Of a DNA stretch of 45,541 nucleotides, positions 1 to 45,541 are shown piece by piece. How positions within the stretch are numbered: the stretch's first letter is position 1; each line of letters starts with the position of its first letter. The stretch comes from an uncultured bacterium. GTDB lineage: Bacteria > Muiribacteriota > Ozemobacteria > Ozemobacterales > Ozemobacteraceae. The DNA lies in the NCBI GenBank assembly GCA_900317935.1, contig ONIU01000043.1, positions 1-45,541 of the forward strand, in the 5' to 3' direction. Made by a program: the position numbers and the translations under genes. The notes beneath the pieces are model-generated. The model had not been told where the DNA came from. It worked only from the letters and a program-made list of their open reading frames with translations, and did no database searches.

Positions 1-537
1 TGGGTAATCCGTAAAGCTGCTGCAGATGCAATATGGGTTCAGGGGTTGGGAGCTTCAGATGAACTCATTTCTGCTGCCAAAGACCAGAATGTTGATGCTA
101 GATATTGGTCTGTAAAGCTTCTCGGACAGTCTCAGGAACCAAAGATATTTGACGAAATCGTTAAATGTTTGCAGGATACTCAAAGTTCTGTTCGTTCTGC
201 ATCTTGTCAAGCTTTGGGTAATCTTGGCGATAAAAGAGCTTTGGCTCCGTTGATGAGCATGCTTGGTGATGAATCTGAAGAAGTTAGAACCGCTGCCATT
301 ATTGCCTTAGGTCAGATTGGCGATAAAGATTCTGAATTAGCTAACACACCGTCAATTCCGACACATTTGGCTAAGGCCAACAGCATAACCTGTGCACATT
401 GTGGAAAAACAGTAGGTAAAGACTTTACGTTTTGTCCATTCTGTCTTGAACAACTAAAACCGGCAACTTGCCGTGTTTGCGGTAAACAACTTGAATCGGG
501 CTGGAAAGGTTGCCCTTACTGCGGCACTAAGATATAA
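1..537 (+). CDS. HEAT-repeat protein with C-terminal double zinc ribbon (5' partial)
   Basis: The reading frame is open from base 1, so the gene starts upstream of the window; the TTG at 46 is internal, not a start. The visible part holds three or four HEAT/PBS-lyase-type helical repeats (motifs such as VRSASCQALGNLGDKRALAP and VRTAAIIALGQIGDKD). These are followed by two C-x2-C zinc-binding knuckle pairs (CAHC with CPFC, then CRVC with CPYC). HEAT repeats make a protein-binding solenoid, and double zinc ribbons are usually protein- or nucleic-acid-binding modules. No catalytic motif is visible. It is one of four HEAT proteins in this window. The gene ends in a strong bidirectional terminator facing uvrA. 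The partner and the role are unknown. Confidence 0.85.
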   Translation, partial: WVIRKAAADAIWVQGLGASDELISAAKDQNVDARYWSVKLLGQSQEPKIFDEIVKCLQDTQSSVRSASCQALGNLGDKRALAPLMSMLGDESEEVRTAAIIALGQIGDKDSELANTPSIPTHLAKANSITCAHCGKTVGKDFTFCPFCLEQLKPATCRVCGKQLESGWKGCPYCGTKI

Positions 538-553
538 AAATTAACAAAAAAAG

Positions 554-588
554 AACTCCTCGGTAATGATGATCCGAGGAGTTTTTTT
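554..588. terminator. Bidirectional intrinsic terminator
   Basis: A perfect 10-bp stem (AACTCCTCGG with CCGAGGAGTT) around a 10-nt loop is followed by a T-run on the + strand and preceded by an A-run, which reads as a T-run on the - strand. It sits between the convergent HEAT/zinc-ribbon gene and uvrA and should stop transcription from both sides. Confidence 0.9.
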
Positions 589-590
589 AT

Positions 591-3440
591 TTACTTTGAT
601 TTTAATTCCTGAGCTATAAATTGCCCCGTTGCAGATTTTTTGTTTTTGGCAATCTTTTCAGGTGTGCCTGTCGCAATGATTTGTCCGCCATTATCGCCGC
701 CTTCCGGTCCTAAGTCGATAATGTAATCGGCAACTTTTATAACATCCAGGTTATGTTCAATTACTAATACGGTATTGCCTTTTTCTACAAGACGGTTAAG
801 GACTTCAATAAGCTTTTTTACATCTCTGAAGTGCAGACCGGTAGTTGGTTCGTCGAGAAGATAGAATGTTGAACCTGTAGCAACTTTTGATAATTCTGTT
901 GCTAGTTTGATTCTTTGGGCTTCACCGCCAGAGAAAGTTGTGCTGGCTTGTCCTAGTTTTATATAGCCTAATCCGACATCTTTTAAAGTCTGAAGTTTTC
1001 GGCTGATGGCATAGAATGGTTCAAAGAAAGGCAAAGCTTCATCGACGCTCATATTCAGTACTTCAGCAATGTTTAGACCTTTAAATCGGCATTTAAGTGT
1101 TTCATCGTTGAATCTGGTGCCCTTGCATTGGTCGCAGGTAACATAAACATCAGGCAAAAAATGCATTTCTACAACAAGTTCACCCGAACCTTCACAGGCT
1201 TCACAGCGCCCACCTTTTACGTTAAAACTGAAACGACCTGCTGTGTAACCTCTTGTTTTGGCTTCAACAGTTTGTGCAAAAAGTTCTCTGATAGGAGTAA
1301 AGATACCTGTATAGGTTGCAGGATTAGAACGAGGGCTTCTTCCAATTGGGTCTTGGTCTATGTTTACAACTTTATCAATGTTGTCTATTCCGATTATTTT
1401 TTTGTAAGCACCTGTTTCGTGTTTTGTCTTATAAATATGATTGCTTAATATGGGGTAAAGGGTGTCGGTTATAAGACTTGATTTTCCTGAGCCAGAGACT
1501 CCTGTTACGACTATGAGTTTTCCTAAGGGAAAATCCACATCAATGTTTTTAAGATTATTATGAGTGCAGCCTTTTAAAGAGATGACCTTGCCGTTCCCTT
1601 CTCTTCTTTCTGTGGGAACAGGAATAAATTCTTTTCCGCTCAAATACTTGCCTGTAATTGAGTTTTTGTCTTTCATTACTTCTTTGGGAGTTCCTTGTGA
1701 AACTAACTGGCCGCCATTTGCGCCTGCTTCTGGCCCTATATCTATTATCTGGTCGGCTTCCGTCATTATTTCTTTGTCGTGTTCAACAACAATGACTGTA
1801 TTGCCTATATCTTTAAGATTTTTTAGAGAAGCTATGAGTTTTCTATTATCTCTTGGGTGAAGACCTATGCTGGGTTCGTCTAAAACATAGGTTACTCCCA
1901 CAAGGGCTGAACCAATCTGAGTGGCAAGTCTGATTCTCTGAGCTTCTCCGCCAGAGAGAGTATAAGCAGCACGAGACATGTTCAGATAGTCTAGTCCAAC
2001 ATCTTTTAAGAATCTCAGTCTGCTGGTGATTTGTTCCATAACCTTTTTAACAACAAAGGCATCTCGTTTATTCAACTCATGACTGAGAGTATTGAAGAAA
2101 TCAACCAATTCTGTAACAGAATGCTGAGACAATTCCCATATGTTTTCACCTTTAATTCTTACTGAAAGAGCAATTTCGTTAAGACGTTTGCCATGACAGC
2201 TATTACATGGAAGCTCACGCATAAATTTTTCATACCAGGCTCTAGTTCCGTCTGATTTGGTTTCAGCGTGTCGTCTGGCAAGAGTATTTGCTACACCTTC
2301 GAAAGGTTTTGTCATAGTGACATTTTTCATGGTGCGGCCGGAATAATTGATAGTAATATTTTTATTGCCGTTTCCGTATAAAATAATATCTTTTATATCT
2401 TCTGGAAGATCTTTGTATGGCGTATCTAACGAGAATTTATATGCTTTTGCAAGCCCTTCCAGCCATTGGTGTGAAACGCTTGAGTCAAACCAGCTTTCAG
2501 AAGTTATACAGCCTTGATTTATTGATAAAGTTTTGTCTGGAATAATTAAATCAGGGTCTACTACCAATTTGTAACCAATGCCGCTACATTCAGGGCAAGA
2601 GCCGTAAGGGGCGTTAAAGGAAAACAATCGCGGTTTTATTTCCGGTAAGGAAATATCGCATTCCGGACAGCGGAGATTTTCGCTGTAAAGCTTTTCAACT
2701 GGTTCATCACTGTTTTCTTCCTGGACGCTTAGAAGTAAATGGCCGTCAGCTAGTTTAAAACAGAGTTCAACTGCTTCTGTTAGACGGGCAACCGTTGATT
2801 CTTTATTTTCATTAGAGATTTTTACTCTATCAACAGCTACTTCAATATTGTGTTTTTTGTTACGGTCTAATTCTGGTATTTCATCTTCAAGAGACCACAT
2901 GTCTCCGTCTACTCTGACTCTTGATAAGCCTTCTTTTCTTAGTTCATCAAAAACCTTTGTATATTCACCTTTTCTGCTTCTTACAACAGGGGCAAGCAAA
3001 GTAACTTTGGTTTTATCCGGATGATTATAAAGTGATTCTACTATTTGCTGCGGACTAGAACTTTCCACAGGTTTTCCACATTTAGGGCAATGGGGCTTGC
3101 CTATGGCTGCAAATAGAAGTCTGAAATAGTCATATAGTTCCGTTACTGTTCCAACTGTTGAACGCGGGTTTCTGTTTGTTGATTTCTGCTGAATTGCTAT
3201 CGTTGGTGATAGGCCTTCTATGGAATCACAGTCTGGCTTATCCATCTGCATTAAAAATTGTCTTGCATAGGAAGAAAGAGATTCCATGTATCTTCTCTGA
3301 CCTTCTGCGTGGATGGTATCAAAAGCTAAAGAAGATTTTCCGGAGCCTGAAACACCAGTTATAACTGTAAGAGCATTTGTTGGAATATTTACACTTAAAT
3401 CTTTTAGATTATGAACTCTGGTTTTTTCTATTTTAATCAT
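591..3440 (-). CDS. uvrA: Excinuclease ABC subunit A (UvrA)
   Basis: UvrA is the damage-scanning ATPase of nucleotide excision repair; it dimerises, loads UvrB on lesions and leaves. Two ABC ATPase modules are visible. The first has Walker [10 protein letters not shown] at about residue 29 and signature LSGGEAQR near 496. The second has Walker A near 648 and signature FSGGEAQR near 838. The zinc modules are C258-x2-C with C282-x2-C, and C747-x2-C with C770-x2-C. At 949 residues it has the family's usual length and looks intact. It lies downstream of the pseudopilin/FecR operon across a gap of about 90 bases and ends at a bidirectional terminator. No good Shine-Dalgarno site precedes the ATG. 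Confidence 0.98.
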
Positions 3441-3533
3441 TTTATTCGTTTTCTATTAGTATGATAAATATGTTTGTTGACAGAGAATAAACGAAATCTT
3501 TAAATATTGATATTGTTAGAAGTAAAAAAATTG

Positions 3534-4292
3534 TTAATGCCAATCGTATTGTATTACGCTTGCTTGAGTCGGAGAACTAAGTTCTCCTTTTTCGAAGGTA
3601 ACTTTATAAAAACCAGAAATTTTTATAGGCTTTTCACTGCTACCAACTTCGCTAACTTCAACAAGCCCATTTTTTACTACTACTTCGCCTTTGTCTTGTT
3701 CATCATTATAAATAACTTTAAATAAACCGGATTGAGCTACAATATATACGTTAGAGGTTTTTATGTGAACTAAGCCTCTGCCACCGATTGATATGATAGC
3801 TGTTAATTCACCTCTGGTTAATTCAATTTCCTGCTTATTGATTTTGGGTTCATTTTTTTCTAAAACAGGTGGATTAACAGTTATTTCGCTGGAGGCATAA
3901 ACTTTTACTGTATTATCAAATTGCATTTGCATTGATAATGAAGAATCTTCTTGTGTTCTAAAAGAATAATCTTCTTTAAAATTAAGGTTTTTAGTTAATG
4001 GTGACCAATCGCTTTTTCTTCGATATTCTACTGTTCCAAGAAATTCTGTAATATTGGTATACATTAACTTTTCTCTGGCTTGTTCTCTTTTTTCTGCATC
4101 TTTCTTGTTTTTAATTGTAATTACTAAGACAATAAGTAGAACGAAAACAAATACTATTACGCCACCAATAATGATGCTTTTTTGACGTAATTCTTGCTGA
4201 GCTGCTAATTTAGCAGCTTTTTCTCTTTCTAACTGCAGCTTTTTTAGAGCTTTGTGGTCAAGCCTTTCTAGTTGATGCCATTGCTTTGCCAT
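3534..4292 (-). CDS. Membrane-anchored FecR-domain protein
   Basis: A 252-residue protein with a charged, helical, probably coiled N-terminus (about residues 8-38), one strong membrane segment (about 39-60) and an extracytoplasmic part. The latter resembles the FecR beta-rich domain: the stretch ELTRGELTAIISIGGRGLVH and the following lines carry the typical pattern of alternating strands. FecR domains occur in sigma-regulator proteins and also in many envelope proteins with no regulatory role. It is the last pseudopilin-linked gene of the operon, 16 bases after the preceding pilin-like gene. An accessory role in that envelope machine is therefore likelier than iron signalling. There is no N-terminal anti-sigma domain. 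Confidence 0.7.
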   Translation of the reverse strand: MAKQWHQLERLDHKALKKLQLEREKAAKLAAQQELRQKSIIIGGVIVFVFVLLIVLVITIKNKKDAEKREQAREKLMYTNITEFLGTVEYRRKSDWSPLTKNLNFKEDYSFRTQEDSSLSMQMQFDNTVKVYASSEITVNPPVLEKNEPKINKQEIELTRGELTAIISIGGRGLVHIKTSNVYIVAQSGLFKVIYNDEQDKGEVVVKNGLVEVSEVGSSEKPIKISGFYKVTFEKGELSSPTQASVIQYDWH

Positions 4293-4308
4293 GATTAAAT
4301 ATTGTAAC

Positions 4309-5046
4309 CTATAATAAATCTATAGCAACTTGTGGGGTTGCCATAATCGAATTTTCTTTAAAGACTTTTGTGTCTTTAGAATATAGCGTACGTATTTTAA
4401 CCGAAATTGGTAAAAAGTCCAAAGGTTTTTGAGGATTTATTTTTCCACCGACAATAAATTCTACACTTTCTACATCATTAACCAGTGTCTTTTCCCGTGT
4501 TTCAGAGGGTATTGGGGTAAGATAAATTTTTCCTGACCGTGCATAATTATTTTTTGAATCTGTTGTGTAATTAAATGATTCTGTTTTTAAAACTAGATCA
4601 CCTGTTATTGAAGTAGCTGTTTTTGTTTTATAAACCAAATATAGTTGATGATTTATGAACTTGCCTTTTTCGTTTTCTTCCGGTTTTTCTGAAGAGCAAA
4701 CACACCAATCCATAATTTTTAACTTATCACTTGAAGGAACGTTTATAGGGGTTCCATCTTTCAGAATTCTTAAATAGTATTTCCCTGGGACTTTTTTGTC
4801 GTTATTGTCACATGGATCGTAAATTGTGTTTTTAAACATAGTTGTTGGGTATGTTGCTTTTCTTATTTCTGCACTGATGAAAGATAGTGCATTTCTCATC
4901 TGATCTACTGTGTTGTTTATCCATTGACCTTTACCAGCTGTTTTGCTTCCACCGATAAATACTCTGTAGATTCCTGTCAGAAGCAAACTGAATATAGCCA
5001 GTGCAATAACTACTTCAACAAGGGTAAAAGCTTTTCTTTTATTCAT
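4309..5046 (-). CDS. Prepilin-type protein, GspJ/PilW-like
   Basis: The N-terminus MNKRKAFTLVEVVIALAIF is a class III prepilin signal: a short basic leader, a cleavage site before Phe, Glu at position +5 and a hydrophobic helix. The residue at -1 is Ala rather than the usual Gly. After the helix comes a soluble beta-rich domain of about 200 residues, typical in length for the minor pseudopilin GspJ or minor pilin PilW. Its start codon shares a base with the stop of the upstream PilX-like gene, so the two are probably translationally coupled. It is probably a minor component of a type IV pilus or type II secretion pseudopilus; which of the two cannot be told from this window. Confidence 0.8.
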   Translation of the reverse strand: MNKRKAFTLVEVVIALAIFSLLLTGIYRVFIGGSKTAGKGQWINNTVDQMRNALSFISAEIRKATYPTTMFKNTIYDPCDNNDKKVPGKYYLRILKDGTPINVPSSDKLKIMDWCVCSSEKPEENEKGKFINHQLYLVYKTKTATSITGDLVLKTESFNYTTDSKNNYARSGKIYLTPIPSETREKTLVNDVESVEFIVGGKINPQKPLDFLPISVKIRTLYSKDTKVFKENSIMATPQVAIDLL

Positions 5047-5915
5047 TAAATGCTTCCCTTTCTTGTGATTCTTTGTGTGTGTGCTATTAGCTGAGAGTTA
5101 ACCTTATTTTGAAAATCGGTTGCGCTGCCTTCAACTGTTATTTCTATTGCTTCTTCCCCATATTTTTTCATGTCTTGAATCGCTTGGACTCTAACATCTG
5201 CTACGCTATATCGTAACGTATATGGATAACCGTCTTCAACAGCAATGTCAAAATTATTCGGGTTCTTTATGTTATTGGATTTTATAATTTCCAGATTGGG
5301 CTGTAGACTTTTATTGTCTATTGGATAGTTGGTGCAGTCTCTGTAATAATAAGTAAGATATTTTGATGCATTATATTCGCTGCTAGGCTCATTAGGCTCC
5401 GTATATTTTTGATTTTGAGAACTTTTTGCCAGGTCTTGGGCTAGAAATCTGTAATCTGGATTATGATAGCTAGCAAGTCTTAGAAAGCTGTTTTTGCTTG
5501 GAAGTTTAATATAATAGTATCTTGGTTTTCCTTCAGGAGTTAATTCGGTATTGATGTTAGGTGGATATACCTTTTTGACATAAAGATTTGCTCGATCAAG
5601 AGATTCTTCAAAAGCGTCCCTTCCGTCAGGATATTCACTTGGAAATTCAGTGAAATTAAATAAAGGATTTTTACCCTGTGATATTTCAACAGCATCATAG
5701 AGTTCTGTTGGAAAAAGTTTCGCTTTCAGCAGGAAATGCTGCATTGCAGAGCGAGCTGCAAAGAAAGCCTGCTTATTTAATAAGGTTAGTTTATTGTGTG
5801 AAGAAGTAGAGGTCTGTCTGAATACCATTGCTCCAACGACAATCATCATACAGAATGAGAATACTAAGGCTATTATTAAGGCAGACCCTTTTTTGGAATA
5901 AGCGTAAATCTTCAT
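5046..5915 (-). CDS. PilX/GspK-like minor pilin assembly protein
   Basis: The start KKGSALIIALVFSFCMMIVV resembles the PilX N-terminal signature: a basic leader, Gly-Ser-Ala, then a long hydrophobic helix. It lacks the Glu at +5, which GspK/PilX-type tip pseudopilins often also lack. About 240 residues of soluble domain follow, including the conserved AARSAMQHFL region just after the helix. In known systems such proteins cap the tip of a pseudopilus and start its assembly with GspI- and GspJ-like partners. Both partners flank this gene with overlapping start and stop codons, so one operon and one complex are very likely. Confidence 0.75.
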   Translation of the reverse strand: MKIYAYSKKGSALIIALVFSFCMMIVVGAMVFRQTSTSSHNKLTLLNKQAFFAARSAMQHFLLKAKLFPTELYDAVEISQGKNPLFNFTEFPSEYPDGRDAFEESLDRANLYVKKVYPPNINTELTPEGKPRYYYIKLPSKNSFLRLASYHNPDYRFLAQDLAKSSQNQKYTEPNEPSSEYNASKYLTYYYRDCTNYPIDNKSLQPNLEIIKSNNIKNPNNFDIAVEDGYPYTLRYSVADVRVQAIQDMKKYGEEAIEITVEGSATDFQNKVNSQLIAHTQRITRKGSI

Positions 5916-6817
5916 GAGTCTATATCCCCTTTTATTGCAATAAGGTGGATTCTCTGAGTATTGCCTTTCGGGTTTTCGGGGTCAGAATAATATTTGGGTT
6001 CCAGGTTCCATTGGACTTGAACAATTAATCTTTTAAATGGGCACCAGGCCATACTTTCTTCAACAGGATAAGGTACCTTACTCATAACCATTTTTGCTGT
6101 AAATCTTTCTGCTGTCGGATTTATGAAAGAGTGCTTGGTTCTACTTGTTATTAAGGTATCTAGTCCTTCGTCTTTATAGATATTTAAATTTGATTCCGAA
6201 ACTCCTTTACTGTTTAAATCTAATTCAGTAAAAGGTTTTCCGGTTTCGTTCGGAGATTCGGCAAAATCTTGTGTCCATTTGCTACTGGTTATTATTGAAG
6301 GATTTTTTAAAAAAGCAAAATTAACTTCCTGCTGTTCAGGAAATTCATTCGGGTAGGAATTAGGAAAGCTTTCCCCAATTTTTATTTGTTCTGCTTTGTT
6401 GTGTTTTATTGTTGAAACAACATCTTCAACTCTTAGGTGGATTAAATAAGTTATGCCCTTAGAGTCTTTTACTGTGCCTCTGCATTTGTAGCCATTAGAT
6501 TCTTGTTGTGTGTGATTAAACAAAATAGAAGACATTTTTCTTACCCAGTCAGAATCCAAATCACTGTATTTGTCTAATTTGGGTAAATCGTCAATTCGTA
6601 AATAGCCAGGATTGCCTTCTCTTATAGCTACAAAGGAAACATTGTCTAAGAGTGTGTTTAATACTTCTGTTGCTTTATTAATTGCAAAAGCTTGAGAAGC
6701 ATTTTTATCTGTTTCAACTGTTTGTCTTGAAAGCATACCAAATATTGGAATCATTGCTACAACCATGACGGTGGCAGCAATGAGAATTTCCAAAAAGGTT
6801 ATAGCTTTCTTTTTCAT
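5912..6817 (-). CDS. Prepilin-type protein, GspI/PilV-like
   Basis: The leader MKKKAITFLEILIAATVMVV matches a class III prepilin signal with Ala at -1, Ile at +1 and Glu at +5. That is a looser version of the usual Gly|Phe site. The mature part is about 295 residues, long for GspI or PilV, with an early segment (SQAFAINKATEVLNTLL) resembling the start of PilV-like domains. It overlaps the next gene by four bases and starts only 12 bases after the PhoH gene, so phoH and the pilin-type genes are probably co-transcribed. It is probably a minor pseudopilin. Confidence 0.75.
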   Translation of the reverse strand: MKKKAITFLEILIAATVMVVAMIPIFGMLSRQTVETDKNASQAFAINKATEVLNTLLDNVSFVAIREGNPGYLRIDDLPKLDKYSDLDSDWVRKMSSILFNHTQQESNGYKCRGTVKDSKGITYLIHLRVEDVVSTIKHNKAEQIKIGESFPNSYPNEFPEQQEVNFAFLKNPSIITSSKWTQDFAESPNETGKPFTELDLNSKGVSESNLNIYKDEGLDTLITSRTKHSFINPTAERFTAKMVMSKVPYPVEESMAWCPFKRLIVQVQWNLEPKYYSDPENPKGNTQRIHLIAIKGDIDS

Positions 6818-6829
6818 GACTAGATATGA

Positions 6830-8143
6830 TTATAAGAGTTCTGAAGCTAGTGCAGAAAGTGAAGAACGTTCTGATTTATTAAGAATAATATGACCAAACA
6901 AATTATGGTCTTTGAATTTTTCTATTACAAAGTTAAGTCCATTTGATGAACTGTCAAGGTAAGGATTATCTATCTGATATGGGTCACCTGTCAGAACTAC
7001 TTTGGTTCCTTCACCAGCGCGGCTTATAATTGTTTTTACTTCATGAGGAGTAAGGTTTTGTGCTTCATCAACAATAAGATATTGTTTTGGAATGCTTCTG
7101 CCTCTGATATAGGTTATGGCTTCTATCTGAACTTTCTGAGATTCGATTAAGAACCTGATCTTTTTGTCTACATCATCAGAGTTTTTGTAAAGACGATCCA
7201 TTACGAATTCCAGGTTATCGAAAATCGGTTGCATCCAATGGCTTAATTTTTCGTCTTTTGAGCCAGGTAAATAGCCTATGTCCTTACCAAGAGGCATAAT
7301 AGGGCGGCTGACAAGCAATTTACGGAAAAGGTGTTCATCAATAGTTTTCTGCAGACCACAAGCTAAGGCAAGAAGGGTTTTCCCTGTACCTGCACGTCCA
7401 ACAAGAGTAACTAACTGAATTTCATTGCAAAGAAGCAATTCTATCGCAAACTTCTGCTGAAGATTCATTGGTTCAACACCCCAGGGTCTTGAATTGAGGT
7501 GGAACAATGGAAGAATTTTCTTTTGTATGCCGTCATATTTGGCTAAAGCTGTTTTGTTTTCATTTTCAGCAGCTTTCAACAGTAGAAATTCGTTTTTGAA
7601 TAAGTCGTTTTCTTTATATTCAAGTCCTTCTTCTCTAAGAAAAGTTTCTATTTTTTCTGCTGGCATAATTAGTTCTTTCCAGCCAGAATAAAGTTCGTCA
7701 ATATCAATTTTGTTGGTTTCGTAGTCTTCAGCTTGAATACCTAATGCATCAGCTTTTATGCGGCAGTTAATGTCTTTGCTGACTAGAATCGGGTTCTTTC
7801 CGGCCTTCTTTAGGGTAAGAGCACAGGCTAGAATACGGTTGTCTACTTTTTTTGCGTCTAATCCGCCAATGCTAGGCATATCGTATTCGGAATCTATCAT
7901 TATTTGCAGAATTCCGCCGGTGGGAAGTTTTACGCCTTCTGCCAGATTCCCTAATTCACGAAGATTGTCTAAGTCTCTGGAAGCTTGTCGAGCTTCTCTT
8001 CCTCGTTCATCGTTAACACCCTTAAATCTGTCTAACTCTTCAATAACGCCTAAAGGTACAACTACGTCATGTTCTTGAAAAGAAAAAATTGCCCCATGGT
8101 TGTGAAGAATAACATTAGTATCTATTACGAAAGTTTTTTTCAT
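6830..8143 (-). CDS. PIN-PhoH family ATPase (PhoH2-type)
   Basis: Residues 1-140 form a PIN-type RNase domain with acidic residues at its start (FVIDTNVIL, then EELDRFKG) and later DNRILACAL and VSKDIN. Residues 220-437 are the PhoH ATPase with Walker A VGRAGTGKT at about 248 and Walker B LIVDEAQN at about 356. In studied PhoH2 proteins the two domains act together as an RNA helicase and ribonuclease; this is family knowledge, not shown here. The length fits PhoH2. It leads the pseudopilin operon with a 12-base gap to the next gene. A TTGACA near 8216-8221 on the - strand may be a -35 box, but the matching -10 is weak. The RBS AAGGAAAAG precedes the ATG. Confidence 0.93.
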   Translation of the reverse strand: MKKTFVIDTNVILHNHGAIFSFQEHDVVVPLGVIEELDRFKGVNDERGREARQASRDLDNLRELGNLAEGVKLPTGGILQIMIDSEYDMPSIGGLDAKKVDNRILACALTLKKAGKNPILVSKDINCRIKADALGIQAEDYETNKIDIDELYSGWKELIMPAEKIETFLREEGLEYKENDLFKNEFLLLKAAENENKTALAKYDGIQKKILPLFHLNSRPWGVEPMNLQQKFAIELLLCNEIQLVTLVGRAGTGKTLLALACGLQKTIDEHLFRKLLVSRPIMPLGKDIGYLPGSKDEKLSHWMQPIFDNLEFVMDRLYKNSDDVDKKIRFLIESQKVQIEAITYIRGRSIPKQYLIVDEAQNLTPHEVKTIISRAGEGTKVVLTGDPYQIDNPYLDSSSNGLNFVIEKFKDHNLFGHIILNKSERSSLSALASELL

Positions 8144-8247
8144 TAATTTATCTTTTCCTTGATTTGGAGTACATTGTATAACTTAACCTAAAAAACTATC
8201 ATAGAATCTCTGTGTCTGTCAATGTTATACCATTTTTTATTGATAAT

Positions 8248-8288
8248 AAAAAACCAGCAGCTTATATAATTATAGCTGCTGGTTTTAG
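8248..8288 (-). terminator. Terminator of ftsH
   Basis: A perfect 12-bp stem (AAACCAGCAGCT with AGCTGCTGGTTT) around an AT-rich loop; on the - strand it ends in a T-rich tract. It lies just downstream of the ftsH stop codon and separates ftsH from the phoH operon. Confidence 0.85.
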
Positions 8289-8304
8289 TGTACTTAATTT
8301 ATTC

Positions 8305-10347
8305 TTATTTTGCTTCAGGGTCCGAATCAGATTTTGACTCAGAATTTGAAGCAGATTCAGAATTGTTTGAGTCTGTTGGGGTTGTTTGTTGTTCTATTGC
8401 AGGAGTTTGATTGGCTTCAACAACTTTTGCTTCTTCTTCAGAAGTGGTTTTTATTGCTGGCTTGGAAGAAGATGGCAAAGGTTCTAGTTCTTCGCCTTTA
8501 ATAAGCTTTTCAAACTCTTCTGCATTTATTGTTTCTCTTTCAAGAAGAGCTTTTGAACATCTGTCTAACAATTCTCTGTTTTCTGTTAGAATTCTCTTGG
8601 CTTCCTGGAATGCCCAATCAATTACTTTCTTGATTTCTTCGTCAATCTTTCGAGCAGTTTCTTCAGAAATATCATTTCGTGTACTGAAATCACGGCCAAG
8701 GAATACTGGCTGATTGCCTTCTGCAAGATGCAATGGACCAACTTCATCGCTCATACCTAATTCACAAACCATTTTACGAGCAATCTTAGTAGCTCGTTCA
8801 ATGTCATTTGATGCACCAGAAGTGATTTCGTTAAATACTAGATCTTCTGCTACACGACCTGCAAGAAGCATACAAATCTGATTCTTTAAATATGTTCTTG
8901 AAACAGAAAGTCTATCTTCAACAGGTAGTTGCATAGTAAGACCTAAGGCCATACCACGAGGAATAATGGTAATTTTGTGAACTGGATCTGTTTCTGGCAG
9001 AAAATGTGCAACAAGAGCATGACCCATTTCATGAACGGCTGTATTGGTCTTTTCTTTTTCTGAAATGATGCGGCTTTTTCGTTCAGAGCCTGCAACAACT
9101 TTATCTATTGAGGCTTCAAAGTCAGACATTAGAATAACTTTTCTGCCTTTTCTGGCTGCTAATATTGCTGCTTCATTTGCTAGATTTGCTAATTCTGCAC
9201 CCGCAAAACCAGGAGTTCTTCTGGCTAGAACGTTTAAATCTACATCATCAGCAATAGGTTTTTCTCTGACATGAATTTGTAGTATTTCTTCTCTGCCGCG
9301 AATATCCGGTCTGTCTACTACTATTTGTCTGTCAAATCTTCCCGGTCTTAACAGAGCAGGGTCTAATACGTCCGGGCGGTTTGTAGCGGCAATGAGGATA
9401 ATGCCTTTAGTGTTGTCGAAACCATCCATTTCAACGAGAATCTGATTCAGAGTCTGTTCTCTTTCGTCATGACCTCCACCAAGGCCAGCGCCTCTTTGAC
9501 GGCCGACAGCGTCTATTTCATCCATGAATATAATACATGGGGCATTTTTTCTTGCCTGGTCAAACAAGTCTCTAACTCTTGAAGCACCAACACCGACAAA
9601 CATTTCTACAAATTCTGAACCACTGATGTTAAAGAATGGAACACTTGCTTCACCAGCGACTGCTCTTGCCAATAATGTTTTACCGGTGCCTGGAGGGCCG
9701 AATAAAAGAACGCCTCTAGGTATTTTTGCACCTAAATCAGTAAATTTTCGAGGATCTCGTAAAAATTCGACTACTTCAAGAAGATCTTCTTTGGCTTCGT
9801 TTATACCAGCAACATCTTTGAAGAGAACACGTTTTTCCGAAGGATCTATCATTCTAGCACGGCTTTTCCCGAAGCTAAGAGCTTTAGCTCCGCCGCCTTG
9901 CATTTTGTTCAGGATAAAGAGCCAGGCACCAATCAATATTATGAAAGGGAACCAATTTATAAGGAGATTTAACCACCAGGACATTTGAGCCGGAGGTTCT
10001 GCTTTTACTATTAATTTTTTTTCTGCAGCAGCTTTTCTTATCAGATTCATTAATCCTGGGTCATCAGGAATAACGGTATGAAAAGCCTGAGGCATTCTGT
10101 TTTTGCCTTTTTCAAGAGATACGCTTTCCTGATATTTACCTGATATTTCTCTGTCGTTTATTGTTATAGAAATCAGTTTTGCACTAGCATCAGGATTATC
10201 TGCGTTGTTAAGTAGCTGAATGAACCATGAATAGTCTTTTCTTTCGTATCTCTGGTTGACACCCAGGGAGTTTATTACAGAAAGGAGAAGTACTCCCAAA
10301 AAGACATATAGGGCAAAAGTTTTCATTTTGTTGGGTTTTTCTTTCAT
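8305..10347 (-). CDS. ftsH: ATP-dependent zinc metalloprotease FtsH
   Basis: FtsH is the membrane-anchored hexameric AAA+ protease that removes damaged membrane proteins and short-lived regulators. The visible order is TM1 (about 10-29), a periplasmic domain, TM2 (about 123-146), Walker A GPPGTGKT at 217, Walker [10 protein letters not shown] near 272, the second region of homology [20 protein letters not shown] near 321, the zinc site HEMGH at 439-443 and a likely third ligand Asp in SNDIERAT near 515. At 680 residues it is complete, with a low-complexity acidic/Ser tail. It is transcribed alone: terminator after it and about 100 bases before it. Confidence 0.98.
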
Positions 10348-10447
10348 ATCTATCGAGACCTATTAGTTTTATTTATCCTGATTATTTAATTTAAAGTCTA
10401 TATTATGATGACAAATGCTATCACATTCAGCAAATACAATCAAATTA

Positions 10448-11278
10448 TTAAAGCTTATATTTTTCAATAGCTTTCTTTAAATAGTCTGAGTCTAGTTCCA
10501 TAGCCATTGGTTCAAGCAGTTTAACTAACTGAGAAGCATATGAAAAAACTTGAGGATGATTAGAATTTAATTCAATAAGTGCTTTTAAGGATTCATTACC
10601 TAATTTTAAAACAGCTTTTTTTACTTTATCAAATTCTTCTTCATTTGTTATTTCTGGTAGCCATACAGGTATTAAACGAGCATCTTCTATGTTGAAAACG
10701 GCTTCTCTAGTGTTTGAATCTTTTATAGCTGCAAGATAAAGACCTGTAATATTGTCATCTGGCAAAGCCAACTTCAAAAGATTATTTACTATAGCTAATC
10801 TGATTCTGGAATCTTTTTTCTGAAAATATGCATTTTTTATTGCAAAAAAGACTGTAGGGTCGCCAATTTTCCCAAGAGTGTTAATTGCATTTACGACTAT
10901 ATCAATATTATCTGATTTTATTAATAAAGTAATTTTTGAACTGGCTGTTGCATCTTCTAATTCGCTTAAGCGATTTAGAAGATTTAATGTTTCTTCTGCT
11001 GTATTGCCAGGAAGCTTGTCGATTAGTTCGTCTATAAAAGATGGAGTATTGGGGTCTCCTGGAAAGACTCGCCAGCATCTTGTTGCACTCGGATCCATAA
11101 TTCTGACCCAAGATGCGCTGTTATTTTGAGAATAAGAATTAAAAGCTTTTATTGCTTCTTCAATAGCTTCAGAACGGTTATATGCACTAGCAGAGTATTC
11201 TATTTTGTATTTTTTAGAGCCAGGTCCTGATTCTGAATATTGAATAATTATTCTATAATCTTTTTTGTCATCTTTCAT
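10448..11278 (-). CDS. HEAT-like repeat protein with a distinct N-terminal domain
   Basis: The first 75 or so residues look like a small alpha/beta domain of unknown family (RIIIQYSESGPGSKKYKIEY, then SEAIEEAIKAFNSYSQNNSA). The rest is helical, with HEAT-like repeats, best seen at NIDIVVNAINTLGKIGDPTV and SRIRLAIVNNLLKLALPDD. There is no signal peptide, membrane segment or catalytic motif, so it is probably cytoplasmic and protein-binding. It follows a larger HEAT gene by 17 bases on the same strand and is the last gene of the murA-side cluster. The two may form a pair. No specific function can be assigned. Confidence 0.7.
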   Translation of the reverse strand: MKDDKKDYRIIIQYSESGPGSKKYKIEYSASAYNRSEAIEEAIKAFNSYSQNNSASWVRIMDPSATRCWRVFPGDPNTPSFIDELIDKLPGNTAEETLNLLNRLSELEDATASSKITLLIKSDNIDIVVNAINTLGKIGDPTVFFAIKNAYFQKKDSRIRLAIVNNLLKLALPDDNITGLYLAAIKDSNTREAVFNIEDARLIPVWLPEITNEEEFDKVKKAVLKLGNESLKALIELNSNHPQVFSYASQLVKLLEPMAMELDSDYLKKAIEKYKL

Positions 11279-11295
11279 TTTACAGGCTGTTTTCT

Positions 11296-13008
11296 TTATT
11301 CTTTTATTGTCTGGGCAAATCTGTCCAAAATCATTTCATAAAATTCCGGCTTTAATCGACCTCTATTTGCTTCGTTTAAAAGAGGTATGAGCGCTCTAAG
11401 GTCTCCATGCCAGCTAAGGGCTTCGAGAGTGTTTCTATAAACCATATCTTCATTATCATGAAGCATTCTGATAAGTATAGGTATACCTTCCGGGTCATCA
11501 ATCTGCCCAAGAGCGAAGACTGCAGAAGCTCTAACCCATCGGCTTCTATCGTGAGACATTTTTTCTAATTCAGAAAAAACTTCAGAGTGGCCGCTTTTCC
11601 AAAGAGCTATTGCTGCATTTACTCTAACGCGATCATTTCTGTCTTTTAACATTGAGAAACAGGCGTCAGCTAAACCTTCCCATTTATGAGTTGAAAGAGC
11701 TTCTATTGTATTTGCTCTTACTCTGGCATCTTTATTTTTTAAATGAGGAATAAGCAAATCAATGCATTGTGGGTGACTTATTCTGCCTAGTGCAGAAACA
11801 GCTGTTGCCATTACCCAGATATCTGTATTCGGAGTCTTGACAATATTTAGCAAGCATTCAATCAAGTCTGGAGATTTTATGTTTACTGTTGCTTCTATAG
11901 CATTGATTCTTAGCCATCTTTCCTTAGCATATAAAGCTTCTTTTACCAGATAAGATGCTTTTAAGCTTCCAATTTTACCCAAAACCAATAACAACTGTTC
12001 TTTTAGAAGCAAAGGCATTCTCTCGTAATCTAATAAAATTCGGTCTACTATTTTATCTCCGATTTCTCCTAAGGCTTCAATGCTGGCTTTTTGTATTTCT
12101 TCATCTGTTGATTGCAGAAGTTTAAAGAGTTCGTCAAATAGTAATGGAGTTTTTTCAGCAGCAGCTTTTTTGATAAGAAGAATACGAATAGCTTTTTCTT
12201 TTTCAATACTAAGCAGTTGTCGGATGATTTTAATTCTTTCGTCTGAAGCAAAGAGATTCAAGCCTTCTAAAGAGGCTTTTCTTATGTTTGCTCTGTTATC
12301 GCTGAACAGAATCTGATAAATATCTCTGTCTTCTATGAGTGGATGATAATTAAGTGAAGTTACAATTATCTGGCGAACTTCAGAATTTGATGATTTTGCC
12401 AGTCTTTTAATATGGTTGAAAGCACCTTGGTCTTTTAATCTCGAAAGTGCCAGGTTGGCGGTAAGAGAAATACTCCAATCCCCGTTTCCTGCCAGCATTT
12501 TTAAAGAAGTATGACGTTCTGCTGAGGGATATTTTATAAAGTAACTTATTGTTGCGGAAAGAAGTTCCGGGTCTCTCGTCTGACCTAATATTTCATTCAT
12601 TAGAGAACTTACTCTGATATCATTATATTCAGAAAGCAGTTCAACTATTTTTTTTCTTAGGGCAGTTGGCTGATCGGCACTACATGCTTTTATAACGATA
12701 TCTTCGACTGATGATAAATCTATTTTCTTTAAACTATTGAAAGCTTCACTGGAAATTTTTTCGTTAGGATTACTTATAAATTCGATAAGATACTTAACGG
12801 AATCGGGATTCCCTATTTGTCCAAGAGATTTTATTACTGCTGCAAGAATTTCTAAGTCAGGAGATGCAAGCAAGTCACAGAGTGCTTCAGAATGCTTTTT
12901 AATTCTTAGAATTCCAAGAGCAGCAATAGACATTAATTTAACTTCTCTATCAGAACTTTTAAGACCGTCAATAAGCTTTTCAAAACGTTTTTTAGAAGAA
13001 TCAGTCAT
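11296..13008 (-). CDS. HEAT-repeat protein (570 residues)
   Basis: Almost the whole length consists of HEAT/PBS-lyase-type repeats of about 31 residues. Clear ones are LEILAAVIKSLGQIGNPDSV, ASIEALGEIGDKIV, TAVSALGRISHPQCIDLLIP and RASAVFALGQIDDPEGIPIL. No enzyme domain, signal peptide or membrane segment is seen, so a cytoplasmic scaffold is the likeliest reading. The gene has a good ribosome site (AAGAGGAAAG before ATG). It lies 25 bases after murA and 17 bases before the second HEAT gene, so all three are probably one transcript. What it binds is unknown. Confidence 0.85.
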   Translation of the reverse strand: MTDSSKKRFEKLIDGLKSSDREVKLMSIAALGILRIKKHSEALCDLLASPDLEILAAVIKSLGQIGNPDSVKYLIEFISNPNEKISSEAFNSLKKIDLSSVEDIVIKACSADQPTALRKKIVELLSEYNDIRVSSLMNEILGQTRDPELLSATISYFIKYPSAERHTSLKMLAGNGDWSISLTANLALSRLKDQGAFNHIKRLAKSSNSEVRQIIVTSLNYHPLIEDRDIYQILFSDNRANIRKASLEGLNLFASDERIKIIRQLLSIEKEKAIRILLIKKAAAEKTPLLFDELFKLLQSTDEEIQKASIEALGEIGDKIVDRILLDYERMPLLLKEQLLLVLGKIGSLKASYLVKEALYAKERWLRINAIEATVNIKSPDLIECLLNIVKTPNTDIWVMATAVSALGRISHPQCIDLLIPHLKNKDARVRANTIEALSTHKWEGLADACFSMLKDRNDRVRVNAAIALWKSGHSEVFSELEKMSHDRSRWVRASAVFALGQIDDPEGIPILIRMLHDNEDMVYRNTLEALSWHGDLRALIPLLNEANRGRLKPEFYEMILDRFAQTIKE

Positions 13009-13033
13009 TTTCTTTCCTCTTTAATTATGATTT

Positions 13034-14290
13034 TCATCCTTCGATACGAGTAATATTTGCTCCAAGTCTGTTTATTCGACCGACAAGATCTTCATAGCCG
13101 CGGTCTATATGATATATTTGGCTGATTTCTGTATGACCTTGAGCAACAAGGCCTGCAAGTACCATAGCAGCACCTGCTCTTAAATCTGTTGCTGCGACAG
13201 GAGCTCCTTCCAAAGCTTTTACTCCATGAATAACAGCGGTTCTTTCATGAATATTTATGTTGGCTCCCATTCTTGAAAGTTCAGAAACATGCATAAATCT
13301 GTTTTCAAAAATGGTTTCTGTGACAGAAGAAGTTCCTTCGGCTAAGCACATTGCTGTCATCAACTGTGCCTGCATGTCTGTTGGAAAGCCTGGATAAGGC
13401 AGAGTTTTAACTTCACTTGCTTTCAATCTTCCTTCTGAACCAGCAATTATATAATCATTGCCGCATTCGATTGATGCACCCATTTCTCTAAGTTTAGCTG
13501 TTAAAGCCAAAAGATGATTTGGGTTACAGTTTTCGACTCTTATAGGACCTCCGGCCATTGCACCAAGAACAGCAAAAGTACCTGCTTCAATTCGGTCAGG
13601 CATAATACTGTAGGTTCCTCCGCCTAATTCTTTTACACCCTCTACAATAATGCTTGGTCCACCAGCACCTTTGATTTTAGCTCCTAAGGCGTTGAGAAAT
13701 TCTGCTAAATCAACTATTTCAGGCTCTTGAGCAGCATTTTCTATTACTGTTTCACCTTCAGCCAGTGTTGCAGCCATAATAAGGTTTTCTGTGGCTCCTA
13801 CAGACGGGAAATCAAGATGTATTTTGGTTCCGATTAAGCGGTCTGCTATAGCAACAGCACAACCACTTTCTATTGATACCTTAGCTCCAAGTTCTTCAAA
13901 ACCCTTTAAATGGATATTTACTGGTCTAACTCCTATTGCACATCCGCCAGGAAGCGGAACTCTAGCCTTTTTTAATCTAGCTAGCAGTGGTCCCATTACA
14001 AAAAAACTGGCTCTCATTGTTTTTACTAATTCATATGGGGCTTCTTCACTTATTTTGCCTGAAGCATCAAATTCATAGCAGTTGTTTGAAGTTCGGGCAA
14101 CTTTAACGCCTAGAGCTTCTAAAACTTTTGAGATAGTTGTTACATCGTTAAGAGCAGGAACATTTGTAAGTTTAACCGGTTTAGTGCTTAAAATAACTCC
14201 AGCAATTATAGGAAGTGCAGCGTTTTTAGCTCCACTGACTTTTATTGTTCCTGATAATGGTTTACCACCGTCAATAAGGATTTTTGCCAT
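13034..14290 (-). CDS. murA: UDP-N-acetylglucosamine 1-carboxyvinyltransferase (MurA)
   Basis: MurA transfers enolpyruvyl from PEP to UDP-GlcNAc, the first committed step of peptidoglycan synthesis, in the cytoplasm. Key residues are present: Lys22 in SGAKNAALP, the catalytic Cys117 in PGGCAIGVRP (the fosfomycin target in most bacteria) and Asp305 in FPTDMQAQ. The 418-residue length matches the family. It lies five bases after a dCMP deaminase gene, in a run rpiB, deaminase, murA, HEAT, HEAT that reads as one operon. The Cys suggests a fosfomycin-sensitive type; some lineages have Asp instead. Confidence 0.98.
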   Translation of the reverse strand: MAKILIDGGKPLSGTIKVSGAKNAALPIIAGVILSTKPVKLTNVPALNDVTTISKVLEALGVKVARTSNNCYEFDASGKISEEAPYELVKTMRASFFVMGPLLARLKKARVPLPGGCAIGVRPVNIHLKGFEELGAKVSIESGCAVAIADRLIGTKIHLDFPSVGATENLIMAATLAEGETVIENAAQEPEIVDLAEFLNALGAKIKGAGGPSIIVEGVKELGGGTYSIMPDRIEAGTFAVLGAMAGGPIRVENCNPNHLLALTAKLREMGASIECGNDYIIAGSEGRLKASEVKTLPYPGFPTDMQAQLMTAMCLAEGTSSVTETIFENRFMHVSELSRMGANINIHERTAVIHGVKALEGAPVAATDLRAGAAMVLAGLVAQGHTEISQIYHIDRGYEDLVGRINRLGANITRIEG

Positions 14291-14294
14291 AATT

Positions 14295-14789
14295 TTAATC
14301 TATTTTTAACCTTTCAAGCTTCATATTAACTTCTTTCAACATTTCCAAAGACAGTTCGTCGGGATAATCTCCTAGAAATACTATACGTTTGATGCCGGCA
14401 TTAATCAACATTTTTCCGCAAGTTACACAGGGCTGATGGGTGCAATATACCACACTGTCTTTTAGAGAAACACCAAAGGCTGCTGCTTGTAAAATAGCAT
14501 TCTGTTCAGCGTGTAAGCCTCTGCATAGTTCCTGACGCTGTCCTGAAGGTATGTGTTGAGCTTCTCTCAAACAGCCTTCCGGTCTTTGAAAACAATGAGC
14601 GACACCGTTAGGAGCACCATTGTAGCCTGTAGCCAGAATTCTGTTTTCTCTGACGATTACAGCACCGACCTGGCGTCTGATACAGGTTGAACGCTGGGCG
14701 ACCAATTTTGCAATTCGTAGAAAGTAGGTGTCCCAATCCGGTCTTTCATTCAGTTCATTTTTTACCGAAACTTTGCTGTTTTCTTCCAT
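14295..14789 (-). CDS. dCMP deaminase family protein (ComEB-like)
   Basis: A zinc-dependent cytidine/deoxycytidylate deaminase. The motif [11 protein letters not shown] (His93, Glu95) and PCVTC (Cys121, Cys124) provide the zinc ligands and catalytic Glu. Insertions before HAE, including Cys66, Cys73 and Cys89, resemble those of dCMP deaminases of the ComEB group. The likely reaction is dCMP to dUMP, feeding thymidylate synthesis. A strong ribosome site AAGGAGATAAA precedes the ATG. The gene sits between rpiB and murA with short gaps, so it is probably co-transcribed with them. Substrate assignment rests on family resemblance. Confidence 0.9.
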
Positions 14790-14826
14790 TTTATCTCCTT
14801 GGTTTTACTGCTTTTTTAGAGATGTT

Positions 14827-15261
14827 TTATTTGTTGATTTCAATCTTTTTAATGCGGTTTTCGTGGCGGCCGCCTTCAAATTCTGTTGCTAAGAATCTGT
14901 CTAGAGCATCTTTTGCTATTTCTTCGCCAATAATACGTCCGCCCATAACAATTATATTGGCATTGTTGTGTTTCCTGGAGAGTTCTGCTTCTAACGAACA
15001 GTGAACTAAGGCAGCTCTGATTCCAGGATGTCTGTTAGCTGCTATAGAAATGCCTATGCCTGAACCACAAACGAGAAGACCTTTTGAACTACTGTCTTCT
15101 AATACTTTTTCTGCTACTTTGTGAGCATAATCAGGGTAGTCACAGGAATCCGAGGTATAAGTCCCTAAGTCTTCAACCTGATGACCATTTTTTTCTAAAT
15201 GTGCTATTAGAATTTTCTTTAAAGAAAGACCTGCATGGTCAGAACCGGCATATATTTTCAT
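14827..15261 (-). CDS. rpiB: Ribose 5-phosphate isomerase B
   Basis: RpiB interconverts ribose 5-phosphate and ribulose 5-phosphate in the pentose phosphate pathway. The signature motifs are all present: SDHAG at residue 7, the catalytic Cys65 in VCGSGIGISIAANR and RKHNNANI near 96. At 144 residues it has the usual length. A ribosome site GGAGAA precedes the ATG. The gene is probably the first of the rpiB, dCMP deaminase, murA, HEAT, HEAT run. The LacA/RpiB family also includes galactose 6-phosphate isomerases, but the fit to RpiB is better. Confidence 0.96.
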   Translation of the reverse strand: MKIYAGSDHAGLSLKKILIAHLEKNGHQVEDLGTYTSDSCDYPDYAHKVAEKVLEDSSSKGLLVCGSGIGISIAANRHPGIRAALVHCSLEAELSRKHNNANIIVMGGRIIGEEIAKDALDRFLATEFEGGRHENRIKKIEINK

Positions 15262-15359
15262 GATAATTCTCCATATGTCTATAGTTTGTATCTATTAAAA
15301 ACTCATTAACTTATTTATTCTATTATAAACTATATTTTATTTGTAGCCATATGTATTTT

Positions 15360-17420
15360 TTAGTAATTATCGTAACGTTGAGCAATCTGGTCGTAAGCAG
15401 CCAGTTTCGCAGAAAGTTTGTTATCGTCAAAACCATAATTGAAGCGGCCACTGTCATTCGGGAATGCTTTAAGATAGAATTCAATCCAGAATTCTTTTCT
15501 TTCGTGATTGTATTCTGCTTTTGCTTCCCAGCAATGCAGGTCTCTAGTTAGGCCTACTGTTAATGGACTCATTTTGTGAGTCAGGTTGTTATAGGTTCCA
15601 GAAGTGTTAATAGCCCAAAGAGGTCTGATAATTGTCGAGTAGTTGAAAGAGGTCGTTGTTATTTTCTTATACTGCTGAGGTATAGAAATACTTGTGTCAA
15701 AAGACCAGTATTCTGTAGACATTCTGTAGCGGGCATTTAAGTTGTTGGCTTTTATTGCGCCGAAGTTGATTTTTGATAAGGGGGTTTCGTAATCAACAAC
15801 GTAATCTCTTCGCATAAAGAATTCCCATGTTCTGTATGCATCTTGTCTAGAACGTCTTGAATAATCCCAATAAACTTGTTCTAATCTTCTTGTAGTTCTA
15901 TTGTAGTTGAAATTCAGAGGATTAAAAACCCATGAGTTTTCTGCAAATCTTAATCTGGTAGAAGTCTGATCTATGGTTGTAACGTTATCGAATTTAAATG
16001 GTGAACGACCTTTTGAAGTCGAAACGTTATAGTTAAATTCCATACTGGCTACATTAGAAAACTTATGGCTGGCTCTCACCATAGTATTGCCATTTTCGCG
16101 TTCGTTCCCGCCAGTGTAATAACTCTTTTCAAAGTTATATGAAGGAGTAAACTGGAATCTGGGATGGATTTCTATTGCAGGAACGCTAAAAGATAATCTT
16201 CCGTCTTTCTTTTCAGTGTCTTTCTTGCCTTCGCCTTCGCTTTCTTCGTAATGACCATACATACCGCTGAAATTAACTGTTAAAGGAATAATTGGAGCTG
16301 TCCATGATGGAAAACTGAAATTGATTTCCGGTAAGCGGTTTACAAACTGGTAAGCTTTATCAAGAGTATATTTGTCTTTATCAATATCATAGAATTTATT
16401 AATATTAATTACCATATTAATGAATTTTAACACAGGTCTGAATGTGGCTGTAACAGTCATATCCTGGTTTTCTGCCTGGCCGTTATATTTGTCACCGGTA
16501 TAGTTGATCGTGGTGCTCAAAGTTTCACCGCTCTTAAAAGTTAAGTTATAAGACCAGTTAACCTGTTTGTTGTAATGACCTTTTTTAGTTTCGTTTAAGC
16601 TATAATAGTATAATGAACCATTTCCTTTATCATGAGGAACAGAATATGTGCCGTTGAATCCGAAGCCGTAGCCTCTTTTTTCATACCAATCATAATTGAG
16701 TTTCCCTGATAGATATTCGTTTACAAGAAGGTCTGTTGCAAGTTTTACATAATAGCCATCTATGTCTGAAGAACCTTGGCGCATAGTAAAGAATTTGCCC
16801 CGCTTGTCTTCAGCCTGACTTTTGTTTACTGCCTGGTAGTAAATGGTTTTACCATGCCATTTTGCTCTAAGTCCTTCCATTGTCATGGAATGTCCAGGAT
16901 AGCTTTCAAGAAGTTTTGCTTCTAGACTGTAGTGTGGATTTTCGATGTTGTCGCAAGTTGTCTGCATGATGTCATGAGCAATAGTATGTTCAGGGCTTAC
17001 ATAGACATCTTTTGCTTTGAAGTAGTTGCGGCTTTTTTTTACTTCTGCATTTCGCATCCAGCCTTTGCCTGTTTGCATGTTATAAACGATGAAGTCGCCG
17101 CTTACTTGGTCGTAGCCTTTCCAAAAGTCGACGTTGCCTTGAGCAAAGATATCTTCTGTAGCTGTATTTGCCTGAATATTATCTCCGCTTATCTTCATAT
17201 CCTGGTAGGAAATGTAGGCTTTGCCTTTTGTGATTACCTGTTCGTCTTTGGTTCTGTATTCAAGATAATCGCCATAAACTTCAACCGGGTATTTCTGACT
17301 GTCCACAGATACGTCGAAAGCAGCAAAAACAGGATTAAAACAAATAAAATAAAATACTGCGAGGAATATTAGGCCTCGGATTTGTTTGTTATGCCTGTTT
17401 TTAATCTTTTGTTTCTGCAT
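15360..17420 (-). CDS. lptD: LptD/OstA-type outer-membrane protein
   Basis: A signal peptide (basic start, then GLIFLAVFYFICFNPVFAA) leads into an OstA-like beta-jellyroll: DYLEYRTKDEQVITKGKAYI and DNIQANTATEDIFAQGNVDF, near residues 50-100. This is followed by about 500 residues of alternating aromatic/polar strands typical of an outer-membrane beta-barrel, ending in Tyr. LptD inserts lipopolysaccharide into the outer leaflet. At 686 residues it fits a compact LptD. The cysteines of the enterobacterial disulfide pattern are mostly missing. It is alone in its unit, with a possible promoter TTGCGT/TATACC upstream. It could serve another lipid or glycan, but it argues for a diderm envelope. Confidence 0.75.
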   Translation of the reverse strand: MQKQKIKNRHNKQIRGLIFLAVFYFICFNPVFAAFDVSVDSQKYPVEVYGDYLEYRTKDEQVITKGKAYISYQDMKISGDNIQANTATEDIFAQGNVDFWKGYDQVSGDFIVYNMQTGKGWMRNAEVKKSRNYFKAKDVYVSPEHTIAHDIMQTTCDNIENPHYSLEAKLLESYPGHSMTMEGLRAKWHGKTIYYQAVNKSQAEDKRGKFFTMRQGSSDIDGYYVKLATDLLVNEYLSGKLNYDWYEKRGYGFGFNGTYSVPHDKGNGSLYYYSLNETKKGHYNKQVNWSYNLTFKSGETLSTTINYTGDKYNGQAENQDMTVTATFRPVLKFINMVININKFYDIDKDKYTLDKAYQFVNRLPEINFSFPSWTAPIIPLTVNFSGMYGHYEESEGEGKKDTEKKDGRLSFSVPAIEIHPRFQFTPSYNFEKSYYTGGNERENGNTMVRASHKFSNVASMEFNYNVSTSKGRSPFKFDNVTTIDQTSTRLRFAENSWVFNPLNFNYNRTTRRLEQVYWDYSRRSRQDAYRTWEFFMRRDYVVDYETPLSKINFGAIKANNLNARYRMSTEYWSFDTSISIPQQYKKITTTSFNYSTIIRPLWAINTSGTYNNLTHKMSPLTVGLTRDLHCWEAKAEYNHERKEFWIEFYLKAFPNDSGRFNYGFDDNKLSAKLAAYDQIAQRYDNY

Positions 17421-17544
17421 ATATATCCGTTAGAACTTGGTATAGCAAAATTTTGACACTACGCAAAAATCTATCGGCTGTAGTTGTTTTTTTACTTAGC
17501 TTTTTTCTGTTTTGTCGAATTGTCTTTTAAGTTACAAGATATAA

Positions 17545-17607
17545 GTTGGGAGTGTTGGGAGTGTTGGAAGTGTTGGAAGGGTGAGAAGAGTTGTAAGTGT
17601 TAAAAGT
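17545..17607. repeat. Seven tandem 9-base units (GTTGGRAGT type)
   Basis: Seven consecutive 9-mers: GTTGGGAGT twice, GTTGGAAGT, GTTGGAAGG, GTGAGAAGA, GTTGTAAGT, GTTAAAAGT. The units decay from left to right. The same unit occurs inverted at 20676-20722. Confidence 0.85.
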
Positions 17608-17745
17608 GGAACGCTGCGCTGTGGGCACTTCGTTGTGGGACGTTTCACTGTGGTAATTGTCGAACAACTACCACGGGCAACGTCAGTTGCCGTCTCACAG
17701 ATTGCGGTAGCAATCATCCCACAGAGGCTTTAGCCTCGTCTCACC
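17606..17745. repeat. Array of GTGRGAY-plus-hairpin units (copy A)
   Basis: The left half has 14- to 15-base units of the form GTGGGACACTTCGTT. The right half, read on the - strand, has GTGRGAY followed by a short hairpin whose stem differs in each unit: GGCAAC/GTTGCC (17676-17691), GATTGC/GCAATC (17700-17715) and GAGGC/GCCTC (17724-17737), each with a 4-base loop. Stems stay paired although their sequences differ, while the GTGRGAY part is conserved. Confidence 0.8.
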
Positions 17746-17833
17746 ATCAGCAAACTGGAGCCAGATTCACTCGCCACTCACCACCTATCACTCACCACCA
17801 ATATCTCCCTTCTTCCTTAATCCCTAAAAAATA

Positions 17834-17862
17834 TTGCTATGTTGACTTTTTTTAATTATAAT
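17834..17862 (+). promoter_or_regulatory. Promoter of the secreted protease gene
   Basis: TTGCTA (17834-17839), a 17-base spacer and a perfect TATAAT (17857-17862). An alternative is TTGACT at 17842 with TATTTA at 17865, also with a 17-base spacer. The AAGGG at 17870-17874 then lies close to the 5' end of the message. Confidence 0.55.
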
Positions 17863-17881
17863 TATATTTAAGGGTACGGTA

Positions 17882-19447
17882 TTGATTATGAAGCAAAATA
17901 AGATTCATCTATATATCTTTTTATTTTCAGCAATTTTATTTGCTTTGGTTTTGCCTACTTCTTTGATGGCTCAAAGTGAAAGCTATTTAGACACAATATA
18001 TAGAGCTGTTAACGGTTCTAATACTTATTCATCTGATTATGAAACGGACACAGAAGTTGAAGTTTTGGCAGAAACCAAAGAAGAATCTTCTGCCGATTCA
18101 GATAGTGTTTTAATATATGCCGAAGCTTCTAATGGAGTTGACTCAGGCGTTGATTCTGGTAAATCCACTAATCCTGTGACACCAGACGGAAAAATAGACG
18201 TTAATATTGTTCTATCTGATATGACTCGTATTCTTATCGGGATGAATACAGGTCTGAATATTAATACATCATCTTTCACTATCATCGATATGGGTAATGG
18301 GTTTTTAAATACCGATACCAATACCTCAACTGGGAGCAGCACATCAACTGCAACATCTAGTAATACAAGCACTAATACTGGAACAAATACTAATACAGAT
18401 ACTGGAACAACTACAACTACTACTAATACAGATACTACTACCACTACGTCGACTAATACTAATACCGGTACCAATACACCTACTGATGAACCTGGTTTAA
18501 ATCCTGGAACTACTACTACGACTACTACATCAACTTCGACTGATACCGGATCTAATCCAAATCCATTCGGAGAAGATACAACTGTTACAACAACTCAAAC
18601 TACATCTGATACAACAACGACTACAACTACAACTACAACTAATACTAATACTGATAGTGGTGGAGATACTTCTACTGGTACCAATGAAGATTCAAAAGAA
18701 GAAATAGACAACTTAAAGTCTAAAATTAAAAGTAATTATAGTATCCCTGTTGAAGATGGAGATTCAAAATTTACTGTTAAACAACTTCAGCTAATGGATG
18801 AGGTTTTCGCAAAAATGAAAGCTGCTAATTCTGAAGCAGTTAATAGTTTTATGAAAGCTACAACTAAAATTGTCAGAGACAAAACTGTGCCTGAAGATGC
18901 ACAAAGTACTACTGTTGCTGAAGAAGATAAAGAGAATATAGCCGGCTATGTTATAAAAGGTAAAACAGAAGTTCATATTCTTGATAGAGCAACAACTCTT
19001 TCTGAAAAGAATATAAAAGAATTAGAAGAACTTAATAAACGTGAGTTCAGTCAGGCTCACCTGGTTAAACATGTTGAAGATAGTTATGTTCATACAATAG
19101 TTCATGAAATGACTCACGCTTTTCAAAATGATCAAGAAGCAAAAGGCAATAATCTTGTTGCCAAATGGCAGGAAAAATTCTGGGAAAGCGATACAAAGAT
19201 AAAATCAGATGGAATAGCTCCGAGTTCTTATGCTAAAACCGCTCCTTTTGAAGATATGGCAGAATGTGTTGCTTTCTATGTTACAGGCGGCGGTGTTAAA
19301 TATAAAAACGCAGATGGAAAAGAAGTTTTTAGAGCCTATGATTTTGCTGCTTCTACCATGGATATAGAACGCTATAATTGGATTAAATATAATATATTTA
19401 ATGGGGTAGAATTTTTAGATACTAATGATGGAACTATAAGCTTCTAA
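17882..19447 (+). CDS. Secreted HExxH metalloprotease-like protein with Thr/Asn-rich linker
   Basis: A signal peptide (IFLFSAILFALVLPTSLMAQ) is followed by a short N-terminal region and a low-complexity linker of about 130 residues (roughly 145-275) made almost wholly of Thr, Asn, Ser, Asp and Gly. A C-terminal domain of about 245 residues follows. It carries HEMTH (His408, Glu409, His412) and, 45 or so residues on, FEDMAE, a likely third zinc ligand as in gluzincin-type peptidases. The layout suggests an exported zinc peptidase on a flexible stalk. The start may be TTG at 17882, spaced about 7 bases from AAGGG, or ATG at 17888. A terminator follows, and repeat-filled gaps lie on both sides. 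Activity is inferred from motifs only. Confidence 0.75.
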   Translation: MIMKQNKIHLYIFLFSAILFALVLPTSLMAQSESYLDTIYRAVNGSNTYSSDYETDTEVEVLAETKEESSADSDSVLIYAEASNGVDSGVDSGKSTNPVTPDGKIDVNIVLSDMTRILIGMNTGLNINTSSFTIIDMGNGFLNTDTNTSTGSSTSTATSSNTSTNTGTNTNTDTGTTTTTTNTDTTTTTSTNTNTGTNTPTDEPGLNPGTTTTTTTSTSTDTGSNPNPFGEDTTVTTTQTTSDTTTTTTTTTTNTNTDSGGDTSTGTNEDSKEEIDNLKSKIKSNYSIPVEDGDSKFTVKQLQLMDEVFAKMKAANSEAVNSFMKATTKIVRDKTVPEDAQSTTVAEEDKENIAGYVIKGKTEVHILDRATTLSEKNIKELEELNKREFSQAHLVKHVEDSYVHTIVHEMTHAFQNDQEAKGNNLVAKWQEKFWESDTKIKSDGIAPSSYAKTAPFEDMAECVAFYVTGGGVKYKNADGKEVFRAYDFAASTMDIERYNWIKYNIFNGVEFLDTNDGTISF

Positions 19448-19462
19448 TATTTATTGAATAAG

Positions 19463-19502
19463 AAAAGAGACAGAAAATAATTTTATTCCTGTCTCTTTTT
19501 AT
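19463..19502 (+). terminator. Intrinsic terminator after the secreted protease
   Basis: A perfect 11-bp stem (AAAAGAGACAG with CTGTCTCTTTT) around a 15-base AT-rich loop, followed by T residues, 16 bases after the stop codon. Confidence 0.85.
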
Positions 19503-19531
19503 CTTATGTCTTGTATCTTTCAACTTGTAAC

Positions 19532-19661
19532 TTGAGTTACAAGACCAAAACTTGAGTTTTAAGACCATATATTGAGTTATAAGATCAAAGATGGAGTTGT
19601 AAGACTCCTAACTTCTTGAATCTTGTAACTTGCGTCTTATATCTTGTAACTTGCAACTTAA
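19532..19661. repeat. 20-base TTGAGTTAYAAGACC tandem repeats and 21-base relatives
   Basis: Four contiguous 20-base units begin at 19532, 19552, 19572 and 19592 with TTGAGTTACAAGACC-like cores. After a short break, two 21-base units (19620-19640 and 19641-19661) begin ATCTTGTAACTTGC. The 17-base string at 19636-19652 recurs inverted at 17529-17545, and TTTAAGACCAAAAGTTGAG recurs near 20540. Confidence 0.8.
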
Positions 19662-19730
19662 CAAAAAGGTACACAAACACTTGATTTTTTTCCGTTTTTA
19701 GATATAATCTACTAAGCTTTCAGCTAAAAG

Positions 19731-19888
19731 GTGGATAAGTCACTTCGTGACTTGTGGGACATTATATTGTGGGACACTTCGTTGTGATACGGCTAAGCCT
19801 GTATTTTATAAACGATTACCACAGGTGAAACCGTCTCACAGGCAACAAGGTTGCCTAACCACAATCAGCTTTGCTGATGTATCACAGT
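19731..19888. repeat. Array of GTGRGAY-plus-hairpin units (copy C)
   Basis: On the + strand: GTGGATA with hairpin AGTCAC-TTC-GTGACT, then GTGGGACATTATATT and GTGGGACACTTCGTT. On the - strand at the right end: GTGATAC with ATCAGC/GCTGAT (19864-19878) and GTGGTTA with GGCAAC/GTTGCC (19841-19855). It is the same pattern as copy A with different stems, and a similar centre (GTGAGACGG, then GTGGTAATCG) in both. Confidence 0.8.
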
Positions 19889-19958
19889 GAAGTTGTTTAT
19901 TAATTTTTGACTTATATTATATATAGTCTAGAAAGGAGGAGGAGGAAGCAGTTATCAT

Positions 19959-20459
19959 TTGGATTATGGTGATGAGGGTGCTGGCTTAAAAGATTATGGT
20001 GATGGTAGAGACTTAACACCCATTAAAAAAGCATATGATGGAATTAAGACAGAATTAGCGAAATATAATACGTCTAATGATCCCGAGGGGAAAGAACGTA
20101 CTGCGGCTATAATGTATTATATAAGCGAAAAATATTCTGGTGGTGTTTATAAACATAAAGATGGAAAAACTAGAGATATGAGTAAACCAGCAAATGTTGA
20201 AAAAAGGTTACTTGAGTTAATTGGTGATAAAAAATTTGAAGGTCTATTAGTATTACCCGTTAAAACCGATGATGGATGTACTGCCACTGAAGCTACAGAA
20301 CAAACTACACTTCATGTAGATAGTTTAACTTTAGATGGAGGAACTACATTAAAGAATCAAGACTATACATTACCTTTAAAATGGAAAAAGGAAGATAATG
20401 GAGATTGGAAAATTGTTAGTGGCTTTGATGAACTAGCAAAAAATAGAAATGACAAATAA
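19959..20459 (+). CDS. Small protein of unknown function, possibly a 5'-truncated lipoprotein
   Basis: A 166-codon frame from TTG, but the same frame is open back to 19932 and reads KGGGGSSYHL just before it. Gly-Gly-Gly-Gly-Ser-Ser is what often follows the lipobox Cys of lipoproteins, and no signal peptide is coded upstream. The gene may therefore have lost its 5' end, with the repeat array now in its place. Alternatively the AGGAGGAGG stretch is simply a strong ribosome site, though it lies rather far from the TTG. The C-terminus (LPLKWKKEDNGDWKIVSGFD) resembles the last strand of NTF2-like lipoprotein domains. A terminator follows. The function is unknown. Confidence 0.55.
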   Translation: MDYGDEGAGLKDYGDGRDLTPIKKAYDGIKTELAKYNTSNDPEGKERTAAIMYYISEKYSGGVYKHKDGKTRDMSKPANVEKRLLELIGDKKFEGLLVLPVKTDDGCTATEATEQTTLHVDSLTLDGGTTLKNQDYTLPLKWKKEDNGDWKIVSGFDELAKNRNDK

Positions 20460-20500
20460 TAATAAAAATAGATTTTTATTATTAGTAATGTAATTTTAAC

Positions 20501-20531
20501 AAAGGGCTGGGCTAAGACCCAGCCTTTTGTT
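20501..20531 (+). terminator. Intrinsic terminator
   Basis: GGCTGGG pairs with CCCAGCC around a 6-base loop, extended by AAA/TTT and followed by T-rich sequence. It lies about 40 bases after the small unknown gene. Confidence 0.8.
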
Positions 20532-20607
20532 TTTTAGATTTAAGACCAAAAGTTGAGATGTTGGTGGTGAGTGATAGGTGGTAAGTGATGGGTGAAGATC
20601 AGTCCCT

Positions 20608-20675
20608 GGTTTGAGACAGCCTCAAGTGGAGGCTTTAGAACGGTTTGAGACAGCCTCAAGTGGAGGCTTTAGAAC
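20608..20675. repeat. Two exact tandem 34-base hairpin units
   Basis: Copies at 20608-20641 and 20642-20675 are identical. Each starts GGTTTGAGAC and holds the hairpin AGCCTC-AAGTG-GAGGCT, the same stem as one unit of copy A. The identity of the two copies points to recent duplication. Confidence 0.9.
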
Positions 20676-20722
20676 AACCCTTCCAACTCTTCTAACCCTT
20701 CTAACCCTTCCAACTCTTCCAA
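20676..20722. repeat. Five tandem 9-base pyrimidine units
   Basis: Units of the form AACCCTTCC or AACTCTTCT, the inverse complement of the 9-mers at 17545-17607. Confidence 0.8.
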
Positions 20723-20728
20723 CAAAAT

Positions 20729-20796
20729 ATAACCACATCCCACGTGCGACGTCAGACGCCATTCCACAACGAAATGTGCTACAGAGAAGCATCACA
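20729..20796. repeat. GTGRGAY-type units, inverted (copy D, right part)
   Basis: Read on the - strand: GTGTGATGCTTCTCT, GTAGCACATTTCGTT, then GTGGAAT with GGCGTC/GACGCC-like pairing and GTGGGATGTGG. These are decayed members of the same 15-base and hairpin unit families as copies A and C. Confidence 0.65.
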
Positions 20797-20809
20797 CTAA
20801 ATTAGGCTC

Positions 20810-20838
20810 TTGCCAAGTGTACGAAAAATAGTTATAAT
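20810..20838 (+). promoter_or_regulatory. Promoter of the split secreted-protein gene
   Basis: TTGCCA (20810-20815), a 17-base spacer and a perfect TATAAT (20833-20838), 34 bases before the ATG. Confidence 0.65.
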
Positions 20839-20871
20839 TATAGAACAGTCTACGATAATGGGGTAAAAAAT

Positions 20872-22020
20872 ATGTTAAATCTTAAAAAAGCTGCTTTAAC
20901 ATTTTTAATATTAGGTGTCGCTACTGTTCCTGGTTTTGCTAAAGAACCAAACCAGGAAAGCGAATTTAAAAAATGGATAAAATATAACTATGAAGCTGAA
21001 CATTACCAACAGGAAGGGTTGCAGTTAATCGACCCCAAGGGTGATGCTTTTCTAATTAGAAAAATTGATACCGTTCCAATGAAGCTATTGTCTTCTTTGG
21101 TTAAGAGTTCTTACCCCCAGGCTGAAATAGAAAAAGAAAAACAGCTTGCTGAACTTGAAAACCAGATGGAAAACGGCGGTGTTCCTTACCAGATTGGTAA
21201 AACTGTTCCCATAGACGTAGACAGACTTATTAACAAATGCCGCCATATTATGCGTCATTATTAACTTATTAACAAATGCCGCCATATTATGCGTCATTAT
21301 TATCCAAGAATTGTTCCTACTATGGGCGAAGAACATGATTGGTCTCCAGATGCCAAGAAATATCTGGTTTATGGTTTCTGGCACAGATTTGGCCGCCATA
21401 TATTCGGCAAACAGAAAGAATTCCCAAGCCCATTATTCTTGAGAAGCAAGTTATTCTTATGTCTTGCCTGCGGTTGGACTTCTCGTTATTGTGTAACAGG
21501 TCAGGAAGCTGCTTTGACTGAACGTCTTATGAAATATCCTGATCGCAGAGTTCAGCTCCATCACATGTTTGCAGAAAGCTATATTCTGAATAAAGGCAAT
21601 ATTTACCTGACTTTCTTAACTTGCGAAAATATTCTTGCTGGTGACCCATACAGAGAAGATCGTGAAAATGACCCATTGCAGAAGAAACTTGCTTATATTC
21701 GTCATGATTCAAAAGATATTGGCGATAACTATGGTGCCTGGTATCATTTCTTCGGTATTTCTCTTTACGGTTTAGTTAGAGCTGGTATTGTAAGCCGCTC
21801 TGTTGCTGAAATTGAAAGCGTGGGTTCTTTCTTCCTTGAAGGCGCTGATAAGCAGGAAGACTACATCAATCGTTACGGTGCAATCTTTGGTAAGAAATTC
21901 AAGAAAATGATGAAGAAGGAAACCTGGAAAGTTCCGTTACAGCCAGATGAAAGAACGGATTACATGCTTCCAAACAAACTTCAGCCCGATAATATGAATT
22001 ATAAGAAAGCTTCCTTTTAA
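20872..22020 (+). pseudogene. Secreted protein of unknown function, split by a 39-bp duplication
   Basis: The first 130 codons (20872-21264) begin with a signal peptide (MLNLKKAALTFLILGVATVP, then GFAKEP). The frame then meets TAA at 21262-21264 and continues in the same frame to 22020. The stop is made by an exact 39-bp (13-codon) tandem duplication: its junction joins TA to A. Removing one copy gives a single open frame of about 369 residues. The downstream part alone could start at ATG 21289, but no ribosome site precedes that ATG and no signal peptide would remain. The remainder is rich in aromatic and basic residues (KKYLVYGFWHRFGRHIFGKQ) and matches no family I recognise. The duplication may be a true mutation, a reversible switch or an assembly error. 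Confidence 0.8.
21225..21302. repeat. Exact 39-bp tandem duplication inside a gene
   Basis: Unit one is 21225-21263 and unit two 21264-21302, identical throughout, starting ACTTATTAAC and ending TCATTATTA. The length is a multiple of three, yet the new junction creates TAA in the gene's frame. Confidence 0.95.
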
Positions 22021-22046
22021 AAATTAGTTTACTAATTTTTAAAAGG
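22013..22046. terminator. Perfect 34-bp inverted repeat over the stop codon
   Basis: Sixteen-base arms (CCTTTTAAAAATTAGT and its exact complement) separated by TT; the stop codon TAA at 22018-22020 lies inside the left arm. It would form a long AT-rich hairpin and may act as a terminator or a cruciform. Confidence 0.65.
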
Positions 22047-22074
22047 TGATAGGTGGTGAGTGGTAGGTGATTGG
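22045..22074. repeat. GGTGATAGGTGGTGAG repeat module (copy E)
   Basis: A G-rich stretch made of the same words as the 19-base module at 20563-20581 and, inverted, 17781-17799 (GGTGATAGGTGG, GGTGAGTGGTAGG). It is followed by a pyrimidine stretch resembling 17805-17828. Confidence 0.65.
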
Positions 22075-22114
22075 TTATCCCCTCTTCCCTTCTCTCTAAT
22101 CCCTATACCCTAAA

Positions 22115-23398
22115 ATGTCCTCTTTTCATATTTCTGAACATTTAAAACATTCATTACAGTCTAATACACTAGCCCTTTTTAAGTGGCTAGTGTTATCTGT
22201 TTTTATAGGTATTGTTGTCGGATTAATAGGTGTCTCTTTTCATCTTCTTTTGGATTATGCCACCGATTTAAGAAAAACATATCCCTGGCTGCTTTTGTTT
22301 ATGCCGTTTGCGGGCATTATAATTGTTGCTCTTTATCATTTTTCTGGTATGGATGATGATACAGGGACAGAATCAGTTATTACTTCGGTTAGAAACGGTT
22401 CGTTGGTTCGGTTGCGAATGGCGCCTCTGATTTATATTTCAACCATACTCACTCATTTAACTGGCGGCAGTGCTGGTCGTGAAGGAGCAGCTTTACAGTT
22501 GGGCGGCAGTATTTCTTCAGCAATTGGGCGATGGTTAAAACTAGACGACAGAGATTTGAGAGTTATAACTATGTGTGGCATGGCTACTGGGTTCTCAGCA
22601 CTCTTCGGAACTCCATTGGCGGCCGGTGTTTTTGCCATGGAAGTAGAAACTGTTGGAGTTATGTATTATGCAGCTCTTGTTCCTTGTTTTTTAGGTGCTT
22701 TAACTGCTCGTCAAGTTGCAGGCTGGTTTAATGCCTCCGGAACTTTTTTTCATATTTTAGATGTTCCAAATGCTCCTACAGCACAGAATACCCTTTCTTT
22801 GGTTTTGTTAGGGGTGCTTTGCGGCGTTTTGGCAAATTTATTTTGCAGATGCCTGGAGTCTTTTAATCATTTGTATAAAAAACGTTTTCCAAACAGATGG
22901 TTAAGAATAATTATGGGCTCAGTAAGTGTAATTGTAGTTAGCCTTATTGCTAGAACTAATGCTTATAATGGTGCTGGGATATGGGTAATTAATCAGGCTA
23001 TGCAGGGAGAAGTTGAACCATTAGCTTTCTTTTACAAAATGATTTTAACAGCATTAACGTTGAATGCTGGTTTTAAAGGTGGGGAAATTGTTCCATCTTT
23101 TTTTGTGGGAGCTACTTTCGGTTGTTTTGTCGGCCCAGCTATAGGTTTAGGAGCTTCTTTCTCTGCTGGTGTTGGTTTGGTTTGCGTTTTTTGTGGTGTT
23201 ACCAATGCTCCTATGACTTCTATACTTCTCTCTTATGAACTATTTGGTGGAAAAGGTGTTGAATTGATGGCCTTAGCTATAGCAGTAAGTTATATGACAT
23301 CTGGTTACCATAGTCTTTTTCATAGCCAGAAAATTGCTTATTCTAAAATCAAGGCAAAATATGTAGACGTTTTTTCTGACGATAATTTAGATGAATAA
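22115..23398 (+). CDS. ClC-family chloride (or fluoride) transporter
   Basis: A 427-residue polytopic membrane protein with about ten hydrophobic segments. The ClC motif GSAGREGAALQLGG near residue 118 carries the gating Glu, and KGGEIVPSFFVGATFG near 325 is the second ion-binding loop. The first selectivity loop is not the common GSGIP but DDDTGTESVI. That divergence, with the KGGE motif, recalls the fluoride-exporting CLC-F branch, though the evidence by eye is thin. No cytoplasmic CBS domain follows. There is no obvious ribosome site before the ATG; the leader is a pyrimidine-rich repeat. It stands alone. Confidence 0.85.
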   Translation: MSSFHISEHLKHSLQSNTLALFKWLVLSVFIGIVVGLIGVSFHLLLDYATDLRKTYPWLLLFMPFAGIIIVALYHFSGMDDDTGTESVITSVRNGSLVRLRMAPLIYISTILTHLTGGSAGREGAALQLGGSISSAIGRWLKLDDRDLRVITMCGMATGFSALFGTPLAAGVFAMEVETVGVMYYAALVPCFLGALTARQVAGWFNASGTFFHILDVPNAPTAQNTLSLVLLGVLCGVLANLFCRCLESFNHLYKKRFPNRWLRIIMGSVSVIVVSLIARTNAYNGAGIWVINQAMQGEVEPLAFFYKMILTALTLNAGFKGGEIVPSFFVGATFGCFVGPAIGLGASFSAGVGLVCVFCGVTNAPMTSILLSYELFGGKGVELMALAIAVSYMTSGYHSLFHSQKIAYSKIKAKYVDVFSDDNLDE

Positions 23399-23548
23399 CT
23401 AAGAAAAATAAGAGTAAGCAGAAAAAAATAATGTACAAATTTTAAAAAATATTCTACCGTTTTAGTTATTTTAGAGTATAATGAAAATAGGATAATTTTT
23501 AGTTTTGTTGACTGTGAATTTTAGACTGCAATACCGGAGGTTTTATTA

Positions 23549-24760
23549 ATGAAACGGCGCAGCTTTCTGAGCATGTTATTGATTTTCTGTATGATAATGC
23601 AGATGCTTGCACCTGCATGGGCAAGACCTGTAGAAGGCACTACAACGAGTGAAAGTAGTTCTACTTCACAAGAAGTATCTAAGGCTCAAAAAGAATTTCA
23701 AAAATCATATGATACAATCATGGCTCTTGAAGAAGTTGATTTGGGCAAAATGGCTTCTGTTTGTGTTGGTGGTGTGTCGCTTTTTGAAAATATAGGTACA
23801 GGTATATCTAATGCTTGGGACAAATTAACCAATGATGGTAAAAATCAAAAAGAATACGTAGATTATATTAAGCAGATTGAAGATGCCAATGCCAAAATTA
23901 GACAGGCCAAAAAAGATGCTGAGAAGATGAAAAAGGACTATGATTCTGGCAAGATTAATGATGCTAAGAATGCTGATCCTACAAAAATAGCAAAAGGCGG
24001 TCTTGCTGCTCAGGCTCAAGCTGTTGACACTCTTCGTGATACTTTAAATACTGCAGGTTCTACACTTCAAAGAGTTGGTGAAATTTGTTCAGAAATAGGT
24101 ACTATTCTTGGTATTGTAAATGCTGTTTTAAAAGTTGTTTCTATAGGATTTCCGCCCTCAGCTGCTGTTATTGGGCCTATTTTGGTTGTAACAGAACCTG
24201 CTGCCACTGCTTTAGGTATTGCAGGACCTTTAATTGAAGCTGCTGGTAATTCTTTGGTTGAATCAGCTCAGGCTGGTCAGTTTACTGATCAGGAGTTGTT
24301 AAAGAATATGGCTGTTGATGTTGCTATTGAAGGCGGTAAACAGGTTGCTACAGAACTGATAACAAAAGGTATTACTAAAGGTGCTGGTAAGGTTGCTGAA
24401 GATATCGGTAAGAAATACGGCGATGACGTAGCTAAAAAACTTGTTGGAACTTGTTCCGGAGCATGGGACCCGATGGGTATGGTCAAGGGTGCAATGCAGA
24501 GCGATATGACGGAAGCTTTGGGTAATAAATTCCTTGATGAAGCAGGTCAGGAAGCTCTTGAAAACCTTGCAGATGTTACTATTGACTACGCTGCAGAAAA
24601 AGCGGGTATTGAAGTTCCTAGTCTCAGTGGTGCAGTTGAAGCAGGTGTTGATTATGTTGGTGATGTTGCTGGCGAAGCTTTAAAGAATACTAATTCTAAA
24701 TCTGTAAGTGACAATGCTGGTTTGAATGCCAGCGGTGATTCTGATGAACACGGTTACTGA
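23549..24760 (+). CDS. Secreted helical protein of unknown function
   Basis: Signal peptide FLSMLLIFCMIMQMLAPAWA after MKRRS. A coiled-coil-prone charged stretch (about residues 110-150) follows, then long Ala/Gly/Val-rich helices, some hydrophobic enough to enter a membrane (IGTILGIVNAVLKVVSIGFP near 190, then a second near 210-240), and an acidic Ser/Asn tail. This layout resembles some pore-forming or membrane-active secreted proteins, but no family is recognised and the resemblance is general. A strong ribosome site GGAGG lies at 23537. TATAAT at 23477 may be its -10. It is followed by a hairpin and the pseudopilin-like operon. Confidence 0.7.
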   Translation: MKRRSFLSMLLIFCMIMQMLAPAWARPVEGTTTSESSSTSQEVSKAQKEFQKSYDTIMALEEVDLGKMASVCVGGVSLFENIGTGISNAWDKLTNDGKNQKEYVDYIKQIEDANAKIRQAKKDAEKMKKDYDSGKINDAKNADPTKIAKGGLAAQAQAVDTLRDTLNTAGSTLQRVGEICSEIGTILGIVNAVLKVVSIGFPPSAAVIGPILVVTEPAATALGIAGPLIEAAGNSLVESAQAGQFTDQELLKNMAVDVAIEGGKQVATELITKGITKGAGKVAEDIGKKYGDDVAKKLVGTCSGAWDPMGMVKGAMQSDMTEALGNKFLDEAGQEALENLADVTIDYAAEKAGIEVPSLSGAVEAGVDYVGDVAGEALKNTNSKSVSDNAGLNASGDSDEHGY

Positions 24761-24773
24761 TTAGTCTGATTAA

Positions 24774-24812
24774 AATAAGGCAGTGTGATTATGCTACACT
24801 GCCTTATTCTTT
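24774..24812 (+). terminator. Hairpin terminator at the head of the pilin-type operon
   Basis: A 13-bp perfect stem (AATAAGGCAGTGT with ACACTGCCTTATT) around a 9-base loop, followed by CTTT. The T-tract is short. The next start codon lies four bases after the stem, so the hairpin could also hide that start site. Confidence 0.7.
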
Positions 24813-26999
24813 ATGAAAGTTTTTCTCATGTTTCATTTTTTTACTTATAGCAAGCGTAGAGGTTTTATTATTTACGTTGTTTGTGCACTTGCTATAGGTC
24901 TTTTTATTTTAATAGCTGGTTTAAATAGATTTAAATCTGGTGCTGTTTTACAACTTTCAAAAACGGTTACCCAAGAGAGGATGATTGTTGTTGCACAAGC
25001 AGCAATAAATGAATCTTTAGCTGCTGTTAAAGGCGGAATTAATGATGTAAATACCAGTGTTGGAAAAGCTGTTAAAGATTTTTGGAGTTCTGGAAAAACA
25101 GCTCCATCTTTGGTTTGGTCTACAAGTTTTATTGGTTCTAGTTTAAAAGCTTCTAAAGAAATAGCAACGGATTACTTAGGAAGTAAAGGTAATGTAAGTT
25201 GTGATGTTAAGATTTTTGCTGATGAACAGATAAAAGGTTCAGGAACAAATTCTTATACTGGTTATCTTATGCTGGTAGGAAAAGTTTCTTGTGATGGAAT
25301 AAAAGATGCTGTAAAGATTACAGAATATCATGATATCAGAATAACAGATCTTTCTTTCCCCCTACTTGATAAATATGCTCTTTTTGTAAAAAGCTATTGT
25401 CCAAGTATTAACTACGTAAATAAAAGATTTATAGTTGAAGGGGTTAAAGGCAAAGATAAACAGAGTTATTCTTTTGTTTATTTAGGAAATCGCAATTATC
25501 CTGAATGTTCAGAATATCCTTCTGGGGGTACTAAACATCCACCTGTTTTATTAGACTTAGATTTTGAAAGAGACAAAGCTTTATTAGGAACATTTTATCA
25601 GGAAAATGCGGGTTTTAATCTTAAAGACAGTGAATCGGCCCAATTTTCAAAAGGTAAGTTCTTTAGAACTTATGAAAAAAAATTTGAAGATTTTAAAGAT
25701 CGTTATAATATTAAATCTCATTTTTATAAAACAAGAGAGTTAGAAGTTTCTTATCTCAGCTTAGTTGAAAGTGCTAGAAAGAATTTCAATGAAGCTGTAG
25801 CTATGTATGGAGATAAAGCATACAATAGTAATACTTATCAAATTATTGTTGATTTTAATAACGCCGGTGGTCAGGCACAAAATTCGTCTATTTTTCAATC
25901 TATAGTTGCTGACGCCATTCCTCTTTGGAAATATTATTATGGTTATACAGATTACAAACATGTTGGACGTGAATTTGCAAATTCACTCAGTTATAATCCT
26001 GATTTTCGAGGCTTAGTTAGTTATTTTAGTGAATATGATACTAAAAATCCTTCTAAGACAAAAGGTGGAGCTATGCCGGAATTATTCGGCGAAGATAATA
26101 AAAGACCGGTTTATGTAGATGGACCAGTTTATATAAGGTTTTTTAAAATAGGAATGATAGATCAGATTGTTATAGATTTGGATTTGCCCTTAGGAGGGTT
26201 AACATTTCAAGTTCCTATATCTTCTGTGGCATGCGTATGGGAAAAGAAAGAAGATAATACTTTTTCTGGCCAGTCTGTTGGCAGTCTTGATGGTATAACC
26301 AGCAGACTTATGTCTCACCCTGTAGATTGGCTTTCTATCAATAATTTCTATTTTGGCTCAGGTGAAAATATAGACAATAAAGATAATGTGATTTCAGGCG
26401 GAATGAAAGGCTACAATGTTTTTCATTATATAGACCCCAAACTAAGAACAGTTTCTAATTTTTATATGAATGTAAGTGATTTCATGAAAGACCGCGTTAA
26501 GAATATAAATGGGGAAGATATATTAGATTTAGATGGTATTTCTGTTATATATGGAAAGGATAAAGCTAAGCTGGATTTAAGCAATATTAAAAAATACCGT
26601 GGAAAAGGAATGATAGTCAGTTATGTTGGAAATTGTATCTTGGGAGATTTAGCTCCAACTGACCCTAATGTTGATTATTTAAAGATTTGGCTTATGAGAG
26701 GAAGATTTTTTGTTGAGGAAACCAGAAGCAGTGCTGCAATTTGTGCATCTTTGATTTCAACTGTTAGAAATAATGACAATTCTTCTGCTCCAAGTTCTCA
26801 GGAAGGCGGATTTATCACTAATAAGGTTCCTACTACAATTTTTGGAAATTTAATTATTGATAATTTGTTTGATATGAGAGATAAAAAATATTTTAAAATT
26901 ACGCATGATCCTAAGATTTATACTTGTGAATATCCAGTAAGAGTAAGTGTTGGCGGCCCTAAAGCGGAATATATTCTTGATTATAAGGGGAAAGACTGA
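24813..26999 (+). CDS. Large PilX-like membrane-anchored protein of a pilin-type operon
   Basis: Starts with basic residues and RRGFIIYVVCALAIGLFILI, a single N-terminal hydrophobic helix like that of PilX-type pilus proteins, without a Glu at +5. The region after the helix (VVAQAAINESLAAVKGGIND) matches the usual layout. At 728 residues it is far larger than typical PilX or GspK. The remainder is a mixed soluble domain with no recognised family. The start may be 24813 or the ATG at 24828. It overlaps the next gene by one base (TGATG). It is probably the large minor-pilin or adhesin component of the machine coded by the next three genes. Confidence 0.65.
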   Translation: MKVFLMFHFFTYSKRRGFIIYVVCALAIGLFILIAGLNRFKSGAVLQLSKTVTQERMIVVAQAAINESLAAVKGGINDVNTSVGKAVKDFWSSGKTAPSLVWSTSFIGSSLKASKEIATDYLGSKGNVSCDVKIFADEQIKGSGTNSYTGYLMLVGKVSCDGIKDAVKITEYHDIRITDLSFPLLDKYALFVKSYCPSINYVNKRFIVEGVKGKDKQSYSFVYLGNRNYPECSEYPSGGTKHPPVLLDLDFERDKALLGTFYQENAGFNLKDSESAQFSKGKFFRTYEKKFEDFKDRYNIKSHFYKTRELEVSYLSLVESARKNFNEAVAMYGDKAYNSNTYQIIVDFNNAGGQAQNSSIFQSIVADAIPLWKYYYGYTDYKHVGREFANSLSYNPDFRGLVSYFSEYDTKNPSKTKGGAMPELFGEDNKRPVYVDGPVYIRFFKIGMIDQIVIDLDLPLGGLTFQVPISSVACVWEKKEDNTFSGQSVGSLDGITSRLMSHPVDWLSINNFYFGSGENIDNKDNVISGGMKGYNVFHYIDPKLRTVSNFYMNVSDFMKDRVKNINGEDILDLDGISVIYGKDKAKLDLSNIKKYRGKGMIVSYVGNCILGDLAPTDPNVDYLKIWLMRGRFFVEETRSSAAICASLISTVRNNDNSSAPSSQEGGFITNKVPTTIFGNLIIDNLFDMRDKKYFKITHDPKIYTCEYPVRVSVGGPKAEYILDYKGKD

Positions 27000-27382
27000 T
27001 GTATAAGCTTTTGGCTGCTGCTATAGTATCTGTTTTTATGATTGTTTTTCTTTTCCTTTTTGCGCCTGGAACAAAAAAAATAGATAAGACCAAGCAAAAA
27101 ACTGATAATATAAAAAAACAAGAAAGTGTAATTCATAAAGAAGAAAATGTCACTGATTTAATGTCTGCTTCAACAAAAGATGATGAAATAATAACTTTTA
27201 GGAAGATGGATATTCCTAGAGGGGATGCTGCTTCTCACGGAATGCAAGAAAAGTATTTTGAATCTTTTGATATTAATGATTTCAATACAATGAGTTATAA
27301 TTTGGAAGAAAGGTTGTCTTCTATTTCTAAAGCAAGAGTAAAAAGTGAAAGAGCTAAAAAAGGTTATGAATCTAAGAATTAG
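26999..27382 (+). CDS. Small single-pass membrane protein in the pilin-type operon
   Basis: 127 residues: one N-terminal membrane helix (LLAAAIVSVFMIVFLFLFAP), then a charged, Lys-rich and probably disordered extracytoplasmic part. No prepilin cleavage motif and no known domain are seen. It is coupled by a TGATG overlap to the gene before it and overlaps the following prepilin gene. Its place suggests an accessory or bridging component. Confidence 0.7.
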   Translation: MYKLLAAAIVSVFMIVFLFLFAPGTKKIDKTKQKTDNIKKQESVIHKEENVTDLMSASTKDDEIITFRKMDIPRGDAASHGMQEKYFESFDINDFNTMSYNLEERLSSISKARVKSERAKKGYESKN

Positions 27383-27899
27383 AAAACAGGGGTTTACTAT
27401 AACAGAAATTGTGATTGCTACAGTGATTTTTGTAGGTCTTTTTACTGCATTATTTCTTTTGTTGAATTCTTCCAGAACCGAAACAAGCAAGTCAATAAAT
27501 TATATGAGAGCTATGCAGCTTGCTCAAGAAACAATAGATTGGATTAACTCTACTCCTTTTGAAGATGTTACAGCTAATAAGCTTTCTATTCTAAATGGTT
27601 CTTTGGTTGATTCATACTCTAATAAATCTGTTCCTATACCTGTTGGCGAAAATGCTAACAATACTGTAACCAATCCAGAATATCCTGATGATTATTCTAA
27701 ATGTTATTATTTCAGAAAATTAGATATAGATGATTTGAATTCTGTTCCTAATAGCCGCTTTTTAAAAAAAGTAACTGTTACCGTATATTGGAATGAAAGC
27801 AAAGTCCCTAAGAAAATAGATTCGGCATCTGGAGAACCTGATAGAATGAGAAAAATCACTCTTTCTACAATACTTTTTAACGAGAAAGAATATTATTGA
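27366..27899 (+). CDS. Prepilin-type protein, GspI/PilV-like
   Basis: From ATG 27366 the leader is MNLRIRKQGFTITEIVIATV: nine residues, Gly at -1, Phe at +1 and Glu at +5, an orthodox prepilin signal. An upstream GTG at 27345 would lengthen the leader and is less likely. The helix is followed by a PilV-like region (RAMQLAQETIDWINSTPFED) and a small soluble domain. It overlaps the preceding gene by 17 bases and the next by one. It is probably a minor pseudopilin partnering the next gene. Confidence 0.8.
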   Translation: MNLRIRKQGFTITEIVIATVIFVGLFTALFLLLNSSRTETSKSINYMRAMQLAQETIDWINSTPFEDVTANKLSILNGSLVDSYSNKSVPIPVGENANNTVTNPEYPDDYSKCYYFRKLDIDDLNSVPNSRFLKKVTVTVYWNESKVPKKIDSASGEPDRMRKITLSTILFNEKEYY

Positions 27900-28555
27900 T
27901 GTATAGACTTAGAAAAAAAATAAAGGGTTTTACTCTTGTAGAATCCATTATTGCTATTGGAATGGCATCTGCTTTGATCATTCTTGTTATGAAGTTGACA
28001 AGCGCTATCAGGGGCGATGTTGTAAAAGGAACTGTTGATTTACAAAATCTTCAGGATGCTAGATTGGTCATAAATTCGCTTCGTAGAGATTTTACCTGTG
28101 CAATGCCATACTATGATCCTTCAGATAAACAGGAAGATATTGATTCTGTAAGAAATAATCCTGTTTTGTATACAGAAACTTATACTGATAGCAGTAAAAA
28201 ATCAAAACCTATTATTATTCATAAGCATCATTTGAATTTTATTAAACCCGCTCATGATTCATCTGGTAATTTAAATATGGAAGAAATTACTTATGTTTTC
28301 GATGGAATAAACAAAACCTTGATTAGGCATAGCAGTGTAAGTGGCGAAAAGAATTTTAAGGGTATGGATAATATTGAATTTGGTTTGTATTATCATCCGC
28401 TGGAAACAGATATACCTATGCTTTTTGTTTCTATGATTATTAGAACAACTGAGGGGGGTGAAACAAAAACTTTACCTCTTACAACCACGATGTGTAGCAG
28501 TATTGTAAACAAAGATATAGTTAATTTAGATTGGAATAGCAGTAAGAAGAATTGA
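27899..28555 (+). CDS. Prepilin-type protein, GspJ/PilW-like
   Basis: From ATG 27899, MYRLRKKIKGFTLVESIIAI is a textbook class III prepilin leader with Gly at -1 and Glu at +5. The body (VINSLRRDFTCAMPYYDPSD and a later beta-rich part) fits GspJ/PilW. It is the last gene of the second pilin-type operon, parallel in order to the first operon at 3.5-6.8 kb. The start shares a base with the stop of the preceding gene. No terminator is obvious before the tRNA promoter. Confidence 0.8.
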   Translation: MYRLRKKIKGFTLVESIIAIGMASALIILVMKLTSAIRGDVVKGTVDLQNLQDARLVINSLRRDFTCAMPYYDPSDKQEDIDSVRNNPVLYTETYTDSSKKSKPIIIHKHHLNFIKPAHDSSGNLNMEEITYVFDGINKTLIRHSSVSGEKNFKGMDNIEFGLYYHPLETDIPMLFVSMIIRTTEGGETKTLPLTTTMCSSIVNKDIVNLDWNSSKKN

Positions 28556-28601
28556 TTATTGGCTAAAAATAAATTTGGTGTACAAAATTTAGAAAAAGCT
28601 C

Positions 28602-28630
28602 TTGATTTTTTTTTTATAAGGTGATATTAT
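28602..28630 (+). promoter_or_regulatory. Promoter of the tRNA-SRP RNA cluster
   Basis: TTGATT (28602-28607), a 17-base spacer and TATTAT (28625-28630), 15 bases before the first tRNA. Confidence 0.7.
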
Positions 28631-28645
28631 TCTCCTACACTTCTT

Positions 28646-28729
28646 GGAGGAATGGCAGAGTGGTCGAATGCGGCGGTCTTGAAAACCGTTGACTCAAAAG
28701 GTCCGTGGGTTCGAATCCTACTTCCTCCG
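28646..28729 (+). tRNA. tRNA-Ser (anticodon UGA)
   Basis: Acceptor arm GGAGGAA pairs with TTCCTCC. The anticodon loop CTTGAAA gives UGA. A long variable arm, GTTCGAATC T-loop and discriminator G fit the serine type. CCA is not encoded. Confidence 0.97.
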
Positions 28730-28738
28730 TTGCCATCT

Positions 28739-28827
28739 GGAGAGATGGGTGAGTGGCTTAAACCAACAGTTTGCTAAACTGTCGTATTGGGTAACTGGTA
28801 CCGGGGGTTCGAATCCCCCTCTCTCCG
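28739..28827 (+). tRNA. tRNA-Ser (anticodon GCU)
   Basis: Acceptor GGAGAGA pairs with TCTCTCC. The anticodon stem-loop CAGTTTGCTAAACTG gives GCU. It has a long variable arm and discriminator G. No CCA is encoded. Confidence 0.97.
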
Positions 28828-28834
28828 AGGAAAT

Positions 28835-28909
28835 GCGCCCGTAGCTCAGTTTGGATAGAGCATCAGATTGCGGATCTGGTGGCCAGAGGTTCGAGTCCTC
28901 TCGGGCGCG
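28835..28909 (+). tRNA. tRNA-Arg (anticodon GCG)
   Basis: Acceptor GCGCCCG pairs with CGGGCGC. The anticodon arm TCAGA-TTGCGGA-TCTGG gives GCG at 34-36, with G37. Most bacteria read CGN codons with an ACG (inosine) tRNA instead. A T-run follows at 28911. Confidence 0.93.
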
Positions 28910-28941
28910 CTTTTTTTTGCTGGTTTTTAAAAAATCAGTTT

Positions 28942-29030
28942 GGAAAGGTGGCTGAGTTTGGTTTAAGGCGCACGCCTGGAGAGCGTGAATAGGGGTAACT
29001 CTATCGCGGGTTCGAATCCCGCCCTTTCCG
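28942..29030 (+). tRNA. tRNA-Ser (anticodon GGA)
   Basis: Acceptor GGAAAGG pairs with CCTTTCC. The anticodon stem-loop CACGC-CTGGAGA-GCGTG gives GGA. It has a long variable arm and discriminator G. No CCA is encoded. Confidence 0.97.
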
Positions 29031-29035
29031 ATTTC

Positions 29036-29238
29036 GGGCCTTGTCCTATGTATTCTTGGTTGTAACGGCCAGTTCTAGAAGCATTGATGGATGGGTTCCG
29101 CACGGCGAAAGTCCGTGAACTCCGCCAGGATCGGAAGATAGCAACGGTAAACGACCGCTTTCGGGTGATGTGGATGTGCCTGTCCTGAGCCTAAGGTTCT
29201 GGAAACGTGCAGTTAAGATGCATACGGATGGGGCTCCC
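29036..29238 (+). ncRNA. ffs: Signal recognition particle RNA, large type
   Basis: Helix 8 with the conserved CCAGGATCGGAAGATAGCA region (about 29125-29143) is the Ffh-binding site. The ends pair: GGGCCTTGTCC at the 5' end with GGATGGGG and CCC at the 3' end, and TATGTATTCTT with AAGATGCATA. The TTGTAAC near 29060 and the roughly 200-base length suggest an Alu-type domain as in the Bacillus form rather than the short 4.5S form. It sits directly upstream of dnaX, a common arrangement. Exact ends are estimated. Confidence 0.9.
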
Positions 29239-29247
29239 TCAAACAAA

Positions 29248-29271
29248 ACCTGGTAACAGGTCTTTTTTTTT
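29248..29271 (+). terminator. Terminator of the SRP RNA
   Basis: ACCTG-GTAA-CAGGT hairpin followed by a run of T. It lies 18 bases before the dnaX start, so dnaX is probably read partly through it or from a promoter not seen. Confidence 0.85.
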
Positions 29272-29288
29272 ATACGGAGATAATAATT

Positions 29289-31061
29289 GTGACTGTTCCT
29301 GCGAGACAAAATCTTTATCGTAAATATCGACCGAAAAAATTTTCTGAATTAGCCGGGCAAGAGCATATTTCTAAAACTATTCAATCTGCTATAGCAACTG
29401 GTAGAGTATCTCATGCTTACATGTTTTCCGGACCTCGAGGAACAGGTAAAACTTCTTCTGCACGTTTGTTAGCTAAAATTTTAAATTGCCAGAATTTACA
29501 AAAAGATAAAAACGGTTTACCCGATTGTTGCTGTGTTTGCGATAACTGCAGACGTATTGAAGAAATGAATTTCATGGATATTGTTGAAATAGATGCTGCT
29601 TCAAATAATGGCGTTGAAGATATAAGGCAGATGCGTGAAAAAGTTAAATACAAACCAGCAGAAGGCAAATATAAAATATACATCATAGATGAAGTTCATA
29701 TGCTTTCTGGGTCTGCATTTAATGCTTTTTTGAAAACTTTGGAAGAACCACCTGAAAGCGTTATTTTTGTTTTGGCTACAACAGACCCTCAAAAGGTTCC
29801 AGCAACTATTATTTCACGTTGCCAATGTTTTGATTTTCATTCGGTGTCACGCAAAACAATTCAAACAAGATTAGAAGAAATCGTTGCGTTAGAGCATGAA
29901 GCCGGGCAATTTCCTGATTTTGAACCAGAAGCTTTATCAATGATAGCAGAATGTGCTGATGGTGGATTCAGAGATGCTTTAAGCATATTAGATCAGATTT
30001 CATCTTCATCGATTTCCGAAAAAATAACATTAGAACAAGTTTTGGAAATGACGCGCCGCTTAAGTTATTCAACTCTGAAAAACATTGCTGCTTCTGTGTT
30101 TGAACATGATTTGGCTGCTTTGGTGACAGTTTTAAATGAGTTATATGTAAAAGGTTACGAACCCTTAACCATTGCAAGAGATTTGTTGGAATATCTGCGC
30201 AGGTGTATGCTTTTAAAGATCGATTCAAACGCCAATCAAATATTAGATTTGCCTACAGAACAGATTAATGAAATTACTTCACAGATAAAAGATATTAATG
30301 TACGTTATTTAATAGGTAGTGTAACTAGAGTTGAACGTATTTTAATGACTCTGAGAAATTCTCTTCAAGCTAGAATTCTATTAGAATCTGAACTAATAAA
30401 GCTTGGCTTGGGAGATGAAATATTTGCCTCAGAAGCATTAGAAAAACGTATTGAACTTTTAGAACAAAAGCTTGCTGGATTAAAACGAATTTCTATGGGG
30501 AATCAGGTAGCTGGAAGAACTGCTTCTGCCAGGCCTATAGAACCGACCACTGTTTCTGCGCCTGTTAGAAGACCAGTTCCTGTGGCACCTTTGCCTAAAC
30601 CATCGGGTTATTCCAATGCTCCTGTTTCTACATCAACAACAAGAAGTTTAAATGATGATTTATCAAAACTTCGTTCATGTGTAGAAAAAAGCTCTAAGAT
30701 TATTTCTTCTTTTATGGAAACAGCAAATTTAAAAAAAACTTCTGATGGAGTTATAACTTTAACTCTTGCTCCTAATTTTGCTTATGAAAAATTAAAAGAA
30801 GATAAATCTATTGATATAATTTTAAAAGCTGCAAAAGAAATTTGGCCTGATACAGTAAAAATAGTTGTCAGTAGAATAGGAACGGAAAATTCTATAGCTG
30901 ATAACCGCAAAAATCCAGTATCTCAAACCCCTGTTCAGCGGGTTGATATGCGTGAAGAAATAGCAAGAATAGATGAGATGTCTAAGCAAAAGGTTAAAGA
31001 GAAACAAGAAGTTTCTGATGCTTTAGATGTTTTTGGTGGAGATATAATCAGCATAGATTAA
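29289..31061 (+). CDS. dnaX: DNA polymerase III subunit gamma/tau
   Basis: The clamp-loader ATPase that loads the sliding clamp and, as tau, couples the replicase. It has Walker A GPRGTGKTS at residue 48, a zinc module with Cys67 and CCCVCDNC at 80-87, Walker B IIDEVHML at 132 and SRC arginine-finger motif near 178. Domain III reaches to about residue 370, followed by a Pro/Thr-rich linker and a C-terminal tail. At 590 residues it is a full tau. The start is GTG with ribosome site CGGAGA eight bases before it. A run of eight A at 30731-30738 (codons TTA AAA AAA ACT) could allow slippage to a stop two codons later. Confidence 0.97.
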   Translation: MTVPARQNLYRKYRPKKFSELAGQEHISKTIQSAIATGRVSHAYMFSGPRGTGKTSSARLLAKILNCQNLQKDKNGLPDCCCVCDNCRRIEEMNFMDIVEIDAASNNGVEDIRQMREKVKYKPAEGKYKIYIIDEVHMLSGSAFNAFLKTLEEPPESVIFVLATTDPQKVPATIISRCQCFDFHSVSRKTIQTRLEEIVALEHEAGQFPDFEPEALSMIAECADGGFRDALSILDQISSSSISEKITLEQVLEMTRRLSYSTLKNIAASVFEHDLAALVTVLNELYVKGYEPLTIARDLLEYLRRCMLLKIDSNANQILDLPTEQINEITSQIKDINVRYLIGSVTRVERILMTLRNSLQARILLESELIKLGLGDEIFASEALEKRIELLEQKLAGLKRISMGNQVAGRTASARPIEPTTVSAPVRRPVPVAPLPKPSGYSNAPVSTSTTRSLNDDLSKLRSCVEKSSKIISSFMETANLKKTSDGVITLTLAPNFAYEKLKEDKSIDIILKAAKEIWPDTVKIVVSRIGTENSIADNRKNPVSQTPVQRVDMREEIARIDEMSKQKVKEKQEVSDALDVFGGDIISID

Positions 31062-31655
31062 TTTATAAAAAAGGGAAATTGTGTACACAATTTCCTTGAC
31101 TTTCTAAAAAGTTTTTTCTTTGTCAAATTTTCTTTGAAAAATCTTTCTATAGCGGCTTAAATTCTAAATGTCAAAGGGTATCTTAAAATAGTTTTCCACA
31201 AGATGAATTTCTTTGTTAATCATTATCCCCATAGTTATGCACATTTTCAACAGTTGAATTGTGTACATTTTTCTTAAGTTGATAATCTAGTTAAAATTTG
31301 TTTTGTTAGCTGAAAACATAAGATTAGAAAACAAAATTTTATTGTTTAATTTTTATTAAATTGTAATAAAAATTGTTCATCTTATCAAAATTTTGATAAA
31401 GTTTTAAAATCCTTATTGCAATTGCTTTTTTATCGTTTTATTTTATTTAAAAAAAATAAAAATTTTTAAAAACTTTTTAGTTGTTACTAATGTATATTAG
31501 TTAGTAAAAATTTTGATTGTTGATTAATGAAATTAAAGTTATTGTTAATTACCTTAACAATTTACAAAAAAATCATTATAATTAATAATCAACTTTAAAT
31601 TGTATAAGAATTTATAATTCCGGATAAGATTTCCGTAAAAACTAGGAGTTTTACC
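31062..31655. other. AT-rich intergenic region with DnaA-box-like sites
   Basis: A 594-base gap with no gene. It holds a 22-base perfect palindrome (31074-31095), three DnaA-box-like 9-mers in the same direction at 31192, 31223 and 31235 (TTTTCCACA, TTATCCCCA, TTATGCACA), then some 340 bases of extreme AT content including an 18-base palindrome TTATCAAAATTTTGATAA (31382-31399). It reads like a replication origin or a DnaA-controlled promoter region. Confidence 0.6.
31074..31095. promoter_or_regulatory. 22-base perfect palindrome
   Basis: GGAAATTGTGT followed by its exact complement with no spacer; the core is TTGTGTACACAA. The half-word AATTGTGTACA recurs at 31258. It may be an operator, or part of the dnaX terminator, but no T-run follows. 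Confidence 0.5.
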
Positions 31656-32945
31656 TTGAAGAACCTAAGATATGTTTTAATGGCTCTGGTGTTGGTATCT
31701 GTTTTTTGCTTCCAGGCAACAAAAGCTTCTGCATTAGAAGCAAAATTTGATTTTTACTATCAGTCTATTGAAGAAGTAAAAACAATTAATGAACCTATAG
31801 AAGAAAACGACAGTCTATGGACCAAGTTTAAGAAGACTGTTAAAAAAGGTACCAATGCTGTTAAGAGACTTTGGGAAAAAGGTGTAACAAGAAATTTTGC
31901 TCCTGGTGAAGGCGAAAAAACCTGGTATTCTGAAGGCGACAAGAATATTGCTTATACTGTTAAGAGAACAAAAGTTACTTCAGAAGCAGAATTGCTATCT
32001 GCTATGGGCGTTAAGTCTGAATCTGAATTGAACGATGGTCAGAAAGCTCTTCTGGCTGTTTTCCGCAAATCTAAATCTCAGGCTATTGCTGATGAAGCTA
32101 AGATTGGATATATTCCAACAGTTAAAGTACTTCTTTCTGATACTACTGGTTTTGATGATAAATCTAAATATCCGAATGTAACCAAAGATTTCTGGCCATA
32201 TTCTTCAGGTTTGGCCATCAATATGAGCAGCAACAACTATAATTATCCTGGCGGCGATAAAGATGCTGAATCAACTTTGGTTCATGAATATGCACACTGC
32301 TTAGATGCTACTTTCAAAGAATTTAAGAATCCTTATGGATTAGACGGTTCTCACTATGGCAACGAAATTACTGGTAAGAGAGCTGCTTTTGTTGAAGCTT
32401 GGGCAGAATATAATGAAATGATTGCTTCTGAAGATGAAGCAAAAGCTATTCTTAAAAGATCTGAAAGCCTCTGTGAAGAATCTAAAACTGTAGCTGGTTC
32501 TTATACTTGGAACATTAAGCAGGAAGATTGTACTGCTGATCAGCTTATGAGATCTGAAGCTCATCTTGCTAAACTTCTTTATCGTTTAACTATGGAAACT
32601 GATAATGGTAAAGAAAAAGTTTACAAAGCATTTACTAGCACAAGACTTAATGTCTTCAGAGATATGTCTACTTTTGTTAAGAAGTTTATCAAGCAGAATC
32701 CTGGCGATACAGAAGTTGTTTGTAAGATAGTTGATGAAGTATTCTTAGGTAAGATGACTGATGAAGAATTCCTTGACTATGTTGGCAAGAACGACGTAAC
32801 TAAAGCTTATGTTGAAAATCGCGGCAAGAACACTGAAGATGAAAATGCTGATATACAGATAGAAAGTTCTGATACAGAAGTTACAACTTCTAGCGAAAAG
32901 ATTACTGTTGAAAATTCTAGCGGCAATCCTTTCAGTGATGATTGA
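31656..32945 (+). CDS. Secreted HExxH metallopeptidase-like protein
   Basis: TTG start with ribosome site AGGAG nine bases upstream, then a signal peptide (VLMALVLVSVFCFQATKASA). The body carries STLVHEYAHCLD with His210, Glu211 and His214, and about 35 residues later FVEAWAEYNEM, whose Glu fits a third zinc ligand. This pattern suggests a gluzincin-type peptidase. The tail after residue 395 is acidic and Ser/Thr-rich. It shares the HExxH plus E-x-A-E layout with the protease-like protein at 17.9 kb, though the rest differs. A strong terminator follows. Substrate and activity are unknown. Confidence 0.75.
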   Translation: MKNLRYVLMALVLVSVFCFQATKASALEAKFDFYYQSIEEVKTINEPIEENDSLWTKFKKTVKKGTNAVKRLWEKGVTRNFAPGEGEKTWYSEGDKNIAYTVKRTKVTSEAELLSAMGVKSESELNDGQKALLAVFRKSKSQAIADEAKIGYIPTVKVLLSDTTGFDDKSKYPNVTKDFWPYSSGLAINMSSNNYNYPGGDKDAESTLVHEYAHCLDATFKEFKNPYGLDGSHYGNEITGKRAAFVEAWAEYNEMIASEDEAKAILKRSESLCEESKTVAGSYTWNIKQEDCTADQLMRSEAHLAKLLYRLTMETDNGKEKVYKAFTSTRLNVFRDMSTFVKKFIKQNPGDTEVVCKIVDEVFLGKMTDEEFLDYVGKNDVTKAYVENRGKNTEDENADIQIESSDTEVTTSSEKITVENSSGNPFSDD

Positions 32946-32967
32946 TTAAATCAGTAAAAAGATTAAT

Positions 32968-33002
32968 AAAAAAAGCCTTCTTTATGAGAAGGCTTTTTTT
33001 AT
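32968..33002 (+). terminator. Intrinsic terminator
   Basis: A stem AGCCTTCT/AGAAGGCT extended by a run of A pairing with a run of T, 5-base loop; it follows the secreted metallopeptidase gene. Confidence 0.92.
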
Positions 33003-33036
33003 GTTAAGATTATTCTATTAATGGAGAATAAATAGA

Positions 33037-34737
33037 ATGAAAAAAAGAGTTACTGGTTTAATTTTGCTAATAAGTAGTTTTTTGTCACCTGTTTTTTCAG
33101 AAGAGGTTTGCGTTGGTTTTAATTTTGAAAAATCTCATGAAATATATAGAGTAAAAACAGATAATGAGTCTCTTCACCCTGTAGGTTGGTTTTTAACAAC
33201 AGATAATCAGATATGTGGGTATTATATTGATGCAATAAATAATCATCGTTTTATTTTTAAACAAAACGAATCTGATGGGGAATACGAAGCGTCTTCTGAT
33301 CATTTATATCGACAAGTTTTTGATGGAACAGCGGTAGATTCTGATTTGGGTAGAGCTGGTCATCAGGCTTGTTATGATGCTAGAGATAAGGTTATTCCTG
33401 GTGAAAATGGCAAGATTGTTTATAGAACGGATTCTGTTGTGTTCAGTGGAGGTACTGGCAATAAAACAGATGAAGCAAAAGCAAAAGAAGAATTGGTTTC
33501 CAATGAGTGTGAAATAATAAAAGATAAAAATTGGTATGCCATACCTAATGGAAGTTGGTATCAGACTTGGTTTCCTGTCTCAAGTGGAACAAGTGTTTCA
33601 TATGATATATATTATGACAGATGGGAAGAAAAGAAAGAGGTTTTCTTAGAAGAAGTCTGGAGAGGAGATTCTTTTTATAAGGCTTTTGATAGACCTGTAG
33701 GAATAGTTCCTTTAAAAAGACTGCTAAGAGCTAAAGTAGACGGTTCTTTGGAAGAGGTAGATAACGGAAAACTCGGTAAAATATTGGAAGTTCCTTACAA
33801 AACTTCTTTTTATATGCTTCCAGGAAGTTATAATAAAGAAAGTAAAATGGGTTGTTATTTTTGGTGTGATAAGAAGAAAGGCAATTTCAATATTGAAGGG
33901 GCAAAAATTGATGTTGAGCCTATTTTTGAATCTTTAGAGCCGGAAGCACGTTTTGTTTGTTATGGAACAGCTATCACTGGAGTTAGAAAATATTATATTT
34001 TAGGAACAGACATTTTAAAACAGTGGTTAAAACAATATTCTTTCCCTACAGATAAATGCGAATGTTCAAATGTTGCTTTTGTTTCTTTAGAAAATAGTTT
34101 TAAATCTATGATTTTTGTTTATTCAAAGCCGGAGGATTGTGTTTATCGTTTTGTCATAGATGAAGATAATGACATAAAGGTCGGACTTCCGAAGAAAACA
34201 AAAATTGGCTTTAAGGTTGCTTCTATGGTTGTCAGTGAAAAAGGCTCTCTTTATTTGATACCAGAAATAGAAATAAAGCCAAAACCTGATTTTAATAATC
34301 TTTATGGTATTGAAATGGAATCTTGTAATGTTGTAAAAACAGATAAGGAAATACCTGGGTTTAGCGGAAACGAAAACAACAGTGATTCTAGTGAAAACTT
34401 TGCTGCAAAAATGAAAATGCTAAATATGCTTACTTGTAATGCTGATTGCAATTTAATCTTATCTAGAGCATATTACCAGACTTTCTATGAATTGCCTTTT
34501 GGTTCCGATGTTGCTAATAAGCTTGAATATGAGTTGTTTTTAGGCAAAGAATATTATTCTTGTAAATTAGAATTTAAAAATATAAGAATGTCTAAGCTAG
34601 ATGGCAACTTAGAAGTTTTGTTAGAAGAATTGAAAAAACCAGGAAACCAAGCTTCTCAAATTGAGGACAAGGTTCCTGGTTATGACAATACTTTCAGAAA
34701 ACCCGAAAGCTGTTACATGGCTGTATTGGGTGATTAA
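33037..34737 (+). CDS. Secreted protein of unknown function (566 residues)
   Basis: Signal peptide MKKRVTGLILLISSFLSPVF, then SEEV. The mature part is mixed alpha/beta with about fifteen scattered Cys, aromatic-rich strands and WYAIPNGSWYQTWF-like segments; no repeats, membrane spans or catalytic signature stand out. The several Cys in an exported protein suggest disulfides. GGAG at 33023 serves as ribosome site. Its stop codon abuts the stop of the convergent FlgM-like gene with no terminator between. I do not recognise a family. Confidence 0.7.
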   Translation: MKKRVTGLILLISSFLSPVFSEEVCVGFNFEKSHEIYRVKTDNESLHPVGWFLTTDNQICGYYIDAINNHRFIFKQNESDGEYEASSDHLYRQVFDGTAVDSDLGRAGHQACYDARDKVIPGENGKIVYRTDSVVFSGGTGNKTDEAKAKEELVSNECEIIKDKNWYAIPNGSWYQTWFPVSSGTSVSYDIYYDRWEEKKEVFLEEVWRGDSFYKAFDRPVGIVPLKRLLRAKVDGSLEEVDNGKLGKILEVPYKTSFYMLPGSYNKESKMGCYFWCDKKKGNFNIEGAKIDVEPIFESLEPEARFVCYGTAITGVRKYYILGTDILKQWLKQYSFPTDKCECSNVAFVSLENSFKSMIFVYSKPEDCVYRFVIDEDNDIKVGLPKKTKIGFKVASMVVSEKGSLYLIPEIEIKPKPDFNNLYGIEMESCNVVKTDKEIPGFSGNENNSDSSENFAAKMKMLNMLTCNADCNLILSRAYYQTFYELPFGSDVANKLEYELFLGKEYYSCKLEFKNIRMSKLDGNLEVLLEELKKPGNQASQIEDKVPGYDNTFRKPESCYMAVLGD

Positions 34738-35232
34738 TCAGCTGAATTCTTTCAGTAACTCTTCCAGTTCAGGGTCATCGAATGGCTCGTCTTGAGATTC
34801 CTTAATCATAAAGACGAGCTTTTTCATTTCTAGTTCAGTAATTTTACCATTATTCTTAGCTGGAAGTTTATCAGCTTCTTCTTTCAACAGCTTCTTGATA
34901 AACTTTTCTCTAGTAGTTTTATCGCTGACAACCTGGAATATTTTTTCAGCTAACACTTGAGGATCACACATCTTATATGTGCCTTCCTGAATCTGACGTG
35001 TTATTTCCTGTATATGTTCCATCCTTTGCAGCTGTTGCTGTTGAATGATACGCATATTGTTTTCCATGTTGCTGCGCATCATTATTGGCTGATTTGCACT
35101 ACTAGAGGCTTTTGAAGTTCCTGAAGTTTTGGTTTTTAAAGCATCATCGAAAGATGAACTTTTATCAACCTTTGCTTTAGGTTTTGTTGTAATAATAATA
35201 GTTTTCCCAGAGCCATTAATGGCGTCAACCAT
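34738..35232 (-). CDS. FlgM-like protein (possible anti-sigma-28 factor)
   Basis: A 164-residue soluble protein. The N-terminal half is disordered, Ser/Lys/Thr-rich, then Gln/Met-rich. The segment ITRQIQEGTYKMCDPQVLAE near residue 80 matches the FlgM core pattern (helix, G-x-Y, then a short helix with VA/LAEKI). FlgM holds sigma-28 inactive until the flagellar hook is complete. Here the protein is longer than the usual 100 or so residues, has an acidic C-terminal extension (DDPELEELLKEFS), and no flagellar structural genes are in the window. The divergent promoter region carries sigma-28-like elements. The assignment is tentative. Confidence 0.45.
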   Translation of the reverse strand: MVDAINGSGKTIIITTKPKAKVDKSSSFDDALKTKTSGTSKASSSANQPIMMRSNMENNMRIIQQQQLQRMEHIQEITRQIQEGTYKMCDPQVLAEKIFQVVSDKTTREKFIKKLLKEEADKLPAKNNGKITELEMKKLVFMIKESQDEPFDDPELEELLKEFS

Positions 35233-35290
35233 AATAATACTCCCTTATATTTATTTTTAATGAGTATAATTTTTCCCTAATCTATAATAA

Positions 35291-35317
35291 TTATCGTCAA
35301 TCTTTATGTTTTTGTTA
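35291..35317 (-). promoter_or_regulatory. Sigma-28-like promoter match upstream of the FlgM-like gene
   Basis: On the - strand TAACAAAA, an 11-base spacer, then GACGATAA (7 of 8 matches to GCCGATAA). The spacing is exactly that of the enterobacterial sigma-28 consensus; the -35 matches 3 of the 4 core bases. It lies about 60 bases before the start codon. Confidence 0.35.
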
Positions 35318-35374
35318 ACTTTTTTTCTTTTATTTGTTTTTTGAAAAAGCTTATTGAGTAAAAGATAATATATT

Positions 35375-35401
35375 CAAATCTGATAGTTCTTTTGCCGATA
35401 G
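35375..35401 (+). promoter_or_regulatory. Sigma-28-like promoter match upstream of the TPR gene
   Basis: CAAATCTG, an 11-base spacer, then GCCGATAG, 7 of 8 matches to the sigma-28 -10 element at the canonical spacing. It is 34 bases before the start codon. Confidence 0.4.
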
Positions 35402-35434
35402 CAATAATAATATTGTTGTCTGGAGGCGGCCTAA

Positions 35435-37384
35435 ATGAATAAGAATATAATTAAATCAATAGTTTTAGCATCTGTATTGATGAGTAGTTCGGAGGCTTTT
35501 GTTCAGGCAGCAATTAATGGAACTAATTATAATAGTTGTTATTCGGCTGGGGAAAAAGCTTTTGCTGTTTCCGACTATGTTGGTGCTGCAGAAAACTTTG
35601 CTCAGGCTTTGAAGTATAAGCCAGATGATTTGCGTTCTCATTTGAAATATGCTCAATCATTATATTCTTTAAACAGATATGACGAAAGTAGTTCTCATTT
35701 GCAGACCGTCTTGCAGAATTCCCCAAATAACATAATAGCAAGAATATATTTGGCGGAAAACTATCTTCAGCTTAATAAAGAAGATTTGGCAAAAGAACAG
35801 CTGGAATGGGTTATGAAAGTTCAGCCAGGTCATCCTAAGGCTAAGGAATTATATAATAGATTAACAAAAGTCTCTGATTCCGAGTCTTCTGTTAAAACTC
35901 TTTATAGTGAAAATGAGAATAAAAGCGAAGTTAGTGATAAAGAAACAATAAATGAAAGCGAAAATGAAATTAATTCCGGAAAAGTGCAGGAACTTAAGTA
36001 TTCTTCGGAAAATATGAATACTTCACAGACTCCTGTTAGCGATTCTTCCATTTTGAAAAAAACTGACAATTCTATGACCTTTACTCCATATGTTGCCGGA
36101 GCAAAAAAAGTATCTGAAAAGAAGCCTGAAGTAAAACCAGCAATGTCAGCAGCCAAAGAAGGTATTACAAATACAGATATGGCTGGTTTTTTTAAGATTG
36201 CAAAAGATTCATATATAGTTAATTTAGAAAAAGCCAGATATGAAATAGAAAAAGGTGATTTGGTTGCTGCTGCAAAAACAATAGAAACAGCAGATAAACT
36301 TGCTAGAAACAATAAGAACAGTCGTAATATTCTTGAAGTTCAGATTTTTAAGAGCTTAGTCTATATTTATAATTGCGAATTTCAGAAATTTGGAAAACAC
36401 TTGATGACTTTAAAACCTGCTTTGTCTACGGAATCATATCAGTCTTTTCTTGATATTTATTCAAGAGCAGACAGTCTAAAGAATGAGGATGATTTAAGAC
36501 GTTTGTCAGCTGGTGTTGCTGCTGGTGCCGGTCATCACGCAGTAGTCGTTTCTCTTTTAAAGCCTGTATTTGAAAAGAATACAAAAGATTTTCTTCTTTA
36601 TTCGATGCTTTCTGAAGCTCAGTTTAATTCTTTTGATTATGAAGGTGCCGGAGAAACTTTGAAAAAATTTGTTGAAAGCAATCCTGAAAGTTCAGAAGCT
36701 AATTTTAATATGGCTAGGTTCTACTTGACTGCAGATTATAAACCTGAATTAGCAAGAAGTTATGCAAATAAAGCCTTTGAACTTAATCCAGAAGATGCGA
36801 GATGCGGAGTTATAATTGCTCTGACTGATTATTCTGAAGGAAAAATAGAAGAAGGAATAAAAACCGTTAAAGAATTGATGCCGACCTTAAAAGATTCTTC
36901 AATGAAAGCAATATGTCAAAGGTTGATTTCTGATGGTGAAAAAGCTTCTAAGGATTCTTCAAAGAATTTTATGACTATGCTGGCTTTGCCTGGAACAAAA
37001 CATTCTAATCCAAGTGTCTTTAGATTTGTTGGTGAAGATGAATTGAAAATGGGTTCTTATTTCAGTGCTATGGATAAATTTTCTAAGGCTGGTGAAAACG
37101 CTGAAATTGGGAGAGCTTATCTAGGACTAGCTTCAGCTTTGACATCTGCCAATGAAATGGAAATGGCTTCTGTTGCAGCAGGATATGGCTTAAAATCAAT
37201 AAATGATGATATGGCAAAGGGTAAGAACCTTGCAAGAGCAAGTCTTTATAAAGCACTATATTTTTGTGAACGTAAAGAAAAAGAAGAAGCTGTTGCGTCA
37301 ATAGACCTGGGTTTAAATTGTAAAGATTTGGATATTTCAACCTATAACAAGCTTGTGACTCTTTATAACAGTTTGAAACTTTAA
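35435..37384 (+). CDS. Exported TPR protein
   Basis: Signal peptide SIVLASVLMSSSEAFVQAA. Residues 30-150 hold three tetratricopeptide repeats (YVGAAENFAQALKYKPDDLR, YDESSSHLQTVLQNSPNN, KEDLAKEQLEWVMKVQPGHP). A Ser/Glu-rich linker to about 230 and a second TPR-like region to the C-terminus follow. TPR solenoids bind other proteins; the location is periplasmic or surface. Ribosome site GGAGG lies upstream. It is preceded by a sigma-28-like element and followed by the receiver-HEAT-CheR unit, which has its own promoter. The function is not known. Confidence 0.8.
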   Translation: MNKNIIKSIVLASVLMSSSEAFVQAAINGTNYNSCYSAGEKAFAVSDYVGAAENFAQALKYKPDDLRSHLKYAQSLYSLNRYDESSSHLQTVLQNSPNNIIARIYLAENYLQLNKEDLAKEQLEWVMKVQPGHPKAKELYNRLTKVSDSESSVKTLYSENENKSEVSDKETINESENEINSGKVQELKYSSENMNTSQTPVSDSSILKKTDNSMTFTPYVAGAKKVSEKKPEVKPAMSAAKEGITNTDMAGFFKIAKDSYIVNLEKARYEIEKGDLVAAAKTIETADKLARNNKNSRNILEVQIFKSLVYIYNCEFQKFGKHLMTLKPALSTESYQSFLDIYSRADSLKNEDDLRRLSAGVAAGAGHHAVVVSLLKPVFEKNTKDFLLYSMLSEAQFNSFDYEGAGETLKKFVESNPESSEANFNMARFYLTADYKPELARSYANKAFELNPEDARCGVIIALTDYSEGKIEEGIKTVKELMPTLKDSSMKAICQRLISDGEKASKDSSKNFMTMLALPGTKHSNPSVFRFVGEDELKMGSYFSAMDKFSKAGENAEIGRAYLGLASALTSANEMEMASVAAGYGLKSINDDMAKGKNLARASLYKALYFCERKEKEEAVASIDLGLNCKDLDISTYNKLVTLYNSLKL

Positions 37385-37442
37385 AAAAAGTAAGAAAAAT
37401 AAAAAAAATTTTAAAGGTTTTCTCTGCATTGTAAAAAATACG

Positions 37443-37472
37443 TTGCTTTTTTATATGAGTTCTCATTATAAT
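37443..37472 (+). promoter_or_regulatory. Promoter of the receiver-HEAT-CheR operon
   Basis: TTGCTT (37443-37448), an 18-base spacer and a perfect TATAAT (37467-37472), about 45 bases before the ATG. Confidence 0.65.
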
Positions 37473-37492
37473 TTACACTAATTGTAAATTAT
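37468..37492. promoter_or_regulatory. Inverted repeat over the -10 box, possible operator
   Basis: Nine-base arms ATAATTTAC and GTAAATTAT separated by 7 bases. The left arm overlaps the -10 box and the repeat spans the predicted start of transcription, so a bound protein would block the promoter. Confidence 0.5.
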
Positions 37493-37516
37493 CTAGTTTC
37501 GGAGGACTCCTAAACC

Positions 37517-37900
37517 ATGCCCAAAACTATTCTTGTAGCAGAAGACTCATTAATGCTACGTAAGGTTGCCTGTTTCCCTCTAGAAAAGACAGGTTATAAG
37601 GTGTTGGAAGCCAATAATGGTATCGAAGCAATTGAAGCAATGTCAAAAAATCATGTAGACATGCTTATAACAGACCTGAATATGCCTGGCATGGATGGTT
37701 TTGAACTTATTGCTCATGTTAAAGAAGACGAAAAGTTCAAGCATATTCCTATAATCATCCTTACTACTGAAGGCAAAAAAGAAATGGTAATGAAGGGTTT
37801 AACTCTTGGTGCCAATTCTTTCCTACAGAAGCCTATTAAACCAGATCTTATGCTTCAGGAAGTTGAAAGACTTCTTAACAAAGCAGCCAAGGGGGCTTAA
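37517..37900 (+). CDS. CheY-like single-domain response regulator
   Basis: A 127-residue stand-alone receiver domain. The acidic pair Glu9-Asp10, phospho-acceptor Asp53 (LITDLNMPGMDG), Thr83/Thr84 and Lys105 (QKPIKP) are in place, so it should accept phosphate from a histidine kinase. None is coded in the window. No output domain is attached. Only two bases separate it from the HEAT-CheR gene, so the two are almost surely co-translated. GGAGG precedes the ATG. Confidence 0.95.
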   Translation: MPKTILVAEDSLMLRKVACFPLEKTGYKVLEANNGIEAIEAMSKNHVDMLITDLNMPGMDGFELIAHVKEDEKFKHIPIIILTTEGKKEMVMKGLTLGANSFLQKPIKPDLMLQEVERLLNKAAKGA

Positions 37901-37902
37901 TT

Positions 37903-40900
37903 ATGGCAACAGCAGAAGTACTTCTTGAACAACTGAAAAATACAGATGCTAATCTTCGTAGAAAAGCTGTTCGCAGTCTTACCGCTTATCCAGAAAACAA
38001 AGATGTTGTATCTGCTCTTTGCGAAGCTCTTGGTGACCCAAATAAAGGGGTTCAGAACATAACTATTGAGACACTTTCTTCAATGCCTCATGAAAATGTT
38101 GTGTTGGGACTCATCAATGTTGTAAAAAGCCCTGATTTGAATACAAGAAATGCAGGCATGACCATTTTGCGTAATTTAGGGTCTATGGCTATTGATCCAA
38201 TAGTAGCAGCTCTAAATGCTTCAAAAGACGTAGATGAAATTATTCAGCTCTTGGTTATTCTTGGCGATATAAAGTCTCATCTTGCTACTGATACTGTTAT
38301 TAAGTATATAAATCATGAAGATGATAACGTTAAAACAACAGCTGTTGAATCATTAGGCAAGATTCAGGATCCAAAAGCTGTTAAAGTTCTCCTTGAAACC
38401 TATAAGACTACAGATATTCTTAAATATTCTATTGTAGAAGCTTTAGGTAATATCGCTGTAGAAGAAGTTTTGCCAGTATTGATAGGTGCTTTGGAATCTG
38501 GCGATATGCTTGAATATTTCACTGCTATTGGTGCTTTAGGTGCAACTGAATCTCCAAAAGCTATCGAAGTATTATGCAAAAAGATTAATACCGAAGAAGA
38601 TTCCGGAACAAGAAGACTAATCTTTAAATCTTTGGCACAGATTGAACAGGCTAATCCAGGTTCTGTCAAGAATTTTACCTCAGACAGCCTTGTTAATGTG
38701 CTTGTTGGTCTTTTGGACAATCATGATGCAGCAGAATATCGTTATCTTGTAGAAGTTGCCTCTGCATTGGAAAACGAAACTTTTGCCAATGCTTTGCTTG
38801 ATGCTTTGCAGAGTCCAGAAGAAGAAATATCAGAAGCAGCTTTCTCAGGTCTTTGCAAATTAGGCGTTAAGGCTGTCAGAGCTTCTTTAGATAAGATTGG
38901 CAGAGTAGAACCAACAGTTGCCGTTAAGATTCTCCGCTATCTTGAAAAGTATCCTTCAACAGAAGTTCCCAGTGCCATTTCTATGTTCTCTCAGAATCCT
39001 GATGATTCTTTGAGACAGGCTTTGGCAAAAACTCTCGGTGCTTGCAAGTCTGAAATAGCATTTAGCACATTGAAAGAAATGCTCAATGATATTGATGAAA
39101 CAGTTCGTAAGAATGCTGTTATTTCTATTTCAGGCATGTTGGATTGTCCAGGGGCAATCCAGGCTCTTATAAACAAATTCAGAGATATAAATGGTCACGT
39201 TAGACGTGAAGCTTGTTCTGCAATGGCAAATACTGGAAGTTCTGAAATAATAGAACCTCTTTTCGGTGTTATTGCCGCTGAACCTTATGGTGACGTTCGT
39301 GAAGCCGCAGCCACTGTTCTTGCTAAACGCAAAGATCCTGCAATTACAAAGAGACTTCTTGAAATGCTTGACGATGTTAATTCTAGAATTCGTGAAACAA
39401 TTTCAAAGACTATTTGGCAGTGTGGTTCAACTGTTGCTGTAGATTCTCTCATCAATAAGCTTGGCGATAGCGAATGGCGTGTAATTGTAAATTCATGCAA
39501 TTCTCTTGAAAATATGAGAGATCTGAAGTCTATTTTCCCGTTAAAGGAATTGTTGAAGAATGGTGACTGGCAGATTAGAATTGCTGCCCTCTCTGCATTG
39601 AGAGCTTTCAAATCCAGCCAGCTTAAACAGTTCTTCATTCCATTGCTTGCCGATGAAAATCCTCAGGTAGCTAAGCTTGCTGTTGTTGCTTTGAGTGAAA
39701 TTGGTGACAAATCATTAGATTCCGATTTCAAGAAATATATTAGTCACAGCAAATGGGAAGTCAGATACCAGATTGTTAAGGCTCTTGGTTCAATAAAGAG
39801 CACAAGCTGTATTGAACTCTTAAAGCAGATTGTTGAAAATGATGCCAGCAATGCTGTGAGATCAGGAGCAATCCTTACTCTTGCAAAACTTGGCGATACT
39901 ACAAGTTCAGATATCATTTTCAAAATGCTTGATAATGAAGATAAGAATCTTGTTGTTGCTGCAATTAAGTATTTCAAAGACAGACCAAATGGACACGCTG
40001 GTCTTGAAGAAAAGCTTAAGGATATATTCTGTAAAGATGCATGGATAAAAGATTATTTTATTAACACATTTGCTCAGAATAGTTCTGAATTCATCGAAAA
40101 AATACTTAAAGATGTTGTTGCTCCAAGACAGGCTAGATATATTGACCGTATAAAGAAAGCTACTGTTGAAGAAAAGGGTATGAATGATGAAGAAGCTCTT
40201 CTTCTCAGAGAAATAATTTCTGATAAATGCGGTATCGAAATAAAAGACAAGAAGGTTCTTGAAAGCAAACTTAGCCGCAATATGGCTAAATTCTTCATTA
40301 CTTCCTGGACAGAATATTATCATAGCTTGAAATATGGTTGTGAAGAAGCTATGCTTACAAGTCTTTATGACTCTATCACTAATCCGGTCACTGAATTCTT
40401 TGGTGAACCTCAGCAGACTAAGGTTTTGATTTCCAACATTCTTCCAAGTCTTATTGAAGAAAGAGTTAAAGCTAATAGCGAAAAGTTAAGAATCCTCTGC
40501 TGTGGTACTTCTTACGGTCCAGAAGCTTATTCTATAGCATTATCTGTAATAGAAGATTTACATACTGATAGAATCAATATTGAAGTAACAGGTATTGATA
40601 TTTCTCACATCTGTTTGAATACTGCTAAGAGAGGTATTTACAAACGAGAAATATTCAGATTTGTAGACCAGAAATATACAGACATTTACTTTGAAGATGA
40701 CCGCGGCGACCTTAGAATTAAAGACGAAGTAAAGAATAAAGTCGAATTCAAGTTTGCTAATACCTTAGATTCCGAAGCAATGGAACAGCTTGGTGAATAT
40801 GATGTAGTTATCTGCCGCAATCTATTCTCAGATTTCTCTCAGAAAGCTAAGGAAAGAATGGCTGAAAATATTTATAACATTCTTGTTCCAGGCGGCGTTC

Positions 40901-40992
40901 TTCTTATTGCTGGTAAAGAAACTCTTTACAATGTAACTAAGGCTTTCAGACTTCAGTCATTTGATAATGTAGTTGCTTATAAAAAACTATAA
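37903..40992 (+). CDS. HEAT-repeat protein fused to a CheR-type methyltransferase domain
   Basis: Residues 1 to about 735 are a long HEAT/PBS-lyase solenoid of roughly 20 repeats (for example VKTTAVESLGKIQDPKAVKV and VRREACSAMANTGSSEIIEP). Residues about 745-1029 follow the CheR layout: a helical N-part (LREIISDKCGIEI), NPVTEFFGE at 827, the SAM-binding CCGTSYGPEAYSIAL at 866, TGIDIS at 896 and VVICRNLFSDF at 968. CheR methylates chemoreceptor glutamates. Here the Arg usually found in T-x-FFRE is Gly834, and GEEPYS reads GPEAYS with the second Glu kept. SAM binding may be altered or lost. It partners a CheY-like receiver in one operon. No chemoreceptor gene is in the window. Confidence 0.85.
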   Translation: MATAEVLLEQLKNTDANLRRKAVRSLTAYPENKDVVSALCEALGDPNKGVQNITIETLSSMPHENVVLGLINVVKSPDLNTRNAGMTILRNLGSMAIDPIVAALNASKDVDEIIQLLVILGDIKSHLATDTVIKYINHEDDNVKTTAVESLGKIQDPKAVKVLLETYKTTDILKYSIVEALGNIAVEEVLPVLIGALESGDMLEYFTAIGALGATESPKAIEVLCKKINTEEDSGTRRLIFKSLAQIEQANPGSVKNFTSDSLVNVLVGLLDNHDAAEYRYLVEVASALENETFANALLDALQSPEEEISEAAFSGLCKLGVKAVRASLDKIGRVEPTVAVKILRYLEKYPSTEVPSAISMFSQNPDDSLRQALAKTLGACKSEIAFSTLKEMLNDIDETVRKNAVISISGMLDCPGAIQALINKFRDINGHVRREACSAMANTGSSEIIEPLFGVIAAEPYGDVREAAATVLAKRKDPAITKRLLEMLDDVNSRIRETISKTIWQCGSTVAVDSLINKLGDSEWRVIVNSCNSLENMRDLKSIFPLKELLKNGDWQIRIAALSALRAFKSSQLKQFFIPLLADENPQVAKLAVVALSEIGDKSLDSDFKKYISHSKWEVRYQIVKALGSIKSTSCIELLKQIVENDASNAVRSGAILTLAKLGDTTSSDIIFKMLDNEDKNLVVAAIKYFKDRPNGHAGLEEKLKDIFCKDAWIKDYFINTFAQNSSEFIEKILKDVVAPRQARYIDRIKKATVEEKGMNDEEALLLREIISDKCGIEIKDKKVLESKLSRNMAKFFITSWTEYYHSLKYGCEEAMLTSLYDSITNPVTEFFGEPQQTKVLISNILPSLIEERVKANSEKLRILCCGTSYGPEAYSIALSVIEDLHTDRINIEVTGIDISHICLNTAKRGIYKREIFRFVDQKYTDIYFEDDRGDLRIKDEVKNKVEFKFANTLDSEAMEQLGEYDVVICRNLFSDFSQKAKERMAENIYNILVPGGVLLIAGKETLYNVTKAFRLQSFDNVVAYKKL

Positions 40993-41000
40993 TCTGAAAT

Positions 41001-41038
41001 AAAAAAAGCCTACGTGTAAAAGCGTAGGCTTTTTTTAT
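41001..41038 (+). terminator. Intrinsic terminator
   Basis: GCCTACG pairs with CGTAGGC around an 8-base loop, extended by A-run/T-run pairing; it ends the receiver-HEAT-CheR unit. Confidence 0.93.
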
Positions 41039-41089
41039 TCAACCACTTGTATAATAATCATTAGGTGTTGTACAATTGGTTTTGGGAAA

Positions 41090-41617
41090 ATGTCTAGTAT
41101 GAATGAACAAAGAAGATTTGATTGGGGTCCGCCTGTTCAAACCGGAGACGGTTTGAAGGAATGGTTTGTATATATTGTAATTATAATCATTTTAAGCATA
41201 GGTATCTGGCTTTTGTTAGATATAAACGGTCGCAAGAAAATAACTAAGGCAGTAAAAAAAGACGAAGTTATTGTGGCTGTTGATCAGAAGATAGAAAGTA
41301 TTGTTCCGAAAGATTTAAAGGAAACAACAGTAAAACAACCAGAAAAGCCTGCAGTAACCGTTCCTGCAAAACCTGCAAATACTCCTGATAAAGAGTATTA
41401 TGTTCAGATAGGGGCATTTGAAGACGAAAAATCTGCAAATGAGATTTATACTTTATTGAAAAACGATAAAATAGACGCTATTTTGTTAAAACCAGATGAA
41501 CAGTTTGAAATATACCGTTTAGTTGTTGGTCCGTATGAAACAGAAAAAATAGCGGAAGATAAAGCCGAACAGCTTAATGAAATCGGTTTTCCGTGCTTTG
41601 TTGTAGAAGCTCAATAA
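41090..41617 (+). CDS. SPOR-domain membrane protein
   Basis: A short cytoplasmic N-terminus, one membrane helix (about residues 26-44, WFVYIVIIIILSIGIWLLL), a Pro/Lys/Val-rich linker and a C-terminal SPOR domain (YYVQIGAFEDEKSANEIYTL through FPCFVVEAQ, about 100-175). SPOR domains bind denuded peptidoglycan at division sites, so a role in cell division or wall remodelling is likely. TATAAT at 41050 may be its -10. It is followed within ten bases by hemW, probably one transcript. Confidence 0.88.
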   Translation: MSSMNEQRRFDWGPPVQTGDGLKEWFVYIVIIIILSIGIWLLLDINGRKKITKAVKKDEVIVAVDQKIESIVPKDLKETTVKQPEKPAVTVPAKPANTPDKEYYVQIGAFEDEKSANEIYTLLKNDKIDAILLKPDEQFEIYRLVVGPYETEKIAEDKAEQLNEIGFPCFVVEAQ

Positions 41618-41626
41618 TGGTTTTAT

Positions 41627-42742
41627 ATGAGTATAACCGGTCTTTATATACACGTTCCTTTTTGTTTTTCTAAATGTGATTATTGCGGCTTTTATTCAAT
41701 AGTTCCCAAAGAGACCTATTTTGTAAATAGATATTTAGACCGTCTTAGAAAAGATATAGACGGATGGTTTAAGCTTGATTATTTGAGCAAAAAGATTAAA
41801 ACCGTTTTCATAGGCGGTGGTAATCCTACAATGCTGGGTTTAAAAGGTATTAGAACCTTAATTGAGATTATTGGTGACCATTTAGATTTTAATGAAATAG
41901 AGGAAATTACTTTTGAGACTAATCCAGAAACATTGACAGATGATATAATCAGTTATTTTGCTGAAATACCGAATATAAGACTAAGTATTGGAATACAGCG
42001 GTTGCAAAATAAAGAATTGGAGTTATTGGGGCGCAATGCAAGGTTAAATTCCGTAATTCGTGCTTTAGACAGGGCTTTTGATTCTGTAGATAATATTAAT
42101 GGCGATTTTATATTGGGGGTTCCAAATTGTTCTTCTATTGCTCCAGAATTAAAAAAACTAGTATCAGACTACCCTTTCAAACATATATCTGCGTATTTTT
42201 TAACAGTTGAAGAAGGAACAGCTATTTATAGAAAAGTAGAAAGCGGAAAACTCCAAAACCCTGATGATATTGGGCCGGAAGAAATGTTTGATGTGGCAGA
42301 AGTATTGAGAGAGTCAGGTTTTGAGCATTACGAAATATCTAATTATTCAAAACCGGGTTATCGATGCAGACATAACTTAGGTTACTGGGAAGCAGAGGAT
42401 TATGTGGGGTTTGGTCCCTCTGCTGTTTCTTCTATAAATCAAGTAAGATATTCCTGTGTTTCTTGTTTTGAACAATGGTTGAATGGGATTAAGCCTGAAA
42501 AAGAAAACTTAACTTCTGTTGATTTGCGTAATGAATATTTGATGCTGCATTTGCGATTGCTTGTTGATGGTCTGAATATAAATCTGTTTGAAAAAAGATT
42601 CGGTTATCAAAAAGAAGAATTCTATTTAAGTCTTAATCGCCATATTCAGGCTGGCGAACTTGTTAAAGATGGAGATATCGTTCATCTAACCAGTCTTGGA
42701 GTTGTTATGGCAAATTCTGTTATTAGTGATTTATTTCTTTAA
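41627..42742 (+). CDS. hemW: HemW-like radical SAM protein
   Basis: The radical SAM cluster motif CFSKCDYC (Cys13, Cys17, Cys20) is followed by GFYS, the HemW pattern rather than the CxF of true coproporphyrinogen oxidase HemN. IGGGNPTML stands for the usual GGGTPS, and YEISNYSKPGYRCRHNLGYW near 236 is a family signature. HemW is a heme-binding chaperone that delivers heme to respiratory proteins; older annotations call it oxygen-independent coproporphyrinogen III oxidase. The 371-residue length is typical. Confidence 0.93.
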   Translation: MSITGLYIHVPFCFSKCDYCGFYSIVPKETYFVNRYLDRLRKDIDGWFKLDYLSKKIKTVFIGGGNPTMLGLKGIRTLIEIIGDHLDFNEIEEITFETNPETLTDDIISYFAEIPNIRLSIGIQRLQNKELELLGRNARLNSVIRALDRAFDSVDNINGDFILGVPNCSSIAPELKKLVSDYPFKHISAYFLTVEEGTAIYRKVESGKLQNPDDIGPEEMFDVAEVLRESGFEHYEISNYSKPGYRCRHNLGYWEAEDYVGFGPSAVSSINQVRYSCVSCFEQWLNGIKPEKENLTSVDLRNEYLMLHLRLLVDGLNINLFEKRFGYQKEEFYLSLNRHIQAGELVKDGDIVHLTSLGVVMANSVISDLFL

Positions 42743-42749
42743 ATCACAA

Positions 42750-42777
42750 TTGATTGTTTAAATATATTTGATATAAT
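42750..42777 (+). promoter_or_regulatory. Promoter of the TPR/peptidase-MA-like gene
   Basis: TTGATT (42750-42755), a 16-base spacer and a perfect TATAAT (42772-42777). The ATG starts eight bases after the -10 box, so the message would have almost no leader. Confidence 0.6.
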
Positions 42778-42784
42778 CAATATT

Positions 42785-45100
42785 ATGAGCAAAAGATTTA
42801 TAATAGTTTTTATTGCATTTCTCTTTTTCATAAATTCTTTTTCTGTTTTTGCACAGGAAGAATCAGGCCCTTCTGACCAAGCTAAAGAGGCTTATAAAAA
42901 GCCTAATTATTTAGAACCGAAAGAATTGATGGAACGAGCTAAGCAGTGTTTGGCAGATGGGAAACTGGACGATGCCAGACTTTATTCTTTAAGGCTATAT
43001 TTTGATGGCAATAGAAATGTTAATCTTATAAATATGCTTGGGCTTATTGAAATTCAAGCTGGTAGACCTTTACTTGGTGCTGAATGGCTTAGAAAAGCTA
43101 ATGCATTAGGGCTTAACAATAAAACTGCTCAAAGATATCTTCCAAGGCTTCCTCAAAAGCCGCGACCAATACCTGTAGACCCCTCAAAACTAACAGAACA
43201 TTTTTCGGAAATATCAGAAAGTTTGCCTAAGCTTATAGAAAAGCTTTCTAATTCAAAACTTCATTATGAAGCTGTTTTGAAGGCGTTAGAAAGAGGTCAG
43301 ATGTATCTTGCTCTGGCGTTAGCTGAGGAATATGAAAAACGATATCCTGAAACAGCAGATGGTTATGGCCTTTCTGCTCTTTGTGCTTGGTATTTGGGCA
43401 GGAATTCAGATGCTTTAAAGGTTGTTGAAGATAGTTTAAAAAAAGAACCATATAATGCATTGCTGCTTTTTGTTAAAGCCATGATAAATGATTATCATGC
43501 AGCAACTTTTGGTGGTAGCTATTTCAGAGCTTTATATGATTTTGATCAATGGGAAAAAGCTTTAAGTCTTGTTGAACAATATAGTAAACAGAATCCAAAT
43601 TCTGCAGAAGCTTATATAGCTGGTGCTCGTATTTTATTAGAACTTCACAAAACTAAAGAGGCTGGCGAAGCTTTACAGGAAGCTGGAATCAGAGACCCTG
43701 GAAATCCTGAAATAGAACTTCTTTGGGTTAATTATATGATTCAGAAGAATGAAAAGGAAAAAGCAGCCAGACGATTAGTAAATGCTTTCAAGAGAGGCTA
43801 TAATATGCCTTCGGTTAACTTGACTGCAGGTATTTTTGCTATGCAGGATGGCAGACTTGATGATGTTAATCTGATTCTTGATGAAGCTGCCGGCTGTATG
43901 CCTTTTTCTGACCCTGAAGCATATCCTATTTATATTTCTATCGTTTTAACCTTAGATAGGCTTAGTGAAGCACGTAAAGCATTAAATCTCTGGAAGCCAC
44001 GTTCTGGCGAAAGAAGTATGTATTGTTATATGGAAGCTTTCTATTTCTTTAAGTCTAACCGCATAAAGGAAGCTTTTGAATGGCTTCGCAAAGCTTTTAA
44101 AATGAATCCAAACCGAATAGATGTTTTAAGATTTTTTATAGCTCTTCCTGTTCTTGAACAAGAAGACAAAAATCTTTATGCACAGATAAACAATAAACTT
44201 TCAGAGTTTTCTCAAGGTTTTATCAGTATGAAAGTTCCTGACAGGATTATTCAAAAGCCTGAGAAAAAGAAAGAGATAGCACCAGGTATAACTGATTCTG
44301 GCGCACCAATTGTCTTAGGTAACTTTAAGATATCTTTGGGGCCGAATATTGATGAAAGCGGCAGAACAATGATTCATGGCGAGCTTACAGAAATGTATAG
44401 CCGTATCGCTTCTAGAATAGGCGGAATAAAGGAACCGGTTAACGTTAGATTTATTTCTGCTGAAAATATGGGGCCAATGGTTGTTAATTATGATGCAAAA
44501 AAAGATTTAATAACTGTTACATCTAATTATTACGACAAAGATATGATTCGAAATATCGTTCTAGCTAATTTTAATGCCTTCACAGAAGAAGAAGTTACTT
44601 CTCTTATAGAAGAATATCCAAAGCATCTATTAGCTTCAGCTTTATGCAGATATATGATAAACCATATTGATTCAAAGGCAAAAGACGCCGATTCCAAAAA
44701 CTACTGGATGAAGTTGGGCTTGGCTGAAATATTGGCAGGTAGCAGATATACCTTAAGATATAGATTGCTAGTGGCTCAGAAGAGTATTGATACTCAAATG
44801 GCTAAATTATCATCTTTGAATATGATTAATTCAATATTTACAGAGGGATATACCACTCCGGCAATTATAGAAACTGCTACAGCTCAGTCTTATCTTATGA
44901 CCAGTTATCTGATAAAAAAATCAGGTGGTCTTGGAAAAGGCTGCAAACAAATGATGACCTTCATTTCTAAAATTAGTGAAGGTTCTGATTTTGATTCCGT
45001 AATAAAAGAAGTTTTTAATACTTCTTCAAATGACTTTGATAAGGGATGGAAAGAAGCGGCTGCTTGGGCTATGCAACAGGGTGCTCCTTATGAATGGTAA
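42785..45100 (+). CDS. Exported TPR protein with degenerate peptidase-MA-like domain
   Basis: Signal peptide FIIVFIAFLFFINSFSVFAQ. About 450 residues of TPR-like helices follow (SDALKVVEDSLKKEPYNALL, TKEAGEALQEAGIRDPGNPE, IKEAFEWLRKAFKMNPNRID). The C-terminal 250 residues resemble peptidase MA: NYWMKLGLAEILAGS near 638 stands for the P-W-x-x-EGLA motif, and AQSYLMTSYLIKKSGG plus FDKGWKEAA end it. The HExxH expected near residue 615 is replaced by LASALCRYMI, so it should be catalytically dead. It is probably a periplasmic binding or scaffold protein. No ribosome site is seen; the promoter suggests a near-leaderless message. Confidence 0.7.
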   Translation: MSKRFIIVFIAFLFFINSFSVFAQEESGPSDQAKEAYKKPNYLEPKELMERAKQCLADGKLDDARLYSLRLYFDGNRNVNLINMLGLIEIQAGRPLLGAEWLRKANALGLNNKTAQRYLPRLPQKPRPIPVDPSKLTEHFSEISESLPKLIEKLSNSKLHYEAVLKALERGQMYLALALAEEYEKRYPETADGYGLSALCAWYLGRNSDALKVVEDSLKKEPYNALLLFVKAMINDYHAATFGGSYFRALYDFDQWEKALSLVEQYSKQNPNSAEAYIAGARILLELHKTKEAGEALQEAGIRDPGNPEIELLWVNYMIQKNEKEKAARRLVNAFKRGYNMPSVNLTAGIFAMQDGRLDDVNLILDEAAGCMPFSDPEAYPIYISIVLTLDRLSEARKALNLWKPRSGERSMYCYMEAFYFFKSNRIKEAFEWLRKAFKMNPNRIDVLRFFIALPVLEQEDKNLYAQINNKLSEFSQGFISMKVPDRIIQKPEKKKEIAPGITDSGAPIVLGNFKISLGPNIDESGRTMIHGELTEMYSRIASRIGGIKEPVNVRFISAENMGPMVVNYDAKKDLITVTSNYYDKDMIRNIVLANFNAFTEEEVTSLIEEYPKHLLASALCRYMINHIDSKAKDADSKNYWMKLGLAEILAGSRYTLRYRLLVAQKSIDTQMAKLSSLNMINSIFTEGYTTPAIIETATAQSYLMTSYLIKKSGGLGKGCKQMMTFISKISEGSDFDSVIKEVFNTSSNDFDKGWKEAAAWAMQQGAPYEW

Positions 45101-45105
45101 AGATT

Positions 45106-45541
45106 ATGGCTGAATTTTTCACAACAATGACTACCATTGAAATAATATTTTCTATTTGCGCTGTTTTTGGTTCTTTGTTTTTTATTCTTAGAGGTATTTC
45201 AGTGCTTTTTGGTTTTGCATGGTGGTGCAGATATGTCTATGCTTCAGGATTTAGATGGAAACGGCATTCCAGATATATTAGAAACAGATGCCTTGCCTGT
45301 AAAATATAAAAATAGATTAATTGAGTTTTCTTTACAGAATATAAGTGCTTTTTTTATGATGTTTGGCTTGATTGGCCTTGCTATGATGAAATCAAGCGGT
45401 TTTGGTGCAATCCCCGCTATATTGGCTGGTTTTGCTGGTGGGGTTGTTATGGCATGGGTTTTAACGAAAGTTACTAGAAGCCTAATGTTTTTAAAAAGTT
45501 CCGGGAATAAAGTTATTTCGTCTTCTATTGGTAAAATAGGA
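45106..45541 (+). pseudogene. NfeD-like membrane protein, frameshifted and 3' partial
   Basis: The first frame (ATG 45106, or 45094 overlapping the previous gene) codes a membrane helix (IEIIFSICAVFGSLFFILRG, then ISVLFG) and soon ends at 45309 in an implausible tail. One base over, from about 45224, the frame reads HGGADMSMLQDLDGNGIPDI, then two more membrane helices (ISAFFMMFGLIGLAMM and an Ala/Gly-rich one) open to the window end. Together they match a family of small NfeD/YqiJ-like membrane proteins with an Asp-rich loop after helix 1. A one-base excess near 45222-45224 explains the break. It could be a real mutation, a recoding site or a sequence error. Confidence 0.6.

Follow-up and report, generated by a model that had tools for sequence, protein, structure and literature searches.

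Of the two enzymes of adaptation in chemotaxis, CheR is the one that normally methylates receptors. In the stretch of DNA analysed here (the window, 45,541 nucleotides from a Ca. Riflebacteria genome of the Ozemobacteraceae, whose close relatives are rumen genomes), a CheR-type domain is fused to a giant array of HEAT repeats and encoded directly behind a lone CheY-like receiver. Does a CheR domain in this setting still transfer methyl groups and, if not, what would it be retained for? The original prediction, made from the letters alone, was of a separate signalling device in which the HEAT part selects the target or the CheR part only binds.

Domain make-up of the receiver and HEAT-CheR pair

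Open reading frames, Pfam and AlphaFold2 bear out the predicted arrangement, in which a HEAT array carries a CheR-type domain and is preceded in tandem, on the same strand and at a distance of two bases, by a CheY-like receiver (Table 1). A strong terminator closes the pair, so that receiver and fusion are apparently a two-gene unit. HEAT_2 matches the fusion in nine stretches, giving some 750 residues of repeats, and Pfam lists no TPR family for the protein, the repeats being HEAT. With 21 orthologues as input, AlphaFold2 predicts one unbroken all-helical solenoid up to about residue 751, followed by a CheR fold; mean pLDDT is 84.5 and mostly 85-95 in the solenoid, while confidence in this full-length model is low at the Arg98 loop and at residues 901-937. 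Column conservation reaches 0.84-0.93 in residues 451-600, compared to ~0.6-0.8 in the rest of the solenoid. The CheR-type domain scores well above the curated PF01739 cut-off of 27 and matches CheR structures at an E value of 1.9e-21 (phmmer). Folded alone, it finds CheR1 of Pseudomonas, Salmonella CheR and B. subtilis CheR as its best PDB matches, with TM ~0.73-0.82 to 5ftw and 1bc5 (Foldseek). The window encodes a further large HEAT-repeat protein at 11296-13008 on the minus strand (570 aa; HEAT_2, 196.7 bits).

Table 1. Features of the receiver and HEAT-CheR genes. Positions are those of the window, residue numbers those of the fusion protein unless named after E. coli CheR.
Feature	Position	Strand	Basis or state
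CheY-like receiver, stand-alone	37517..37900	+	127 aa; PF00072 98.1 bits
HEAT-CheR fusion protein	37903..40992	+	1029 aa ORF
HEAT solenoid, residues ~3-751	37909..40155	+	PF13646 (HEAT_2) 256.8 bits; AlphaFold2
HEAT segment with the highest conservation (candidate binding surface), residues 451-600	39253..39702	+	column conservation
CheR-type domain, residues 757-1029	40171..40989	+	PF01739 126.2 bits, E 1.4e-36
Gly834 codon, position of catalytic Arg98	40402..40404	+	G/A/S/D in 22/22 orthologues
GPEA (872-875) replacing GEEP	40516..40527	+	Glu874 = E129, retained
Helix and beta-subdomain segment under strict conservation, residues 903-945 (ICLNTAKRGIYKRE...EDDRGDLRIKDEVKN)	40609..40737	+	column invariance
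Asp977 codon, position of catalytic Tyr235	40831..40833	+	D/A/S/V/T in 22/22 orthologues
Intrinsic terminator	41001..41036	+	stem of at least 14 pairs, -24.7 kcal/mol, z -9.5

Loss of the catalytic pair in a domain under selection

The fusion is carried by 22 of 24 Ozemobacteraceae genomes, which rules out an assembly artefact as its source; it is present in 0/16 genomes of other Ca. Riflebacteria families and in no other sampled family. Pairing with the receiver is obligate: the receiver lies directly upstream in every family genome where the contig extends far enough, and where the fusion is missing, in two incomplete family genomes (69% and 83%), so is the receiver.

Alignment to E. coli CheR, whose residue numbering we use throughout, confirms both of the changes originally read from the sequence, namely a glycine in place of the catalytic arginine and GPEA in place of GEEP, although the latter is less severe than it appears, the second glutamate of the motif being retained. 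A further loss had gone unnoticed: Tyr235 has given way to aspartate. The Salmonella CheR structure identified R98 and Y235 as the key pair for catalysis (PMC3447774). Neither is present in any of the 22 orthologues, and the position of Asn92 is proline in all of them. On the SAM side of the domain, Glu129, Asp154, Asn212, Arg230 and Glu264 are invariant in 21/21 full-length orthologues, the first four corresponding to E874, D899, N953 and R972 of the fusion. As controls we considered 77 other CheRs, 37 of them mostly from Ozemobacteraceae (eight from other genomes) and 40 from other families. Arg98 is retained in every one, and Tyr235 is tyrosine in 76 and phenylalanine in one; both residues are present in 40/40 CheRs of other families and in 14/14 members of the CheB-linked paralogue set. 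Note that one CheR without Arg98, L078, is the partial orthologue of genome G010, and was placed in the orthologue set rather than among the controls. The coordinated loss of Arg98 and Tyr235 is most simply explained by one event in evolution, and the 22 genomes should therefore not be counted as 22 independent tests.

Might the protein nevertheless be an ordinary adaptation methyltransferase, tethered by its HEAT array and tolerant of these substitutions? Its score above the CheR cut-off would be consistent with this, as would the catalytically complete HEAT-CheR pairs and fusions that occur elsewhere in ordinary che operons. However, every orthologue lacks both catalytic residues, swarming is abolished in R98A bacteria (PMC3447774), no che operon surrounds the gene, and the genome's two other CheRs have R98 and Y235. 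We consider this explanation very improbable and reject it on the loss of both catalytic residues.

Pentapeptide-tether residues are absent from many active CheRs too. Those of the beta-subdomain comprise Q182, R187, G188, G190, G194 and R197 (PMC2577667); in the fusion they are mostly missing (D at 182, a gap at 187 and E at 190 in the alignment), with only G194 and R197 matching, in one alignment.

With its catalytic residues gone, the CheR domain could be regarded as an evolutionary leftover, so that the HEAT part and the receiver alone matter. Selection on the fusion speaks against this. Among species of the one genus compared, dN/dS is ~0.06 in the CheR half compared to ~0.08 in the HEAT half (rough values, as dS is near saturation), and 0.02 in the beta-subdomain, based on one usable pair. 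Between genera, too, the CheR half is the better conserved of the two (73-77% identity versus 60-69%), and the domain is present in all 21 complete orthologues. The low dN/dS of the CheR half thus indicates that the domain is not decaying and, along with conserved length, rules out a decaying gene; the leftover explanation strikes us as extremely improbable. Comparison with the paralogous CheR of Ozemobacteraceae, bearing in mind that the two sets are unequal in size and depth, reveals where conservation is concentrated: 22 of 40 aligned columns in residues 903-945 are invariant, versus 0 of 40 in the paralogue, and constraint on the beta-subdomain is 0.81 versus 0.53, while conservation of the Arg98 loop is 0.71 as opposed to 0.86 in the active paralogue.

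A weightier alternative is that the domain is still a methyltransferase, with altered chemistry or a new substrate that the HEAT part picks. A fixed catalytic base is dispensable in many SAM methyltransferases, which makes a different transfer reaction conceivable, and for SAM enzymes proximity alone can suffice for transfer. Continued methyltransferase activity would be in keeping with the retained fold and SAM-side residues and with the strong purifying selection on the CheR domain. Yet the residues at the Arg98 and Tyr235 sites are now variable (Table 1), so that no new catalytic residue has become fixed there, and the Arg98 loop is, as just noted, less conserved than in the active paralogue. 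We therefore deem continued methylation unlikely, albeit worth taking seriously. Because the absence of the arginine is fixed family-wide together with the loss of Tyr235, the suggestion that the CheR part only binds now appears to be the best reading of these sequences. The module as a whole probably binds rather than methylates, since the catalytic pair is lost, the domain is strictly conserved and its gene always stands beside one receiver.

The receiver, flagella and the genome's other chemotaxis genes

The receiver has no output domain and retains all key residues (E9/D10, the phosphoacceptor D53, T83 and K105), which are invariant across family genomes that share 83-99% identity in this protein. 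We rejected the idea that it evolves unusually slowly: the flagellar CheY is equally or more conserved (92-96%, versus 88-90% for the window receiver in the same genomes), and a slow rate is read simply as core function.

Could the receiver be the motor CheY, with the fusion modulating its access to the flagellar switch? The family is mostly flagellated (FliG in 20 of the 22 members examined), the pair has a conserved FlgM-like neighbour, and in H. salinarum coupling between Che signalling and the archaellum requires the HEAT protein OE2401F (PMC2666748). Against this, the genome encodes a separate CheY within the flagellar operon, beside FliM/FliY, which shares only ~30% identity with the window receiver; on this ground we rejected the latter as the flagellar CheY. 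In the receiver tree, moreover, the window receiver falls with receivers of HEAT operons, outside the flagellar CheYs (77/97; bootstrap weak, SH-aLRT strong). Nor does the module track flagella, given that other Riflebacteria families have FliG and lack the module. A role at the motor thus seems rather improbable, and the separate flagellar CheY supports the original notion of a separate signalling device.

Gene order flanking the pair is common to most of 20 Ozemobacteraceae neighbourhoods. The FlgM-like protein, which has an EF-hand-like C-terminus, is encoded at 34738-35232 on the minus strand of the window and is conserved next to the pair in most family genomes. Its Pfam score is marginal (25.2 bits versus a cut-off of 25) and it misses the NCBIfam cut-off; we set it aside as proof of a flagellar role.

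The HEAT-CheR gene is not part of a che cluster. Among the neighbouring window genes scanned against Pfam and NCBIfam (part of the window's open reading frames), none encodes an MCP, CheA, CheB or CheW, and the receiver is the sole che-type gene. The remark that no receptor gene lies nearby thus holds for these neighbours, but carries little weight given how widely this genome disperses its che genes: it has five MCPs, the flagellar operon contains CheA and a kinase-less CheA-like protein, CheW is located elsewhere, CheB shares another contig with a CheR, and a further contig has a CheR with a TPR gene behind it.

Some of these loci merit description in their own right. The CheA-like protein (L114, 8828-10369 on the minus strand of contig G000:C311) adjoins the flagellar CheA and consists of 513 aa with Hpt, P2 and CheW domains, without a dimerisation or ATPase domain; CheW matches in frames of ~500-600 aa near CheA suggest that such a protein recurs in the family. 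At L034 (701-4414, contig G000:C126), CheR is directly followed by a TPR-repeat gene of 886 aa, a split counterpart of CheR-TPR proteins. In Ozemobacteraceae, a second short FliG_C protein (~148 aa, e.g. G020:C1:7311-7625) lies beside FliG, an arrangement not seen in the other Riflebacteria families sampled.

HEAT-CheR partnerships elsewhere and a possible mechanism

When 382 genomes were searched with a whole-protein profile, the nearest CheRs beyond Ozemobacteraceae proved to be stand-alone. At 22 of the loci examined (L190-L231), from 18 families, CheR is preceded by a HEAT gene in the same orientation, within 150 bases in 19 of the 22; note that loci were picked by match score, so that these frequencies are no census. 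HEAT repeats were confirmed by Pfam in the proteins checked. Such operons contain the same three parts as the module, with HEAT upstream and a receiver often adjoining CheR. They differ in that the parts are separate proteins, the CheRs have the full catalytic set, and genes for CheA, CheB, CheW, MCPs or receivers are also present at most loci. HEAT repeats are likewise N-terminal to CheR in one protein in two other lineages (L210; L211 and L212), but these fusions are shorter (650-670 aa), have R98 and Y235, and adjoin CheB.

Catalytically complete fusions in ordinary chemosensory operons thus exist in these two other lineages, but none of the 22 orthologues of the present fusion is of this kind. 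In the CheR tree, L210, L211 and L212 nest inside the HEAT-operon CheR clade, and their fusion is therefore independent of that in Ozemobacteraceae, whose proteins form a clade of their own on a long stem (1.25) that shares a branch with the HEAT-operon CheRs (89/92), although the tree does not recover the two as sisters. Judging from sequence, Ozemobacteraceae have a separate fusion of their own that is operon-free and has lost catalysis. The HEAT-CheR layout, first taken to be foreign to standard chemotaxis, is accordingly less exotic than it seemed, HEAT and CheR genes being neighbours in 18 other families and fused in two further lineages. As an operon partnership the combination occurs in many lineages; what is unusual is the catalytic loss together with the free-standing receiver pair.

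No description of HEAT-CheR fusions was found in the open-access literature searched. Comparable designs are known, however. CheR-TPR proteins such as FrzF and WspC likewise fuse solenoid repeats to CheR, and four of them, with N-terminal TPR, lack R98 and Y235 and may be inactive (PMC3447774). That subgroup is the nearest precedent for the loss seen here, although the fusion has HEAT rather than TPR, ~750 aa of it rather than a few repeats, and a strict receiver partner outside any chemosensory cluster. FrzF, whose TPR part restrains an active CheR enzyme, is a precedent for a solenoid that controls a CheR (PMC2535941). In M. xanthus the receiver CheY7 is bound by the HEAT protein Cpc7 (cited in PMC11514114), again a HEAT protein with a single-domain receiver; no CheR domain on Cpc7 is mentioned there, and the pair described here is known by gene pairing and co-occurrence. 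Halobacterial OE2401F (PMC2666748) is a second precedent for a HEAT protein that co-operates with a receiver. Stand-alone CheRs (E. coli, Salmonella) share the fold and the SAM-side residues, whereas the fusion lacks Arg98 and Tyr235, has mostly unconserved tether residues, and has gained a HEAT array.

How might such a module work? The explanation we prefer, to which we would give an even chance, is a receiver-controlled HEAT scaffold bearing a CheR docking module that binds SAM/SAH, probably does not methylate, and derives from an operon ancestor. Under this explanation, the module would stem from a chemosensory operon, namely from its HEAT-CheR-receiver part, a descent suggested by the adjacency of the three genes elsewhere and by the grouping of the receiver with operon receivers. 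HEAT and CheR would have merged into one protein, the module would have moved out of the che operon, and the CheR part would have lost its methyl-transfer residues but kept its pocket for SAM/SAH along with a docking surface under strict conservation. Once phosphorylated, the receiver would bind the HEAT solenoid and thereby position or release the CheR domain, which may then dock on a partner, be it a chemoreceptor or some other target, without methylating it. Docking could be conditional on bound SAM or SAH, and the outcome might be competition with active CheRs or recruitment of the receiver. A bolder version, which we advance only tentatively, is that the fusion is a receiver-switched, non-catalytic docking protein that reads SAM/SAH from its HEAT scaffold, and represents the pseudoenzyme branch of a widespread and undescribed HEAT-CheR-receiver adaptation module.

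If the preferred explanation is true, the fusion would be a natural example of how an adaptation enzyme can be put to new use in binding, family-wide and under strong selection, and a catalytically stripped CheR would offer a clean test of CheR roles beyond methylation. Independently of its mechanism, the HEAT protein beside CheR, a regular operon partner in at least 18 other families, is a chemosensory component that is apparently undescribed in the open-access literature searched. Two Ozemobacteraceae genomes carry an unfused HEAT/CheR operon of this kind alongside the fusion.
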